Source: Chitinimonas sp. BJYL2 (GTDB lineage Bacteria; Pseudomonadota; Gammaproteobacteria; Burkholderiales; Chitinimonadaceae). Taken from it: a stretch of DNA of 64,000 nt. Made by a program: the position numbers and the translations under genes. The notes beneath the pieces are model-generated. The model saw only the letters and a program-made list of their open reading frames with translations. It was not told the origin of the DNA and made no database searches. The stretch is from assembly GCF_027257935.1 (NCBI RefSeq), contig NZ_JANZKW010000002.1:310001-374000 (forward strand), given 5' to 3'. Below, piece by piece: positions 1 through 64,000 of this stretch (positions are counted from its first letter, which is position 1; each line of letters opens with the position of its first letter).

Positions 1-258
1 GTGGGAACAGGGTTCGAGCGTGACATAGGCAGTGGCACCCGCCAGCGACTCACCCGCCGCCAAGGCCTCGCGCATGGCCATGACCTCAGCATGCGCGCCG
101 CCCGCTTGCTGACTGTGACCACGGCCGATGATGCGGCCATCGCGGACAATCACACTGCCCACGCAAGGATTGGGCGTGGTGATGCATCGGCCCGACTCGC
201 CCATGCGCAGGGCCTCGGCCATAAATGAATGATCGGCGGCGCTGAAGGTCGTCGTCAC
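1..258 (-). CDS. ribD: Bifunctional riboflavin biosynthesis deaminase/reductase RibD (N-terminal part only)
   Basis: Only the first 86 codons are present; the gene is cut at base 1. They cover the beginning of the zinc-dependent deaminase domain of RibD, which deaminates the pyrimidine intermediate of riboflavin synthesis before the C-terminal domain reduces it. The deaminase signature is visible as HAE at residues 56-58 and PCSH at 83-86, and the TPNPCVG motif sits near residue 28. The likely start is GTG at 258-256, which overlaps the nrdR stop codon as GTGA and implies translational coupling. ATG codon 13 (base 222) is an alternative. The nrdR-ribD order is common in proteobacteria. The reductase domain lies outside the window. 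Confidence 0.9.
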
Positions 259-710
259 TGCTTCTTGCTCACTTCGCGGATCACATCACGGAAATCGTCC
301 ACATCCTGAAAGCTGCGGTACACCGAGGCAAAACGGATGTAGGCCACCTTGTCGAGCTTGGCCAGCTCGGTCATCACCATTTCGCCGATACGCCGCGAAT
401 CGATCTCGCGCTCACCCAGCGCAAGAATCTTGCGGTCGATATGGGCAATGGCTTCGTCAACCAGATGGGTCGGGACGGGCCGCTTGTGCAAGGCGCGCTG
501 GAAGCTGATGCGCACCTTGTTGGTGTCGTAATCGGCACGGGTTCCGTTGGTTTTGACGACCTGTGGGGGACGAACTTCGGCGGTTTCAAACGTGGTGAAG
601 CGCTTGTCGCAATCGGCGCATTTGCGGCGGCGACGGATGCTGTCACCTTCTTCAGATAGGCGGGTGTCGACAACCTGTGTTTCGGGCGAGCCGCAGAACG
701 GGCATTTCAT
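255..710 (-). CDS. nrdR: Transcriptional repressor NrdR
   Basis: This 151-residue protein is full length for NrdR, the ATP/dATP-sensing repressor of ribonucleotide reductase genes. An N-terminal zinc ribbon has Cys3, Cys6, Cys31 and Cys34, and is followed by an ATP-cone domain (about residues 46-136). The frame stays open nine codons upstream, but the family begins at MKCPFCG, so the start is placed at base 710. Its stop overlaps the ribD start. In many betaproteobacteria glyA lies directly upstream; here glyA is on the same strand but three other genes intervene. No nrd genes or NrdR boxes are visible in this window, so its targets lie elsewhere. Confidence 0.96.
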
Positions 711-766
711 GGCAGAACTCCTGGTAACCCGACGCAAGGTGCGTTCGGGCAGGCACAGGCGGCATT

Positions 767-1840
767 CTACCTGTGGGAGTCGTCACTTGCCGGCTGGCTG
801 ACAAGCATCGCCAGACTGGCTTGCCGCTCGGGCGCCGGCTGCTGCGCCAGCAGTTTGACCGCAGCATGAAAGGCCGGGAAGTCGCTGCCGTGGGATCGGA
901 ACAGTGCCCGCAAGGCCGGCACCAGCGCGTGATAGGTGCTGATGGATGCGAAATGCGCATTGTTGGGGGCTGGCCGGAACCAGCTGTCATAGCCCAGCAC
1001 GCTACCGGAGGACTGTTTGAGTGCGGCATAGTCCACCGCCACTTCCGATTGAATCCGCTGTTTGCCCTGGCGCTTTGTTTCATCGTCGCTGGCACTGGCA
1101 TACAAGGCGGACAAACGCGCTCGTCCCCGATTCATGAGTGCCAGAACCTGTTGGCGGCGCTGCTCGGATTGTTCCGCCGCCAAGCGCTGCGAGGCATTGC
1201 CGTGCTGAGTCAGCCAGCGAGCAAGCCCCTCCTGCTCCACCGCGGTGGCATAAGCTTCATTGAAGGCCGTGTCGTCACGCACATACACGCGCTGGTGGGC
1301 CAGTTCATGAAAGATCAGCCGGGCAATGGCCAGGTCATCCAGACGCAAGGTGGTGTTGAGCAAGGGATCGGCAAACCAGCCCAAGGTGGAATAGGCCGGA
1401 ATCCCATACAGATACACATCTTCACCGGCTTGCTCACGCTGCTGTGCATAACGCCGGGCCTCCGCCTCGTCGTAATACCCGCGATAAGTCAGGCAACCAG
1501 CCACCGGAAAGCAGCTCTGGACAGGCACCAAGGACAGCTCAGGAGTGCTCACCACATTCCACAGCACGAAGGGACGCTGCAAATCAGCGTAGCGCGTGTA
1601 ACTGGCGTTATCGGGAAGATCCAGTTCAGTCACGGCGAAACGGCGCAGCTGCTGGACGAGCCGGAGCTTGCGCACTGTTTCTGCGGGCAAGTCCGGGTCG
1701 GCCAGCCAGTCGTCAATCGGCCGAGCCCGGTCCAAGACCTCGGCCTGACCGCGTGCCGCCTGGGCAAGGTAGCCCAGATTGGCGCACCCCGATATCAGCA
1801 GCAGGCTACTCAGTAACAGCAGAGTCCGGACGATCAGCAT
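767..1840 (-). CDS. Predicted lipoprotein zinc aminopeptidase (PF10023 type)
   Basis: A 357-residue protein of the putative aminopeptidase family (COG4324/PF10023). The N-terminus is a lipoprotein signal ending in the lipobox LISGC, so Cys19 would be lipidated and the protein anchored facing the periplasm. A zinc-protease motif HELAH lies at residues 178-182, and Glu195 in NEAYA about 13 residues later is a good third ligand, as in gluzincins. Family members are predicted rather than well studied peptidases. It lies 35 bp downstream of the acyl-CoA hydrolase gene and 56 bp upstream of nrdR, so it may be in the same leftward unit. Substrate unknown. Confidence 0.85.
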
Positions 1841-1876
1841 GGCCTCAGTGTAGGGGATATCGCTCCGGCTGCTGCA

Positions 1877-3988
1877 CTACAGGTTACCCACGAACAAGCG
1901 CCGCATCAGCGCCTGCTTGAGTCCGCCGGCTTCGTCCAGACCCAGACGCGCCAGCCATTGCGGCGGCACCGGCTTGTCGTCAAACAAACCACGCATGGCT
2001 GCGAGCACCAGCTCCACGGGATGACCACTAGCGCGCTTGAGCTTTTGCAGTACCCGGATCATCGCCAGCTCGTCGCTGGTGAAATCGGTACCGAACGGGA
2101 AATCCGGTAAGAGTCCCGCCTCCTGCCAAGGCAGTAGCCGCGCCTCCAGGGCCTCAGGCAGATTGTGGCGCCAGGCTTCAGGCACCTCCCAGTCCGCTTC
2201 CAGCTTGCCTTTATCCTTGGCGATCTCTACAAGTTGGTGCTGGAAGCGGCTGTCGGCAATCTGGATCAGGCGCTTGACCACTTCGGCATCCGACTGCCCG
2301 CGCAACTCGGCTACGCCGTACTCGGTGACCACGATATCGCGCAAATGGCGCGGAATCGTGGTGTGGCCATAGTTCCAGACGATATTGGAGCTGATCTCGC
2401 CACCACTTTCCCGCGTCGCCCGCAACATCAGAATGGAGCGTGCGTCCGGCAGCGCGTGACCCATGGCCACGAAGTTGTACTGGCCTCCCACACCCGACAC
2501 CACCTGACCGTTCTCCAGCCCGTCCGACACGGCGGCCCCCAGCAAGGTCACCATCATGGTGGTGTTGATGAAGCTGGCACGACGACGCTGCGCGCTGGCC
2601 AGCGCAGCGTGGCTACCCAGCTGGTTGATAAAGTCGATACGGTGCATCTCGATATGGGCCAACTCAGCCGGCGGCATGCTGCGCAAGCGCTGGTAGAAAT
2701 CTTCCGGGCCCAGGAAAAAACCACCGTGCATATGGATGCCGGCCTTCAGTCGCTTGCCCAGCAAATGCGTGGCAATCAGCGCCAGCGATGCATCATCGAG
2801 CGTGGCCGGCACACAATGCGTTTCGTGACGTAGCGTGCCATCACGCAAGACCACGCCCGGCAGCAGGATGCCGAAATGGGTCAGGAAATCCACATCCCCC
2901 TGCGACAGCGGCGAGCTGATCCGCCCGGCATCCCTGAGTGCGCGCAAGGTTTGCGCGTCGGGTACGGGCGTGATGGCGCCACTGTTGAGCAATTGCTGCA
3001 AGGTGGCGTCTGCAAACACTTCCCGGCGCACGATCCCTGCTTCGATCAGCTTGAGAAAACCATTCACGAACATTTCCGAGCAGCCGTACAGGCCTTCTTC
3101 AAAACGCTCCAGGGAGCGACCTGCGGTCTGCTTGTGGCACAGCTCGCTGAGCAGATTGGCAAAGGAATCAGGGTGTCGATCCCGCAGGATAAGGGCTTGG
3201 GCAATCGCATCCCCCAAAGCGCCGATACCGATCTGCAAGGTGCCGCCGTCCCGCACCAGGCTGGCGGCATGCAAGCCGATGGCGTAGTCCGGAGTGTCCA
3301 CCTTCATATTGGGGGGCGAGAAAAGATGGTGCGTGCCCGCGGGGTCCGTCACCAGCAGATCGAAAAAGGCCGGCGGAATTTCGGCCTGATTCGGCATGAA
3401 GGGCAAGGCATGGTTGATGACGCCCACGGTGAGGAAGTGATGACCCGGAATGGCTTGCAGGCGCTCAACGGCTTCGTAGGTCACATCGGTGTTGCTCGAT
3501 AGCGAGAGCTTGAGTTGCCCACCCTCTTCTTTTGCGGCCACCGCCTGCATGATGACGTTCACCCCGTGCAGGGCCATATCACGCGCAACAAAGGTGTAGT
3601 TGGTGGAGATATAGCCTTGTTGTGCGGTGGAGTTGCCCAAGTAGTCGCCGGTTTTGAGAAAGAATTCCAGAATCTCGATATGCGGCGGCAAACTGCCGGC
3701 ACGCAAGTCTTTCACGTAATCCAGATCGGGATAATCGCCAAATACACGCTCGACAAACGGCTCCAGAAAATGCCGCTCGATATCGCTGCGACCCGCGGGC
3801 TTCTCTAGCGAGAGTGCGGTAATGATCTTGAGCCGTCGGGAAGGATTTGCCTTGATGCGCCGGTAAAGCGCATTGAGCAAGGGATTCGGTTTGCCTATCC
3901 CCAACGGGGCGCCCACGATGATGTCGCCGGCAATATGATCAAGCAGGTAATCGACAGTCGCGTCGATCCGATCCATAGTCTGGGTCAT
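1877..3988 (-). CDS. Acetyl-CoA hydrolase/transferase family protein
   Basis: A 703-residue protein of the acetyl-CoA hydrolase/CoA-transferase family (PF02550 with the PF13336 C-terminal domain). These enzymes move CoA between acyl groups through a glutamyl-CoA intermediate. The C-terminal half contains the family stretch SGVGGQYNF followed by a conserved RATRESGG segment and a TEYGVAELRG segment. The protein is longer than classical succinyl-CoA:acetate CoA-transferases (about 500 residues), carrying a central insertion and a C-terminal helical tail. The start at 3988 is chosen over an upstream in-frame ATG because GAGGAGAA lies just before it. It is cytoplasmic, with no signal peptide. The acyl substrate cannot be told from sequence. 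Confidence 0.85.
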   Translation of the reverse strand: MTQTMDRIDATVDYLLDHIAGDIIVGAPLGIGKPNPLLNALYRRIKANPSRRLKIITALSLEKPAGRSDIERHFLEPFVERVFGDYPDLDYVKDLRAGSLPPHIEILEFFLKTGDYLGNSTAQQGYISTNYTFVARDMALHGVNVIMQAVAAKEEGGQLKLSLSSNTDVTYEAVERLQAIPGHHFLTVGVINHALPFMPNQAEIPPAFFDLLVTDPAGTHHLFSPPNMKVDTPDYAIGLHAASLVRDGGTLQIGIGALGDAIAQALILRDRHPDSFANLLSELCHKQTAGRSLERFEEGLYGCSEMFVNGFLKLIEAGIVRREVFADATLQQLLNSGAITPVPDAQTLRALRDAGRISSPLSQGDVDFLTHFGILLPGVVLRDGTLRHETHCVPATLDDASLALIATHLLGKRLKAGIHMHGGFFLGPEDFYQRLRSMPPAELAHIEMHRIDFINQLGSHAALASAQRRRASFINTTMMVTLLGAAVSDGLENGQVVSGVGGQYNFVAMGHALPDARSILMLRATRESGGEISSNIVWNYGHTTIPRHLRDIVVTEYGVAELRGQSDAEVVKRLIQIADSRFQHQLVEIAKDKGKLEADWEVPEAWRHNLPEALEARLLPWQEAGLLPDFPFGTDFTSDELAMIRVLQKLKRASGHPVELVLAAMRGLFDDKPVPPQWLARLGLDEAGGLKQALMRRLFVGNL

Positions 3989-4059
3989 GGCAGATTCTCC
4001 TCTGCCATCAGCGTAATGCATTCTTGCCCGGATACCTTGATCTGGCTCAGGTACAGCAA

Positions 4060-4548
4060 TCAGGGAGAGGTTGTGTATCGCATCAAACGCAACTCGGGAC
4101 GATCGGGCCGGATTCCGGCATCCCGCCAGCCCAGCTTCTCATAGGCGCGAATCGCAGACACATTCGCGGGGCTGACGCTCAGTTCCAGCGCCATCAAGCC
4201 CACTGACCTTGCCGCCAAGCAAGCCTGTTCGTGCAACAGACTGAGCCGCCCCTGCCCGCGCAACGCAGGGGCCAGATAGAAGCAATGCACATAGGCTCGG
4301 CCGTCCTTGATCGACATCTCCAACTGTCCGACCAGATCGTCACCCTGCCAGAGATGGCAGTTGCCACTGGGTAACTGCGCTATCCGCGAGACCAGCATCT
4401 GCCGGTACAGGGCGTGATCATCACCCATCAGCGCGGCATAACCATCCAGGGTGCCAAAGCCGATCAGCCAGATTTCCCGGCTGATACGGATGCAGTCATC
4501 GAAATGCGCCGCCAAACTTATGGGGCGGAAGACCAGCGGATCAGTCAT
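4060..4548 (-). CDS. GNAT family N-acetyltransferase
   Basis: A 162-residue single-domain GNAT protein. The acetyl-CoA-binding motif A is visible as LRGQGRLSLL around residues 95-105, and the motif B region (NVSAIRAYEKLGW) near residues 130-142 is typical of the fold. It lies 62 bp beyond the glyA stop, separated from it by a terminator hairpin, and 71 bp before the acyl-CoA hydrolase start. The acceptor substrate is unknown; proteins of this size acetylate small amines, antibiotics or protein N-termini. Confidence 0.85.
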   Translation of the reverse strand: MTDPLVFRPISLAAHFDDCIRISREIWLIGFGTLDGYAALMGDDHALYRQMLVSRIAQLPSGNCHLWQGDDLVGQLEMSIKDGRAYVHCFYLAPALRGQGRLSLLHEQACLAARSVGLMALELSVSPANVSAIRAYEKLGWRDAGIRPDRPELRLMRYTTSP

Positions 4549-4567
4549 GGATCTATGGGCAAGAAAA

Positions 4568-4588
4568 AGGGGAGCGCCGGGCTCCCCT
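4568..4588 (-). terminator. Rho-independent terminator after glyA
   Basis: An 8-bp stem AGGGGAGC/GCTCCCCT with a 5-nt loop is followed, in the leftward direction, by a run of T (the A-run at 4564-4568 on the + strand). It lies 23 bp past the glyA stop and should end the glyA transcript before the GNAT gene. Confidence 0.85.
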
Positions 4589-4610
4589 CGTTTGACAGCT
4601 GCTGCCTGGC

Positions 4611-5855
4611 TTACTTGGCGTAAACCGGGAAACGCGCGGTCAGGGCGTGAACCTTGGCCTTCACGGCGGCGATGTTGGCTTCGTCGTTCGGGTTGTCGAG
4701 CACATCGGCCACCAGATTGGCGACCTCAATGGCCTCAGCTTCCTTGAAACCCCGGGTGGTGATGGCAGGCGAGCCGATGCGGATGCCGCTGGTCACGAAC
4801 GGGCTTTCCGGATCGTTGGGGATCGAGTTCTTGTTGACGGTGATATGGGCTTGGCCCAGCACAGCGTCGGCGGCCTTGCCGGTCAGACCCTTGGGGCGCA
4901 GATCAACCAGGAACACATGGCTCTCGGTACGGCCGGAGATGATGCGCAGACCACGCTCCTGCAGGGTCTTGGCCATGATGGCGGCGTTCTTGAGTACCTG
5001 TTCCTGATAGGCCTTGAACTCGGGCTCCAGGGCTTCCTTGAAAGCCACGGCCTTGCCGGCGATCACATGCATCAGCGGGCCGCCTTGCAGCGTGGGGAAC
5101 ACGTTGCTGTTGAGCATCTTCTCGTGTTCGGCCTTGGCCAGAATGATGCCGCCGCGCGGGCCGCGCAAGGTCTTGTGGGTGGTCGAGGTCACGAAGTCGG
5201 CGTGCGGCACCGGGTTCGGGTACACACCCGCAGCAATCAGGCCGGCGTAGTGAGCCATATCGACCATGAAGTAGGCGCCGACCTTCTTGGCGATTTCGGC
5301 CATGCGGGCAAAATCAAAACGCAGGGCGTAAGCCGAAGCACCACCGATGATCAGCTTGGGCTTCTCGGCGATGGCAATGCGCTCCATCTCGTCGTAGTCG
5401 ATCTCTTCCTTGTCGTTCAGACCGTAAGGCACGATACGGAACAGCTTGCCCGACAGGTTGGCCGGCGAGCCATGGGTCAGGTGACCACCGTGGCCCAGGT
5501 TCATGCCCATGACGGTGTCGCCGGGCTTGAGGATGCTGAAGTACACGGCCTGGTTGGCCTGCGAGCCCGAGTGCGGCTGCACGTTGGCGTATTCGGCACC
5601 GAACAGCTGCTTCACGCGATCAATCGCCAGCTGCTCAACCACGTCCACATACTCGCAACCACCGTAGAAACGCTTGCCGGGATAACCTTCCGCATACTTG
5701 TTGGTCAGCTGCGAGCCTTGCGCTTCCATCACGGCCGGCGAGGTGTAGTTTTCCGACGCGATCAGCTCGATATGCTCGTGCTGGCGCACCACTTCACTGC
5801 TGATCGCAGCGGCGATTTCGGGGTCGTACTGGGCGATGGAAAGCGGCTTGAACAT
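4611..5855 (-). CDS. glyA: Serine hydroxymethyltransferase
   Basis: A 414-residue full-length SHMT, which converts serine and tetrahydrofolate to glycine and 5,10-methylene-THF with PLP as cofactor. Lys228 in the [14 protein letters not shown] context is the PLP Schiff-base lysine. The N-terminal LIASENYTS and central VDMAHYAGL motifs are intact. The ATG at 5855 matches the family start ([13 protein letters not shown]). A terminator follows, so it is probably transcribed alone here, although in related bacteria it often neighbours nrdR and ribD, which lie 4 kb downstream on the same strand. Confidence 0.98.
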
Positions 5856-5997
5856 GGCGGGGGAGTCCGGTAAGCAGTTGAAAATCGCGCAGATTTTATC
5901 ATGGGCACGCTCTCAACGCCTTGAATGCGGCTCATGTTGACCTTCCGCCCGGCTCACTTTGCCGCCATAAGGCTGGCGCAAGACGCAGCGGCTCGTC

Positions 5998-6822
5998 ATG
6001 ATGCAAGCCAGACAACAATCTCAGGTTCCCGTACGGATGGAACGCGAACACTGCCCCAAATGCGGCTACACCCGGCAAGCCAGCGACACCGGTCCAAGCA
6101 CCGAATGCCCCCGCTGCGGCATTGTGTTTGCCAAGTACGCGCAGCACCTGCACGACCGCCGCGTGGGCAAGCTGCCTGCCCGGCGCCGCCATGACGAAGA
6201 AGAGGACGTAGCTGAAGGCTGGCGTCACACCCTGCAGACCTATCTGTTTCATCGCCCCGGCCGAGAGCAGGCCGCGCACTGGCAGCTGGAGGCCTTGGGC
6301 ATACTGATCCTCATGCTCTGGGGCGCCTGGTTCGTGGCCAGCGACTGGCGCGAGGGCGAAGCAGGGATGTCCTTCCTGCACAACGCCAACCTCGCCTTTC
6401 ATGAGTTTGGCCACTTGCTGTTCAGGCCGTTCGGCGAGTGGATGATGTTCCTGGGTGGCAGCCTGTTCCAGTGCCTGGTGCCGCTGATCTTCCTGGTGGC
6501 GTTTGTGTGGCAACGCCAGCAACCTTATGCCGGGGCAGTCTGCCTTTGGTGGTTTGGCCAGAACCTCATTGATGTAGCGCCTTACATCGGGGATGCACGC
6601 TCGCTGTCACTGCCTCTGATCGGCGAATGGAACGACGATATGGTCGAGGCCCGCATGTTCCGGCACGACTGGCACAATATTCTGGATGCGCTGGACATGC
6701 TGGGCTGGGATCACCGTCTGGCCGCGCTCGCCCACTGGGGCGGCGCGACGATCATGGTGCTGGCTATTGCATGGGCCTGCTGGTGGATACAGGCTTGCCG
6801 GCAAGTGCAAAAGGCGCAATAG
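5998..6822 (+). CDS. Zinc-ribbon membrane protein with HEFGH motif (possible M50-like metallopeptidase)
   Basis: A 274-residue protein. An N-terminal zinc ribbon has Cys19, Cys22, Cys37 and Cys40. A charged linker follows, then three to five hydrophobic segments (about 97-113, 147-171, 178-195, 247-266). Just after the first lies HEFGH at residues 135-139, the HExxH metal-binding pattern, in the context NLAFHEFGHLLF, which resembles intramembrane or membrane-associated M50-type peptidases. Candidate third ligands are Asp192, Asp199, His223 or His226. No PDZ domain is present. The start is uncertain: ATG 5998 lacks a clear ribosome binding site and ATG 6037 (MEREHCPKCG) is possible. Peptidase activity is inference from the motif. 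Confidence 0.6.
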   Translation: MMQARQQSQVPVRMEREHCPKCGYTRQASDTGPSTECPRCGIVFAKYAQHLHDRRVGKLPARRRHDEEEDVAEGWRHTLQTYLFHRPGREQAAHWQLEALGILILMLWGAWFVASDWREGEAGMSFLHNANLAFHEFGHLLFRPFGEWMMFLGGSLFQCLVPLIFLVAFVWQRQQPYAGAVCLWWFGQNLIDVAPYIGDARSLSLPLIGEWNDDMVEARMFRHDWHNILDALDMLGWDHRLAALAHWGGATIMVLAIAWACWWIQACRQVQKAQ

Positions 6823-6836
6823 GGCGTAATCCCGAC

Positions 6837-7619
6837 TCAACCACCCAATTCCACACGCTCGCCCTGAATGGAGAGTGACGTGGGTGCCCCATAGATCAGC
6901 ATGGCGGAAGAAGGATCATTACTGGCTTGCAGGCCCTCGGTCGCGTGGGCGACCAAGCTACTGCCATCCTGTGCACGCGCAGTCAGACGGCCGATTTCAA
7001 GGCGGGTGAGTTCAATCTCCGCGCCGTCCGAGGCTGTCAATGTCGCCGCTTCGGCCTTGCCGCGGGCCACCACGCGGCCTCGTCCCTGCACGCTGGCCGA
7101 AAATTCGGCGACAGTCAGTTTGCCAAAGCGTATCTCGCCGCTGCCCTGCTGCTGCAAGGTGACCCGTTCAGGCTGCAAGTGGGTCAGATGCATGGAGGCG
7201 CTGCCGCTGCTCGCCAAAGTCAACTGCCCTACTTTGCCAGCCAGACGGATATGGCCCGAGCCAGTACTCCGCAACGCCAGAGATGGGGTATCAAGGCCAC
7301 CAGCCTCGACATTCGCGCCATCACGCACCGTCAACTCGCGCAGGCTGGAGACAGGCAGACGCAACGCAATGGTGCCGCCCGCCGGGGCCTCAAGGCGAAG
7401 CACATTGCCCTGCCGGCTCATCCGTACACCAGCCGGCAGCACCGCCGGCATTGCGGTATCACGATCTGCCAGCAGGGTAACATCCAAGGGACCGGCAATC
7501 TCAAGACCGGTGTAAGCGCATGTCGCGCAATCAGTCGCAGTCGCCGTGGTGCTGGCTATCGCCGTTGCAGCAAGCACGGGCAGAGCGATCAAGGATAAGG
7601 GCAAGGTCAGGCGCTTCAT
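6837..7619 (-). CDS. Secreted GIN-domain (DUF2807-like) protein
   Basis: A 260-residue exported protein. Residues 1-22 form a signal peptide. The rest is a run of short beta-strand repeats (LRELTVRDGANVEAGGL, SGSASMHL, QGSGEIRFGKL) typical of the putative auto-transporter adhesin/GIN domain, a right-handed beta-solenoid of unknown function. The start at 7619 is preferred to an upstream ATG because GAGAGGT precedes it and the signal peptide begins there. It converges with the zinc-ribbon gene (14-bp gap). Probably periplasmic or cell-surface. Confidence 0.75.
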   Translation of the reverse strand: MKRLTLPLSLIALPVLAATAIASTTATATDCATCAYTGLEIAGPLDVTLLADRDTAMPAVLPAGVRMSRQGNVLRLEAPAGGTIALRLPVSSLRELTVRDGANVEAGGLDTPSLALRSTGSGHIRLAGKVGQLTLASSGSASMHLTHLQPERVTLQQQGSGEIRFGKLTVAEFSASVQGRGRVVARGKAEAATLTASDGAEIELTRLEIGRLTARAQDGSSLVAHATEGLQASNDPSSAMLIYGAPTSLSIQGERVELGG

Positions 7620-7782
7620 GGGGTACACCTCTCTACTAAGCTGATCATCGGGGTTCAGCAGCAGACCCAAGGGGTCATCGCGCTGATGTGATCAGCCTAA
7701 GGTGTACCGCCCCTTATAAACATACCCATAAGGATGGCATGCAGAATCAAGGGGCTGGAGTGCACTTTTCCCGGATACGCCG

Positions 7783-8334
7783 CTAGAGCCCCTTCACGGC
7801 GTAAATGCCCAGCGTGTTTCGCCAATAGCCTTTGTAGTCCATGCCGCAACCGAACAGGAATCGGTCTACCACATCAAGGCCGACAAAGTCGGCCCGCAGG
7901 CCCGGCGTGGCTTTGCGGTCATGGAGCTTGTTAATCGCGACGGCGGTATAGACCTTGCTCGCCCCCTGATCACGACAATACTGCTGAACGGCGCTCAGGG
8001 TGTTTCCCTCGTCGAGGATGTCATCGATGATGAGCACGGTACGGCCATGCATGTCCTCAGTCGGCTTGACCTTCCAGTTGAGGCGGCCACCCTGCGTCTT
8101 GTCGCCATAGCGAGTGGCATGCAGGTAACTCACTTCCAGTGGAAACCGCAACAAGGGAAGTAGTTGACCCGCCATGATCACGCCGCCGTTGAGCACCACG
8201 TAACAAAGCGGATTTTCGTGCCGGAGCACTTCGGTGATATCCGCCGCCATGCGGTCAATGGCGCTGCGCACTTCGGCGTCACTGTGCAGACAATCTGCCT
8301 CGGCCATCACGTTGAGCATCTCTTCCCGACTCAT
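7783..8334 (-). CDS. hpt: Hypoxanthine-guanine phosphoribosyltransferase
   Basis: A 183-residue type I phosphoribosyltransferase. The PRPP-binding loop VLIIDDILDEGNTL is at residues 100-113, and the upstream YVVLNGG segment (45-51) fits the PPi loop of HGPRTs. It salvages hypoxanthine and guanine to IMP and GMP with PRPP. A GGGAG ribosome binding site lies 7 nt before the ATG at 8334. Its 5' end faces the riboswitch-controlled manganese exporter gene, so the two are divergently transcribed. Confidence 0.93.
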   Translation of the reverse strand: MSREEMLNVMAEADCLHSDAEVRSAIDRMAADITEVLRHENPLCYVVLNGGVIMAGQLLPLLRFPLEVSYLHATRYGDKTQGGRLNWKVKPTEDMHGRTVLIIDDILDEGNTLSAVQQYCRDQGASKVYTAVAINKLHDRKATPGLRADFVGLDVVDRFLFGCGMDYKGYWRNTLGIYAVKGL

Positions 8335-8498
8335 GCTTAGTCTCCCGATTCCGACCGGCTATCGCTGAAAAGGCGCGGAGCTTAGCGTTTGCCCGCGGTG
8401 GCCTCAATGGCTTGTTGAGAGCATAGTCGATCTGTACGCAAGGTTCGGCGCCACGTTGGCCGATGACAACATCGGCATCCGCTGATAAACTCCGCCCC

Positions 8499-8670
8499 GT
8501 CTTTGGGGAGTAGCCTTTCCATCACCCCGATGGAAGTACACGTCAACATACTTGGTCCTCCTGACCATGGCGTGTACAACCAGATCGCCCGATCTGGCTG
8601 GCAAGACCATAGGCGCATCCGACCGGCAAGGGGCCGCGGCGGCGTGCGTCTGTGTGTAGCCGGCCCCCGA
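8499..8670 (+). promoter_or_regulatory. yybP-ykoY manganese riboswitch
   Basis: The leader of the downstream GDT1-family gene carries the conserved elements of the yybP-ykoY RNA: CTTTGGGGAGTAGCC at 8501-8515, a GTACACG/CGTGTAC helix (8536-8542 with 8571-8577) enclosing GTCAACATACT, a CCAGATCG/CGATCTGG hairpin (8580-8597), and the second conserved loop GGCAAGACCAT at 8600-8610. A GGGGCCG/CGGCCCC pairing between about 8631 and 8667 ends just before the start codon and may be the expression platform. The class binds Mn2+ and switches on manganese exporters; this gene assignment fits. Its exact ends are approximate. Confidence 0.9.
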
Positions 8671-8678
8671 GAAAATCC

Positions 8679-9248
8679 ATGGAAGCCTTCCTGATCTCTA
8701 CTGGCGTCGTTGCGCTTGCCGAAATCGGCGACAAGACCCAGTTGCTGGCGCTGATTCTTGCCGCGCGCTATCGCAAGCCGCTACCTATTGTGGCCGGCAT
8801 TTTCGTCGCCACTGTGATCAACCATGCGCTCGCCGGTGCGGTGGGTACCTGGCTAATGCAGCTGATCGGCCCCGAAACCATGCGCTGGATACTGGGCATC
8901 TCTTTCATCGCCATGGCGGGCTGGATGCTGATTCCCGACAAGCTCGATGACGACGACACCCGCTACACCGAACGCTTTGGTGTGTTCGGCACCACGGTAT
9001 TCGTATTCTTTCTTGCCGAAATGGCCGACAAAACCCAGATCGCTACCGTCGCGTTGGCAGCCCGCTTTGCTGCTGACTACTGGTGGGTGATCGCAGGCAC
9101 CACCGTGGGCATGATGCTGGCCAATGCGCCCGTTGTCTGGCTCGGTGAGCGGGCGGCCAAGGCGCTACCGGTGCATCTGGTGCACCGGGTAGCGGCAAGC
9201 ATCTTTGTGGTATTGGGTCTCATCGCCCTGTTCGGTATGGGCCACTAA
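8679..9248 (+). CDS. TMEM165/GDT1 family (UPF0016) manganese exporter
   Basis: A 189-residue membrane protein with two copies of the family motif E-x-G/A-D-K-T: EIGDKTQ at residues 15-21 and EMADKTQ near residue 111, in an inverted-repeat arrangement of three helices each. Bacterial relatives such as MneA export Mn2+. The start at 8679 is chosen because the family begins at MEAFLISTG and the riboswitch ends just upstream; nine further codons are open upstream. The Mn2+ riboswitch gives independent support for a manganese export role. Monocistronic as far as can be seen. Confidence 0.92.
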   Translation: MEAFLISTGVVALAEIGDKTQLLALILAARYRKPLPIVAGIFVATVINHALAGAVGTWLMQLIGPETMRWILGISFIAMAGWMLIPDKLDDDDTRYTERFGVFGTTVFVFFLAEMADKTQIATVALAARFAADYWWVIAGTTVGMMLANAPVVWLGERAAKALPVHLVHRVAASIFVVLGLIALFGMGH

Positions 9249-9442
9249 AGCAGTAGCGAGCACAGGGCGACCGTAGCTCACTCTCGGTGCCACCGCCCTG
9301 TTACAGGCAGATACTGGATTAATGACATTGGCAAGCCTCTCCCGACTTTGATACAAACGCATCCACACGCCGCAAAGGGGCATCTGCGACTGGCCCGTGC
9401 CCGGCCGCTACGCGTGCATGCAAGAACAGTCAGGGAGAGGAC

Positions 9443-9874
9443 ATGCCTAACCATCAACACCTTCAAAAGCCTACCGGCGCATTTGTTGCCGCCTCCTGGG
9501 CCGCACTCGGCATCGGCGCAGGCGTCTATCTGATCGGCCTGTGGAACGCCAAGATGCAGCTCAACGAGCAGGGTTATTACTTTGTGCTGCTGATGTACGG
9601 GCTTTTCTCTGCGGTATCGCTTCAGAAATCGGTGCGCGACCGCATGGAGGACATCCCCGTATCCGCGCTGTATTTTGCCCTGTGCTGGGGCTCGCTCGGC
9701 ATGGCCATCCTGCTGATGGTGGTGGGCCTGTGGAACGCCGCACTGGCACCCTCCGAGAAAGGCTTCTACGCGATGGCATTCCTGCTGAGCCTGTTCGGCG
9801 CGGTCACCGTACAAAAGAACGTGCGTGATACCCAAGCCTTGATGCGCGCGAGCGCAGAAACCGCTTCAAACTGA
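9443..9874 (+). CDS. YiaA/YiaB-like inner membrane protein
   Basis: A 143-residue protein made of two tandem repeats of the YiaAB two-helix domain. Each repeat has two hydrophobic segments followed by a basic QK(S/N)VRD motif (about residues 60-66 and 126-131), giving four transmembrane helices. GGGAGAGG precedes the ATG. The function of the family is not established. It lies 109 bp upstream of the hydroxylase/desaturase/ketosynthase operon on the same strand with no terminator between, so co-transcription is possible but not shown. Confidence 0.85.
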   Translation: MPNHQHLQKPTGAFVAASWAALGIGAGVYLIGLWNAKMQLNEQGYYFVLLMYGLFSAVSLQKSVRDRMEDIPVSALYFALCWGSLGMAILLMVVGLWNAALAPSEKGFYAMAFLLSLFGAVTVQKNVRDTQALMRASAETASN

Positions 9875-9983
9875 ACCAGGTGCGCTGCACGGACCGGGCT
9901 ACGCGCACGATGCCTTGTTCAAGCGCGCAGCCACCCGCCAGCATGGCTGATACCACCTCCTGCCTTGCCGTGACCATACAAGC

Positions 9984-10751
9984 ATGCGCGAAATCCTGCT
10001 GACAACCGACTGGCTCGACTTCGCCCTGTGGGCCTGTGCCTACTTCACCGCACTCTACGTGGGGCTGGGTGCGCTGAATCTGTGGCTGACGCGCTGGCTG
10101 CTGCCGCGTATAGGCTATGGCGGGCCGCTGGATGTCCGTGGCCTGCGGCCCGGTCAGCTACGCCGGGAGTGGCTGCTGTCCGGCGTGTCCATCCTGATCT
10201 TTGGCGTGGGCAGCCTGATCCCATGGTCGTTGCTGCAACTAGGTTGGGCCGAGCTGGCAGACACGCCATCCGGCGGGCGCGTGTTACTGGAAATACTGGC
10301 CCTGCTGGTCTGGAACGAGGTGCACTTCTACGCCAACCACTGGCTGCTGCACCGCCGCTGGCTACAAGGCTTCCATCTGCCACATCACCGCTCGGTCGTG
10401 GTGACGCCCTGGTCCACCTATGCTTTCCATCCACTCGAAGCAATGATGCTGGGCAATGTCATCATCGTACCCATGCTGGTCCACGACTTCAGCGCGGCCG
10501 CCCTGGTCGCGCTGCCGGTACTTAGCCTGGTCTTCAACAATATTGGCCATTCCAATTACGACTTCCTGCCAGACGCCAACCGTGATCGCTGGTGGCTCAA
10601 CGGTGCGCGGCGTCACCATCTGCACCATGTCTGCTACCAAGGCAATTACGGCTTCATGTTTCCGTTCATGGACCGTCTGTTCGGCACCGCTCTGCCGGTA
10701 GATGCCGCGCAGGCGAGACTGCAAGGCAAGACTGATCGGCATGCTGCGTAA
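9984..10751 (+). CDS. Sterol desaturase / fatty acid hydroxylase superfamily enzyme
   Basis: A 255-residue integral membrane protein with the histidine clusters of the fatty acid hydroxylase superfamily (PF04116): H119xxxH123, H131xxHH135, a lone His189, and HHLHH at 211-215. These bind a diiron centre and hydroxylate or desaturate alkyl chains at the membrane. At least three hydrophobic segments lie in the first 110 residues and two around 155-186. It is the first gene of a tightly packed four-gene set, and its last 11 bases overlap the start of the desaturase gene. The substrate is not known. Confidence 0.85.
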   Translation: MREILLTTDWLDFALWACAYFTALYVGLGALNLWLTRWLLPRIGYGGPLDVRGLRPGQLRREWLLSGVSILIFGVGSLIPWSLLQLGWAELADTPSGGRVLLEILALLVWNEVHFYANHWLLHRRWLQGFHLPHHRSVVVTPWSTYAFHPLEAMMLGNVIIVPMLVHDFSAAALVALPVLSLVFNNIGHSNYDFLPDANRDRWWLNGARRHHLHHVCYQGNYGFMFPFMDRLFGTALPVDAAQARLQGKTDRHAA

Positions 10752-11598
10752 TCCGCGCGACATCCAGGCGCTGGTCTATCTGCTGCTGCAGACGGGCCTT
10801 GTCATCCTGCTGTGGCAATACGGCTTTCAGCCGCTGGTCTATGCGGCTGTATTGCTTCTCTCGGTCGGCATCAGTGCGGCTCACCACAACCATGCGCATC
10901 TCAGGTTCTGGCATAACAAGTACCTGAACCGCCTGACCGACCTTTGGCTCACGCTGCTGCAAGGCCACCCGACCTTTGTCTTCCATGCCACCCATAACGC
11001 CAATCACCACCGCTACCACCATGGCCCGCGCGACGCAGCGCGTACCTACCGCTTTGGCGGTGATACCAACCATTTGTCAGGCTATCTGCTGCACCCGCTG
11101 CAGGCCGTGTGCGTGCTGTACCCACTGTTCATCGATTGGCTAAGGCGACTACGCCACCGGGCGCCCGGTGTGTATCGACATTGCCTGCTGCAGTATCTGA
11201 TCATCATCACACTGTGGGCCGTGCTGGCTGCCATCGACTGGCAGAAGTGGCTGCTATTCGTGCTGCTGCCGCAGCTGCATGGCCTGCACTGGCTGCTGGC
11301 CACCAACTACTTGCAGCACGCCCATGCAGATGGTCACTCGCAGTTAAATTTTTCCCGTAACTTCAATGGCTTGCTGAATTTGCTGATGTTCAACATTGGC
11401 TATCACACCGCGCACCACCTGCACCCCAAGGCACACTGGTCCACACTGCCTGCACTGCATGAGCAATATCGTCTGCATATCCATCCAAACCTGCTTGCAG
11501 GCGGCCTGCTGCCCTATATGGTGCGCACCTATCTGCTGGCCCCCTTCATACCGGCCTGTCGAAGCCGGAGCCTGATGAATCACACCGAGGAAAACTGA
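10741..11598 (+). CDS. Membrane fatty acid desaturase
   Basis: A 285-residue membrane-bound desaturase-type protein (PF00487). The three His boxes are visible: HHNHAH near residue 48, HATHNANHHRYHH near 81-93, and HTAHHLHP near 240, plus QHAHADGH near 210. Four or more hydrophobic helices flank them. The start is set at ATG 10741, inside the end of the upstream hydroxylase gene; an earlier in-frame ATG at 10702 would lengthen the overlap. The stop shares one base with the next start (TGATG). Likely an oxygen-dependent diiron enzyme on an acyl lipid or acyl-ACP. A decarboxylating (UndB-like) role cannot be excluded. Confidence 0.85.
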   Translation: MLRNPRDIQALVYLLLQTGLVILLWQYGFQPLVYAAVLLLSVGISAAHHNHAHLRFWHNKYLNRLTDLWLTLLQGHPTFVFHATHNANHHRYHHGPRDAARTYRFGGDTNHLSGYLLHPLQAVCVLYPLFIDWLRRLRHRAPGVYRHCLLQYLIIITLWAVLAAIDWQKWLLFVLLPQLHGLHWLLATNYLQHAHADGHSQLNFSRNFNGLLNLLMFNIGYHTAHHLHPKAHWSTLPALHEQYRLHIHPNLLAGGLLPYMVRTYLLAPFIPACRSRSLMNHTEEN

Positions 11599-13478
11599 TG
11601 CCAACCCGCTTTGAGCGCGTGTACATCGAAGCCACCGGCATGCACCTGCCCGGTCCAGCCATCGACAACGAGGCGATGGATGACTACATCGCCCCCATCA
11701 ACCGGCTGTCCGGGCGAATCAAGGCACGCATCCTGGCCGAGAACGGTATTCAGTCACGTCACTATGCGATTGATGCCGCGGGGAAGACCTTGATGTCGCA
11801 TGCCCAACTGGCCAGCGCGGCAATCCACGATTGCCTGAATCGGGCAAAATCAACGCTGCGTGATGTGTCGTTACTCAGCGTGGGCTCGTCGGGCGGCGAC
11901 GCGCTGATGCCCGGCTTTGCCAGCATGATCCAGGGTGAGCTGGGTGCACCGCCAATGAGCACGCTATCGAGCCAGGGCGTCTGCGGCGCCGGGGTTACTG
12001 CCGTGCTGCACGCCGCACAGGGCATCGAACTCGGTGCGCATCGTCAGGCGTTGGCTGTTGCGGCAGAAATGCCATCGCGTATGTTCAAGCGCAGCCGCTT
12101 TGGCCCGCGTGGCTACGACAGCGATTTCGATGCCCACTTCCTGCGGTGGATGCTGTCGGACGGCGCGGGCGCCATGCTGCTCAGCGACAGCCCGAGCCAG
12201 CGCTCGCCTGTGCGTATCAAGCTCAGCTGGATACACCAACAAAGCTTTGCCGGCGATTACCCGGTGTGCATGCAACTGGGGCTCAGCGAGGACCGCAGCA
12301 CCTCGTTTCTGGATTACCCGTCCGCAAGCGAAGCGGAAGCCGCCGGTGCGCTATCGCTACGGCAGGACATCCGCCTGTTACCGCATCTTTTTGATGTGTC
12401 GATCCACGAGTTCGTCAAGCTGGTCGATGCGGGCTGGGTGAAACCTGACGAGGTCACGCACTTCCTCTGCCATTACTCGTCCGAGAAGTTCGCGCCGGTG
12501 GTCGAGTCCTTGCTGGATAAAGCCGGGCTCAGCATTCCCAAGGCGCGCTGGTACAGCAATCTAAGCACGCGCGGCAATACCGGTGCTGCCTCGATCTTCA
12601 TCATGCTGGCGGAATTTCTGGCGAGCCGCAGCCTGCACGCCGGCGAGAAGATCCTCTGCTTCATCCCCGAATCCGGGCGCATCAGCGCCGCCTTCATGCT
12701 GCTGGAAGTCGAAGCCACGGATGCGCCACAGGTAACAGAAAACAAGGAAATGGCGGCCTCGCACACTTCCTCGCCAACCCTGCCCAGCGCACCGCATGAT
12801 CCCGGCCAAGCCCCCCTCGCCCTGCAACCCTTGCTGACCAAGCTGGCCAGCGTGTGGCAGGACTACCGCTCCCAGGTCTGGCGCAGCCCGGTCATCCACA
12901 AGCTGGTGGCAGGTCGATTTGGCGTAGCCGATTACCGCCAGTGGACATCGCATTGGGTGCAGCAGGTGCGCGAAGGCAGCAAGTGGATGCGCGAGGCCGT
13001 GGCCTCGCTGAGTGGCCCGTTTGCCGAGCTGGGCGTGCTGATCGAAACCCACGCGGGCGATGAGCAGAACGATTTCATGATCCTGTATCAGGACTATCAG
13101 GCGGCGGGCGGCACGCAGCCGCTCGACGCGCTCAAGCGCAATCCCGGTGGTGAGGCGCTCAACAGCTATCTGCATGCGCTGGCCGCCACACCCAATCCAT
13201 TGGGCCTGCTGGGTGCGATCTACATCATCGAAGGCACAGGCCAGCGTATCGTGCCCGCCCTACTGCCTCTGCTGCGCCAGCAAGTTGATCTGCCGGCATC
13301 GGCCTTCCGCTTTCTTGCTTACCACGGCGCCAACGACGAGCACCACCTTGCGCGCTGGCTCTCTGCCGTGGAAATCACGCTGGCGCTAGACCCGCGCGCG
13401 GCCAATGCCATACTCGCCACCGCCACGCGCACCGCGCAGCTGTACCTGATGCAGTTCGACCATATTCTGGAGCACTGA
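11598..13478 (+). CDS. Ketosynthase III fused to a heme-oxygenase-like diiron domain
   Basis: A 626-residue two-domain protein. Residues 1-372 are a ketoacyl synthase III fold with an intact triad: Cys129 (SSQGVCGAG), His292 (LCHYSS) and Asn327 (STRGNTG). The opening (YIEATGMHLPG, then NGIQSRHYAID) recalls StlD/DarB-type ketosynthases of stilbene and dialkylresorcinol pathways; this is from memory and moderate. A Pro/Ser-rich linker (about 373-408) leads to residues 409-626, resembling TenA/heme-oxygenase-like iron redox enzymes. Candidate metal ligands are Glu483, His485 and Glu489, Glu545, His576, Asp580 and His582 or His583. GAGGAAAA precedes the ATG, which overlaps the desaturase stop by one base. 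It probably condenses an acyl starter; the role of the C-terminal domain is inference. Confidence 0.75.
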   Translation: MPTRFERVYIEATGMHLPGPAIDNEAMDDYIAPINRLSGRIKARILAENGIQSRHYAIDAAGKTLMSHAQLASAAIHDCLNRAKSTLRDVSLLSVGSSGGDALMPGFASMIQGELGAPPMSTLSSQGVCGAGVTAVLHAAQGIELGAHRQALAVAAEMPSRMFKRSRFGPRGYDSDFDAHFLRWMLSDGAGAMLLSDSPSQRSPVRIKLSWIHQQSFAGDYPVCMQLGLSEDRSTSFLDYPSASEAEAAGALSLRQDIRLLPHLFDVSIHEFVKLVDAGWVKPDEVTHFLCHYSSEKFAPVVESLLDKAGLSIPKARWYSNLSTRGNTGAASIFIMLAEFLASRSLHAGEKILCFIPESGRISAAFMLLEVEATDAPQVTENKEMAASHTSSPTLPSAPHDPGQAPLALQPLLTKLASVWQDYRSQVWRSPVIHKLVAGRFGVADYRQWTSHWVQQVREGSKWMREAVASLSGPFAELGVLIETHAGDEQNDFMILYQDYQAAGGTQPLDALKRNPGGEALNSYLHALAATPNPLGLLGAIYIIEGTGQRIVPALLPLLRQQVDLPASAFRFLAYHGANDEHHLARWLSAVEITLALDPRAANAILATATRTAQLYLMQFDHILEH

Positions 13479-13479
13479 G

Positions 13480-14376
13480 ATGAAGCGGCTGCCCGACTTT
13501 CTGGCGCAACAACACGACGCCCGCGATCCCAACCCTTGGCTGGCCCTGTATCTGGACCAGAGCACGCCGCTGCCCGACCCGGTCAAACAGGCCTGGCTGA
13601 CCGATTCCAGCTCGATGTCGCGGCAGTTCCTGCTGCCCTTTGTCCGCCCGCTGGCACGCACGCTGATCGTGCTGATCCAGATTGCCAAGGTGGTGGTACC
13701 ACGACGCTGGTCGGCGTCGCGCACCTTGCACTGGCTGCTGGCCGAAGGACTCAAACGCCTGGTCTCACCCGAGGCCAACTGGCTGGTGATGCGGCACTTT
13801 CATCTGGGCAGCCAGATTCTGGCGTTTGTAGCCAAGAACGCACCCTCGCAAGTCACCACATCGCCTCTCACGCCCATGGTCCTTGATGATCTCAAGGATG
13901 ACCTGTTCCTCAAGCATGACCTGAACCTGTTCAACTTCGTGATCCGCCTGAATCAGGCATTGCGCGAATCAGACCAGACGCTGGTCCCCGTGCGCGAGCC
14001 GGACTTCAGCATGATCGAAGAGCCGCCGCTGGCACTGGACGATCTGCCGCAGGGCCTGCTCAACAAGATCGACCTGCAAACCGCCATTGAATGCTTCACG
14101 CCGATCTATCAGTTATTCCTGACCGATAACGATTTCTGGCGCGCGGCCAATTCGCTGCAACTGGATGAAACCATCGGGATCTACTGCGCCACCATCCTAG
14201 ATGCGCCGCAACACCTGATCCTGCTCAACAACAAGCATCCACTCGTGCCGCTCAGCACACTCAGAGCGGGCTACCGCCTTGTGGTGCATGGTCTTTCCAC
14301 CGAAATGCTGCATGCCTTGCTGGTACAGATGAAAGCCCAGCAAGCGGCACGCCGGTCGCGGGATGCGGCAGCCTGA
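13480..14376 (+). CDS. Conserved-looking protein of unknown function, last gene of the ketosynthase operon
   Basis: A 298-residue protein that I do not recognise. It begins one base after the ketosynthase stop, so it is almost certainly co-translated with it. It has no signal peptide. A hydrophobic stretch at about residues 50-70 (LLPFVRPLARTLIVLIQIAK) could dip into the membrane. The rest is helical, with an acidic, leucine-rich middle (DDLKDDLFLKHDLNLFNFVIRLN) and a basic Ala/Arg-rich tail. It has no Cys/His metal cluster or nucleotide-binding loop. Given the context it may bind or deliver the lipid product or hold the membrane enzymes together, but this is only a guess. Confidence 0.7.
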   Translation: MKRLPDFLAQQHDARDPNPWLALYLDQSTPLPDPVKQAWLTDSSSMSRQFLLPFVRPLARTLIVLIQIAKVVVPRRWSASRTLHWLLAEGLKRLVSPEANWLVMRHFHLGSQILAFVAKNAPSQVTTSPLTPMVLDDLKDDLFLKHDLNLFNFVIRLNQALRESDQTLVPVREPDFSMIEEPPLALDDLPQGLLNKIDLQTAIECFTPIYQLFLTDNDFWRAANSLQLDETIGIYCATILDAPQHLILLNNKHPLVPLSTLRAGYRLVVHGLSTEMLHALLVQMKAQQAARRSRDAAA

Positions 14377-14396
14377 ACGACTCCCGTCACCCCGCC

Positions 14397-14434
14397 AAAA
14401 CAAAACGGGACGCCTGAGCGTCCCGTTTTGTTTT
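14397..14434. terminator. Perfect bidirectional terminator between ketosynthase operon and aspS
   Basis: A perfect 17-bp stem AAAACAAAACGGGACGC with its complement, loop CTGA (14414-14417), flanked by A and T tracts that would act as the U-run in both directions. It lies between the convergent ends of the unknown gene (14376) and aspS (14454) and should terminate both. Confidence 0.95.
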
Positions 14435-14453
14435 ACCAGCCTTCAACCGGCAA

Positions 14454-16244
14454 TCAAGCCACTTGCGGCGGGTTGCGCAGCTTGATGTGCAGATCGCGCA
14501 GCTGACGCTCGTCCACTGCGTTCGGGGCGTTGGTCAGCAGGCACTGGGCACGCTGGGTCTTGGGGAAGGCGATCACGTCACGGATCGACTCGGCACCGGT
14601 CATCAGCGTGACCAGACGGTCCAGACCGAAGGCCAGACCACCGTGCGGGGGTGCGCCGTAAGCCAGGTTATCGAGCAGGAAGCCGAACTTGTTCTGCGCT
14701 TCTTCCGGGCCGATGTTCAGGGCTTCGAACACCGTGCTCTGCATGTCGGCGCGGTGGATACGGATCGAGCCGCCACCCAATTCCCAACCGTTCAGCACCA
14801 TGTCGTAGGCGCGTGCCTTGCACTTGCCCGGATCGGTCTTGAGCAGGTCGATATGCTCGACCTTGGGGCTGGTGAACGGGTGGTGACAAGCCGTGTAGCG
14901 CTTGTCTTCCTCGTCGTATTCGAACATGGGGAAGTCCACCACCCACAGCGGCTTCCACTCGCGGGTGAAGTAACCACCGGCTTCGCCCTTTTCGTGGCCG
15001 ATCTTGATGCGCAGCGCACCGATGGCCTCATTGACCACCTTGGCCTTGTCGGCACCGAAGAAGATGATGTCGCCGTTCTGCGCGCCAGTGCGCTCCAGCG
15101 TGGCCTTGAGTGCGGCTTCGGACAGGTTCTTGACGATGGGCGACTGTAGGCCGGTTTCGTTCGGCTGGGTCACATCGTTGACCTTGATATAGGCCAGACC
15201 CTTGGCACCATAAATGCCCACGAACTGGGTCCAGGCATCGATCTCGGAACGGGTGAATGCAGCGCCACCGGGCACGCGCAAACCGACCACGCGGCCGCCT
15301 TCCATGTTGGCCGCACCGGCAAACACCTTGAAAGCCACATCCTTCATCACATCCGTCAGTTCGGTGAACTTCAGGGTCACGCGCATATCGGGCTTGTCGG
15401 AGCCGTAGTAGAACATGGCGTCGTCGTAAGCCATGCGCGGGAACTTGCCCAGGTCCACACCGATGGCTTCCTTGAACACATGGACGGCCATTTCTTCGGT
15501 GATATCCATGATCTCGTCTTCCGTGAGGAAGGAGGTCTCGATATCGATCTGGGTAAATTCGGGCTGGCGATCAGCACGCAGGTCTTCGTCGCGGAAGCAT
15601 TTAGTGATCTGGTAGTAGCGGTCGAAGCCGGCCACCATCAGGAGTTGCTTGAACAGCTGCGGTGATTGCGGCAGCGCAAAGAACTGGCCGTCGTGCACGC
15701 GGCTCGGTACCAGGTAATCGCGCGCGCCTTCGGGCGTCGAGCGCGTCAGCATCGGCGTTTCCACGTCGATGAAGCCACGGCTGTCGAGGAAATTACGCAC
15801 CAGCAGCGCCACCTTGTAGCGCAGACGCAGGTTCTTCTGCATGGCCGGGCGGCGCAGGTCCATCACGCGGTGTTGCAGGCGGGTGATTTCGCTGAGGTTT
15901 TCATCGTCAATCATGAACGGCGGGGTCACAGCCGTGTTCAGGATCTCGATTTCCTTGGCGAGGATTTCGATTTCGCCCGAAATCAGGTTGGCGTTGGTCG
16001 TACCCTCGGGGCGCGCACGCACGATGCCGGTGATCTGCAGCACGAACTCGCTGCGCACGGTGTCGGCCAGCTTGAAGGCTTCGGGGGTATCGGGGTCGAT
16101 CACCACCTGCACCAGACCTTCGCGGTCGCGCAGGTCGATGAAGATCACACCACCATGGTCACGGCGACGGTGCGCCCAGCCTTTGATGGTGACGGTTTGG
16201 GAGAGGAATCGCTTGTCGATCAAGCCACAATAATCTGTACGCAT
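14454..16244 (-). CDS. aspS: Aspartyl-tRNA synthetase
   Basis: A 596-residue bacterial-type class IIb synthetase. An N-terminal OB-fold anticodon-binding domain (about 1-105) is followed by the catalytic core with motif 2 ([16 protein letters not shown], around residue 220) and motif 3 (GLAFGLDRL, near 535). Between them lies the bacterial GAD insertion domain. It charges tRNA-Asp. The start at [10 protein letters not shown] (16244) is the family start; ten further codons are open upstream. It ends at a shared bidirectional terminator. Upstream on the same strand are DUF502 and FmdB genes, an arrangement frequent in betaproteobacteria, and the three probably form one operon. Confidence 0.97.
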
Positions 16245-16331
16245 GGTTGTTTCACCAGTAGGTCTAAGCCACACAGGGCCGGTATATCGGGAATGGGGAT
16301 ATAGGTTTTACGGGCTAAGCGAGGTGGTCGC

Positions 16332-17003
16332 TTAACCCGGTAGATTCGAGTCGGCTGGGTTATTCTGCCGATGCGCAACCAGCGGCTCGGCGCGCAGCAA
16401 GGCGGCCTCCGGCTTGGAAGGAGGTGCAACTACCCCCATCGAGATCACGTACTTGAGCGCCTCGTCTACGCTCATGTCGAGCTCGATGGTGTCTGACTTC
16501 TTGACCACGATGAAGTAGCCCGAGGTCGGGTTCGGCGTGGTCGGCACGTACACCGACACATGCTCGCCATCGAGCTGGCTGGCCAGCTCGGGCGCGGGTG
16601 TGCCGGTCATGAAGGCAACTGTCCAGGCTTCGTTGTGCGGAAAACGGACCAGCAAGGCCTGTCGGAACGCATTACCCGAATCCGAGAGCACCGTGTCGGA
16701 AACCTGCTTCACCGAGCCATAGATGGATTTGACCACCGGAATCCGGTTCAGCACTTCTTCCCAGAACTTGACCAGACGCTGGCCCAGAATGTTGGCAGTG
16801 AGCAGGCCGGTGATCAGCACAATGGCTATCACCAGGATCACGCCCAGGCCGGGAATATGCATGCCGAGCACATCGCGCGGCCGACTGCCTTCCGGCAACA
16901 GCAGCAGCACGCTGTCCATCAGGCCCACCAGCGTGCTGATCACCCACAGGGTGATGCCCAAGGGCACCCAGATCAGCAGGCCGGTGACGAAGTAGCGTTT
17001 CAT
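16332..17003 (-). CDS. DUF502 family membrane protein
   Basis: A 223-residue membrane protein of the DUF502 family. Two strong hydrophobic segments (about residues 5-35 and 50-75) are followed by the conserved NRIPVVKSIYGSVKQ stretch and a cytoplasmic beta-rich region. The Pro/Ala tail is variable. The function of the family is unknown; its steady association with aspS suggests co-expression rather than a known mechanistic link. It lies 35 bp after fmdB and 87 bp before aspS. Confidence 0.92.
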   Translation of the reverse strand: MKRYFVTGLLIWVPLGITLWVISTLVGLMDSVLLLLPEGSRPRDVLGMHIPGLGVILVIAIVLITGLLTANILGQRLVKFWEEVLNRIPVVKSIYGSVKQVSDTVLSDSGNAFRQALLVRFPHNEAWTVAFMTGTPAPELASQLDGEHVSVYVPTTPNPTSGYFIVVKKSDTIELDMSVDEALKYVISMGVVAPPSKPEAALLRAEPLVAHRQNNPADSNLPG

Positions 17004-17038
17004 GCTCGGTGTGTCCGTTCAGACGTTAGTGGGCGTAC

Positions 17039-17296
17039 TCAGTGACTACAGCCTGCGCTGCAGGTGTGCGCCGGCGCAGCCTCTTCCTTGGCTGCAGGCG
17101 TGCTGCTTGTGCTCCCACCCTTGAAATCGGTGGCATACCAGCCCGAGCCCTTGAGCTGGAAGCCGGCGGCGGAAATCTGTTTAGCAAAGCTGGCCTTGCC
17201 GCAGGCCGGGCAATCGGTCTGGGCCGGGTCGGCAATCTTGCGCAGCAGCTCGGCCTTGTGGCCGCAGTCGGTACACTGAAATTCGTAGATCGGCAT
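17039..17296 (-). CDS. FmdB family zinc ribbon protein
   Basis: An 85-residue protein with the FmdB/CxxC zinc ribbon: MPIYEFQCTDCGH at the start and CPAC at about residues 33-36 give four cysteines. A low-complexity Ser/Thr/Ala linker leads to a second cysteine pair in the tail (HTCSAGCSH), a common ending in proteobacterial members. These small proteins are often annotated as regulators, but their function is not established. First gene of the probable fmdB-DUF502-aspS unit. Confidence 0.92.
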   Translation of the reverse strand: MPIYEFQCTDCGHKAELLRKIADPAQTDCPACGKASFAKQISAAGFQLKGSGWYATDFKGGSTSSTPAAKEEAAPAHTCSAGCSH

Positions 17297-17488
17297 GGTC
17301 GTTTCTCCTTGAGTGCGGGAAAAGCCAGCATGGAAAGCGGTGGATTATACCCGAGCGAGCTTGCGCACTGCACCATTCATCCAGCAGTCGCTACGGGGCT
17401 TGTTGGAGATGGTGGCTGCCGACTGTTGTATCAAGACACAGGTTTGTCATGGTTCGCTTGTCGGCTTTGAACGCACCCGGATCAATAC

Positions 17489-17502
17489 TGTACGATCGTA
17501 CA
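17489..17502. promoter_or_regulatory. Perfect palindrome, candidate operator of the DUF2147 operon
   Basis: TGTACGATCGTACA is a perfect 14-bp palindrome 36 bp before the DUF2147 start codon, in the gap between the divergent fmdB and DUF2147 genes. Its form suits a dimeric repressor such as a TetR-type protein. No regulator gene is adjacent, so the binding protein is unknown. Confidence 0.45.
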
Positions 17503-17538
17503 ACAAATAGAGACATACCCCACCACGGAGACCACGCA

Positions 17539-17967
17539 ATGCGCACCATCCCCGCCCTGTTTGCGAGCCTGCTGGCGCTCACCGCGCCGCTGGCATTGGC
17601 CGATAGCCCGGTTGGCATCTGGAAGAACGTCAGCGACAAAACCGGTAAGGTCGAAGCCCTGATTGAGATCAGCGACGTAAAAGGTGAGCTGCGCGGCAAG
17701 CTGGTCAAGCTGATGGACCCCAAGGAAACCGTGTGCAAGGAATGTCCAGGCGACAAGAAAAACGCCCCACTGATGGGCCTGGAAATCATTTGGGGCGTGA
17801 AGAAGGATGGCGATGAGTGGGCAGGCGGCAAGATCCTGGACCCCAACAACGGCAAGATCTACAGCGTGAAGATGGCGCTGCTTGAAGCAGGCAAGAAGCT
17901 GGAAGTCCGCGGTTTTCTGGGCTTCTCGCTGCTGGGACGCTCCCAGGTGTGGCATCGCGACCAGTAA
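17539..17967 (+). CDS. DUF2147 family secreted protein
   Basis: A 142-residue exported protein: signal peptide at residues 1-18 (cleavage after LALA) followed by a single DUF2147 domain. The family core is visible as SPVGIWKNVSDKTGKVEALIEI and, near the C-terminus, LEVRGFLGFSLLGRSQVWHR. Two cysteines (KETVCKECPG) may form a disulfide. The family is predicted to have a lipocalin-like barrel, function unknown. The start at 17539 is chosen for its signal peptide; 30 further codons are open upstream. It leads a three-gene unit with the beta-helix and cytochrome genes (27-bp and 9-bp gaps). Confidence 0.85.
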   Translation: MRTIPALFASLLALTAPLALADSPVGIWKNVSDKTGKVEALIEISDVKGELRGKLVKLMDPKETVCKECPGDKKNAPLMGLEIIWGVKKDGDEWAGGKILDPNNGKIYSVKMALLEAGKKLEVRGFLGFSLLGRSQVWHRDQ

Positions 17968-17994
17968 TCCGCCTCAACCTGCCAAGGAATCCCC

Positions 17995-19230
17995 ATGCAC
18001 GCACGCACCCTGCTGGCCACGTTTGTCGCTTGCCTGAGCACCCAGGTGCTGGCCATGACGCCCTCTGAGCAGATCATGGAGCAGTTCATCGACGCCAAGG
18101 ATGGCGACACGATCACCCTGCCCGCCGGCAAGTTCGAGTTCACCCAGACGCTGTCGGTTTCGGCCAACAACCTGACGATCCGCGGCGCGGGCATGGACAA
18201 GACCATCCTCTCGTTCAAGGGCCAGAACACCGGCAACGGCATTGACGCCACAGGCAAGAAGATCACCTTTGAAGACTTTGCCATCATCGACAGCAAGGCC
18301 GATGGCCTCAAGGTGCAGAACTGCGAAGACCTGACGATCCGCCGCCTCTCGGTTGACTGGACAGGCCCGGTCAAGGAAAGCAACGGCGGCTACGGCCTCT
18401 ATCCGGTGGCGTGCAAGCGACTGCTGATCGAGCACAACTTTGTGCGTGGCGCATCGGATTCGGGCCTGTATGTGGGCCAGTCGGAAGACATCATCGTCCG
18501 CCGCAACACGGTCACGGAAAACGTGGCCGGGATCGAGATCGAAAATTCGCTGCGCGCCGATGTGTACGAGAACGATGCCTATAACAACACCGGCGGCATC
18601 CTCGTGTTCTCGATGCCCGATCTGCCCGTCATCCGCAACGGCGCCGGCACGCGCGTGTTCCGCAATGTGATCCGCGACAACAACACGCCCAACTTTGCCG
18701 GCAAGGGCAATATCGTCGGCTTGGTGCCGGCCGGTACAGGGGTGATGATCCTGGCCAACCGCGATGTGGAAATCTTCGAGAACGCCATCGTCAACAATCA
18801 GAGCGCCAGCGTGATCGTGACCAGCTTTTATGCATCGGAGCGCCCGATCAAAGACCCGAACTACGAGGCCCATGCTCGCAATACCTACATCTACAACAAT
18901 GTGATGAAGAACAGTGGCTATGCGCCAGCCGGCATGCTCAAGGACATCCAGTCCGGCATGGGGCTGGCCGGGGTCAAGCTCGAACGCATGCCACATGTGG
19001 TGCACGACGGCATTCTGGCCGGCAAGATCGGCAATATTGGCGAGCTCAAGCTGTGCATCAAGAACAACGCCATGAGCGAACCGAACCAGGCCTTCGTGAA
19101 CACCACGCTGGAGGACGCGGGCTTCTGGTCTGCCCTGTTCCGTCTGTGGAAACCCAAGGCTTACGACGCGATTCCGGCCGAGCATGATTGCACCCTGCCC
19201 GCACTGCCGGCCGTGGCCGCGGTGAGTTGA
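17995..19230 (+). CDS. Secreted parallel beta-helix protein (TIGR03805-like)
   Basis: A 411-residue protein with an N-terminal signal peptide (about 1-19) and a right-handed parallel beta-helix built from repeated strands, for example NLTIRGAGMDKTIL, DLTIRRLSVDW, DIIVRRNTVTEN and DVEIFENAIVNN. It resembles the beta-helix family that is habitually encoded next to an SO2930-type diheme cytochrome, and that partner follows 9 bp downstream. There is no lipobox, so it should be free in the periplasm or secreted. The fold is typical of polysaccharide-active or scaffold proteins, but no catalytic set is evident. Confidence 0.82.
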   Translation: MHARTLLATFVACLSTQVLAMTPSEQIMEQFIDAKDGDTITLPAGKFEFTQTLSVSANNLTIRGAGMDKTILSFKGQNTGNGIDATGKKITFEDFAIIDSKADGLKVQNCEDLTIRRLSVDWTGPVKESNGGYGLYPVACKRLLIEHNFVRGASDSGLYVGQSEDIIVRRNTVTENVAGIEIENSLRADVYENDAYNNTGGILVFSMPDLPVIRNGAGTRVFRNVIRDNNTPNFAGKGNIVGLVPAGTGVMILANRDVEIFENAIVNNQSASVIVTSFYASERPIKDPNYEAHARNTYIYNNVMKNSGYAPAGMLKDIQSGMGLAGVKLERMPHVVHDGILAGKIGNIGELKLCIKNNAMSEPNQAFVNTTLEDAGFWSALFRLWKPKAYDAIPAEHDCTLPALPAVAAVS

Positions 19231-19239
19231 GCCCTTAGC

Positions 19240-20367
19240 ATGCGTTCCACCGTGTACCGCACGCTGGCAAGCGGGCTGCTGGCGGCGCTGCCGCTGTGCA
19301 GTCTGGCTGCCAGCCCGATCCCCGCTACGCTCGATGAATACGGCGTACTCGGCACCGATGGCAAGGTGTTGAGCCTGCGCGGCAACACCATGGTCTACGA
19401 CCTGGCCGCGCCGCTGTTCACTGACCATGCACTCAAGTTCCGCACCCTCACCCTGCCGTCCGGCAGCACGGTCCACTACCGCGGTGACGAGGTACTGGAC
19501 CTGCCCATCGGCACCATCATCAGCAAGACGTTCTACTATGCCCGCGACCCGGCCCGGCCCGGGGGCTGGCTCAAGACCGCCAAATCCGATGGCGGCGAGC
19601 AGATTGATCTGGCACGCCACCGCATGATCGAGACGCGCATCCTGCGTCGCGATTCCGACGGCAGCTGGCAGGCCAATACCTATGTGTGGAACGAGGCGCA
19701 AACGCAGGCCACGCTGCGCCGCATCGGCCAGGATATCGACGCCACGCTGCACGATGCCGCCAGCAAAACCACCAACAATCTACGCTACAGCGTGCCCAAC
19801 GCCCGTCAGTGCCAGACCTGCCACGCGGTCAACGCCACCAACGGGCAAGCCGGCATCCAGCCCATCGGTCCGCGCGTGCGATACATCAATCTGGATTACC
19901 GCTACGACCAAGGCCCGATGAACCAGCTCGCCAAACTGGCTACGCTGGGCAAGATTGATGGCCTGCCCACCAACGCCGCCGATCTGCCCAAGCCCATCGC
20001 CTATGCCGACCCCAAGGCCGGCACGGTGGAGCAACGCGCGCGGGCCTATCTGGAGATCAACTGCGCCCACTGTCACAACGCCATGGGCGATGCGCGCCAA
20101 TCGGGCCTGATGCTGACGCCCGACGCCAAGGGCAGCGCGCTGGGCATCTGCAAACAGCATGTCGCGGCGGGTTCCGGCGGTGCCAACCTGACTTACGACA
20201 TCGTGCCTGGCAAGCCCAACCAGTCGCTGCTCATCAGCCGGATGGAGGCCACGACCGGCCAGGCCATGATGCCACGCGTGGGCCGCAGCCTCGCGGACCA
20301 AGCGGCCATTGAGCTGCTGCGCGCTTGGATAGCCGCGATGCCAGGCGGGTGTGACAACGGACACTAG
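19240..20367 (+). CDS. SO2930-family diheme c-type cytochrome (TIGR03806-like)
   Basis: A 375-residue exported protein with a signal peptide (about 1-24) and two heme c attachment motifs, CQTCH at residues 191-195 and CAHCH at 275-279. The N-terminal 180 residues are beta-rich (YDLAAPLFTDHALKFRTLTLP) and characteristic of this family. It is paired with the beta-helix gene, as is usual for the family, which suggests that the two act together in the periplasm. Electron donor and acceptor are unknown. The ATG at 19240 gives a good signal peptide, although no strong ribosome binding site is seen. Confidence 0.85.
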   Translation: MRSTVYRTLASGLLAALPLCSLAASPIPATLDEYGVLGTDGKVLSLRGNTMVYDLAAPLFTDHALKFRTLTLPSGSTVHYRGDEVLDLPIGTIISKTFYYARDPARPGGWLKTAKSDGGEQIDLARHRMIETRILRRDSDGSWQANTYVWNEAQTQATLRRIGQDIDATLHDAASKTTNNLRYSVPNARQCQTCHAVNATNGQAGIQPIGPRVRYINLDYRYDQGPMNQLAKLATLGKIDGLPTNAADLPKPIAYADPKAGTVEQRARAYLEINCAHCHNAMGDARQSGLMLTPDAKGSALGICKQHVAAGSGGANLTYDIVPGKPNQSLLISRMEATTGQAMMPRVGRSLADQAAIELLRAWIAAMPGGCDNGH

Positions 20368-20516
20368 CCCTACCTCGCACACCGCGGCGAGGTCCCTCAC
20401 GTACACCGTGCGGTATCACACAGACCATCACGCCCGTCTCAGGCATGGTTATCGGCAACCATCACCCGATGGCCTATGCCCGTAATGCAAGGCTCGATAC
20501 GAACAGGTGGCCGACC

Positions 20517-21041
20517 ATGATTGCCAATACGCTCACCCCAACGGCCAGTGCCGAATCTGCGCAAGCCATCGCAGCGGACGCGCCTGCCTTGCCGCTCACG
20601 CCGGTCAGCAGCATTGCGCTGGTTGCCCGCTCGCGTTTGCTGACAGTAGGCATCAACGCGTTCCTGGCCGAGGTATCTGCCATGCTGGCGCGCACCCAGA
20701 TCAGCCTGGTCATTGTCTGTGACGACGCTGGCAAGGCCGTCGGCGTAATCACCGAAACAGTTCTGGTGAGGCAACTAGGCTTCGGGCAGGCAGACGTGTT
20801 CTCCACCCGCGCAGGCGACGTAATGACACACACATTCACCACCTGCCGACCGGAGGATTCATTACCCGAGGTGCTGGCGATGATGCACGAGCGCGGACTG
20901 ATTCATGTCCCGGTTCTGGATGCGGACCATCACCCCGTGGGCGTCATCAATGCCCGCGACGGCTTGCGTGCACTGCTGGCCATGGGCAATCAGGAAGAGG
21001 CGCTGCTGCGCAACTATGTCATGGGCGTGGGTTACCAATAA
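20517..21041 (+). CDS. CBS domain-containing protein
   Basis: A 174-residue protein with a tandem CBS pair (about residues 45-105 and 108-165), containing the typical VIVCDDAGKAVGVITE and HVPVLDADHHPVGVINARDGL strands. CBS pairs bind adenosyl ligands and usually sense energy state. There is no attached enzymatic domain. The start at 20517 is preferred because AGGTGG lies six bases upstream; in-frame ATGs at 20445 and 20469 are alternatives. It converges with the FKBP gene 24 bp away. Confidence 0.85.
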   Translation: MIANTLTPTASAESAQAIAADAPALPLTPVSSIALVARSRLLTVGINAFLAEVSAMLARTQISLVIVCDDAGKAVGVITETVLVRQLGFGQADVFSTRAGDVMTHTFTTCRPEDSLPEVLAMMHERGLIHVPVLDADHHPVGVINARDGLRALLAMGNQEEALLRNYVMGVGYQ

Positions 21042-21065
21042 TTCGCCGCACAGACCGGCCTGCGA

Positions 21066-21407
21066 TCAATCGTCGCGCGTCAGCACTTCCAGCAGCTCGA
21101 TGTCGAACGTGAGATCGGCGTTGGGTTTGATATGCGCGCCCACGGCGCGCTCACCATAAGCAAGATGCGCCGGAACAATCAGCTTGCGCTTGCCGCCTAC
21201 CTGCATCCCCATCAAGCCGATATCCCAACCCTTGATCACTCGCCCGGTGCCGATCACGCACTGAAACGGTTTGCCACGCTGATGCGAGGAGTCGAACACC
21301 GTGCCATCGTCAAGCCAGCCGGTGTAATGGGTAGTGATCAGGGCACCTTTGACCACAGCTTTGCCGCTGCCGGGCTGGAGGTCGATGATTTGCAGTTCGG
21401 TACTCAT
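21066..21407 (-). CDS. FKBP-type peptidyl-prolyl isomerase
   Basis: A 113-residue single-domain FKBP. The fold's signature segments are present: VKGALITTHYTGWLDDGTVFDSS, GRVIKGWDIGLMGMQVGGKRKL and PAHLAYGERAVG, ending in FDIELLEVL. It catalyses cis-trans isomerisation of prolyl bonds. With no signal peptide it should be cytoplasmic. The start at MSTELQ (21407) matches small cytoplasmic FKBPs; a longer frame reaches 21455. Confidence 0.93.
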   Translation of the reverse strand: MSTELQIIDLQPGSGKAVVKGALITTHYTGWLDDGTVFDSSHQRGKPFQCVIGTGRVIKGWDIGLMGMQVGGKRKLIVPAHLAYGERAVGAHIKPNADLTFDIELLEVLTRDD

Positions 21408-21631
21408 GGCATGCTCGCAAAGAAATGGCGGCGATTTGAGCGGATAGCCTGTCAACGCCCGGGCAAGCAGTTTGCCAAGGCGTATCTCAATCGGCTTCCG
21501 GTCGGGGACAAATTATGAAAGTTCGGTAACGTACAGATCAATGCAGCGCAGGCGCCCAAAGTGCACCTATCCCCCGGACCGTGCGCGTTTGCAAGGTCTA
21601 GCCTTTGATGGAGTGCAACCTAGAGCCAGAC

Positions 21632-21814
21632 ATGAATCCTACCCCACTGACGCCCCACAAGCCTGCCAGCACGGTATCGCAAAGCAGTCACTTTCAGCCG
21701 GCAACGCTTTACCGTCCTCCCAGCAAGCGACGCTCGCAATGGCTGATTGCATCGGGCCTGATCCTGCTGGTCGTGATTGTCGTACTGTTCATGCAGGGCA
21801 GCGGACTGGTCTGA
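21632..21814 (+). CDS. Small single-pass membrane protein (hypothetical)
   Basis: A 60-residue open frame with one strong transmembrane helix near the C-terminus (WLIASGLILLVVIVVLFMQG, about residues 37-56) after a polar, Pro/Ser/Thr-rich N-terminal half ending in a positive cluster (SKRRSQ), giving an N-in topology. The frame extends upstream to 21605. I recognise no family. The hydrophobic segment argues for a real gene, and a terminator at 21899 could serve it. Function unknown. Confidence 0.45.
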   Translation: MNPTPLTPHKPASTVSQSSHFQPATLYRPPSKRRSQWLIASGLILLVVIVVLFMQGSGLV

Positions 21815-21898
21815 GTAAGCTGACGCCTTCTCATGCGGCACGGATGTTTGCAGAAACGGCGGGCCGCAAGGTGACCAGTTGATAGGCACATACTCTCA

Positions 21899-21933
21899 AA
21901 AAAAAGCCCGCGACATCATCGCGGGCTTTTTTT
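21899..21933. terminator. Bidirectional terminator downstream of porin
   Basis: Stem GCCCGCGA/TCGCGGGC with a 5-nt loop, flanked by a run of A on one side and T on the other. It lies 46 bp past the leftward porin gene and 85 bp past the rightward small membrane protein gene, and fits both directions. Confidence 0.9.
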
Positions 21934-21978
21934 CACCGCCTTGCCAGCGGGTCAACCGGCAAGGGGTGAGAGACTTGC

Positions 21979-23400
21979 TCAGAAGCGGTGATCCAGGCCC
22001 AGCACATAGTACTTGGCCATGGACGCGCCTTCGATCTTGGCAGCGACGACTTCGTACTGGATACGAGTGCGCTTGGTGAAGCGATACTCGCCACCGATCG
22101 AGTACTTGTCTTCGCTATCCTGCACTTCCCAGTCGCCGAACTTGCTGCGACCGTTGTTGCGGTAGCCCACGTAGAAGCCAATGTTGTCGATCAGCGTGGC
22201 GTAATTTACCGACCAGTTGTTGCGGGTCAGATCAGGCAGGCCGGTTTGTTGTCGATTCACATGGCCGGCCATCACTGCAATCATGCCGACCGGCGTGATG
22301 TACGACGTGCCCAAAAGCGTGTGCGTGGTGCGGTTCTCGGCGGCCAGTGCGGTCAGCTCGCAGCGATTTTTGCAGGCGGCATCAAACGCAACCTTGCTCA
22401 GGGCATTGGCCGTTGCTGCGCCCACAACAGGGGTCAGGCCTGCAGCCAGACCTGCTGTACCGGCATTCTTGGCGCCAATCAGGATGCCATTAACGGCGGC
22501 CTGCGTGCTGTAGGGATCCACCACTTGGTTGCGGTTCTGCTCAACGCCCAGATCAATGCTGAACTGGCCAATGGCTGGCTTGCTGGTCGAGTAGCCGATA
22601 CGGGCGGAAAGACGGCTACCGGCATCCTGGGTAGCAGTCTTGTTCTCACCCACAGCCACCAGACCCGAGAAACGCAGGCCATCCCAATCGCCGTAGTCAT
22701 ATCGCACAGCGTTATCGGCATAGATGTTCGGCTCGATGTTACGGGCCAGAGCAGGAATCTGCGCGGCATCGAGGCCCGCGTTGATCTGACCGACAGCACC
22801 GCGAATGCCGGCGCTCAGCGCACCACTCAGTGGGGGTGGGAGCGGGCCAGCGGCTGCCAACGCGGCCGTGACGGCGGCATCGGCATCCAGACGCTGGTTC
22901 TTGGGCAGGAGGGTGTTTTCCACCCACGCCGACAAGCCCGAGGCCAGGCCCAACGAGTTGTCATACTGTTCGTTGATATCGCGAATCGTCGTGAAACCGC
23001 GGCCAAACTTCATGGAACCCCACGAGCCGCGCAGGCCCACCCAGGCTTCACGGTTGCCGAAGGCATTGCGCGGCTTGGCCTGCGGGCCGCAATCGGCCAC
23101 GATGCGCGAGCTGGGTTGCTCGTCCAGACATACCAGCGTCGATACCTCGAAAAAGGCTTTCAGGTCCGGGTTGATGGTTTCCTGACCACTGAGGTCAATA
23201 CGGGAACCCGCCGACTCGATATAGGTTGAACGCGGCGAGACGCCTTCCAGTTCGACGCTGGCAATGCCGACGCGCATGCGGCCAGACAGAACCACGCCAT
23301 CGTCGGCGGCCTGCGCAGCAGCCGAAGCCAGTGCCGAGGCCACGGCAAGTGCGCACAGGCTATAGCGCGCGGCACGGCGTGCAGTGTGTTGCTGATTCAT
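21979..23400 (-). CDS. Gram-negative outer membrane porin
   Basis: A 473-residue outer membrane protein. A signal peptide (about 1-31, ending AAAQA) precedes a barrel of alternating strands, with the general diffusion porin segments GSRIDLSGQE, NREAWVGLRGSWGSMKFGR and a C-terminal strand ending YVLGLDHRF, whose last Phe is the BamA recognition residue. It resembles the trimeric porins of betaproteobacteria (Porin_4). A long alanine-rich insertion (about 150-210) and two disulfide-like Cys pairs are unusual additions. The start at 23400 is set by the signal peptide and a GAGGGGA ribosome binding site; the frame is open a further 41 codons upstream. Confidence 0.9.
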   Translation of the reverse strand: MNQQHTARRAARYSLCALAVASALASAAAQAADDGVVLSGRMRVGIASVELEGVSPRSTYIESAGSRIDLSGQETINPDLKAFFEVSTLVCLDEQPSSRIVADCGPQAKPRNAFGNREAWVGLRGSWGSMKFGRGFTTIRDINEQYDNSLGLASGLSAWVENTLLPKNQRLDADAAVTAALAAAGPLPPPLSGALSAGIRGAVGQINAGLDAAQIPALARNIEPNIYADNAVRYDYGDWDGLRFSGLVAVGENKTATQDAGSRLSARIGYSTSKPAIGQFSIDLGVEQNRNQVVDPYSTQAAVNGILIGAKNAGTAGLAAGLTPVVGAATANALSKVAFDAACKNRCELTALAAENRTTHTLLGTSYITPVGMIAVMAGHVNRQQTGLPDLTRNNWSVNYATLIDNIGFYVGYRNNGRSKFGDWEVQDSEDKYSIGGEYRFTKRTRIQYEVVAAKIEGASMAKYYVLGLDHRF

Positions 23401-23598
23401 TTGGAGTCCCCTCTTATATTTTCGGGCAGCGCGAAGGCCCCCTCCCTTGGTTGACGCGAAGGTTAACTGCACCCAGCGTGAACGCATCAGAGCATAAACC
23501 TGTACTGATGTGCAATTTACCAAGCATGCGCCCGCATTGCTGTTGTATAAACGATCCGCTGCCGTGTTGCGCAGCGCTTGGCATTAGAATGCTGCCCC

Positions 23599-24297
23599 AT
23601 GACCGATACCCTCACGCCCCCTGCCCGACCTGCCGGCCGCAAGCTACAGCGGCGTGGCGAGGAATCCCGGCGCAAGATTCTTGATGCAACCCTGGTGCTG
23701 ATCGCCAAGCGTGGCCTGCACGGTGTCACACACCGCGCGATTGCAGCCGAAGCCGAAGTGCCGCTATCGCTCACCACCTACTTCTTCTCTGGTCTGAGTG
23801 ATCTGATTGCCCAGACCTTTGATCACTTTGTTGCCGTTGCCGCCAACGACAACATGGAGATCCTTCACCGGCTGGCGATGTTTCTCGATGGTTTCCCCGC
23901 CGAGGACCTGCTGCAGAATCCTGCAATCCGTCTGCAAGTTCGCAATGTGGTGGCTTCGCAACTGGCGAACTTCATTCGCGAGCAAGCATCCGTCAACTCA
24001 GTGGGGCTGGCGGTAGAACTCAACTTCCTCTCCCTCTATCGGCTAGAAGCCCCGATTCGCGCCAAAGTCATGGCCTACCGAGGCTCACTGGTGGCCGGCA
24101 TTGCCGAACTAGCCAGACGCATGGGCTCATCACAGCCCGAGACTGACGCATCGCTGGTACTGGCGGTGATACACCGCTTGCAGTTTGAGTGCATGAATCT
24201 GCCGCCCCCATGGCCGGAGACGCTGCTCGAAGCCGAAATCGGCCGCATGCTGACACTGGTACTACGTCTGCCTGACGCTGCTCCTCTCCATGTTTGA
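23599..24297 (+). CDS. TetR family transcriptional regulator
   Basis: A 232-residue regulator: helix-turn-helix at about residues 22-68 (SRRKILDATLVLIAKRGLHGVTHRAIAAEAEVP) and an all-helical ligand-binding domain. Eight of its bases overlap the start of the TauE/SafE gene, so the two are translated together and the regulator probably controls that exporter. It is divergent from the porin gene across a 198-bp gap, which may hold operators for both. The start at 23599 is favoured; seven codons are open upstream. Confidence 0.85.
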   Translation: MTDTLTPPARPAGRKLQRRGEESRRKILDATLVLIAKRGLHGVTHRAIAAEAEVPLSLTTYFFSGLSDLIAQTFDHFVAVAANDNMEILHRLAMFLDGFPAEDLLQNPAIRLQVRNVVASQLANFIREQASVNSVGLAVELNFLSLYRLEAPIRAKVMAYRGSLVAGIAELARRMGSSQPETDASLVLAVIHRLQFECMNLPPPWPETLLEAEIGRMLTLVLRLPDAAPLHV

Positions 24298-25057
24298 CCT
24301 GCTCACGCTGGTCATACTGGCATTTGCTGCCGGCCTGATCGACGCCGCCGTTGGCGGTGGCGGACTGGTGCAAGTACCGGGACTATTTGCCACGCTGCCC
24401 CAGCACACCCCGGCCACCCTCTTCGGCACCAACAAGTTCAGCTCGGTTTTCGGCACCAGCGTGGCGGCTTGGCGCTACGCCAGAAAAATCGACATTGCCT
24501 GGCGGCTGGTGATCCCCGCTGCCCTCACTGCCTTTGCGTTCTCCTTCGTGGGGGCCATGGCTGTCAGCCAGATTCCCAAGGAGTGGATGCGCCCGTTGGT
24601 GCTGGCACTGCTGTTGTTCATGCTGGCCTACACGCTTTACAAGAAGGACTTTGGCGCACTGCACCGACCCGCGCACATCGGTCGACGTGAGCTGTTGGTA
24701 GCGCTGGCGATCGGTGGTGCCATCGGCTTTTACGATGGCCTTTTCGGACCAGGCACAGGCAGTTTCCTGATCTTCTTGTTCATCCGCTTCTTCGGTTTCG
24801 ACTTTTTGCGCGCCTCTAGCGCCGCCAAGATCGTCAACATTGCTACCAACCTGGCGGCGCTCGCGTTTTTCATACCCAGCGGTAATGTGCTTTACCACTT
24901 TGCCATTCCCATGGCGGCGGCGAATATTGCGGGGGCCACGCTCGGGGCCCGCATTGCCATGAAAGGCGGCGCGAGTCTTGTACGCCAGCTGTTTATCGGC
25001 CTCGTCACGGCACTCATTGCCAAGCTGGCTTACGACACCGTCTCGCCCTGGCTGTAA
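24290..25057 (+). CDS. TauE/SafE (TSUP) family anion exporter
   Basis: A 255-residue membrane protein with the family's two-fold repeat. The opening contains the conserved GLIDAAVGGGGLVQVPGL segment, and the second half begins with the GGAIGFYDGLFGPGTGSFL signature. About eight transmembrane segments are present. TSUP proteins move sulfite, sulfonates or other organic anions; the substrate here is unknown. Its ATG lies inside the end of the TetR gene (ATGTTTGA). Confidence 0.9.
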   Translation: MFDLLTLVILAFAAGLIDAAVGGGGLVQVPGLFATLPQHTPATLFGTNKFSSVFGTSVAAWRYARKIDIAWRLVIPAALTAFAFSFVGAMAVSQIPKEWMRPLVLALLLFMLAYTLYKKDFGALHRPAHIGRRELLVALAIGGAIGFYDGLFGPGTGSFLIFLFIRFFGFDFLRASSAAKIVNIATNLAALAFFIPSGNVLYHFAIPMAAANIAGATLGARIAMKGGASLVRQLFIGLVTALIAKLAYDTVSPWL

Positions 25058-25110
25058 GCAACCGTTTATCGCCAACCCTCTGTTTCAACTAAGAATACTC
25101 ATTCACCCCC

Positions 25111-25197
25111 TTGACTAATGACCACCGGTCATTATTAAATCCACCCTCAAATGACCATCGGTCATTTTATTTCAAACAGAAAATGACCAGCGGTCAC
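25111..25197 (+). promoter_or_regulatory. Promoter with three phased palindromic operators
   Basis: A sigma-70-like promoter (TTGACT 25111-25116, 16-bp spacer, TATTAA 25133-25138) has a palindrome filling its spacer. Three copies of ATGACC-NNC-GGTCAY are present: 25118-25132, 25151-25165 and 25183-25197. Their centres are about 33 and 32 bp apart, close to three helical turns, so they lie on the same DNA face. The SDR start codon is at 25221. The TetR protein encoded as the third gene of this operon (26656-27303) is the likely binder, giving autorepression. Confidence 0.8.
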
Positions 25198-25220
25198 TTA
25201 ACCAATAAGGAATCTGCATC

Positions 25221-26006
25221 ATGAAAGACCTTCAAGGCAAATGGGCACTGGTAACCGGTGCATCAAGCGGTTTCGGGGTGGACTTTGCAACGGCGCTGGC
25301 CGAGCGCGGTGCGAATCTTGTTCTGGCAGCCCGGCGGCTTGAACCCATGCAAGCGCTAGCCAGCGAATTGGCAAAGGCGCATGGCATCCGCGTCATGGTG
25401 GAGGGAATCGATCTAAGCAACGCCGGCGCGGCCACCGCACTCAAGACCCGTCTTGATGGTGCAGGTATTGGTGTTGATATCCTCATCAACAATGCGGGCT
25501 ACGGCGTATATGGCAGCTTTCTGGATCAGCCCCTCGCCAAGACCATGGATATGCTTCAACTCAATATGCTCGCCCTGACCGAACTGACACATGTCTTTGC
25601 CAGTGACATGGTCAAGCGCGGCGGTGGCCATGTGCTGCTGGTCGCCAGCATCGGTGGCTACCAGGCAACCCCTACCTACGCCGCCTACTCGGCCAGCAAG
25701 GCATACGTGCTGCTGTTCGGCGAAGCCCTTAACGCCGAACTCGCGTCGCATAATGTCAAAGTTTCGGTCCTCTCCCCCGGTATCACGGCCACCAACTTCC
25801 TGGCCGTCTCGGGTCAACGCGCCACGCCTTACCAGAAACTGGTGATGATGCAATCGCGCCCCGTGGTCGATATCGGTCTGGCCGCCATGTTCAAGGGCAT
25901 ACCCAGTGTCGTGCCCGGTGTAGCCAACAAACTGACGATTTTTGGTAACCGTTTTGCACCGCGTCGCTTGCAGAGCCGCGTCGCTCATCAACTGATGAAG
26001 AACTGA
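25221..26006 (+). CDS. Short-chain dehydrogenase/reductase
   Basis: A 261-residue classical SDR. The nucleotide-binding motif TGASSGFG is at residues 12-19, NNAG at 90-93, and the catalytic set Ser143, Tyr156 and Lys160 (YSASK) is intact. The sequence looks NADP-type (AARR at 37-40). ATAAGGA precedes the ATG. It is the first gene of a three-gene operon controlled by the triple operator. SDRs of this type, paired with a TetR regulator, often act on acyl or aromatic carbonyls, but the substrate cannot be read from sequence. Confidence 0.9.
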   Translation: MKDLQGKWALVTGASSGFGVDFATALAERGANLVLAARRLEPMQALASELAKAHGIRVMVEGIDLSNAGAATALKTRLDGAGIGVDILINNAGYGVYGSFLDQPLAKTMDMLQLNMLALTELTHVFASDMVKRGGGHVLLVASIGGYQATPTYAAYSASKAYVLLFGEALNAELASHNVKVSVLSPGITATNFLAVSGQRATPYQKLVMMQSRPVVDIGLAAMFKGIPSVVPGVANKLTIFGNRFAPRRLQSRVAHQLMKN

Positions 26007-26014
26007 GAACCGCC

Positions 26015-26659
26015 ATGAAGCGCTTGCTGATTCTGGGTGCCACCGGCCTCGTCGGTGGCCAGCTACTGCAACAGGCACTGGTCGATCCACGCATTGATTC
26101 GGTGACTGCGCCCACACGCCGCCCCTTGCCGGGCCACCCCAAGCTGCGCAACCCGGTGGTGGATTACGCCGAGCTGCCTGCCGAGGCTGACTGGTGGAAT
26201 GCAGATGCTGTTGCCTGTGCCTTGGGCACCACACTCAATCAAGCTGGCTCACAAGCAGCATTCCGGACAGTGGACCACCACTATGTGCTGGCCGCAGCAA
26301 CCCTGGCGCATCAAGCGGGTACGCCGGCATTTGTGCTCAACTCATCCCTCGGCGCGTCGCTCGATGCGGGTTCGTTCTACTTGCGCGTCAAGGGCGAGAT
26401 CGAACGCGATCTGGCTGCACTCGGCTTTGCCTCGCTCACCATCGTGCGCCCCTCTCTGCTTGATGGCGGACCACGCCCGGACTCGCGCCCGGCCGAATCC
26501 CTTGCACTGGCGCTATCCAGAATGCTCGGCCCCTTGGTGCCACGATCCATCCGGCCCGTTACAACAGAGCGCGTGGCGGCATGTATGCTGCGCGCCGTGC
26601 ATCAGCCAGCGGCTGGCATTACCCTCATCGAATCCCGCGACATACACGACACACCATGA
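26015..26659 (+). CDS. NAD(P)-binding Rossmann oxidoreductase-like protein
   Basis: A 214-residue atypical SDR/NmrA-like protein. It begins with the GATGLVGGQLL dinucleotide-binding motif (residues 8-18) and contains the ACALGTT and FVLNSSLGAS segments and an FYLRVKGEIE stretch characteristic of the YwnB/HTATIP2-like group. It starts 8 bp after the SDR stop and overlaps the TetR gene by 4 bp (ATGA). Whether it is an enzyme or a redox-sensing regulator is unclear. Confidence 0.82.
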   Translation: MKRLLILGATGLVGGQLLQQALVDPRIDSVTAPTRRPLPGHPKLRNPVVDYAELPAEADWWNADAVACALGTTLNQAGSQAAFRTVDHHYVLAAATLAHQAGTPAFVLNSSLGASLDAGSFYLRVKGEIERDLAALGFASLTIVRPSLLDGGPRPDSRPAESLALALSRMLGPLVPRSIRPVTTERVAACMLRAVHQPAAGITLIESRDIHDTP

Positions 26660-27303
26660 CCCAACGCGCGCTCGCACTCGAAGACAAAGCCGCTCGCCGA
26701 AGCAGCATTCTGGCTGCAGCGCGCGAGCTGTTCCTGCAAGACAGCCACACCCTGCCCTCGGCTGCCCGCATCGCCGAGGCCGCCGGTCTCGCCAAAGGCA
26801 CGGTCTACCTGTACTTCCGCACCAAGGAAGAGATCTTTGTTGCCCTGCTGAATGAAGACTTTGCCGGCCTATTCGATGCCGTAGCCCGCGCCCTAAAGGA
26901 TCAAGCACCGAACGCCGAGTCATTGGCCACAACCCTGATTGGCAACTTCATCCATTACCTCGATGCCCACCCGGAACTGCTCCGGCTGGATGCAATGGCC
27001 TATAGCGTACTGGAACAGAATCTGGGAGAAGCGCAGTTACGCGGTTTCAAACTGGAGCTCACCCACCGTCTGGTCAGCACCGGCGCGCTGATCGACACCG
27101 CGCTGAACTTGCCCGAAGGCCGCGGTGCCACCTTGCTGCTGCGTACCTATGCCTTGACGAGAGGTCTGTGGCAATCGCTCGACTACCCTCCCGCCCTCAG
27201 AGCCCTGCTCGCTGATCCCGCCTTCGCACCGATCCGACCGGATTTCCGCACCGAACTGATTGCCGCACTGAACGAGTATTGGCGAGGCGCGCTGGCCGGG
27301 TAG
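26656..27303 (+). CDS. TetR family regulator, probable autorepressor of the SDR operon
   Basis: A 215-residue TetR protein: helix-turn-helix at about residues 15-60 (RRSSILAAARELFLQ and GLAKGTVYLYFRTKEEIF), followed by a helical ligand-binding domain. The start at 26656 overlaps the preceding stop as ATGA. Three palindromes upstream of the operon fit a TetR dimer and imply negative autoregulation released by an unknown ligand. The frame extends 25 codons further upstream, but that stretch overlaps the previous gene. Confidence 0.9.
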   Translation: MTQRALALEDKAARRSSILAAARELFLQDSHTLPSAARIAEAAGLAKGTVYLYFRTKEEIFVALLNEDFAGLFDAVARALKDQAPNAESLATTLIGNFIHYLDAHPELLRLDAMAYSVLEQNLGEAQLRGFKLELTHRLVSTGALIDTALNLPEGRGATLLLRTYALTRGLWQSLDYPPALRALLADPAFAPIRPDFRTELIAALNEYWRGALAG

Positions 27304-27336
27304 AATCGGGGGGTTCCTATCCGGATGCCACCTACC

Positions 27337-27768
27337 ATGCTCAAAAAGCTGCTCGCCGGTCTCACCCTGGCACTGATCCTGATCTCTCCTGCCGCCCAAG
27401 CCAACACCCCTGCAACAGACAAAGGCGTGCTGGTGGTCTACTTGGGTTCGGATGACTGCCGCTGGTGTACCTGGTGGGAAAGCCGCCTCTCCGGTCAGGA
27501 GCTCAAGTTCAAGGCAACGCCGGAATTCAAGCAACTCCAATACCGCAGCGTCAAAAACACCTATCTGGCTGATCCATACGAAGCTCGCGATTTTCCGTCG
27601 GACCTGAAGTGGGTGTTCGATGAAATGACCCCGGCTGATCGCAAGCCGCCACGCCCAACCTTCCTCGTTTACAACGACGGCAAACTGGTCGGCAAATATG
27701 TGGGCGCACCAGGCTGGGAAGAAAAAGGCTTCCCCGCCGTCCGCAAACTGCTGGCCGCCAAGCCCTGA
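27337..27768 (+). CDS. Exported thioredoxin-like protein
   Basis: A 143-residue protein with a signal peptide (about 1-22) and a CRWC redox motif at residues 41-44, in place of the CGPC of thioredoxin, in a fold that ends with a RPTFLVYNDGKLVGKYVG strand including the cis-Pro position. It is likely a periplasmic thiol-disulfide or heme/copper-handling protein; the exact role is unknown. A possible upstream ATG at 27325 would add four residues. It sits 33 bp after the TetR gene and 18 bp before nudB. Confidence 0.7.
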   Translation: MLKKLLAGLTLALILISPAAQANTPATDKGVLVVYLGSDDCRWCTWWESRLSGQELKFKATPEFKQLQYRSVKNTYLADPYEARDFPSDLKWVFDEMTPADRKPPRPTFLVYNDGKLVGKYVGAPGWEEKGFPAVRKLLAAKP

Positions 27769-27786
27769 CCCCGACACGAGTTCCCC

Positions 27787-28266
27787 ATGCCCCAGTACAA
27801 GCGCCCAGAGTCTGTCCTCGTCGTCATCTACACCCCGGACCTTAAGGCCCTGATCATTGAGCGCGCCGATTACCGCGACGCCTGGCAATCGGTGACCGGT
27901 AGTCTCGAAGATAACGAGACCCCGGCCCAAACGGCCTTGCGCGAAGTCGGCGAGGAAGTCGGCATCGATGCCAGCCAGTACGAGCTGCAGGATTGGGGTA
28001 TCACCAATGTCTGGGAAATCTTCGAAGTCTGGCGCCACCGGTACGCGCCCGGCGTAACCGAGAATACCGAGCATGTGTTCGGACTGCTGGTGCCAGAAAT
28101 TTTCGAGCCCAAACTATCGCAACGTGAACACACGGGCTGGCTGTGGCGGGATTGGCATGCAGCAGCCGAGGCCGTTTTTTCGCCTTCGAATGCCGATGCG
28201 CTAAGGATGCTGCCCGACATGGCAGAGAAGTTTGGCGCAAGCATGGTGACCAAAGGCACGGCCTGA
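27787..28266 (+). CDS. nudB: Dihydroneopterin triphosphate diphosphatase (Nudix)
   Basis: A 159-residue Nudix hydrolase matching NudB, which removes pyrophosphate from dihydroneopterin triphosphate in folate synthesis. The Nudix box is complete (Gly38, Glu44, Arg52-Glu53, Glu56-Glu57), and the N-terminal YKRPESVLVVIY and central WEIFEVWRHRYAPGVTENTEHVFGL segments are diagnostic of the NudB group. In several betaproteobacteria nudB sits near aspS-DUF502; here it is about 10 kb away. Confidence 0.9.
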   Translation: MPQYKRPESVLVVIYTPDLKALIIERADYRDAWQSVTGSLEDNETPAQTALREVGEEVGIDASQYELQDWGITNVWEIFEVWRHRYAPGVTENTEHVFGLLVPEIFEPKLSQREHTGWLWRDWHAAAEAVFSPSNADALRMLPDMAEKFGASMVTKGTA

Positions 28267-28527
28267 AGGGCGGCGTTGGCATTACACCTTCGCGCTTCAG
28301 CGGGCTGTTTTTTGCGAAGACAACGTGGGACCCATGAAGTCGATCTCTTCGGAGACAGGCATAAGCACCAGCACCTGGCAGGACAAGCGGCTCAAATGAA
28401 GGGGCATCAGAAGCACTGACTCAAGCCCATCAATAACGAGCACTCGCGCCAGCTTTTCGCAAGGCATACCGTCCAGACCGGTTGCGCATAAAACCAAAAC
28501 ACCAATAAGTCGCTCAGGAGGAACTTC

Positions 28528-30648
28528 GTGATTACTCAGTCACAGTCCATTCGCACGTCCATCACGCTTGCCCTGATCAGCGGCATGCTTATGGCTTGTG
28601 GTGGTGGGGGCTCTTCTGCAGAACCCCCCCCAGCGCCACCCGCTCCGCCCCCCGTTGCGACACTTGCCCTGCTGGCTGGACAGCCTGGAGGTGCCGGGTA
28701 TGTGGATGGCCCGGCATCGTCGGCGCGGTTCAGTGGCGATATCCGGAGCGTGACCCGCACGCAGGCTGGGGACCTGTATGTGATTGATGGCTTCAAGATA
28801 CGCAAGCAGAACGCACAAGGCTTGGTTTCAACATTCGGCAAGCTGGAATCCAGTACCCACTACTCCGCAAACCTCACTACCGACGCTAATGGCAACCTGT
28901 ATGTGGTCGAGGCAAACCAGTTACGCAAGATCGATACCGGTGGCGTAACAGTCTGGCGCAAGGGGACCGTCAGCTTTCCTCCAGATGAGGTCATGGGTAC
29001 GCTGGAGATAGTGGCTAACGACCCTGCGGGTAACGTCTACCTTTTTCATCGCATCTACCAGTCTGGTCAGACACGCTCCTTGATCCGCAAGGTCAGTGCC
29101 GAAGGGGAACTCAGCACCGTTGTCGATCTAAGTGATCTGAGCTTCGCGCCGTACACCACAGCCCCAGCCCTCGCCATGGACGTGGATAGCGCCGGCAATA
29201 TCTACCTCGCGAGTGCCAGCCAGATTTGGCGAGTCACCGTCACCGGCCAAGTCTCATTGATCGCGGGTCATGCCCAGCAGGGCACGGCTGACGGCAAAGG
29301 GACTGAAGCACGATTCTGTTGGCTGCGCCCAAACAGCCTGACTCTGGACCGATTAAACAATATCTACGTCGCGGATACGCAGTCTTGCAACACACCGAGC
29401 GCAGGCAACGGTACCGCCATCCGCAAGATTTCGCCTGATGGCACGGTAACGACGCTTGTCTCTACCACCAACTTGCCAATCATTCAGCCCGACGGCCCTG
29501 CTGCGAGTGCCTACCTTCGGGAGATCAGCGGGTTGTTCATGGATCAGCAGGACAACTTGCTGATTGCCGATCACGGTCTCTATGCGATCCGTCAGCTTGA
29601 TAAGCTGGGGCAAGTCACGACCATAGCGGGCCCGACACCCGCATACGGGCACCTGGACGGCCAGGCACAGCTGGCCCACTTTCGCAGCCCAAGCAACCTG
29701 GTACGTGCAAGCAACGGCGACGTGTATGTGGGAGACGGCAACGTCATCCGCAAAATCGCCGCCAATGGCACCGTCACCACGCTAGCCGGCTCCCCGGGCA
29801 GCAATGCAGTGCGCGATGGCAACGGTCCTCAAGCCAGCTTCGTCTCCATTTCGGCGATGGCACTCGCTCCCTCCGGCACACTGGTGGTAGCTGATAACCG
29901 TCTTATCCGCACGGTCTCTCCCGAGGGCGTCGTCACGACCCTTGCCGGCAATAATGCAGCCCCTATTTGCAGCTCATTGGGGCAAGACGGCTTAGGAAGT
30001 AGCGCAGCGTTCGGTAGCTTTATTGCCAGCCTGACCGTAGATAAGGCGGGAGTGATCTATGCCAGCGAGTTTCTCGTCGACTGCGGCATCATCGGCATTC
30101 GCGCTGTTGGCAACGTCATCCGCAAGATCACACCGGATGGCAACGTCAGCACTTTTGTCGGCAAACCAGGCGGCTTCGACCCCGCAATCACGTTGGGCCA
30201 AGGCAGTGGGGTGGCGTTCGGCTTCCTGTTGCATCTGGCCGTTGATAGCGCCGGCAACCTTTATGCAGAAGATAGTCGCCAGATACTGAAAATAACGCCC
30301 GCCGGTGTTGTCAGCCGCTTCGCCAGCCTGTCTGAGGAGTCGTCGGCCTTTGGTGTGGGCGGTATGGCCATGGACGCCAACGACAACTTGTATGTTTCGG
30401 TAGCGAGTCAGACGATCAGCCGGTCCGGCATCGCCACCACCCACCCTGCCGCCTTGAAACGCATTGCCCCAGACGGCACGATCACGACGATCGTCACGGC
30501 AAAGGGCGAATCTGGCGGTGCCGTTATTGCGGGTAGTACACCGGACTTTGACCGAACAAGGGGCTTGGCAATCAGTCCCTCTGGCTTGGTGTACCTGAGC
30601 ATGGAATATGCTGTTTACACCTATGGCGTACCCAGCTTGACCAAATAG
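28528..30648 (+). CDS. NHL-repeat beta-propeller lipoprotein
   Basis: A 706-residue lipoprotein starting at GTG with a strong AGGAGG site 5 bases upstream. The signal ends in LMAC, so Cys24 would be lipidated. A Gly/Pro-rich tether (GGGGSSAEPPPAPPAPPP) leads to a long run of NHL-type repeats, seen as repeated phrases such as GNVIRKI(T/A)-DG-V-T-LAG, DSAGNIYLA and DANGNLYVV. About ten or more repeats imply two propellers. Such proteins usually mediate surface protein interactions; no enzymatic motif is seen. The 261-bp gap before it shows no gene. Confidence 0.85.
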   Translation: MITQSQSIRTSITLALISGMLMACGGGGSSAEPPPAPPAPPPVATLALLAGQPGGAGYVDGPASSARFSGDIRSVTRTQAGDLYVIDGFKIRKQNAQGLVSTFGKLESSTHYSANLTTDANGNLYVVEANQLRKIDTGGVTVWRKGTVSFPPDEVMGTLEIVANDPAGNVYLFHRIYQSGQTRSLIRKVSAEGELSTVVDLSDLSFAPYTTAPALAMDVDSAGNIYLASASQIWRVTVTGQVSLIAGHAQQGTADGKGTEARFCWLRPNSLTLDRLNNIYVADTQSCNTPSAGNGTAIRKISPDGTVTTLVSTTNLPIIQPDGPAASAYLREISGLFMDQQDNLLIADHGLYAIRQLDKLGQVTTIAGPTPAYGHLDGQAQLAHFRSPSNLVRASNGDVYVGDGNVIRKIAANGTVTTLAGSPGSNAVRDGNGPQASFVSISAMALAPSGTLVVADNRLIRTVSPEGVVTTLAGNNAAPICSSLGQDGLGSSAAFGSFIASLTVDKAGVIYASEFLVDCGIIGIRAVGNVIRKITPDGNVSTFVGKPGGFDPAITLGQGSGVAFGFLLHLAVDSAGNLYAEDSRQILKITPAGVVSRFASLSEESSAFGVGGMAMDANDNLYVSVASQTISRSGIATTHPAALKRIAPDGTITTIVTAKGESGGAVIAGSTPDFDRTRGLAISPSGLVYLSMEYAVYTYGVPSLTK

Positions 30649-30931
30649 CCTTGTATGCCATGTGGCCAAGCAATAGCGGCACTTGAGAGTAAAGCTGAAA
30701 GGAGTGGCCAGTCTTGCGCTGGCCCTCCAAAAGTGACATTCAATCCATCACCCACCATGACGGCTGCCGCCTGACACTCGCCGCGCATCGCCACCCGGCA
30801 TGTAGCCATTGCGCTCTAGCCAAATGCCTTTGTACGTCCCTGGAAAGCGTGGTTATCTCGGCGATGGGGGCGGGTGAAATCCTGCGTATACATGCCATTG
30901 GATTGCCCTCTTCCATTTCTGCCAACAGGAC

Positions 30932-31378
30932 TTACTCGGCCCCCGCCAACAGCCGGGCAGTCAGCGTGATCTCTGCCACGCCCTGCAGCGCTTTGGACAC
31001 AGGGCAGTCCCGCTTGGCAGCCTGGGCCAGTGCCTGAAAGCGCGCCTCATCCAGACCGGACACCTCAGCAGTCAGCTTTAGCGCAATCCGATCAATGACA
31101 AAGCCATCACCTTGTTTGGCAAGGCGCACTTTAGCTTCGGTATCAATGGATCGGGTGGCGTGCCCTGCCTTCTCGCAAGCAAAGGAAAATGCCATGGTAA
31201 AACATGCAGCATGCGCCGCACCCAGCAACTCCTCCGGATTAGTGCCATGCCGATCATCCTCAAAACGGCTACCAAAACCGTAGGGGTAGCTCTTCAGGGC
31301 TTCGGTCGCAGTGCTGATCTGTCCCAAGCCCGCCTTGCCGGCGCCCTCCCAATGCACCTTGGCGGTATTTTCGGTCAT
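30932..31378 (-). CDS. OsmC family peroxiredoxin-like protein
   Basis: A 148-residue OsmC/Ohr protein with the two conserved active-site cysteines, Cys59 (AHAACF) and Cys125 (RDCPVSKAL), used to reduce organic hydroperoxides. The N-terminal KVHWEGAGKAGLGQIST strand and NPEELLGAAHAACF helix are characteristic of the OsmC rather than the Ohr branch. AAAGGA precedes the ATG at 31378; the frame is open 24 codons further. It lies downstream of a Crp/Fnr-type regulator on the same strand, 327 bp away. Confidence 0.93.
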   Translation of the reverse strand: MTENTAKVHWEGAGKAGLGQISTATEALKSYPYGFGSRFEDDRHGTNPEELLGAAHAACFTMAFSFACEKAGHATRSIDTEAKVRLAKQGDGFVIDRIALKLTAEVSGLDEARFQALAQAAKRDCPVSKALQGVAEITLTARLLAGAE

Positions 31379-31705
31379 GGCGAATCCTTTCAAGCTGGAA
31401 TTAGGTGATATACGTCGCCATCGCTCAGGCCGCGGCAAACTCCCTACCATTACTTACCTTGCGATGGCTCAAGCACATGGTCGCAGCCCATCAGCAGGGA
31501 GTCTGTATGGCGCCGTACAGATCGGGCACCTCACCGTTGCCGAGCTTGGTTTGCTGACATCCGGATCAACGGAGTAGTTGCTTCGGCCCGTCGCAACACC
31601 GGAAAACGGCTTACGAACAACGTGGCACGCCCCGCAAGGCAAGGCAACGTGCTATTGCGCCAATCCTGCCAGAGCCCCGTTGCCTCCGGTCAGCATCAGC
31701 CACGC
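31379..31705. other. Intergenic region between Crp/Fnr-type gene and osmC
   Basis: No gene is supported here; short frames on both strands lack ribosome binding sites and family features. A 7-bp inverted repeat GCCACGC/GCGTGGC (31699-31717) overlaps the stop of the Crp/Fnr-type gene, without a T-run. The osmC promoter presumably lies in the left part, but I see no convincing -35/-10 pair. Confidence 0.5.
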
Positions 31706-32467
31706 TTACAGCGTGGCAGTGGGTATCGTGTCGACATTGGTAATGACCTGGCGCTGTGGCATGTAATTGAGCAGCAGATCGGATTCTTTTTTGACCACCG
31801 CATAACACTCACAACTCAGCGCCTCCAGCTTGGGTCGATCCAGTACCTTGATCAATCCGCGCGAGTAGGAGATCACGCCCTGCTTCTGCAAATTCAAGGC
31901 TGCTTGGGTAACGCTTTCGCGGCGCACACCGAGCATGTTGCTGATGAATTCCTGCGTCATGGTCAGGTGGTTGTGTGACAGTCGATCCATGGAAAGAAGA
32001 AGCCAGCGACAAAGCTGCTGATCTATCGAGTGGTGCCGGTTGCAAACAGCAGTCTGCGACACCTGCGTGATCAGCGCCTGCGTGTAACGCAGCATCAGCA
32101 ATAGCAACTGGCCGTGACGATTGAATTCCTCTTTCACCCGTAGCCGGGGAAGCCGATAGGCATAACCGGCACTTTGTACCAGCGATCGACTTGGCGTGCT
32201 TTCGCCGCCCAGAAACAAGGTAATACCGAGCAATCCTTCATTACCTACCACAGAGATTGCCGTAGATGCGCCGTTTTCCATCACATACTGGAGAGAGACG
32301 ATGGCGTTGGTGGGAAAGTAGACGTGACGCATGGGGCGTCGGGATTCGTATAAGAGTGCGCGTAAGGGCAGTTGCACCAGTTCCAAGTGTGGAAACAAGC
32401 GCCCTTGTACTTCGGGTGACAAAGCTGCCAGCAGATGATTCTGCTGGGGTTCAGGTTTCTTGCTCAT
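31706..32467 (-). CDS. Crp/Fnr family transcriptional regulator
   Basis: A 253-residue regulator: an N-terminal cyclic-nucleotide-like beta-barrel (about 20-130; VYFPTNAIVSLQYVMENGASTAISVVGNEGLLG) and a C-terminal winged helix (LTMTQEFISNMLGVRRESVTQAALNLQKQGVI, about 175-210). It lacks the FNR iron-sulfur cysteines and a cAMP-binding RTA motif, and belongs to the diverse group with the VxRESV recognition helix. The signal is unknown. Gene order suggests possible control of osmC or of itself. Confidence 0.9.
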   Translation of the reverse strand: MSKKPEPQQNHLLAALSPEVQGRLFPHLELVQLPLRALLYESRRPMRHVYFPTNAIVSLQYVMENGASTAISVVGNEGLLGITLFLGGESTPSRSLVQSAGYAYRLPRLRVKEEFNRHGQLLLLMLRYTQALITQVSQTAVCNRHHSIDQQLCRWLLLSMDRLSHNHLTMTQEFISNMLGVRRESVTQAALNLQKQGVISYSRGLIKVLDRPKLEALSCECYAVVKKESDLLLNYMPQRQVITNVDTIPTATL

Positions 32468-32910
32468 GTCGCCGCCCTTGAAATCGAAATGGTGGAAATC
32501 GCACGCTCAAACGACTGACGCTACATCTTCATCCGCCCAAGTTCTGTTCGGTATCGAACATAGTGAGAACACAAAGCATGCCGGCTTCTGATGCGTGCTG
32601 GGGCCAGCCCCATGCCCGGCAGTCTGCTTCGTGCATGGCCGGGCAGTCCCGGAGACAGGGCAAGCGAGAAAGGGCATTACATGCGGAGTAGGAAAGCATC
32701 GCGAGGATGGGGAACATCCTTGTTCCCCATCCTCCGTCTCCAGTCTTAGCTCGAACCGTAGCGCTTGAGTCGATACACGCCCCTGCCAGATCAGGCAAAA
32801 CCAGAACAGGATCTCACTCAAATTGAGTGTTAAGTGTTTGATTCCATTAGAACTGAAACCGCTGTTTTCGCACGAAAATCAACCCATCAAAACCATGCTA
32901 TCTTATTGAT
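32468..32910. other. 443-bp intergenic region with a long hairpin
   Basis: No gene is supported. It separates the divergent Crp/Fnr-type gene and the EEP hydrolase gene. It contains a perfect 14-bp hairpin (listed separately), a TTTTCG-CA-CGAAAA palindrome around 32865-32878, and a TATCTT hexamer at 32899-32904, only 6 bases before the EEP start codon, which has no ribosome binding site. Confidence 0.5.
32703..32734. repeat. Perfect 14-bp hairpin of unknown role
   Basis: GAGGATGGGGAACA and its exact complement are separated by TCCT. There is no T-run on either side, so it is not a standard terminator, and no gene ends here. It could be an extragenic palindrome or a protein-binding site. Confidence 0.6.
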
Positions 32911-33729
32911 ATGACAGGAAAATCTCTCACCATCGCCACCTATAACATCCACAAAGGCATGTCGGCATTCAACCGACGCCATGTGTTACCCCAGATCAAG
33001 CATGCACTGGGTGGTCTGGCAGCGGATATCGTGTTCTTGCAGGAGGTACAGGGCGAGCATCGGCTGCGGGCGCAACGGCATGCCGATTGGCCGGCCGATA
33101 CGCAACCTGCCTATCTGGCCGATACGCTGCACCATGTTTATGGTCGCAATGCCGAGTACCGGAGCGGCCATCATGGCAATGCCCTGCTGAGTCGGCATCC
33201 CATTCTGCGCTGGCACAACGAGGATGTGAGTCTGAGCCGTTTCGAGCGGCGGGGTTTGCTGCACAGCGTGGTTGCGCTGCCCGGCTACGATTTGCCGCTG
33301 CATGCGCTGTGTGTTCATCTGAATCTGCGCGCGGGTGACCGGCGGCAACAACTGCAATCATTGATTGACTACGCCGCAGCGCAGATTCCCGTGCATGAGC
33401 CACTGATCATTGCCGGAGATTTCAACGACTGGCAGCGTGAAGCGTGCGGCGTGCTGCGCGAGGGCTTGGGCGTGCGCGAGGCGCACCAGACCATACATGG
33501 CCGGCTCGCCTCCAGCTTTCCGGCACGCCTGCCCTTGCTGTCGCTGGACCGTATCTACCTGCGGGGGCTGCATATCGAATCCGCCGAAGTCCACTTTGGC
33601 CGGGATTGGGGCAAACTCAGCGACCACGCGCCGTTAACGGCCACGGTGCGCCTGGACGCGCCGCACCACCCCAAGGAAACCCACGAAGAGACGCCGGAGC
33701 CGTTGATCCGGCAGCGGGACATGCACTGA
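32911..33729 (+). CDS. Endonuclease/exonuclease/phosphatase family hydrolase (YbhP-like)
   Basis: A 272-residue EEP-fold phosphodiesterase. Visible motifs are TYNIHKGM (residue 9 onward), FLQEVQGEH with the metal-binding Glu (about 42-50), AGDFNDW (about 169-175), LDRIYLRG and the C-terminal SDHAPL. It matches YbhP, which in E. coli is encoded beside the cardiolipin synthase ClsB, and clsB follows here. The stop shares one base with the next small gene (TGATG). The substrate is unestablished; the association with a phospholipase-D enzyme suggests a phosphodiester lipid or nucleotide. Confidence 0.88.
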   Translation: MTGKSLTIATYNIHKGMSAFNRRHVLPQIKHALGGLAADIVFLQEVQGEHRLRAQRHADWPADTQPAYLADTLHHVYGRNAEYRSGHHGNALLSRHPILRWHNEDVSLSRFERRGLLHSVVALPGYDLPLHALCVHLNLRAGDRRQQLQSLIDYAAAQIPVHEPLIIAGDFNDWQREACGVLREGLGVREAHQTIHGRLASSFPARLPLLSLDRIYLRGLHIESAEVHFGRDWGKLSDHAPLTATVRLDAPHHPKETHEETPEPLIRQRDMH

Positions 33730-33971
33730 TGCAGGACAAACACGGGCGCTTGGCTGAACAGCCTTTTGACTACCTCGCCTGCAAGAATGGCAGCGTGCTG
33801 TTGCGTCAGCATGGTCGCACCGTGAAGACGCTGGCCGGCAAGGCCGCCTGCACCTTCCTTGCCAAAGCCGCCAGGCTGGATGTGGTGGCCCTTCAGCATC
33901 TGCTGGCAAGGGAAACGGGTCAGTTCAAGTTTGGCAATGAAAAGGCGGCGGATGCGTTGGCGCGACGGTAA
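33729..33971 (+). CDS. Small conserved-type protein between the YbhP-like gene and clsB
   Basis: An 80-residue basic, helical protein (starts MQDKHGRLAEQPFDYLACKNG) with two overlapping starts: its ATG overlaps the EEP stop and its end overlaps the clsB start by 20 bases. This tight coupling argues that it is real. No signal peptide or membrane segment. I do not recognise the family; the compact beta-alpha layout with 'GSVLLRQHGRTVKTLAGKAA' could bind nucleic acid or protein. Confidence 0.65.
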   Translation: MQDKHGRLAEQPFDYLACKNGSVLLRQHGRTVKTLAGKAACTFLAKAARLDVVALQHLLARETGQFKFGNEKAADALARR

Positions 33972-35112
33972 TCAGTTCCGCCTGCTGCGAAGCGGTACCG
34001 AGTATTTCCCGGCACTGCTGGCCGCCATTGATCGGGCCGGGCAGGAAATTTTTCTTGAAAGCTATCTTTACGAGCCCGATGCGACCGGCCGGCAAGTCAG
34101 CGCCCGGCTGATGCAGGCGGCGCGGCGCGGCGTTCGAGTCAATCTTCTGCTCGACGGCTTTGGTGCGCGCGATCTGCCTGCCGGCTTGCGCACCAGCCTG
34201 ATCAAGGCCGGTGTGAGGCTGGTGTTCTTCCGCCCTGAGCACAGGGTATTTGCACTTGAACGTCAGCGGCTACGTCGCATGCACCGCAAAATTGCCGTCA
34301 TCGACAATCGCATCGCCTTTGTGGGCGGGATCAATATCCTCGACGACGTTGACGAGCCCGGCCTGCCGCCGCGTTACGACTACGCCGTGCAGATTGCCGG
34401 TCCCTTGGTACCCGATGTGCGGCAAATCGCCGAAGGCCAGTGGCGGTATACCTGCTGGACGCAACTGCGGCATGAGTGGGCACGGCACCAGCGTCCGGTT
34501 CCAGACCCCACGACGCCGGGGTCCGTGCGCGCTGCCCTGGTGCGGCGAGACAATCTGCGCCACCGACGCGCGATCGAGACCGCCTATATCAACGCCATCA
34601 ATCAGGCACATGATGAAATCCTGATCGCCAACGCGTACTTCCTGCCGGGCATATCCCTTCGTCGGGCGCTATTGGCCGCGGCGCAGCGTGGTGTACGCAT
34701 CACCATCCTGCTGCAAGGCCGCATCGATCACGCGCTGCTGCACTATGCCACGCGCGTGCTCTATCGGCCCGCCCTGCAGGCAGGCATCCACATCCACGAA
34801 TACACGGCCGGTTTCATGCACGCCAAGGTTGCGGTGATAGACGGTGAGTGGCTCACCGTCGGCTCGTCCAATATCGACCCGTTCAGCCTGCTAACGGCGC
34901 GTGAAGCCAATGTCGTCGCGACGGACCGGCAATTGGCGCAGGCGCTGCGTGACGACATCTGCGCGCATATCGCGCGGGATGCGGTACAGGTGCCGCCACA
35001 CAGCGTGCGGTCTTCACGCTGGTGGCAGCGCCTTATGCCCTGGCTGGCTTACCAGTTGGTGCGCGGCTTGTTGGGCTTGACCGGTTATGGCAGGCGCGAG
35101 TACCGCGAGTAG
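33952..35112 (+). CDS. clsB: Cardiolipin synthase B
   Basis: A 386-residue phospholipase-D-superfamily enzyme with two HKD motifs: HRKIAVIDNRIAFVGG (about residue 110) and HAKVAVIDGEWLTVGSSN (about 290). The N-terminus WRDGNQFRLLRSGTEYFPALLAAI matches ClsB (YbhO), which makes cardiolipin from phosphatidylglycerol and can use phosphatidylethanolamine. Start at ATG 33952 is chosen by alignment with ClsB and an AAAAGG site; ATG 33937 is possible. A C-terminal hydrophobic stretch (LMPWLAYQLVRGLLGL) could attach it to the membrane. Confidence 0.92.
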   Translation: MRWRDGNQFRLLRSGTEYFPALLAAIDRAGQEIFLESYLYEPDATGRQVSARLMQAARRGVRVNLLLDGFGARDLPAGLRTSLIKAGVRLVFFRPEHRVFALERQRLRRMHRKIAVIDNRIAFVGGINILDDVDEPGLPPRYDYAVQIAGPLVPDVRQIAEGQWRYTCWTQLRHEWARHQRPVPDPTTPGSVRAALVRRDNLRHRRAIETAYINAINQAHDEILIANAYFLPGISLRRALLAAAQRGVRITILLQGRIDHALLHYATRVLYRPALQAGIHIHEYTAGFMHAKVAVIDGEWLTVGSSNIDPFSLLTAREANVVATDRQLAQALRDDICAHIARDAVQVPPHSVRSSRWWQRLMPWLAYQLVRGLLGLTGYGRREYRE

Positions 35113-35185
35113 CGGATCGTGAACTGCATAGCCAGCAGGATTTTGCCGTCCACTATCTACCCTACCAACTTCATGATCACTACCC

Positions 35186-35281
35186 GTAGAGTGCAATAAG
35201 CGCGCCGGACTGCACCGTCTTACCCATCGCCCTATAGCGACAAACGGGGCAACGCAGCCAGACGGCCTTACTGCACCCTAC
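35186..35281. repeat. Intergenic inverted-repeat element, copy 1
   Basis: Ends are GTAGAGTGCAATAAG and the near-complement CCTTACTGCACCCTAC. It shares the TAGGGTGCAATAA-type ends and an internal CTGCACCG with copies at 41097-41166 and 46906-46986 but has a longer, divergent middle. It sits between the convergent ends of clsB and rsgA. Confidence 0.7.
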
Positions 35282-35296
35282 GGTTGCCCCTGTTGT

Positions 35297-36529
35297 TTAC
35301 CAATTGCCGCTGCGCTTGTCTTGCGAACGCGCGTGGCCAGCCTTGCCGATCACCTTCCACTTGGCCTGCATGGCCTTGCGCTCCAGCGGGGTTTGCTGGC
35401 TACGGGCGATTTCGCGTTGGAGCTTGTGGTAGTTGAGCAGTCGGTCCGCGTCAATCTGCCCGCGCACCGCGCAACCGGGCTCGTCGTCATGGTGGCAATC
35501 GCGAAAATGGCAGTGCTGCGCCAAGGCTTCGATATCGTCAAACGTGGCGGCCACGCTATCGGCATCCACATCAGGCCGCCAGGTACGCAGGCCCGGTGTG
35601 TCGATGATGCAGGCACCGCCGGGGCACAGGTGCAGCGAACGCGCTGTGGTGGTGTGTCGGCCCCGCCCATCACCGCGCCGCACATCGCCGGTTTGCTGGA
35701 TCGCCGCTTCCAGCAGGGTGTTGGTCAGGGTGGATTTGCCGGCGCCCGACGAGCCCAGCAACACCAGCGTCTGCCCTGCTCCTAACCAAGGCGATAGCTC
35801 CAGCGCCGCCTCGGGCGACTGGCCGTTGATCACATGGATCGGCACACGCCGTGGCAAACGCTGGTGCAGCTCGGCCAGCCGCCCTTCCACATCGGTGCCG
35901 ATATCGGCTTTGCTGAGCACCACTACGCCAAACACCCCGGCCGCTTCGACCAGCGCCAGATAGCGCTCCATCCGGCGCGGGTTGTAATCGTGATCCAGCC
36001 CCATTACTAATAGCGCCGTATCGATATTGCTGGCCAGTGGTTGACGACGGCCATCGTTGGCGCGACGGGCAAGGTGGGTGAAAGGCGTGATCTGGCGGTG
36101 TATCCACCACTCTCCCTGCTCGTGGCACCGCGCGCTGACCCAGTCGCCAACCGCCAACGCCGTGCCGGCGCCGTAGAGCGCATCAGCCAGCGCCGGAAAC
36201 ACTCGGGCTACGTGCTCCGTGGTGCCGTCGTGCAGTTGCAGCCAGTTGCGTTGTACTTCAACAACCCGGAACAGACGGTCTGCCGGGTTGGTTTCCAGCG
36301 CATGCCATTGCGCCATCAAGTGCGTGTTCAGGCCGATGCGCGCAAGCGCAGCGTAGTCATTGTTCGTACTCGTGGTGCTGAAATGCGTATTGCTGGAGTC
36401 GGTATTGCTGGAGTTGGTATCCAATGCAGTCTTCCCGTTCGATATGCCAACACGTGGTTGGCCGAAGCCGGCGCGCGCCAAGGCACGCAGGCAATGCGTA
36501 ACGATGTGGGCGTCGACCAAGACCGGCAA
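35297..36529 (-). CDS. rsgA: Ribosome small-subunit biogenesis GTPase RsgA (with unusual N-terminal extension)
   Basis: A circularly permuted GTPase: G4 SKAD (residues 206-209) precedes G1 GSSGAGKS (259-266) and G3 DTPG (310-313), with a C-terminal zinc knuckle (Cys340, Cys345, Cys353 and a nearby His). An OB-fold region lies about 85-150. RsgA matures the 30S subunit. The listed start gives 410 residues, about 60 more than usual; the extra part contains a Ser/Asn/Thr-rich stretch (residues 39-58) encoded by tandem 15-bp repeats. A TTG at 36424 preceded by GGGAAG could be the true start, removing part of it. No other RsgA is visible in the window. Confidence 0.87.
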   Translation of the reverse strand: MPVLVDAHIVTHCLRALARAGFGQPRVGISNGKTALDTNSSNTDSSNTHFSTTSTNNDYAALARIGLNTHLMAQWHALETNPADRLFRVVEVQRNWLQLHDGTTEHVARVFPALADALYGAGTALAVGDWVSARCHEQGEWWIHRQITPFTHLARRANDGRRQPLASNIDTALLVMGLDHDYNPRRMERYLALVEAAGVFGVVVLSKADIGTDVEGRLAELHQRLPRRVPIHVINGQSPEAALELSPWLGAGQTLVLLGSSGAGKSTLTNTLLEAAIQQTGDVRRGDGRGRHTTTARSLHLCPGGACIIDTPGLRTWRPDVDADSVAATFDDIEALAQHCHFRDCHHDDEPGCAVRGQIDADRLLNYHKLQREIARSQQTPLERKAMQAKWKVIGKAGHARSQDKRSGNW

Positions 36530-36705
36530 CGCGCCGGGCTAGACTGGATCAGGAAGACGCGCGGTCAGCAGCGCATCGGTCAGGCAGAAAAGCAGGTGGC
36601 GTTCAGGCCAGGGCCGACAGGAGGGCAAGATCAAATTTCTTCATGGCGCGACTCCTGTGGATAAATGAAAGAGGCTTCTAGTTTGCTCGCGGCGGTAGCG
36701 TTGCG

Positions 36706-37326
36706 TCAATCCAGACGCAACGCCTGTGGGCCAGCAGATACAGCGGGCCTCAGGTCGGCCGCGGTATCAACGTCACGCAACACACCCGTATCAGCGGTCT
36801 CAACCTGCCAAACAGACTGCCCGGCCAGTACCGCCTTGGCACCGCGGTCGCCCTGCAAGGCCAGCAACGCGTCCCGGTAGCGTGGCGGAAAGCCGACCGG
36901 ATGACCGGGCTGCCCGGCATGGACCGGTTGCACCAGCGCATCGCGTTCACGCAGTGCATCGCGCACCGCGCAAACCGTGGTGAACTGCACCCAGGGCATA
37001 TCGGCCAGTAGTACCAGCCAACCCGGCGCCTCTGCGCTCGCTGCCACACCCGCTGCCAGTGTGTGGCCCATGCCCAGATGCGCATCGGCGCATCCAAGCA
37101 CTATGCAACCACGGCTTGCCAACACAGCGCGCAATGCATCGGTATGCGGATTGTGGTTCGCTGGCAGCAAGGCCAGCACCTGCGGCACGGCGGCCAGCAA
37201 GGTATCGGCGGCGGCCTCGGCCACCCGTCGTCCGTCGGGCAAGGTTTGCAGCAGTTTGTGTTGTACGCCGCTCGGATCAAAACGCTGGCCACGCCCGGCT
37301 GCCAGCAGCAGGCCAACCGGCATCAT
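36706..37326 (-). CDS. mocA: Molybdenum cofactor cytidylyltransferase-like nucleotidyltransferase (MocA type)
   Basis: A 206-residue NTP-transferase domain protein. The signature LLLAAGRGQRFDPSG is at the N-terminus (residues 6-20), with LLADMPWV near 107. MocA adds CMP to molybdopterin to give the dinucleotide cofactor used by xanthine-dehydrogenase-family enzymes, which agrees with its place in an operon with iorA, iorB and xdhC. It overlaps the xdhC stop by 4 bp (ATGA) and is the last gene of the unit. Confidence 0.88.
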   Translation of the reverse strand: MMPVGLLLAAGRGQRFDPSGVQHKLLQTLPDGRRVAEAAADTLLAAVPQVLALLPANHNPHTDALRAVLASRGCIVLGCADAHLGMGHTLAAGVAASAEAPGWLVLLADMPWVQFTTVCAVRDALRERDALVQPVHAGQPGHPVGFPPRYRDALLALQGDRGAKAVLAGQSVWQVETADTGVLRDVDTAADLRPAVSAGPQALRLD

Positions 37327-38318
37327 CGGCGGCTGGCTTCCACATGGTCTTGCACTAGCGCGGGCGGACGCTGTACCACCGTCACGCCGTTTTTCACCGC
37401 GACAATTTCGGCGAGGATGGAGATGGCAATCTCGGCGGGCGTGCGGCTACCCAGGTAAAGGCCAACCGGACCGTGAAGGCGGTCGATCTCGTCGGTAGAC
37501 AGATCAAACAGCGCCAGCCGCTCGCGCCGCGCAGCCGTGTTCTTGCGGGAACCGAGCGCGCCCACATAGAAGGCCGGCGATTTGAGCGCTTCGAGCAGTG
37601 CCATGTCATCGAGCTTGGGGTCATGCGTCAGTGCCACGATGGCCGTGTGGGCATCGGGCTCCATAGCCACCACCACATCGTCGGGCATGCCTTCTTCAAA
37701 CACCACGCCATCCACATCCCAATCGGTGCGGTACTCAAGGCGCGGATCGCAGACATGCACCGCAAAACCCAGGGCCTGCGCCATTTGCGCGGTGATGCGC
37801 GATAACTGGCCGGCGCCGATCAGCAACAGACGCCAGCGAGGACCGAAGATGCTGGTGAAGCGTTCGCCATCAAAGGCCGGTTTGTCGCCGCGCTGCGCCG
37901 GACGCAATGTAATATCCCCGCTTCCTAGGGCAACGACACGCGCGACCAGTTCGTGGCGAGCGGTGGTAGCCAGCATGGTATCGAGCCAATCTGTTGTGCG
38001 CAGCGGTTCGACCAGCAAGCGGAGTGTGCCGCCGCAAGGCAGGCCGAAGCGCGCCGCCTCTTCCTTGCTCACGCCGTAGCGGACAATGCCAGCCTCGGTC
38101 GGCCGCTCGCCGCGGCTGACGCGGCGCACCAAGTCGTCTTCCACGCAGCCGCCGGATACCGAACCCGCCACCGCGCCATCGCCGCGCACAGCCAGCAGCG
38201 AACCCACCGGCCGTGGCGCAGAGCCCCAGGTTTCGACCACGCTGACCAGCCAGACCGGCTCACCGGCCACATACCAGTCGCGCGCTCGCGCCAGCACCTG
38301 TAGATCAAGTGCGTCCAT
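37323..38318 (-). CDS. xdhC: XdhC/CoxI family molybdenum cofactor insertion protein
   Basis: A 331-residue XdhC protein: the N-terminal XdhC_CoxI domain (VETWGSAPRPVGSLLAV and SGSVSGGCVEDDLV, about 28-75) and a C-terminal Rossmann-like domain (RLLLIGAGQLSR, about 165, and LTHDPKLDD). XdhC proteins bind the cofactor and help to sulfurate it and insert it into the apo-enzyme. It shares one base with the iorB stop (TGATG) and overlaps mocA. It should serve the molybdoenzyme encoded just upstream. Confidence 0.93.
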   Translation of the reverse strand: MDALDLQVLARARDWYVAGEPVWLVSVVETWGSAPRPVGSLLAVRGDGAVAGSVSGGCVEDDLVRRVSRGERPTEAGIVRYGVSKEEAARFGLPCGGTLRLLVEPLRTTDWLDTMLATTARHELVARVVALGSGDITLRPAQRGDKPAFDGERFTSIFGPRWRLLLIGAGQLSRITAQMAQALGFAVHVCDPRLEYRTDWDVDGVVFEEGMPDDVVVAMEPDAHTAIVALTHDPKLDDMALLEALKSPAFYVGALGSRKNTAARRERLALFDLSTDEIDRLHGPVGLYLGSRTPAEIAISILAEIVAVKNGVTVVQRPPALVQDHVEASRR

Positions 38319-40486
38319 CAGGCCAGCTTCAGCGGCAGCGTGCTGAGACGTTTGCCGGTGGCGGCCGCCAGCGCGTTGGCCACAGCCGGGGCAATCGGCG
38401 GTACGCCGGGTTCGCCCACGCCGGTGGGTGCTGCGCCACTGGGCAGGATGTGCACTTCGATCCTGGGCATTTCATTGATGCGCAGCATCGGGTAGTCGTG
38501 GAAATTGCTCTGCTCCACCTGACCGCCTTTGAGCGTGATGGCGCTATGCAGGGCGGCGGAGAGACCAAAGCCGATGCCACCTTCCATCTGCGCGCGGATC
38601 ACGTCGGGGTTGATGGCCGTACCGCAATCCACAGCGCAAACCACACGGTCGATGCGGAAGCTGCCGTCGGCCTTCACCGTGACCTCCGCCACTTGGGCCA
38701 CAAAGGTGCCGAACGATTCCACCACCGCCACACCACGACCGCGCTTCTCACCCTTCTTGCCGGGTTTGAGCGGTTTGCTCCAGCCGGCCTTGTCGGCCAC
38801 CAGTTTGAGCACGCCGGCATGGCGTGGGTGCTTGTCGAGCAGGGCCAGACGGAAAGCCACCGGATCGGCCTTAGCGGCAAGAGCGGCCTCATCGATGAGT
38901 GTCTCAACCGCAAAGCCCGTGTGCGTATGGCCCACCGAGCGCCACCACAGCACCGGTACGGCTTTTTTGGGCGAGTGGAGGTCTACACGCAGGTTCGGCA
39001 CGTGGTAAGGAAGATTGGCCGCACCTTCCACCGAGGTCGCATCCACACCGTTCTTGACCATGAAGCCTTCAAACGCGGTGCCAGTAATGATGCTCTGGCC
39101 AACAATGCGCTGCCGCCAGCCGATCAACTTGCCCTGTGCATCCAGTGCCGCTTCGGCCTCATGCAGATACATGGGGCGGTAGTAGCCGCCGCGCATATCG
39201 TCCTCGCGCGTCCACACCATTTTGACCGGGGCCTTGCCGCCAATCGCTTTGACGATGCGAGCGCATTCGATCACGAAGTCCGAGGCCGGATTGGCGCGGC
39301 GACCAAAGCTGCCACCTGCGTACAGCGTGTTGATCTTGACCTGCTCGGGCTTGAGGCCGAACACAGCAGCAATCGCCCCCTGATCAAAAGTATGGAACTG
39401 CTCGCCATTCCAGACTTCGACACCTTCCTTGCCCAGGCTGATGACGCAGTTAAGTGGCTCCATCGCGGCATGGGCCAGATAGGGGAATTCGTAGACGGCG
39501 CGCACCACTTTGGCGGCTTTGGCAAATGCCGCATCGGGCTCGCCCTGCAGGTTTGCGACCGCGCCGGGTTGCTTGAGTAGCGCTGTATATTCGTCACGCA
39601 GCTCGCTGCTGCCCTGCTGGATCGCGCCACTTTCGTCCCAATCGAGCTTGAGTGCATCGCGGCCTTTCTTGGCGGCCCAGAATCCCTTGGCCAGCACAGC
39701 CACACCCGATTCGATGGTGACGACATCGACCACGCCCTTCACGGCCTTGGCGGCGCTCGCATCCACGCCGCGCAGCTTGGCACCAAAGCGCGGCGGGTGG
39801 GCAACCACGGCGGTGAGCATGCCGGGCAGATTGATGTCCTGGGTGAAAACGGCCTTGCCGTTGACCTTGTCCGCGCTATCGCGACGCGACAGCTTTTGCT
39901 TGCCCACCAAGGTGAAGTCCTTGGGGTCTTTGAGTTTGACCTCCTTGGGCGCCTGTAGCGTGGACGCTGTAGCAACTAGTTCACCGAAGCGCGCTTTGCG
40001 ACCACTGGGCGCGTGGGTAACCACGCCTGCTTTCACACTGATTTCTGCGGCAGGCACGCCCCAATCCTTGGCCGCCGCGGCCACCAGCAGCGCACGCGCA
40101 CTGGCACCCGCCTGACGCAATTGCATCCAGGAATTGGCCATGGCCGAGCTGCCACCCGTGCCCTGTATCGGCCCCCAGTTCAAGTTGTTGTAAACAGCCG
40201 CGTTGGCGGGTGCACCTTCTACGCGCACGGTTTGCCAGTCGGCATCCAACTCTTCGGCAAGGATGGTGGCCAACCCGGTGTAGGTGCCCTGCCCCATTTC
40301 CAGATGCTTGGAGAGCACGGTCACCGAGTCGTCACTACCAATACGTACGAAAGCATTGGGCACAGCCGTGGCGGGCATGGCTGCCGCACGTAGACGGCCG
40401 CCTGGGGTGAACTGGAAACCGATCAGCAGCGCGCTGGCAGCGCCCGCCTTGAGCAGATCGCGGCGGGAGAGTTCGGGCGAGTTCAT
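38318..40486 (-). CDS. iorB: Molybdopterin-binding aldehyde/isoquinoline-oxidoreductase large subunit (IorB-like)
   Basis: A 722-residue subunit of the xanthine oxidase family, IorB branch. A twin-arginine signal (SRRDLLKAG, residues 7-15) means that it is folded and cofactor-loaded before export to the periplasm. Cofactor-binding segments include [32 protein letters not shown] and the C-terminal [14 protein letters not shown] with the catalytic Glu. It forms a two-subunit enzyme with IorA, downstream of which electrons usually go to a c-type cytochrome; no such cytochrome gene is adjacent. The substrate may be an aldehyde or an N-heterocycle; sequence alone cannot decide. Confidence 0.9.
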
Positions 40487-40489
40487 GGC

Positions 40490-40972
40490 TTAGCCCTCCA
40501 TCTTTTCGCTGGTTTTGCCGGCCATGATGCTGGAGGCCTCATGGATTGCGGCGCGGATGCGGTGATAGGTGGCGCAACGACACACATTGCCGGCCATGGC
40601 GGCGTCGATATCGGCATCAGTCGGCTTGGCATTTTTGGCCAGCAAGGCCGAAGCCGACATGATCTGCCCCGACTGGCAGTAGCCGCACTGAACGACATCC
40701 AGCTTGCGCCAGGCCGCTTGGACGGCGCGGCCAGCCTTGCCGTTCAGGCCTTCAATCGTGGTGATCTTCGCCTTGCCAACGGCCGATACCGGCATGCTGC
40801 ATGCGCGCGCCGGCTGCCCATCGAGCCAGACTGTACAGGCGCCACACAGGGCCATGCCACAACCGTATTTGGTGCCGGTATGGCCCAGCTCGTCGCGCAG
40901 GACCCATAGCAAAGGGGTATCGGGTTCGACATCGACCTGAACGGTCTTGCCGTTGACGTTGAGTGCAGTCAT
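40490..40972 (-). CDS. iorA: [2Fe-2S] subunit of the IorAB molybdo-hydroxylase
   Basis: A 160-residue two-cluster iron-sulfur subunit. The plant-type ferredoxin cluster uses the CGMALCGAC motif and a later Cys (about residues 38-58), and the C-terminal helical cluster uses CGYCQSG and CRCATY (about 96-133). It passes electrons from the molybdopterin subunit. It has no signal peptide, so it presumably hitch-hikes with IorB through the Tat system. First gene of the iorA-iorB-xdhC-mocA operon, 3 bp before iorB. Confidence 0.94.
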
Positions 40973-41096
40973 TGCTTGCTCCGTGGCTGGCTGATCCGGA
41001 ATCGGTTTGCTGGCTAACCGAAACAGTATTGGCGACCAGACGGCGGATGCAAACTGTGATGAGACAAGCGGTGCAATATGGAGATGAAGTGCACCT

Positions 41097-41166
41097 TAGG
41101 GTGCAATAAAGCCCAGGCCGCATTGCACCGGATGACGTTAGCGGCCTTGGGCCTTATTGCACCCTA
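41097..41166. repeat. Intergenic inverted-repeat element, copy 2
   Basis: Ends TAGGGTGCAATAA and TTATTGCACCCTA are exact complements, continuing as AGCCCAGGCCGC and its near complement GCGGCCTTGGGC, a stem of about 25 bp with one mismatch and one bulge. The loop holds ATTGCACCGG. It lies between iorA and maiA and could fold in RNA. Confidence 0.85.
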
Positions 41167-41172
41167 CTCTGT

Positions 41173-41820
41173 CTATTCCGCATCGGGCTGTTTGGCGGGT
41201 TGGGTGTCCGCAAAGGCGGGCAAGGTCATCAGGTGGGCATCAATGGCGACAATGTGCGGATACGGCGTCAAATCCAGCTTGAAGCGGCGCGCGTTGAACA
41301 CCTGCGGCACCAGGCAGATATCGGCCAGACTCACCGCATCGCCCACGCAAAAGCGCAGGCTGCCCAAACGGGCCAGCTCGGCCTCAATGCCGGCAAAGCC
41401 CACGGCGATCCAATGGCGATACCAATCGTCCGCTGACTCCTGACTCACACCCAAGGTGCCCTTGAGGTATTGGAGCACGCGCAGATTGTTGATGGGATGG
41501 ATATCGCAGGCAATGGCATAAGCCAGTGAACGGGCTTGGGTTCTTGCGAGCAGGTCGGCAGGCAGCAACGGTGGCTGCGGGTAACGCTCCTCCAGATACT
41601 CGCAGATCGCCAGCGACTGGCTCACTGTCGCGCCGTCATCGACCAGCGCGGGGATAAGGCCTTGCGGATTTACAGCATGGTAATCGGCACTGTGCTGCTG
41701 TCCGCCATCCTTCAGCAGGTGAACGGGAACAGCCGTGTAATCCAAGCCTTTGATTGCCATGGCAATACGGGCACGCCAAGCAGCGGATGAGCGGAAATAG
41801 GTGTAGAGGGTGCGGGTCAT
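41173..41820 (-). CDS. maiA: Maleylacetoacetate isomerase
   Basis: A 215-residue zeta-class glutathione S-transferase. The N-terminal thioredoxin fold has the RSSAAWRARIA catalytic motif (residues 10-20) and NPQGLIPALVDDG (about 49-61); the C-terminal part has the zeta-class SLAYAIACDIHPINNLRVLQYL helix (about 97-118). It isomerises maleylacetoacetate to fumarylacetoacetate with glutathione in tyrosine breakdown. It overlaps the binding-protein gene by 4 bp and is the last gene of the leftward cluster containing fahA, phhA and hppD. Confidence 0.94.
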   Translation of the reverse strand: MTRTLYTYFRSSAAWRARIAMAIKGLDYTAVPVHLLKDGGQQHSADYHAVNPQGLIPALVDDGATVSQSLAICEYLEERYPQPPLLPADLLARTQARSLAYAIACDIHPINNLRVLQYLKGTLGVSQESADDWYRHWIAVGFAGIEAELARLGSLRFCVGDAVSLADICLVPQVFNARRFKLDLTPYPHIVAIDAHLMTLPAFADTQPAKQPDAE

Positions 41821-42569
41821 GGGTTACGGTATTTCTGAAAGATACGGTCTAGTTCACCGCTGGCGTTCAATTGGCCCAGGCCTTTGGCCAAGCGCTCTGC
41901 AGTGCCGGCTGGCAGCTTGCGGCTCACCCAGAACCAGATGGGTCGCTCGTTGAACACGGTGGGCAGTATGCGTAGTTCATGGTTGAAGCCGTGTTCCAGC
42001 AGCAGGTGCGCCAAGGTCAGATCGTTCATATAGAAGTAACGGGCGCGGCCGCCCGCCACTTTGCGCAGGGCCGCCAAGGCATCGCTGCTCTCATCATCCA
42101 CCCGTATACCTTGGGCACGCAGCTGATCGACATAACCCGCGCCACGGTAGGTGGTAACGAGCGCCCCGCTATCGCGCAACTGCGCGATGTTGGCGACCTC
42201 CAGCGGATCGTTGACGCGGCCAACTACTTGCTCCCGCACCTTGTACACCGGCGTCGGCAGCCGGATCGCCACCTCATTGCGCCGTGGCGAATCCAGCAGG
42301 GCACACGCCACGCCTATCTGGCCTAACTCCAGCCCGCGCTCAATCAGAAGCATGGATCGGGGCCGGTTCACGTCGATGAACTGTATACCCGGGTCCTGTC
42401 GCTCCATCGCCCTGAGTACATCAGGACAGATGCCGCTGGCTTTGCCCTGATCAAATATGTACTTGGGCGGTACGCTCTCTTGCGCCCCCACGGTAATCAC
42501 CAACTCGGCCGCACATAAGCACGGCACAAGCAGGGTGAACACCATGCTTGCCATCCAGCTTGTCTTCAT
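41817..42569 (-). CDS. Periplasmic solute-binding protein (family 3-like)
   Basis: A 250-residue exported protein: signal peptide (about 1-20, cleaved after CAA) followed by a two-lobe amino-acid-binding-like domain (ITVGAQESVPPKYIFDQGKASGICPDVLRAM at the N-terminus). No permease or ATPase gene is beside it. It is translationally coupled to maiA (ATGA) and sits between fahA and maiA in the phenylalanine/tyrosine degradation cluster. It could deliver an aromatic amino acid or act as a sensor, but this is inference from context. Confidence 0.75.
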   Translation of the reverse strand: MKTSWMASMVFTLLVPCLCAAELVITVGAQESVPPKYIFDQGKASGICPDVLRAMERQDPGIQFIDVNRPRSMLLIERGLELGQIGVACALLDSPRRNEVAIRLPTPVYKVREQVVGRVNDPLEVANIAQLRDSGALVTTYRGAGYVDQLRAQGIRVDDESSDALAALRKVAGGRARYFYMNDLTLAHLLLEHGFNHELRILPTVFNERPIWFWVSRKLPAGTAERLAKGLGQLNASGELDRIFQKYRNP

Positions 42570-42657
42570 CGCCCATCTCGTTCTTGGTTTGGTCTGCGTT
42601 TTATGTACTGCTTTTGTTCATTTTATATTCGCAGACCTGTGCAGGCGATGGCGACAA

Positions 42658-43635
42658 TCAGGACAAACGGACAGTCTGCTCGATACTGCCGAAAATCGAC
42701 TGGCCCTTGGCGTCCCACATATCGATCTTCACCGTATCGCCGGCCTTAAGGAACGGCGTGGTGGGGGCGCCGTCATCAATGGTTTCGATCATGCGGACTT
42801 CGGCCAGGCAGCAGGAACCCCGCGAGCGATCCTTGTTCGAGATCGTGCCCGAACCGACGATGGAGCCGGCACCGAGCTTGCGCGTACGCGCCAGATGGGC
42901 GATCAGATCAGCGTGGCTAAAGGTCATCTCTTCGCCGGCGTTGGGCTCGCCCAGCCAGATGTCGTTGATCCATGTCCGCAAGGGCAAGTGCAAGCGGTTG
43001 TCGTGCCAGTGGCCCTCCAGCTCATCGGGGGTGACCGCCACGGGCGAAAAGGCGCTGGCAGGCTTGGAGAGCACAAAGCCAAAGCCCTTGGCCAGCTCGT
43101 TCGGGATCAGGTTGCGCAGGCTCACATCGTTGACCAGCATGACGAGCCGGATATGGCTGGCCGCCTGAACCGGGGTAACGCCGATCGGCACATCATCGGT
43201 AATCACAGCCACCTCGGCTTCCAGATCCGTGCCCCAAGCTTCATCACGAATCGTGATCGGATCGCGCGCGCCCAGCATGTCGTCCGAGCCGCCCTGGTAC
43301 ATCAGCGGGTCGGTGTAGAACGACGGCGGCATCTCGGCACCACGTGCCTTGCGCACAAGTTCAACATGGTTCAAATACGCCGAGCCATCGACCCATTGAT
43401 AAGCACGAGGCAAGGGTGCGGCGCAGTCAGCCGGATCAAATGGCTGGGCATCCGCCAAGGTGCCGGCGTTGAGCGCATCGCTGACGTCGCGCAGGTGGAT
43501 GACGACGTTGGCCCAGTCGTCGAGCGCGGCTTGCATGGTCGCGGCGATTTGCGGCACGGCTATGCAGCGGCTCAGATCGCGGCTGACGACGACAAGGCGA
43601 CCATCGCGGCCGTGTTTGAGTGAGGCGAGTTTCAT
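42658..43635 (-). CDS. fahA: Fumarylacetoacetate hydrolase family protein (fumarylacetoacetase)
   Basis: A 325-residue FAH-fold protein of the bacterial type. The metal-binding Asp/Glu region is seen in TDLEAEVAVITDD (about residues 135-147) and the SIVGSGTISNKD segment near 260 is conserved in bacterial fumarylacetoacetases. It splits fumarylacetoacetate into fumarate and acetoacetate, the last step of tyrosine catabolism. Placement with maiA, phhA and hppD supports this rather than a generic FAH role. It lies 116 bp after phhA. Confidence 0.9.
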   Translation of the reverse strand: MKLASLKHGRDGRLVVVSRDLSRCIAVPQIAATMQAALDDWANVVIHLRDVSDALNAGTLADAQPFDPADCAAPLPRAYQWVDGSAYLNHVELVRKARGAEMPPSFYTDPLMYQGGSDDMLGARDPITIRDEAWGTDLEAEVAVITDDVPIGVTPVQAASHIRLVMLVNDVSLRNLIPNELAKGFGFVLSKPASAFSPVAVTPDELEGHWHDNRLHLPLRTWINDIWLGEPNAGEEMTFSHADLIAHLARTRKLGAGSIVGSGTISNKDRSRGSCCLAEVRMIETIDDGAPTTPFLKAGDTVKIDMWDAKGQSIFGSIEQTVRLS

Positions 43636-43751
43636 GCCTTTTCCTTTTGCTTGTTCTTGCGGCTCACCGCACGAAATTCCAAATCATCGGGTGTTAAGCC
43701 CCTCTCCCACTGGGAGAAGGAACTTGCATCGCTTTGAATTCAGGTCGCTGT

Positions 43752-44648
43752 TTACCGTTTCGCGGCGTGATAAGCGCCCGTCCCGCGATGCAGCACCTCA
43801 TCCGTTTCCAGCAAATCCCCCGGCTGCATTTCCGGCTGTGACTGAATCCGCGCGTACACCGGGGCAAAGTCAATCCGGTCCAGTTCCAGCAACTCGTCCA
43901 GATCGTCGAGCACGAAATACACTTCCTGGAAATCGTCGATTCGGTAGTTGGTGCGCATCACCCGTTCCAGCTCGAAGCGGATGCGGTTGGGCGAGGCATC
44001 GTCGGTGCAGAAGATGCTTTCGGTATAGGACGAGGCAATCCCAGCGCCATACAGGCGCAAACCATTGGCTTGTCGTACCAGACCAAACTCCACCGTGTAC
44101 CAGTAAACCCGTGCGAGCTGCTTTAGCATGCCCAGCTGCTGCGCGCGCAAGCCCCCCTTGCCATAAGCCTGAATATAGTCGGCAAACACCGGGTTCATGA
44201 GCATGGGCACATGGCCGAACACATCATGGAACACGTCGGGCTCTTCGATGTAATCCAGCTCGAAGGGCTTGCGGATGAAGTTGCCCGCCGGGAAGCGGCG
44301 ATTGGCCAGATGGTCGAAAAACACATCGTCGGGCACCAGGCCCGGCACGGCGACCACCTGCCAGCCCGTCTTGGCCATTAGCACCTGGCTGAGTTTGCGG
44401 AAGTCCGGAATCTCCTCCGGTCCCATGGGCAGATTGCGCATACCCTCCACAAAGGCATCGCAGGCACGGTTCTCCAGCAGCTTGATCTGGCGCTCGTACA
44501 GCGTCTTCCAGACGGCGTGTTCCTCTGCCGTGTAGTTGGCCCAGCCCTGGTCGATGGTCCAATCGGGACTGGGCGGTGCCATATCGCCCGCGGCCAAGCC
44601 ATGCTTGATCTTCTCGGTCGCCGGCGCGTCGGTGGTGTAGGTGTTCAT
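43752..44648 (-). CDS. phhA: Phenylalanine 4-monooxygenase
   Basis: A 298-residue monomeric-type aromatic amino acid hydroxylase. The iron ligands are His141 and His146 (HDVFGH) and Glu187 (TVEFGL). It converts phenylalanine to tyrosine with tetrahydropterin and oxygen. The start at MNTYTTDAP (44648) is chosen because it begins 7 bp after the preceding VOC gene; an in-frame ATG at 44693 would overlap that gene. The pterin recycling gene phhB is not adjacent, though it usually accompanies phhA. Confidence 0.96.
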   Translation of the reverse strand: MNTYTTDAPATEKIKHGLAAGDMAPPSPDWTIDQGWANYTAEEHAVWKTLYERQIKLLENRACDAFVEGMRNLPMGPEEIPDFRKLSQVLMAKTGWQVVAVPGLVPDDVFFDHLANRRFPAGNFIRKPFELDYIEEPDVFHDVFGHVPMLMNPVFADYIQAYGKGGLRAQQLGMLKQLARVYWYTVEFGLVRQANGLRLYGAGIASSYTESIFCTDDASPNRIRFELERVMRTNYRIDDFQEVYFVLDDLDELLELDRIDFAPVYARIQSQPEMQPGDLLETDEVLHRGTGAYHAAKR

Positions 44649-44655
44649 AGCCGGC

Positions 44656-45195
44656 TCAGTGATTGAACTCACGTTCATGCAAGAAGGCGGCATGCTTGGG
44701 CGCGCGCTTGGTCTTGGACCACTCCTCGAGCATGTCCCACTTCACGGCATCCAGCTTCTTGAGCATGACCTCTTCTTCGGGGTCCGGACAGGCCAGTTCA
44801 AGACGGTGGCCGTTCGGGTCGAAGAAGTAGATCGAATGGAAGGCTCCGTGGTCGGTCACACCGAGAACATCCACGCCATTGGCTTCGAGGTGTGCCCTGA
44901 ATTCCAGCAACTCAGCGCGATCCTTCACCTTGAAGGCAATGTGCTGTACCCAGGCCGGCGTATTCGGGTCGCGACCCATTTCGGGCTGGGTCGGCAGCTC
45001 AAAGAACGCCAGCACATTACCGTTACCGGCATCCATGAAGATATGCATGTACGGGTCCGGTGCCTTGGTCGATGGCACGAAGTCTTCGGCAATCGCCAGC
45101 ACGAAATCCATCTTCAGCATCTTCTGATACCAAAGCACGGTTTCCTTGGCGTCCTTGCAGCGGTAGGCGACGTGGTGAATGCGGTCAATCTTCAT
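44656..45195 (-). CDS. VOC superfamily protein in tyrosine cluster
   Basis: A 179-residue single vicinal-oxygen-chelate protein. Candidate metal ligands are His7 or His8 (RIHHVAYR), Glu in FFELPT (about 66), His in VQHIAFKV (about 84) and Glu in HRLELACP (about 132). It begins one base after hppD ends and ends 7 bp before phhA, so it is co-translated with both. It is not a known step of the homogentisate pathway; it may be an accessory dioxygenase or a metal-dependent isomerase. Its C-terminal 40 residues form a basic, helical extension. Confidence 0.85.
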   Translation of the reverse strand: MKIDRIHHVAYRCKDAKETVLWYQKMLKMDFVLAIAEDFVPSTKAPDPYMHIFMDAGNGNVLAFFELPTQPEMGRDPNTPAWVQHIAFKVKDRAELLEFRAHLEANGVDVLGVTDHGAFHSIYFFDPNGHRLELACPDPEEEVMLKKLDAVKWDMLEEWSKTKRAPKHAAFLHEREFNH

Positions 45196-45196
45196 A

Positions 45197-46276
45197 TCAA
45201 GCCTCGGCTTTCAGTACACCCCGGCGAATCTGGTCGCGTTCGAGCGACTCGAACAGCGCTTTGAAATTGCCTTCGCCAAAACCATCGTCGCCCTTGCGCT
45301 GGATGAATTCAAAGAACACCGGGCCCAGCACGGTTTCCGAGAAAATCTGCAGCAGCAGGCGCTTGTTGCCATCGGCAGTGCTGCCATCGAGCAGGATGCC
45401 GCGCGCTTGCAGCGCCGATACATTCTCGCCGTGGCCGGGCAGACGCTCTTCGAGCATTTCATAGTAGGTGTCGCGCGGCGCGGTCATCAGTGGAATGCCG
45501 GCGGCGCGGAGTTTGTCGATGCTGCCGATCAGATCATCGGTGAACAGGGCGATATGCTGGATGCCCTCACCGTTGAACTTCATCAGGAATTCTTCGATCT
45601 GGCCCGAACCCTTGGACGATTCCTCGTTCAGCGGAATGCGGATCTGGCCATCAGGCGCGGTCATGGCCTTGGAAGTAAGACCGGTGTATTCGCCCTTGAT
45701 ATCGAAATAGCGAATCTCGCGGAAGTTGAACAGGCGCTCGTAATAATCGGCCCAGAACTTCATACGGCCGCGGTAGACGTTATGGGTCAGGTGATCCACG
45801 ACCTTGAAGCCGTGGCCGACCGGGTGACGGTCTACGCCCTCGATGAATTCGAAGTCGATGTCATAGATGGACTTGCCGTCTTCGAAACGGTCGATCAGAT
45901 ACAGCGGCGCACCGCCAATACCCTTGATGGCCGGCAGCTTCAGCTCCATCGGGCCTGTGGGGATGTCGATCGGTTGCGCGCCCAGTTCCAGCGCTTTGCT
46001 GTAAGCCTTGTGCGAATCCTTCACGCGGAAAGCCAGGCCACAGGCCGATGCACCGTGCTCGGCAGCAAAATAGCCGGCCACGCTCTTGGGCTCACGGTTC
46101 ACAATGAAGTTGATATCCCCCTGGCGATACAACACCACATCCTTTGAACGATGGCGCGCTACAAGTGTGAAGCCCATCTTCTCGAACAGCGGTTCCAGCA
46201 CATTGGGCACGGGCGAGGCGAACTCAACGAATTCAAAGCCCATCAGACCCATCGGGTTATCAAACAAATCGGCCAT
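45197..46276 (-). CDS. hppD: 4-Hydroxyphenylpyruvate dioxygenase
   Basis: A 359-residue HPPD, which turns 4-hydroxyphenylpyruvate into homogentisate. The three iron ligands fall in VVDHLTHNV (His), GIQHIALFT (His) and [10 protein letters not shown] (Glu) within two VOC domains. The C-terminal [23 protein letters not shown] helix that closes the active site is intact. First gene of the leftward aromatic amino acid cluster and divergent from an Lrp/AsnC regulator across 158 bp. Confidence 0.97.
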
Positions 46277-46390
46277 GCTGAAGTCCTTTTCCTGGTTCTT
46301 TCGCGGCTAGCGCGGCGTGCGCTCGGGTTGGCGAAAGGATACGAATTCGGCCACGCAATGTGCTTTCAAAATCCACCCACCACAGATCGA

Positions 46391-46413
46391 TTATTGGCAC
46401 AATCTGCCAATAA
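46391..46413. promoter_or_regulatory. Palindrome between hppD and the Lrp-type regulator
   Basis: TTATTGGCA and TGCCAATAA form a perfect 9-bp inverted repeat with a 5-bp spacer (CAATC). It lies 22 bp before the Lrp/AsnC start and about 115 bp before hppD. An AT-rich dyad with a 5-bp spacer fits an Lrp-type dimer site, so it is the probable operator for the divergent pair. Confidence 0.6.
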
Positions 46414-46434
46414 TTCTCCGATTTAGGGTCAACC

Positions 46435-46908
46435 ATGATCGAGCTGGACAAGACTGATCTCAAAATCCTCGCCATCCTGCAAAAAGACGGGCATTTGACG
46501 AACCAGGAACTAGCCGAAACCATCAACCTCTCGCCCTCGCCCACCTTGCGGCGGCTAAAGCGGCTGGAACAGGAAGGCGTGATCGCGCGCTACGTGGCGC
46601 TGCTGGAGCCGGCCAAGATTGGCTTGGGGCTGGAAGCGTTTGTGCGGGTGATGCTGGACAAGCGCGAGCGCCATTTCGAAACGTTTGCCAGCGCCGTGCA
46701 GGATTGGCCCGAGGTGGTGTCGTGCCACGCCATGGCGGGCGAGATGGACTATCTGCTGCGGGTGGTATTTGAAGACCTGGCCCACTTCTCGCGCTTTGTA
46801 ATGGACACGCTGCTCAAACATCCGGGCGTGATTGATGTGAAATCGAGCTTTGTCCTTCAGGCCATCAAGCAAACGACGGCGCTGCCGCTTGATCATCTGA
46901 ATCCGTAG
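46435..46908 (+). CDS. Lrp/AsnC family transcriptional regulator
   Basis: A 157-residue regulator: N-terminal helix-turn-helix (LDKTDLKILAILQKDG and NLSPSPTLRRLKRLEQEGVI, about 3-45) and a C-terminal RAM ligand-binding domain (EVVSCHAMAGEMDYLLRVVFEDL, about 95-117). It is divergent from hppD and probably responds to phenylalanine or tyrosine to control the cluster, as inferred from position and the palindrome between them. Its TAG stop codon is the first three bases of an intergenic repeat element. Confidence 0.9.
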   Translation: MIELDKTDLKILAILQKDGHLTNQELAETINLSPSPTLRRLKRLEQEGVIARYVALLEPAKIGLGLEAFVRVMLDKRERHFETFASAVQDWPEVVSCHAMAGEMDYLLRVVFEDLAHFSRFVMDTLLKHPGVIDVKSSFVLQAIKQTTALPLDHLNP

Positions 46909-46986
46909 GGTGCAAAAGCTGCGCGCATTGCACCGGTTTCATGGGGTTCAAAGGTGCAATGCGGCCTTGGGCCTTGTTGCACCCTA
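46906..46986. repeat. Intergenic inverted-repeat element, copy 3
   Basis: Begins TAGGGTGCA and ends TGCACCCTA, with an inner inverted pair GCATTGCACC (46925-46934) and GGTGCAATGC (46953-46962). The right half, GGTGCAATGCGGCCTTGGGC, matches copy 2 closely, as does the right end. The element's first three bases are the stop codon of the Lrp-type gene, and it ends 3 bp before the GNAT stop. Confidence 0.85.
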
Positions 46987-46989
46987 CGT

Positions 46990-47607
46990 TCAGGCGACTT
47001 GGTCCGACTCTTGCCGGCTTGCCAGCAAACGGCCGGCAGGCTTGCTTTGCTGGCAATGGCTGGCCGCGTAGGTTTCGCTACCCAGCTTGAACAAGCTGCT
47101 TGCCGGTAGCCACGGGAAATCCTGCAGCTCACCGTCGGGCTGCATGCCCAGCTTTTCCAGTACGCGCTGCGATGCCAGATGATCGGGGCGTACCAGTCCA
47201 TGTACCGCCTCTGCACCCAGTACATCAAATGCCACTTGCAGCGCAGCCTCGCCCAGCTCGGTGGCCAGCCCTTTGCCCCAGGCATCCACAGCAAAGCGGA
47301 AGCCCAGATTCAGCCGCTGGGTATCGCCATAGGCGCGCCAGCTCAGTCCACCAAAACCGATCACACGGTCCGGATTGGCCTTGTCGGCAATCGCCCACAG
47401 ACCAAAACCATGCTGCACCCAGTGCATTTGCCAGCGCCACAACAGATCGGCCGCCGCGGCCTCGTCGCGCAAGGGGCCGACCGGGTTGTGGCGGCAGGTT
47501 GCCGGGTCGCCAAAGATTGCCCACACGGCGGCCATATCGGCAACAACGGGTTCACGCAGGATCAAGCGTTCGGTCGTCAGCGGAGAGATGGCACAGGGGC
47601 GAGGCAT
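46990..47607 (-). CDS. GNAT family N-acetyltransferase (RimJ/RimL-like)
   Basis: A 205-residue GNAT protein of the Acetyltransf_3 type. It starts with TERLILREPVVADMAAVW and contains RFAVDAWGKGLATELGEAAL (motif A, about 105-125) and LVRPDHLASQRVLEKLGM (about 140-157). The listed start is the second in-frame ATG; 47637 is possible. Convergent with the Lrp-type gene and divergent from LysR. Acceptor unknown. Confidence 0.85.
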   Translation of the reverse strand: MPRPCAISPLTTERLILREPVVADMAAVWAIFGDPATCRHNPVGPLRDEAAAADLLWRWQMHWVQHGFGLWAIADKANPDRVIGFGGLSWRAYGDTQRLNLGFRFAVDAWGKGLATELGEAALQVAFDVLGAEAVHGLVRPDHLASQRVLEKLGMQPDGELQDFPWLPASSLFKLGSETYAASHCQQSKPAGRLLASRQESDQVA

Positions 47608-47660
47608 GGCATGGGTCCGGCAGACAGGATGGTGCATATTGTCTGGCAGCCCCTGTCATT

Positions 47661-47696
47661 CAGGAATACGATTCCTGCTTATAGTTGTTATAAGCA
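47661..47696. promoter_or_regulatory. Two adjoining palindromes upstream of the LysR gene
   Basis: CAGGAAT-ACG-ATTCCTG (47661-47677) overlaps by two bases TGCTTATA-GTTGT-TATAAGCA (47676-47696). The second matches a LysR-type box (T-N11-A with flanking dyad) and lies 6 bp before the LysR start codon, between it and the divergent GNAT gene. Likely autoregulatory site; the first dyad may be an accessory site. Confidence 0.6.
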
Positions 47697-47702
47697 AAGC
47701 AA

Positions 47703-48608
47703 ATGTCTCTACTAATCAGCGATCTTGAGCTATTGCGCGATGTGGCTGAGCTGGGCAGCTTTAGCCGCGCTGCCGCGGCGCGCGGCTGGTCGCAGCCTCA
47801 AGTCAGCCAGCGCGTGGCGCTGCTCGAAACCACGCTGGGCGTGCCGCTGTTTCAGCGTCATCGACGCGGTGCCGTTGCCACACCAGCCTGCCTGACCTAC
47901 CTGGACGCCGTTCGCCGCGCACTCAGCGAACTGGACGCCGGCAAGCTCGCCATCCAGGGTAGCGCCGCGCTGCCCGAAGCGCGCGTCGGCTGCCCGCCCT
48001 CGCTCGCACCGCTGGTGTTTGCACCGCTGATTGCCGTATTGGCTGATGCACCGCTGGAACTCTATTGCCACACCGATCACTCGCCTGAGCTGATGGAGCG
48101 CGTACTCAGTGGCCGGCTCAAGCTGGCCTTCGTGTTCAACCGCCCTACCATTACCGGCATCCATCTGGAGGTGCTGGCCAGCAGCCCGATTGTGGCGCTG
48201 GCCGCGCCCACGCACCCACTGGCTACTCGTTCGCAACTACGACTAGCCGATGTGGCCAATGAGCGGGTCTCGCCGCAATGGTGGGGGCACGATGCCGACG
48301 CACTCGTGCGCCTGCTGCGGCAGCATCGCCGCGCCGATCTGCCCTTGCACATCAACCAGCCCGCCACCACCGCTTGCGATCTGGCGCGCAGCCATGGATT
48401 TATCGTTTTCATGCCACGCATAGCGGCGCTGGATGAGCTGGATCGAGGCGAGCTGGCGCCACTTCCGATCTGCGACCTGCCCGACTGGCGCTGGGAGGTG
48501 ATGATGGCCTACCGCGCTGGAAAGCGGCCTGATGCCACGCGGGAACTACTGCTCGCCAGCGCACGGGAAATCGGTGCGCGGTGGCGGGCTCGCCTGTCCC
48601 CGGGCTGA
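47703..48608 (+). CDS. LysR family transcriptional regulator
   Basis: A 301-residue LTTR: N-terminal winged helix (residues 3-62, LRDVAELGSFSRAAAARGWSQPQVSQRVALLE) and a two-lobe effector-binding domain (about 90-290). It is divergent from a GNAT gene, with LTTR-like dyads close to its start. No obvious target operon is beside it apart from that GNAT gene. The effector is unknown. Confidence 0.92.
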   Translation: MSLLISDLELLRDVAELGSFSRAAAARGWSQPQVSQRVALLETTLGVPLFQRHRRGAVATPACLTYLDAVRRALSELDAGKLAIQGSAALPEARVGCPPSLAPLVFAPLIAVLADAPLELYCHTDHSPELMERVLSGRLKLAFVFNRPTITGIHLEVLASSPIVALAAPTHPLATRSQLRLADVANERVSPQWWGHDADALVRLLRQHRRADLPLHINQPATTACDLARSHGFIVFMPRIAALDELDRGELAPLPICDLPDWRWEVMMAYRAGKRPDATRELLLASAREIGARWRARLSPG

Positions 48609-48804
48609 CTGCAGCCAAGCCCCAGCTGCCGAAGACGCAACGCCCGCTGGCATAAGCCCCACAGAGTCGGCCTGTACCGACCCGGCAGCTTTGACGCTAG
48701 CACCCCCATTCCCGCATCATTACGCGATTTTTCCGATTTCAGGGTGCGCCGCTTCCCCGCATTGACCGGCCCATCCACCAGCAAAAAACAGCAAGGAATC
48801 CCCC

Positions 48805-50460
48805 GTGGAACGCGAATTCATGGAATACGATGTGGTGATCGTTGGCGCAGGCCCTTCCGGCCTGTCTGCGGCGATCCGCCTCAAGCAACTGGCGGCCGAA
48901 AAAGGCAGCGAACTCAGCGTTTGCGTGCTTGAAAAAGGCTCCGAAGTCGGCGCGCATATCCTCTCGGGTGCCGTGATCGACCCGATCGCCATGAACGAGC
49001 TGTTCCCCGACTGGAAAGAGCGCGGCGCCCCCCTCAATGTGCCCGTCACTGAAGACCGCTTCCTGATTCTGGAAGAAGACGAGTCCTACCGGATTCCGAA
49101 CTTCCTGCTGCCGCCGCTGATGAATAACCACGGCAACTACATCGTCAGCTTGGGCAATGTCTGCCGCTGGCTGGCGCAGCAGGCCGAAGACTTGGGCGTG
49201 GAAATCTACCCCGGCTTTGCCGCCGCTGAGGTGCTCTACCACGACGACGGGTCGGTCAAGGGCGTGGCCACCGGCGATATGGGCGTAGCCAAGGATGGCA
49301 CCCACAAGCCCGAATACGCGCGCGGCATGGAGCTGCATGCCAAATACACGCTGATCGCCGAAGGCGTGCGCGGCTCGCTGGCCAAGGAAATCCAGGGCAA
49401 GTTCGATCTGCGCGATGGCGTCGATCCGCAGAAGTTCGGCATCGGCATCAAGGAACTCTGGCAGGTAGACCCGGCCCAGCATCAGCCAGGCCTCGTTGTC
49501 CACTCCCAAGGCTGGCCGCTGGGTGGCAACGCCGGCGGCGGCGCTTTCTTGTATCACCTCGATGACAATCAGGTGGCCATCGGCTTCGTGGTTCACCTGA
49601 ACTATGAAAACCCGCACCTGAGCCCGTTTGAAGAATTCCAGCGCTTCAAGACCCACCCGGCCATCCGCGGCTTTTTCGAAGGCGGCAAGCGCATTGCCTA
49701 CGGCGCGCGCGCCATCAACGAAGGCGGCCTGCAGTCGATTCCCAAGCTGACCTTCCCCGGTGGCGCACTGATCGGCTGTTCGGCCGGCTTTGTGAACGTG
49801 CCTCGTATCAAGGGCAGCCACAACGCCATGAAGAGCGGCATGCTGGCCGCCGAAGCCGCATTCGAGGCCTTGTCCGCTGGCCGTGCCGGCCATGACGAAC
49901 TGACCGCCTACAGCGACAAGCTGCGCACTTCATGGGTGTGGGAAGACCTCGACAAGGTTCGCAATATCAAACCCGCCGTCACCCGCTTCGGTCTGTGGGC
50001 CGGTTCGATTTATGGCGGCTTCGACATGTGGTGCCACTCGCTGGGCATACGCCTGCCGTGGACTTTCAAGCACGGCAAGGCCGACCACGAAGCCTTGCTG
50101 CCCGCTGCTGACTGCACGCCGATCAACTATCCCAAGCCCGACGGCAAGATCAGCTTCGACAAACTGAGTTCGGTGTTCATCTCCAACACCAACCACGAGG
50201 AAGACCAGCCGAGCCACCTCACGCTCAAGAACATCAGCGTGCCGGTTGCGGTGAACTGGAACATCTACAACGGCCCCGAGCAGCGCTTTTGCCCAGCCGG
50301 CGTATATGAATATGTGGGGATCGAAGAAGGCCAGCCGCGCTTGCAGATCAACGCGCAGAACTGCGTGCACTGCAAGACCTGCGATATCAAGGACCCCAGC
50401 CAGAACATCAACTGGGTGGTGCCTGAGGGTGGTGGCGGCCCGAACTATCCGAATATGTAA
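48805..50460 (+). CDS. Electron transfer flavoprotein-ubiquinone oxidoreductase
   Basis: A 551-residue ETF-QO. It has an N-terminal FAD-binding motif [18 protein letters not shown] (about 9-26), a ubiquinone-binding middle region, and a C-terminal [4Fe-4S] domain (CPAGVYEYV and [13 protein letters not shown] give the four cysteines) ending [10 protein letters not shown]. It passes electrons from acyl-CoA and amino-acid dehydrogenases through ETF to ubiquinone at the inner membrane face. It sits alone with its own terminator; etfAB are not in the window. Confidence 0.96.
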
Positions 50461-50478
50461 GGCAGTGCTTCAACAACA

Positions 50479-50504
50479 AAACGGCGACCATGAGGTCGCC
50501 GTTT
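50479..50504. terminator. Terminator between ETF-QO and the Gfo/Idh/MocA gene
   Basis: Stem AAACGGCGACC/GGTCGCCGTTT with loop ATGA, followed by GTTTTG on the right and by a T-rich run on the left strand. It lies 19 bp after the ETF-QO stop and can serve the convergent oxidoreductase gene too. Confidence 0.85.
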
Positions 50505-50575
50505 GTTTTGGGGAAGTCCGCTTGCGCGCGGGATGGGCAATATCTCCCTACCCGCCCCCAACGAGTGCCGGATCG

Positions 50576-51592
50576 TCAGGCTTCAAAGGGATACTTCACC
50601 CCTACCCGCTCACGAATGGCATCCATCCAGCGCAACATCGCTAGCGTCTCCGCGTGGGACATGATCGGGCTCTCAATCAACCCGGCACGGATGCAGCGCA
50701 TGGCCTCGCGGATTTCATATTCAAAACCATTGATCTCAAACGGAGCCTCAACCTGCTCGGCTCCGCACCCGGCCACATGCAAGCTGGCGCGCGTGCCCTG
50801 CCAGAACATCTCGGGCACCACGATATAGCCACCATCTCCGATCAAACGCAGGCTATTGTCGCCAATTGCATCAAACGCACACACAAACTGGGCGTGGCAG
50901 CCATCGGCAAAGCGCAGTTGAGCGCTGATGCGCTCATCCACACCGGTCTTGGCCAGCACACCATCGACATGCATATCCACCAGCGCGGGCATGTCGCTTT
51001 GCTGCGCGAGCGCCCAGCGGATGGCGGTGAGGTTGTAGATGCCGATATCCAGCAAGGCCCCGCCCGCCAACGCCGGGCTAAAGACGCGGCTCTCCGGTCC
51101 GGCATTGGCAGCAAAGCAGAAGCTGGACTGGATGCTGCGCAAGCGGCCAATCGCGCCGCTGGCCAGCCACCGGCCCATCTGCTGGTAGATGGGCAGGAAG
51201 CGTGTCCACACCGCTTCCATCAGAAACACCCCGCGCGCCTGTGCCAGCGCCAGCAGGGGCTCGGCAATCGCAGCACTGGGTACCAGCGGCTTCTCGCAAA
51301 GCACGGGCTTGCCCGCGATCAGGCAGGCCTGGATCGCCTCGCCATGTGCCGAGTGCGGAGTGGCGATATACACGGCATCGATGCCGTCATCGCCCAGTGC
51401 CTGAGCCAGATCGGTGTAGACCTTGATGGGTGCAGCGTCCGGGGCTTGCCATGCGCTGGCAAACCCGGCGCCGCGTGCGCCATCCCGTGCAATCACGGCA
51501 ACAAGGCTGGCATCCGGTAAGGCGTTGACGGCCTCGGCAAAGCGCCGGGCGATCTTGCCGGGGCCGATGATCGCCCAGCGCATCGGCATCAT
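50576..51592 (-). CDS. Gfo/Idh/MocA family oxidoreductase
   Basis: A 338-residue NAD(P)-dependent oxidoreductase. The Rossmann start MRWAIIGPGKIARRF and VLCEKPL motif (about residues 90-97) mark the family, with the C-terminal alpha/beta substrate domain. Probably acts on a sugar or a related polyol. The start at 51592 makes an ATGA overlap with the preceding phosphatase gene; ATGs at 51589 and 51583 are also possible. The coupling suggests the two products share a pathway or regulation. Confidence 0.88.
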   Translation of the reverse strand: MMPMRWAIIGPGKIARRFAEAVNALPDASLVAVIARDGARGAGFASAWQAPDAAPIKVYTDLAQALGDDGIDAVYIATPHSAHGEAIQACLIAGKPVLCEKPLVPSAAIAEPLLALAQARGVFLMEAVWTRFLPIYQQMGRWLASGAIGRLRSIQSSFCFAANAGPESRVFSPALAGGALLDIGIYNLTAIRWALAQQSDMPALVDMHVDGVLAKTGVDERISAQLRFADGCHAQFVCAFDAIGDNSLRLIGDGGYIVVPEMFWQGTRASLHVAGCGAEQVEAPFEINGFEYEIREAMRCIRAGLIESPIMSHAETLAMLRWMDAIRERVGVKYPFEA

Positions 51593-53436
51593 GGCTGCCA
51601 GCGCGTGGTGATGACGCAATGATCCGAGTACAGATCACGCACCTTGGCATGGTCGGTCAGCGCAGCGCCGGTTTGCGGGTCGCGATATGGCACGGCTTCC
51701 ACCGAACCTGCTACCCACCCGCGCTCTGCACCACCACCGAGCACAATGTGGTCGATGCTGTTGCCGGGATAGCGCGGGTTGTAGCAACCAGCCGGGTGCT
51801 TGAACGCCGCGGTTGGCGCAATAATGGGTGCCTGGCTCAGATTGCCCTCGCCGTTTTCAATCCAGCGCGTCAAGGTATCGGCATCGCCGGCACGCTCGCT
51901 AGCCAGCTCACGGTTGAAGTCGCCCAGAATCACGTAACGCTCGCCGGCCTTTTCCTTGGCTGCGATCCAGCGGCTCAGGATCGGTGCCTGCTTCACCAGC
52001 ATGCGGCAGTGATCGGTTGGGGCATTGAGACTACCTGCGGCACAGCGGGACTTGAGGTGCAGGGCCAGCACCGTCAGCTTGCTGCCATCGGCCAACTCCA
52101 GCTGCGCCTCCAGCGCACCGCGCTGATCCCGATCAAGCGGTTCGCCAATCTGGCTGAACGGTTTGAATACGGGTGTCGTGCCGGGCTTGAGCACACTTTT
52201 GCGCACGGCAATCCCGACCTTCTGCCAGCCGCCGCCAGGAAAGGCGCCCATCACATAGGAGCCAGGTGCAATCACGTCGGTACCGATCGACAACTCGCCC
52301 TTGCCATCCATGATGCGCTGAATGGCATCCAGCCCTTCCACTTCCTGGAAGGCCAAGATGTCGGCATCCACCAGCTTGGCGTGACGCGCCAGTCGCTGAT
52401 AGTCCGTCGCCCGACGGAACGGGCCGCCATTTCGGCACACGGCGGTGGGTCGATCATCAAAGTTGCGGAAGGAGCGCGCCTCCTCCTCACAGCGTTGCGC
52501 CATGGGCTCGTCGAGTGGCGCATTGGCCAGCCAGGCAATATTCCAGGTCGCCAACTTCAGGCCCGTTGCTGCGGCCGGTGCGTCCCAGCCGCTAGGCGGA
52601 TTCAATCGGGCAGCACGTGCGGCCAGATTGGCCGGCATGGCCCGATCCCAGGAGCCGTACATGGGGTTGGGCAGCATGAACCAGCGCTTACCAAACAGGG
52701 ACAAAGCCGCCTTGGCTTCGGCGCTGGGTTTGCCGGCACGTAGCGCATCGGCCTCGGCCGCCGGCAGGAAGTCGCGCAGATCGTCGCCAAGCAGCATGAC
52801 AATGCGCTTGCCTTGCGCTGCCAGCAGGCTGCGCCGGCCTGTTTTGTCGCTCACCCAGCCGGGCTGCTCGTTCTTCAGCAGCAGGAACTCTGGTGTCACA
52901 TCCGGAAACCCGAGTTCGCGCAGATTGCGGATGGTGTGGGACTCTGCGGGACACGCCTCACCGTCTTTGGCGACACATTCACGATTGGTAACGTAGTAAA
53001 CCTGCACATCCAAGGCGCGGGCCTTGCGCACAAAGTCCAACGCTCCTGGCAGTGGCTTGGCCTCACCCTTGGCAACCCAGTCCTGCCAGGCGGCCTCGCT
53101 GTAATCGCGATTCTCCCGCATGAGCCAGGCATTGAACGCCGAGTTATTGAGCACGGTTTCGTCGATATCGAGCACCACCGCATTGGCCGTCGTCTTCACG
53201 CCCTTGGGTGTGGCCTCCCGGGACAGGGTGGCAATCCCGGGTTTGCGCACGGCACTGGGCAACTGGTCGATCGCCGCTTGGTAGACCGTTTGCGCATTCA
53301 GCTGCGCCTCTTCCGACAGGTGATACCACCACACAGCATTCAGTTTGGCGAGATTGGCGCCCGTAGGTTCGGCCGCGAGCGCCGGGGTGCTCCAAGCGCT
53401 TAATAGCGCCGCCAGAAACAGGGATAACTTCGGCAT
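51589..53436 (-). CDS. Exported acid phosphatase (e(P4)-like HAD) fused to an EEP hydrolase domain
   Basis: A 615-residue exported protein with a signal peptide (about 1-22) and two catalytic domains. Residues 30-260 resemble class-C/e(P4) HAD phosphatases: DIDET at 90-94, a Thr/Asn at 150-151 and GDD at 217-219. Residues 293-615 form an EEP domain: ATWNIAWL, Glu365 (QEVEG), His460, GDFN at 505-508, IDH and SDH. The family e(P4) is normally a lipoprotein, but here no lipobox is seen. AAGGAA precedes the ATG at 53436. Both domains remove or split phosphate esters, so the fusion may degrade nucleotides or nucleic acids in the periplasm. The fusion is unusual. Confidence 0.83.
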   Translation of the reverse strand: MPKLSLFLAALLSAWSTPALAAEPTGANLAKLNAVWWYHLSEEAQLNAQTVYQAAIDQLPSAVRKPGIATLSREATPKGVKTTANAVVLDIDETVLNNSAFNAWLMRENRDYSEAAWQDWVAKGEAKPLPGALDFVRKARALDVQVYYVTNRECVAKDGEACPAESHTIRNLRELGFPDVTPEFLLLKNEQPGWVSDKTGRRSLLAAQGKRIVMLLGDDLRDFLPAAEADALRAGKPSAEAKAALSLFGKRWFMLPNPMYGSWDRAMPANLAARAARLNPPSGWDAPAAATGLKLATWNIAWLANAPLDEPMAQRCEEEARSFRNFDDRPTAVCRNGGPFRRATDYQRLARHAKLVDADILAFQEVEGLDAIQRIMDGKGELSIGTDVIAPGSYVMGAFPGGGWQKVGIAVRKSVLKPGTTPVFKPFSQIGEPLDRDQRGALEAQLELADGSKLTVLALHLKSRCAAGSLNAPTDHCRMLVKQAPILSRWIAAKEKAGERYVILGDFNRELASERAGDADTLTRWIENGEGNLSQAPIIAPTAAFKHPAGCYNPRYPGNSIDHIVLGGGAERGWVAGSVEAVPYRDPQTGAALTDHAKVRDLYSDHCVITTRWQP

Positions 53437-53519
53437 GAGAAATTCCTTGCAAAGGGACGCGGGGGATCGCCCCGACGCCGCCATGTTAGTGCTGAGCTAT
53501 TCAGTGACAAAACCAAAGC

Positions 53520-53541
53520 AAAAGGCCCCGTTACCGGGGCC
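53520..53541 (-). terminator. Terminator after the beta-propeller lipoprotein gene
   Basis: Stem GGCCCCG/CGGGGCC with loop TTAC; in the leftward direction it is followed by TTTTGCTTT. It lies 21 bp past the lipoprotein stop and about 83 bp before the phosphatase-EEP start. Confidence 0.85.
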
Positions 53542-53562
53542 CTCGGCCTGGAACATCCAGCA

Positions 53563-54873
53563 TCAATAAGCCGTGGAGATGGCACCCGCCTTACCGACCG
53601 CCACAAAACGTGCGCCGCCGACAACCAGGTCACCCAACTGAGCTGCGTTGCCGGTGCTAGCCGGCATCCACTTGCCATCCGTACCGCGAATCACCACCGT
53701 GCCATTGGCACCGACGGCCAGCAGTTGCGAGTAGCCACTGAGCGCATAGAGATCTTGGGTGGTGTTGGATACATCTGCAGTCCAAGTCACCAGATCAGTA
53801 CTACGCAGAATGGTGCCCTTCTTGCCTACGACAAAGTAGTTCACCACTGCTGTCTCGGCACCCGTGGTGGCATCCTTCTGCGTCACCGTCGCCTGATAGA
53901 TGCCGTGCAGATCTTCGGTGGTGCCACTGTTGCGCTGGGTCCAGACGCGCGTAGCTTGCGCGGTTGTCGAGGTAGGCACCGGGCTGGTCAGAATAGTGCC
54001 GCCGTCACCCACCACAATGAAACCAATGGTCGAATTGAAGTAACCACGATTCAGATTGCGGGTGGTGCCGGTGTTCTCGACCACCCAAGCGCTCAGATCA
54101 GGGATCGCGGAAACGAGCGTCCCGTTCTCGCCAACTGCAAAATAGACCAGCGCACCCGCAGCGGACACCAGATGGCGGATACGCGGACGGGGTTGCGTGG
54201 TGAAACCTGCATCCCACGTCGCCGTCTTGGCCGTCCATGTAGCCGCATCCGAACTGGTCAGCACCTTGCCATCACTGGCCAGCGCCAGGAACTGCACGTT
54301 ATCAAAGAACAATCCGACCAGATCAGCGCTCACACCCGTCGTGCGGGCGGTCCAGTTGCTGCCGTCCGTGCTGGTATAGGCCGCACCACCATTACCCACG
54401 CTCAGGAAGGTGCTGGTATAGGGATTGAACTGCACGGCATTGAAATCTGCCGTACCTACCGTCGAGTTCGTCCAGCTATTGCCGGCAGTGCGCGGGATCG
54501 CCGAAATTGAGGTGGCGGCGGGCCCGGCACCACTGCCCGAACGGGTCGCATTGATCGTAAAGGCGTAAGTCTTGCCATTGGTCAGACCCGACACCACCAG
54601 CGGCGAGCGGACCGGCCACAACACGCGCGCCTCAGGGAAGGTGGCGTAGGTATCCGGTGTCACGGTCGTCGCGGCAGCGCCAAATACCCAGTAAGTCAGT
54701 GCAGGATCATCGGTCCAGGTAATGGTGACCTGGCCATCGCCCGGCGTCACCGTGAAATTCTGTGGTGCCTGCTCAGGCTTGTCCTTGGTACCGCTGCTAT
54801 TACAAGCGGCCAATACCAGGAACGGAATCAGCAGCGCCAGACGCCACCAGCGCGAAATCAGATTGTGAACCAC
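53563..54873 (-). CDS. Lipoprotein with fibronectin-III-like domain and BNR/YCF48-like propeller
   Basis: A 436-residue lipoprotein read from GTG at 54873 (AAAGGA 8 bases upstream). The signal ends LVLAAC, so Cys24 is lipidated. Residues 35-130 look like a fibronectin type III domain (TVTPGDGQVTITWT, VSGLTNGKTYAFTINA). The rest is a beta-propeller of short repeats, such as FLSVGNGGAAYTSTDGSNWTART and FVVGKKGTILRSTDLVTWT. A longer open frame runs upstream to 55239, but it has no signal and overlaps maeB, so the GTG is preferred. Function unknown; probably surface or periplasmic. Confidence 0.8.
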   Translation of the reverse strand: MVHNLISRWWRLALLIPFLVLAACNSSGTKDKPEQAPQNFTVTPGDGQVTITWTDDPALTYWVFGAAATTVTPDTYATFPEARVLWPVRSPLVVSGLTNGKTYAFTINATRSGSGAGPAATSISAIPRTAGNSWTNSTVGTADFNAVQFNPYTSTFLSVGNGGAAYTSTDGSNWTARTTGVSADLVGLFFDNVQFLALASDGKVLTSSDAATWTAKTATWDAGFTTQPRPRIRHLVSAAGALVYFAVGENGTLVSAIPDLSAWVVENTGTTRNLNRGYFNSTIGFIVVGDGGTILTSPVPTSTTAQATRVWTQRNSGTTEDLHGIYQATVTQKDATTGAETAVVNYFVVGKKGTILRSTDLVTWTADVSNTTQDLYALSGYSQLLAVGANGTVVIRGTDGKWMPASTGNAAQLGDLVVGGARFVAVGKAGAISTAY

Positions 54874-55180
54874 TGCGTAAATCCTTTCGGAAATGAACGG
54901 CCCCGATTGAGCCTGCGCCCCATGTTGCGAGCGCGTTGCTGCATGGATGCCGGACAGATACAAATCCGCCCGCCACGGCAAAGAACGTAATGGTATCGGA
55001 TACAAGCCCGATACAGAGAGTTCCCGTGCAGATTTCTGGCCGTTGCGCGGTCGAGACGAAGTGTCGGCTTTGCGCCATCGGTTTACCCGAAGGCGCCTGA
55101 ACGGGTTTTCCTGCTCGGCCAGATGGCCCGAGGGGCCTATAATCCCAGCCCAACGACCAAGCCATGAGTTGGAGCGAGAG
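54874..55180. promoter_or_regulatory. Divergent promoter region of the lipoprotein gene and maeB
   Basis: This 307-bp gap separates two divergent genes. On the maeB side a perfect -10 hexamer TATAAT (55138-55143) sits 38 bp before the start codon, with no clear -35. A GGCC-AGAT-GGCC dyad lies just upstream (about 55118). Nothing else is recognised. Confidence 0.45.
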
Positions 55181-57460
55181 ATGGATGAAGAACTGCGCAA
55201 AAGCGCATTGGAGTACCACCAGTTTCCCAAGCCCGGCAAGATTCAGGTGTCCCCCACCAAGCCGTTGGCCAGCCAGCGCGACTTGGCGTTGGCTTACTCG
55301 CCGGGTGTAGCCGCCGCGTGCGACGCCATTGTTGAAGACCCCCTCAACGCCTACAAATACACCGCCCGCGGCAATCTGGTTGCCGTGATCTCCAACGGCA
55401 CCGCCGTGCTGGGCCTCGGCAATATCGGCGCACTGGCCGGTAAGCCGGTGATGGAAGGCAAAGGCGTGCTGTTCAAGAAGTTCGCCGGTATCGATGTATT
55501 CGATATCGAGGTGAACGAGAACGACCCCGACAAGCTCGTCGATATCATCTGCGCACTCGAACCCACGTTCGGCGGCGTCAACCTCGAAGACATCAAGGCA
55601 CCCGAGTGCTTCTATGTGGAGCAGAAGTGCCGCGAGCGCATGGGCATTCCTGTGTTCCATGACGACCAGCACGGTACCGCCATCATCACCGCCGCCGCCG
55701 TCCTCAACGGCCTGCGCATCGTCGACAAGGACATTGCCCGCGTTCGCTTGGTGGTATCCGGCGCAGGCGCAGCCGCCATTGCCTGCCTGAACCTGCTCGT
55801 TCAATTGGGCATGAAGCCCGAGAACATCATCGCCTGCGACTCCAAAGGCGTGGTCCACACCGACCGCGAAGACTGGGACAAGCTCGACGAATCCAAGAAG
55901 CGTTATGCGCAGAAGACCGACTTCCGCACGCTCAAGGATGCGATGGTCGGCGCCGACATTTTCCTCGGCCTCTCCGGCCCCAAGCTGGTGTCGCAAGACA
56001 TGGTCAAGTCCATGGCCGGCCACCCGCTGATCCTGGCCCTGGCCAACCCGGAACCGGAAATCCTCCCGCCGCTAGCCAAGGAGGCGCGTCCCGACGCCAT
56101 TATCTGTACCGGCCGTTCGGACTTCCCGAATCAGGTCAACAATGTGCTGTGCTTCCCGTTTATCTTCCGTGGCGCGCTCGACGTAGGCGCCACCACGATC
56201 AACGATGCAATGAAGCTCGCTTGCGTGCGTGCAATCGCCGACCTGGCCATGGCCGAGCAAAGCGATGTGGTGGCCGATGCCTACATGGGCCAGTCGCTGA
56301 CCTTCGGCCCCGACTACATCATTCCCAAGCCGTTCGACCCGCGCCTGATCGTGAAGATCGCGCCGGCCGTGGCGCAAGCGGCCATGGATTCGGGTGTGGC
56401 CACACGGCCGATTACCGATATGGCGGCATACCACGAGTCGCTGCTGCAGTTCGTGTACAAGTCCAACCTGTTCATGAAGCCCGTGTTCCTGGCCGCCAAA
56501 AAAGCCAAGAAGCGTGTCGTGTTTGCCGAGGGCGAAGACCAGCGCGTGCTGCATGCCGTGCAGGAAATCGTCGATCAAGGCCTGGCCCAGCCGATCCTGA
56601 TCGGCCGCCCGGCCGTGGTGGACATGCGCATCGAGAAGAGCGGCCTGCGCATTCGCCCCGGCGTGGACTTTGAACTCGTCAACAACGAGAACGACCCGCG
56701 CTACCGCGAATACTGGACCGAGTACTACGAGCTGATGAAGCGCCGTGGCGTGAGCCAGGAATTCGCCAAGCGCGAAGTGCGCCGCAAGACGACCCTGATC
56801 GGCGCGCTGATGATGCGCCGTGGCGAGGCCGACGCGATGATCTGCGGCACCTATGGCCACTATCAGGATCACCTCGACTTCGTGTGCCAGACCATCGGCC
56901 GCAAGAGCGACACGCACACCTACGCCGCCATGAACGCGCTGATCCTGCCGCGTGGCAACGTGTTTATCGCCGATACCTATGTGAACCCGGACCCGACGGC
57001 CGAGCAGATTGCCGAGATCACGCTGATGGCCGCCAAAGCCGTGCGCAATTTCGGTATCGTGCCCAAGGTCGCCCTGCTCTCGCATTCGAGCTTCGGCTCG
57101 GTGGATTCGCCCACTTCGCTGAAAATGCGTGAAGCGCTGGCACTGATCCAGAGCATGGCACCCGATCTGGAAGTGGATGGCGAAATGCACGGTGATGCCG
57201 CGCTGTCGGGCAGCATCCGCGAGATGGTGATGCCGGATTCCACGCTCAAGGGCGAGGCTAATGTGCTGGTGATGCCGACGCTGGACGCGGCCAATATCGC
57301 GTTCAACCTGCTCAAGGTCAGCGCGGCAGATGGTGTCACCATCGGCCCGATCCTCCTCGGCGTAGACAAACCCGTGCATATCCTGACGCCGACTGCATCC
57401 GTACGCCGCATCGTCAACATGACAGCGCTGGCAGCCGTGGAGGCAGCACAGCTGGGTTAA
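55181..57460 (+). CDS. maeB: NADP-dependent malic enzyme with phosphotransacetylase-like domain
   Basis: A 759-residue MaeB. The N-terminal malic domain ([14 protein letters not shown], about 40, and [10 protein letters not shown] near 160) oxidatively decarboxylates malate to pyruvate; the NAD-binding region ([16 protein letters not shown]) follows. The C-terminal third (about 435-759) is a PTA-like regulatory domain ([15 protein letters not shown]), present in bacterial MaeB and bound by acetyl-CoA. The start at [20 protein letters not shown] (55181) has a GGAGCGAGAG site; the frame stays open upstream to 54947. Own promoter and terminator. Confidence 0.96.
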
Positions 57461-57494
57461 GCATGCCGGCATTGCTGGCTTGATTAGCGGCACC

Positions 57495-57533
57495 CAGTAA
57501 AAACGCCCCGTGATTTACGGGGCGTTTTTACTG
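57495..57533. terminator. Terminator after maeB
   Basis: Perfect 17-bp stem CAGTAAAAACGCCCCGT with its complement, loop GATTT, and T5 on the right. It lies 34 bp past maeB and ends 36 bp before the PhaM-like start. Confidence 0.95.
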
Positions 57534-57569
57534 GCGCTCTGCCATCATGGTGAACGAGGAGGAACACCC

Positions 57570-57815
57570 ATGAGCGACCAGCAGAACAACCCCTTCAATC
57601 TGTTCACCCAGTTTTTCAAGCCCATGGAAGGCATGCAAGCCTTCATGCCGCCGATGAGCGAAGAAGAGTGCGCACGCAAGATCAGCGAACTGAAAACGGT
57701 TGAGCAGTGGCTCACCCTGCAAGTGGGCATGGTCCAGATGAGCATCAAGACACTCGAACTACAGCAAGCCAGCCTCGCGGCACTCAAACCCCGCGACAAA
57801 CCCGCCACCGAGTAA
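57570..57815 (+). CDS. PhaM-like polyhydroxyalkanoate granule regulatory protein
   Basis: An 81-residue protein resembling the N-terminal core of PhaM, which activates PHA synthase and links granules to the nucleoid. The diagnostic features are NPFNLFTQFFKP, MPPMSEEECARKISELKTVEQWLTLQVGMVQMSIKTLELQ helices, and a short, charged tail. It is shorter than PhaM of Ralstonia, lacking most of the basic DNA-binding PAKKA tail. GAGGAGGAA precedes the ATG at 57570. No PHA synthase is in the window. Confidence 0.78.
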   Translation: MSDQQNNPFNLFTQFFKPMEGMQAFMPPMSEEECARKISELKTVEQWLTLQVGMVQMSIKTLELQQASLAALKPRDKPATE

Positions 57816-57850
57816 GCCTTTGCGGGGGCCGCTAGGGCCTGCCAACAGAC

Positions 57851-59071
57851 TCAGTGGATCTCGTCTGCACTCACACCCGAGCGCCGTGCCAGACGCCAGC
57901 AAGCTGCGCCGATGAGGGTGGCGCAAAAAGCCCCGGTCGCCAGACCGGCAGCCTGTGGCGCCAGCCAAGGCGACACCACCCCCGCGACCAACGCACTGAT
58001 CGTCAGCTGGATGAACGACTGCAGGGATGAGGCCGTACCGCGCTCATGCGGATAAAGATCCAGCAGCAGCAGGGTCAGCGTAGGAAATGCCAGAGAGATA
58101 CCGGCGCCGTTGATCATGACGGGTATTACCGCCCAGGGCCAGCTAAGCTGCGGCGCCCAAAGGCAGTACGCAATATTGACCATACCCGCCAGCAACATGA
58201 CCCGGTATGCCAACCTGACATTGCTGCCGGGGGTATGGCGGCCGGCGCGGCGACCAGACAGATAGGCGCCCGTCATCATGCCCATGATGGCGGGTACAAA
58301 GAAGTAGCCAAAATCAGTGGGGCCCATCTGCATGTGCGTGAGCACAAAGGCCGGCGCAGACGCAATGTAGATGAACAAGGCAGAGAAATTGAAAGAGCCG
58401 GACAAGCACAGCCACATGAACTGCGGGTTACGGAGCATGTCCAGATAACGGCCGAACAAAGGCCCTGGCTTGAGTGGCGAGCGCTCAGATGGCGGGTGGG
58501 TCTCTGGGAGCCAACGCCAGCACACGGCCAGCAGCGCGATACCGAACAGGGTCAGGAACCAGAAGATGGCTTCCCAGCCCAGCCGAGTTCCGATCAGGCC
58601 GCCGATGATGGGGGCAATGGCTGGCGCCACGCCGAAAACCATGGTGATGCGGGACATCACACGTTGCGCAGTCGCCCCATGGAAACAATCGCGGATGATG
58701 GCGCGACCGACGATGAGCCCGGAGCCCGCCGAGAAACCCTGCAAGGCGCGAAATACCAGCAACTGGCCCAGCGATGTTGATAGCGCGCAACCGATCGAGG
58801 CGATCACGAAGACCACAATGCCGGTCAGGATGACGACGCGGCGGCCCAGCGCATCCGACATCGGGCCATGCAGCAATGCCATCAAGGCATAGGCTAACAG
58901 ATACACGCTGATGGTCTGCTGCATCTGCACAGCATCAATACCTAGCGCCCGCTCCATCTCCGGGAACACGGGGAAAATCGTATCGATGGAAAAGGGGCCG
59001 AACATGGCCAGTCCAGCCAGCAGCAGGACCAGAACGCCACGGGAGGTTTCGGGGGGATTGCCAGAGGACAT
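57851..59071 (-). CDS. Bcr/CflA family multidrug efflux MFS transporter
   Basis: A 406-residue transporter with 12 hydrophobic segments of the major facilitator superfamily. The Bcr/CflA drug-efflux signature is seen near the N-terminus (DTIFPVFPEMERALGIDAVQMQQTISVYLLAYA), the conserved motif A as GPMSDALGRRVVIL (about residues 66-79), and RALQGFSAGSGLIVGRAIIRD (about 107-127). It exports drugs or small molecules such as cysteine or sulfonamides; the substrate is unknown. ATG 59071 is the second in-frame start. No regulator is beside it. Confidence 0.9.
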   Translation of the reverse strand: MSSGNPPETSRGVLVLLLAGLAMFGPFSIDTIFPVFPEMERALGIDAVQMQQTISVYLLAYALMALLHGPMSDALGRRVVILTGIVVFVIASIGCALSTSLGQLLVFRALQGFSAGSGLIVGRAIIRDCFHGATAQRVMSRITMVFGVAPAIAPIIGGLIGTRLGWEAIFWFLTLFGIALLAVCWRWLPETHPPSERSPLKPGPLFGRYLDMLRNPQFMWLCLSGSFNFSALFIYIASAPAFVLTHMQMGPTDFGYFFVPAIMGMMTGAYLSGRRAGRHTPGSNVRLAYRVMLLAGMVNIAYCLWAPQLSWPWAVIPVMINGAGISLAFPTLTLLLLDLYPHERGTASSLQSFIQLTISALVAGVVSPWLAPQAAGLATGAFCATLIGAACWRLARRSGVSADEIH

Positions 59072-59305
59072 GCACAACTACCTGTCAGCGATCAGCCAGC
59101 AAGTGTACCGATCCGTCATGGAACTGACCCGGCACAGTTGGCAGGGTTCCGGCGGACGGCATGACAATGTCTACGCAGGCGCCGCTTCAGGTGCGCAGCC
59201 ATTGAACGCTGCCGCGTCAGCCCAAAGCCACGCCATGCAACTATGTGACTCGTTCGTGGTTGAAGCGGCTCCTGTGCGGTGCGTTACCCTGCCTGCGGCG
59301 GGGGA

Positions 59306-60280
59306 CTACGGGAGCAGAATCGTCGAACCCACCGTCTTGCGTGTCGCCAGATCAGTGTGTGCCTGGGCCACCTCAGCCAAGGGATAGCGCTGGGCAATGC
59401 TGATACGCACCTTGCCGGCGAGCACGACGTCAAACAGGGCTGACGCAGCCTGCACCAGTTCGTCGCGAGTAGCGGTGTAATGTCCCAAGGTGGGTCGGGT
59501 AAGAAACAACGAACCCTTTTGCGACAGCAGTAGCGGGGAAATTTCCGGCACCGGACCAGAGGCATTGCCGTAGGTGACCATCATGCCGCGCGTCGCCAGA
59601 CAATCGAGCGAGCCGAGAAAGGTATCCTTGCCCACGCCGTCATAGACCACACGTACACCCTTGCCGCCGGTAGCGGTGCGCGTGGCCGCCACCCAATCCT
59701 CACCACGGTAGTCAATAGCCACATCCGCACCCAGAGATTTGGCGAGAGCGACCTTTTCCGGACCGCCGGCAGTTGCCACCACAAAGGCGCCCAGGGATTT
59801 GGCCCACTGCACAGCAATCTGCCCTACCCCACCTGCGGCAGCATGAATCAACACGGCGTCGCCCGGCTGGACGGCGTAGGTGCGGCGTAACAGATACTCA
59901 GCGGTCAGCCCTTGCAGCATCATGGCGGCCGCCATCTCGAAGGAAATGCCATCGGGCAATGAAACCAGCTTGTCGGCAGGCAGGTTGCGCACGCTGGCAT
60001 AAGCACCCAGCGGCCCGCCGGCATAGGCGACCCGGTCACCTGGAGCCAAGCCTGCCACGTTGGCACCCACAGCCTCTACCACCCCTGCCGCCTCACTGCC
60101 CAAGCCCGAGGGCAGGCTCACGGGGTACAGACCACTGCGCTGATAGGTATCAATGAAGTTGAGGCCGACCGCGTGGTGGCGTACCCGCACTTCACCTGGT
60201 GCTGGATCGGCAACCACGACGGGCACGCGCTCCAGTACCTCCGGCCCGCCCGTGGCGGCAAAGCGGATGGCGTAATCCAT
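59306..60280 (-). CDS. NADPH:quinone oxidoreductase-like zinc-independent MDR
   Basis: A 324-residue medium-chain reductase of the quinone oxidoreductase type. The QOR signature (GLGSEAAGVVEAVG, about 62-75), the AAAGGVGQIAVQWAKSLGA nucleotide-binding stretch (about 148-166) and the PLAEVAQAHTDLATRKTVGS tail are present; no zinc-site cysteines are seen. It reduces quinones with NADPH. ATG 60280 (MDYAIRFAATG) is the family start; the frame is open 13 codons upstream. Confidence 0.9.
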   Translation of the reverse strand: MDYAIRFAATGGPEVLERVPVVVADPAPGEVRVRHHAVGLNFIDTYQRSGLYPVSLPSGLGSEAAGVVEAVGANVAGLAPGDRVAYAGGPLGAYASVRNLPADKLVSLPDGISFEMAAAMMLQGLTAEYLLRRTYAVQPGDAVLIHAAAGGVGQIAVQWAKSLGAFVVATAGGPEKVALAKSLGADVAIDYRGEDWVAATRTATGGKGVRVVYDGVGKDTFLGSLDCLATRGMMVTYGNASGPVPEISPLLLSQKGSLFLTRPTLGHYTATRDELVQAASALFDVVLAGKVRISIAQRYPLAEVAQAHTDLATRKTVGSTILLP

Positions 60281-60321
60281 GAGATGGCTCCTGATGGTTG
60301 GATAAACGGACCTGATCAACG

Positions 60322-60349
60322 AAAAAGGCCCGTGAACCAGTCACGGGCC
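60322..60349 (-). terminator. Terminator after the chemoreceptor gene
   Basis: Stem GGCCCGTGA/TCACGGGCC with loop ACCAG; leftward transcripts from the MCP gene run into a T5 tract (A5 at 60322-60326 on the + strand). Confidence 0.88.
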
Positions 60350-60367
60350 CATGTAGGTAATGCGCTC

Positions 60368-61765
60368 TCAGGTCTTGAAGTAAGCCACCGCGCCACGCAG
60401 GTCGTTGGACTGCTCGGTCATGGAATTAGCCGTGGCCGATAGTTCCTCCGCCGCAGCTGCGTTGGATTGCATGGACAAGCTGATTTGCGAAATGCCGGAA
60501 TGGATCTGTTCAATGCTGCTGGTCTGATCACTGGAGGCACCGGCAATCTCCTGAACCAGCGAGGCCGTCTTGGTGATGCTGGGCACCATTACATCGAACA
60601 GCTCACCCGCCTGATTCGCGAGCTTGACGCTTTCCTCCGCCAGGTCGCCGATCTCGCGTGCCGCATTCTGGCTGCGCTCCGCCAGCTTGCGGACTTCCTG
60701 TGCCACCACGGCAAAGCCTTTGCCATGCGCACCGGCACGGGCGGCCTCAATGGCAGCATTAAGAGCGAGCATATTGGTCTGGTAGGCGATTTCGTCCACC
60801 ACGCCGATTTTCTCGGCGATCTGGTTCATGGCCTGTACGGTCTTGCGCACCGCATCGCCGCCAGCCTCAGCCTGCTCGACGTTCTGCATGGCGATATTGT
60901 CGGTCACACGGGCATTTTCGGTATTCTGCGCCACCGAAGCGGTGATCTGCTCCATGGAGGCGCTGGTTTCTTCCACGCTGGCTGCCTGGCTGCTGCTGGC
61001 GGCCGAGAGGGAAAGTGCCGCACCACTGATCTGGGCAGCGGCATCCGTTACCAGTTCGGTAGAGTGGCGTACCTTGCCAATCACCTCACCCAGCGTATCG
61101 CTCATCTGCCGAACCGAGGCCGCCAGCTGACCGATTTCGTCACGACTTTGCACCGACAGGCTGACCCGCAACTGCCCTTGTGAGATCGAGTTCAACGCAG
61201 CACTGACCCGCATGAGCGGGTTGATCACAATGCGACCGAGTGCCAGCGACAATGCGAGTACAAGGATCACATCCAGCACGACGATCTGACCAATGATGAA
61301 CAATCGTCGATCACTGAGCTGCGCGTAAATATCGGCGTTGCTCACCACGACTTCCACTCGGCCGACGGTGCGGTTTGCGCCACTGGCGGAATAGCTGAGT
61401 TCAGCGGATTTGCGTACATCGTCTTCGCCGACACGAGGCGCACCCTGTTCAATACGGCCGCTGGCATCGCCACGCAGACTCAGGAACAGCTTTTCCTCGG
61501 TATTGACGATGATGCCGCGCACAAAGCCCCTGTTGAACTCGGAGCGCACGATGCTTTCGGCCTGGGTAGCGTCGAAGTTCCAGACCGCGACGGGCAGCGA
61601 CTGGGAAAGCCGGCTCAGCATACCCTCGATATCGGCCTGACGGCGCGACATGAGTTCGGCACGGGTCTTGTCGTAGTTGTAAGCGCCGGACGCCGCCAAC
61701 ACGGCGGTCACGATCACCACAAAAAGCAGATTGAGCTTGAGACGGATACTGGTGAAGTCGAACAC
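60368..61765 (-). CDS. Methyl-accepting chemotaxis protein
   Basis: A 465-residue chemoreceptor starting at GTG 61765 with AGGT upstream. Layout: TM1 (about 10-28), a small periplasmic domain (30-154), TM2 (155-177), HAMP (178-230), and a signalling domain with the conserved tip [21 protein letters not shown] at about 330-350. The periplasmic part has no PAS or four-helix features that I recognise; it contains a single short block about 120 residues long. It feeds CheA/CheW; the ligand is unknown. No che genes are adjacent. Confidence 0.93.
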
Positions 61766-61854
61766 GGCAGACCTGGCTGGGGGGTGCGATGACGATTCAT
61801 GCTAGACCAATACCCGCCAAGGCATCCAGCAATTCACACTGTCGTATCGAATAT

Positions 61855-61882
61855 AAAAAGGCCCGCTTGGGCAGCGGGCCTT
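61855..61882 (-). terminator. Terminator after putA
   Basis: Stem AAGGCCCGC/GCGGGCCTT with loop TTGGGCA; on the leftward transcript it continues into a TTTTTAT run. It lies 24 bp past the putA stop. Confidence 0.85.
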
Positions 61883-61906
61883 GGCTTGCAACACAAAGTG
61901 ACGAAC

Positions 61907-64000
61907 TCAGGCCGGCTCGGCCTCACCGCCGGCCATCAGCTTGACGTTACCACCGACGGCCGCCGTGTTGATGGTGACCGTGCGCTCCGATGCAAAACGC
62001 AGCAGGTAGTGCGGGCCACCGGCCTTGAAGCCGGTACCGCTGAGGCCTTCGCCACCAAAGGGTTGCGAGCCCACCACCGCGCCGATCTGGTTGCGGTTGA
62101 TATACAGATTGCCCACCTTGGCCAGCTTGCGCACCAGCTCCACGGTGCTGTCCAGACGGGTGTGCACCCCCATCGTCAGGCCAAAACCCAGCGCGTTGAC
62201 GCGCTTGATCGCATCGGCCATGTCCTCGCCCTTGAAACGGGCGATATGCAACACCGGGCCAAAGGTCTCGGACGTGGGCAGCGTATCGAGGCTCACCTCG
62301 AAGGCGTGCGGGGCAAAGAAGCAGCCGCTGGCCAGTTCAGCCGGTACCGGCGTGGTGGCAACCAGACGTGCGCTGGTTCTGAGTTTGTCGCAATAGGCTT
62401 GCAGATCACGCTGCGACAGCGTGTCGATCACGGGGCCGATATCGTTGGCCAGTTGCAGCGGATCGCCCAGACGCAGTTCCTGCATGGCAGCACCCAGGCG
62501 CTCGATCACCATGTCGGCGATGTCGTCCTGCACCAGCAGGATGCGCAGTGCCGAGCAGCGCTGGCCGGCCGAATTGAAGGCACTGGCGAGTACGTCGATG
62601 ATCAGCTGTTCCACATGGGCCGAGCTGTCGGCAATCATGGCGTTGAGGCCACCAGTTTCGGCGATCAGCGCGGCAATCGATGAATCACGCGCCGCCAATG
62701 TGCGGTTGATTTTCCAGGCAGCGCTGGTCGAGCCGGTGAACGCCACGCCCGATACGCGTGCATCGCCCAGCAGCTTGTCAGAGAGGCCGCCCGATTCGCC
62801 CGGCAGATAGTGCAGCACATCGCCGGGAATGCCGGCGTTCAGCAGCGCTTCAATCGCACGCATGCCGATCAGCGGCGTGCGGCGCGAAGGCTTGGCAATC
62901 ACACTGTTGCCGGCAGCCAACGCGGCGGCAACCTGGCCCAGGAAGATCGCCAACGGGAAGTTCCACGGTGCAATCGCCACGAACACACCACGGCCGGTGA
63001 GGCGCAGCTCGTTCGACTCACCTGTCACGCCCGGCAGCGCAATCGCGTGGCCCATCAGGCGGCGGGCTTCGTTGGCGTAGAAACGCAGGTAGTCCACGGC
63101 TTCGCGCAGCTCGCCCAAGCCATCGCTGAGTGTCTTGCCAGCTTCGCGACTCAGCAGCCAGAGGAACTCGTCCTGGCGCGCTTCGAGCAGATCGGCGGCT
63201 TTGTCGAGCAGCTTGGCGCGTTCGTTCACCGGCGTGGCGGCCCAGTCATCATGAGCTGCATCGGCCAGATCCAGCGCACGGGCCACGGCGGCGGCATCGC
63301 TGCCCACCTGGGTGCCAATCTGCTTTTGCAGGTTGATCGGGCTCATGCGCGGCGTGGCGGTGCCATCAAGGCGTTGGCCGCCAACAATCGGCGCAGCGTG
63401 GAAAGCGCGGGTTTCGAGTGCAGCCAGTTGTTGGCGCAGCGGTTCGAGTGCGGTCACATCGGTCATGGCAAATCCTTGGCTGTTGCGGCGGGGCGCAAAT
63501 ACATCGGCGGGCGGCTTCACGCCGGGGGTCACGGGCTGTTTGGCCACGCTGAGTGAGGGGTTGTCGGCAATCGACTCGACCGGCACGCTGGTATCAGCCA
63601 GCTGGTGCACGAAGGAAGAGTTCGCGCCGTTTTCCAGCAGGCGGCGCACCAGATAAGGCAGCAGCGCATGGAAGCGGCCCACTGGCGCATAGACGCGGCT
63701 GGCAATGCCTTCGCGCTCGTGGATCAGCTCGTGCAGTGCTTCGCCCATGCCGTGCAGACGCTGGATTTCGAACTCGGTGGTGCGGCCGCGCGTGGCCTCC
63801 ACAATCCAGCTCAGGGTTTGCGCGTTGTGGCTGGCAAACTGCGGGTAGAAGCGCGTAGGGCCGTAGTTGAGCAGCTTGCGGGCACAGGCCAGGTAGGCCA
63901 CATCGGTATGGTGCTTGCGCGTGTAGACCGGGTAACCCGGCAGGCCGTTCTGCTGGGCGCGCTTGATTTCGCTATCCCAGTAAGCACCCTTCACCAGACG
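61907..64000 (-). CDS. putA: Bifunctional proline dehydrogenase / L-glutamate gamma-semialdehyde dehydrogenase PutA (C-terminal part)
   Basis: The reading frame enters at the right edge, so only the last 697 codons are present. The first part (KGAYWDSEIKRAQQNG, RVYAPVGRFHALLPYLVRRLLENG) is the end of the FAD-dependent proline dehydrogenase barrel. The rest is the aldehyde dehydrogenase domain, with Cys in SAGQRCSALR and Glu in ETGGLNAMI as catalytic residues. The enzyme oxidises proline to glutamate with channelling between sites. The N-terminal DNA-binding domain found in some PutA proteins lies outside the window and cannot be judged. There is a short tail after the aldehyde dehydrogenase domain, so no third domain. 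Confidence 0.95.
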   Translation of the reverse strand, partial: RLVKGAYWDSEIKRAQQNGLPGYPVYTRKHHTDVAYLACARKLLNYGPTRFYPQFASHNAQTLSWIVEATRGRTTEFEIQRLHGMGEALHELIHEREGIASRVYAPVGRFHALLPYLVRRLLENGANSSFVHQLADTSVPVESIADNPSLSVAKQPVTPGVKPPADVFAPRRNSQGFAMTDVTALEPLRQQLAALETRAFHAAPIVGGQRLDGTATPRMSPINLQKQIGTQVGSDAAAVARALDLADAAHDDWAATPVNERAKLLDKAADLLEARQDEFLWLLSREAGKTLSDGLGELREAVDYLRFYANEARRLMGHAIALPGVTGESNELRLTGRGVFVAIAPWNFPLAIFLGQVAAALAAGNSVIAKPSRRTPLIGMRAIEALLNAGIPGDVLHYLPGESGGLSDKLLGDARVSGVAFTGSTSAAWKINRTLAARDSSIAALIAETGGLNAMIADSSAHVEQLIIDVLASAFNSAGQRCSALRILLVQDDIADMVIERLGAAMQELRLGDPLQLANDIGPVIDTLSQRDLQAYCDKLRTSARLVATTPVPAELASGCFFAPHAFEVSLDTLPTSETFGPVLHIARFKGEDMADAIKRVNALGFGLTMGVHTRLDSTVELVRKLAKVGNLYINRNQIGAVVGSQPFGGEGLSGTGFKAGGPHYLLRFASERTVTINTAAVGGNVKLMAGGEAEPA

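Follow-up and report, generated by a model that had tools for sequence, protein, structure and literature searches.

An apparently undescribed gene module built from a StlD/DarB-like ketosynthase, a heme-oxygenase-like oxidase domain, and a DUF6999 protein

Introduction

Two groups of described proteins come closest to the gene block presented here. The first consists of the ketosynthases StlD and DarB, from cyclohexanedione and dialkylresorcinol pathways, the latter known from DarABC-type clusters with the aromatase DarA and the carrier protein DarC. The second consists of the heme-oxygenase-like dimetal oxidases, or HDOs (CADD, HrmI, UndA), about a dozen of which were functionally validated according to a 2026 review, which also describes their metal site of three His and three carboxylates (PMC13108848).

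In the window, that is, the whole 64,000-nt stretch of Chitinimonas sp. BJYL2 DNA that we analyzed, an operon of four genes encodes a fusion protein with features of both groups. Its ketosynthase is like StlD/DarB in its end-to-end alignment, its catalytic triad, and its best family model, and its oxidase domain is predicted by structural modeling to have the same fold as HDOs. However, the ketosynthase scores under both curated family cut-offs and is fused to (or, in relatives, encoded beside) an HDO-like domain and a DUF6999 protein, while the four genes of the operon are assigned to families other than those of DarA and DarC. On the basis of these scores and family assignments, a DarABC-type dialkylresorcinol cluster was rejected as an identification and kept as a mechanistic model. 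In contrast to described HDOs, the oxidase is fused to a ketosynthase, and the review cited above mentions neither a ketosynthase nor a fusion anywhere (PMC13108848). The open literature searched yielded no description of the block and no characterized cluster matching it; subscription papers could hold a description. The module is conserved and apparently undescribed; its ketosynthase and its oxidase are each of a known kind, and a DUF6999 protein is the third core member. An HDO tethered to a ketosynthase would widen the range of reactions in which these oxidases take part, and DUF6999 would gain a first function through the module.

Organization of the four-gene block

The features of the locus are as follows.

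9984-10751, forward strand: gene A, membrane protein of the FA_hydroxylase superfamily (PF04116), 255 aa, Pfam 83.7 bits
10741-11598, forward strand: gene B, membrane desaturase (FA_desaturase, PF00487) of 285 aa when begun at the ATG at 10741, Pfam 90.1 bits
11598-13478, forward strand: gene C, ketosynthase III and heme-oxygenase-like oxidase domain in one fusion protein, assigned by Pfam and NCBIfam
13480-14376, forward strand: gene D, DUF6999 protein (PF22523), 298 aa, Pfam 428.3 bits
14397-14434, no strand: inverted repeat containing runs of A and of T, a probable bidirectional terminator, between D and a convergent ORF

An earlier sequence-only reading had proposed four codirectional genes ending at a perfect bidirectional terminator, and the coordinates of the ORFs bear out these genes and the close spacing given for them. 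A and B overlap by 11 bp when B is taken to start at the ATG at 10741 (its longest ORF begins at 10702), B and C overlap by 1 bp, and C and D are separated by 1 bp. The inverted repeat 3' of D is perfect, with 17-nt arms (14397-14413 and 14418-14434) and a 4-nt loop; it was not among the results of a simple consensus terminator scan, and a promoter scan returned nothing exceeding chance. Beyond the hairpin lies the convergent ORF (14454-16274), whose product we take to resemble aspartyl-tRNA synthetase. Pfam and NCBIfam also agree with the same reading on the nature of the first three products, a hydroxylase, a desaturase, and a ketosynthase III fused to a heme-oxygenase-like domain. All four genes, when compared with three relatives, show dN of 0.13-0.31 and dS of 0.88-1.42. 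A to D are four genuine genes forming a genuine block.

Two other identities were considered and dropped. The four proteins have no PADLOC match at E 0.001, which speaks against a defense system, and D has no match in the plasmid collection searched, which speaks against a plasmid-borne element. Directly upstream of A is a gene for a YiaA-like inner membrane protein (9443-9874, forward strand; NF008482, 202.7 bits).

The ketosynthase moiety of C

Residues ~1-371 of C form a StlD/DarB-like ketosynthase III, with a 33.1-bit match to ACP_syn_III_C (PF08541). The best NCBIfam model is StlD/DarB, at 329.8 bits against a curated cut-off of 450, and the DarB model gives 263.2 bits against a curated cut-off of 550, compared with only 76.2 and 54.6 bits for FabH-type models. 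The ketosynthase domains of seven diverse loci, four of them unfused, behave likewise, scoring 313-414 bits with StlD/DarB and at most 100 with FabH-type models; none of these seven reaches the StlD/DarB (450) or the DarB (550) cut-off. The best solved relative is StlD, which aligns end to end (phmmer E 7e-60), and no OleA-named chain occurs among the 29 solved-structure matches of C. The Cys-His-Asn condensing triad of ketosynthase III enzymes is present as C129/H292/N327, which does not vary among 19 sequences and is retained in 98.5% or more of 77. Judging from this likeness, the most probable task of the ketosynthase is to join two acyl chains. Since no second ketosynthase in the Chitinimonas genome exceeds 29.5 bits against the StlD/DarB model, condensation of the StlD/DarB type would depend on C in this organism.

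The oxidase moiety of C

The second moiety (residues ~405-625) is a heme-oxygenase-like domain, matching Haem_oxygenas_2 (PF14518) at 42.9 bits. Its structural model (pLDDT 91.8) adopts a heme-oxygenase fold, and the best solved counterparts are 3dde, a protein of unknown function (Z 25.1, RMSD 2.1, 216 residues aligned), and CADD (Z 23.3, 2.1, 208), followed by HrmI (Z 21.0, 3.2, 216) and UndA (Z 19.5, 3.0, 222). Proteins other than dimetal oxidases, namely heme oxygenases and TenA/PqqC proteins, also match the same model, at Z 19.3-21.3, so that the fold alone is no proof of metal chemistry. Eight residues (E459, H485, E489, D492, E545, H576, D580, and H583) show no variation among 19 sequences and are retained in 98.5% or more of 77, and the corresponding positions are also invariant in an alignment of oxidase domains (A5) that includes the unfused proteins of loci L017, L018, and L110. 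Six of them, H485, D492, E545, H576, D580, and H583, are candidate metal ligands: they fit the three-His/three-carboxylate pattern of HDOs and occur at plausible positions as read from the sequence. On one helix the likely ligands of C are arranged as His-x6-Asp, whereas CADD has Glu-x6-His on the corresponding helix. Model and residues together make it likely that the oxidase domain uses metal. Elsewhere in the same genome, a separate second protein (G000:C1:155936-156499) weakly matches the oxidase alignment, at 54.9 bits.

The presence of UndA among the structural relatives raises the possibility of a hydrocarbon pathway, in which the ketosynthase would join two chains head to head and an UndA-like oxidative decarboxylation of the resulting keto or hydroxy acid would yield an alkene or ketone, to be decorated by A and B. 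UndA acts on fatty acids, according to the HDO review (PMC13108848), and the only solved sequence relative of B is an alkane 1-monooxygenase (E 0.0003). However, 3dde and CADD are closer structural counterparts of the oxidase domain than UndA is, and the ketosynthase is StlD/DarB-like. We consider this pathway unlikely.

A quite different role, protection against drying or oxidative stress by the oxidase domain, has a precedent in DtpC, an HDO-like protein of Acinetobacter that is reported to protect dried cells, to require its predicted metal ligands, and to be paired with a catalase gene (PMC13232832). In the present module, the partner is a ketosynthase instead, either in the same protein or encoded next to the oxidase in each of the five strong matches to the oxidase alignment, and a protective factor seems highly improbable.

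The DUF6999 protein

The sequence-only reading could not place the fourth protein. It does belong to a named family, being a full-length member of DUF6999 (428.3 bits against a Pfam gathering score of 27) and a part of the conserved core described below; what stands is that the function of this family is undescribed. The name DUF6999 did not occur in the open literature searched, and subscription papers might differ in this respect. Modeling of D predicts, with moderate confidence, an all-helical protein (pLDDT 77.1, pTM 0.79). This model found no Foldseek match at E 0.001 (the best had E 1.3) and no VIA-align match above Z 3.8, and a profile run against PDB sequences had a single chance-level match (E 1). 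Since the model has a pLDDT of 77.1 and was built from 24 rather similar sequences, the missing PDB match does not make D a new fold. Six residues, H106, H146, D147, D229, H270, and E275, are invariant in six sequences that include distant members of the family, and could be metal ligands.

Distribution and a three-gene core

DUF6999 was found in seven of 369 genomes of the class and in nine of 398 genomes of the phylum; two genomes (G000 and G224) belong to both samples, which leaves 14 distinct genomes. In both searches, a match was also found in one of 14 named control genomes, that of Caulobacter vibrioides. The complete A-B-C-D block is present in six of the 14 D-bearing genomes (G000, G224, G521, G547, G699, and G728). 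In one genome (G665), C and D come after a B whose reading frame is broken, and A has no match; in another (G019), the fused C is accompanied by D, with A and B both missing. In four (G302, G077, G717, and G573), the ketosynthase, the oxidase, and DUF6999 are three separate genes with no A or B adjoining. Ketosynthase, oxidase, and DUF6999 thus occur without A and B in five of the 14 sampled genomes. In G052, just fragments of the ketosynthase and of D are present. D stands alone in just one of the 14, the complete genome G074, which has no oxidase match at E 1e-8 and a weak ketosynthase match of 23.6 bits; the neighbor of D there is presumably a transposase. Homologs are therefore not, for the most part, scattered singly through genomes, the pattern that the sequence-only reading had named as speaking against a system.

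The oxidase-domain alignment A5, searched against the 369 genomes of the class, gave 40 matches in 37 genomes at E 1e-8. The top five score 313-354 bits and each adjoins a ketosynthase and D, and the next best scores 93.6 bits; 25 of the 35 weaker matches were fetched, and none has a ketosynthase or D within ~1.5 kb (less at contig ends). Many betaproteobacteria and some gammaproteobacteria carry the module in their genomes; Variovorax, Azoarcus, Collimonas, and Cellvibrio are examples.

From this distribution, we take the ketosynthase, the oxidase, and DUF6999 as the core and A and B as add-ons. This revises the earlier proposal of a four-gene pathway that modifies and condenses an acyl chain: the idea of such an undescribed module stands, but A and B are accessory, occurring with the core in six of the 14 genomes.

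The membrane enzymes A and B

Both membrane enzymes score well above the Pfam cut-offs of their families (31 for A and 29.7 for B). A has 12 histidines, and B has 18, that are conserved in 97% or more of 77 sequences. The Chitinimonas genome as a whole holds four FA_hydroxylase matches and four desaturase matches.

The reading of A and B as add-ons follows from a search at E 1e-5 in eight genomes whose block is incomplete or broken, where each of the two was matched in only two genomes. For A, these were G573 (62.3 bits, the best) and G717 (26.7 bits); for B, they were G749 (the block's own B) and G665 (the broken copy, L108:11478-12328). G665 is without a match to A at the same threshold, and B has no match in the five sampled genomes that have only ketosynthase, oxidase, and DUF6999.

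Membrane enzymes with strongly conserved histidines would also suit a remodeling of membrane lipids, in which the ketosynthase would serve as an acyl transferase and existing chains would be modified, with no new condensed molecule. In two loci, moreover, a cardiolipin-synthase-like gene, as read from the translations, directly precedes A (L076) or B (L043). Such remodeling is nevertheless quite unlikely in our view, as the triad of the ketosynthase is intact, and in five of the 14 genomes A and B do not adjoin the core, B being without a match there and A matching weakly in two.

Two genomes of the same class (loci L017 and L110), in which A and B do not adjoin the core, encode a membrane-type protein of 188 aa with many shared histidines directly upstream of the unfused core (L017:2623-3189, forward strand; L110:11440-12006, reverse strand). 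Pfam gave no match for this protein at E 0.001, and at E 10 it gave just chance-level matches for one of the two. Perhaps the protein is another kind of membrane metal enzyme that takes the place of A and B.

A proposed pathway

The genes, their order, their coinheritance, the fusion, and the conservation of the catalytic residues were established directly. On balance, we lean narrowly towards the block being a self-contained lipid pathway that combines condensation by the ketosynthase, oxidation by the tethered domain, a core contribution of DUF6999, and decoration by A and B. In such a pathway, the ketosynthase of C would take two acyl intermediates of ordinary fatty-acid synthesis and make a C-C bond between them as StlD/DarB do, a step that we infer from homology and from the intact Cys-His-Asn triad. 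The product would pass to the tethered heme-oxygenase-like domain, whose putative two-metal site would use O2 to oxidize it. DUF6999, to which a core role is ascribed because of its conservation, would be the third component, perhaps a helical metal enzyme or a partner protein. In many betaproteobacteria and in Cellvibrio, A and B, as membrane enzymes of di-iron type, would introduce hydroxyls or double bonds into the alkyl chains. The product would most likely be a condensed, O2-oxidized acyl lipid, perhaps a relative of the cyclohexanediones or resorcinols with the oxidase standing in for DarA.

The oxidase step could be ring oxidation replacing DarA, decarboxylation as by UndA, or another reaction. 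We favor the first, in which the oxidase would turn a dialkylcyclohexanedione into a ring at the resorcinol or quinone level; that this specific ring product is formed is a tentative idea and rather doubtful. Equally doubtful is the broader proposal of a new class of ring-forming lipid pathway, in which a ketosynthase-dimetal-oxidase protein would condense two acyl chains and oxidize the ring, with DUF6999 as a new helical metalloenzyme for the last core step. Among the findings that count against the lipid-pathway reading, the ketosynthase scores fall short of both curated cut-offs, no acyl carrier protein is encoded among the genes of the operon, D occurs without ketosynthase and oxidase in G074, and A is absent from the genome of L043.

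Conservation and inheritance of the block

A scan of contigs from 84,980 species revealed 515 places encoding a DUF6999 relative, and the best 80 of these 515 were analyzed. The gene order proposed for checking in the sequence-only reading is conserved: A, B, ketosynthase, heme-oxygenase-like domain, and D (A-B-K-H-D) follow one another on one strand, separated by no more than 300 bp from match to match, in 76 of the 80, a proportion that overstates the frequency of the four-gene form because these loci are the closest relatives of D and not a random sample. The four exceptions are a locus that begins at a contig end (L032), a block with no A beside it, in a genome where A is unmatched at E 1e-5 (L043), and two Variovorax loci in which A directly precedes D (L076, 7237-8870; L078, 3794-5415). 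In the genomes of the last two, B-C lies on another contig (L162 and L163), and all four genes have thus been retained after the split.

Pairwise distances of the four proteins in 77 sequences (the window and the 76 loci) correlate with r of 0.92-0.96, compared with at most 0.32 after shuffling of the labels (200 shuffles per pair); shared species history is part of this correlation. When C and D from 27 members are placed in midpoint-rooted trees (topology only), Rhodoferax groups with Chitinimonas and Andreprevotia, and the gammaproteobacterium Cellvibrio falls among betaproteobacteria. This placement suggests that the block has been horizontally transferred.

For 24 of the 80 loci, picked for spread over 18 genera or groups, the ORFs on either side of the block were clustered at E 1e-12, and no family is common to more than four of the 18 groups, which indicates that the block moves without fixed neighbors. 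Two flanking families occur in four groups and, we presume, resemble ABC ATPases and aldehyde-dehydrogenase-like proteins; a few others occur in two groups, and several neighbors are common to Cellvibrio and one gammaproteobacterial MAG.
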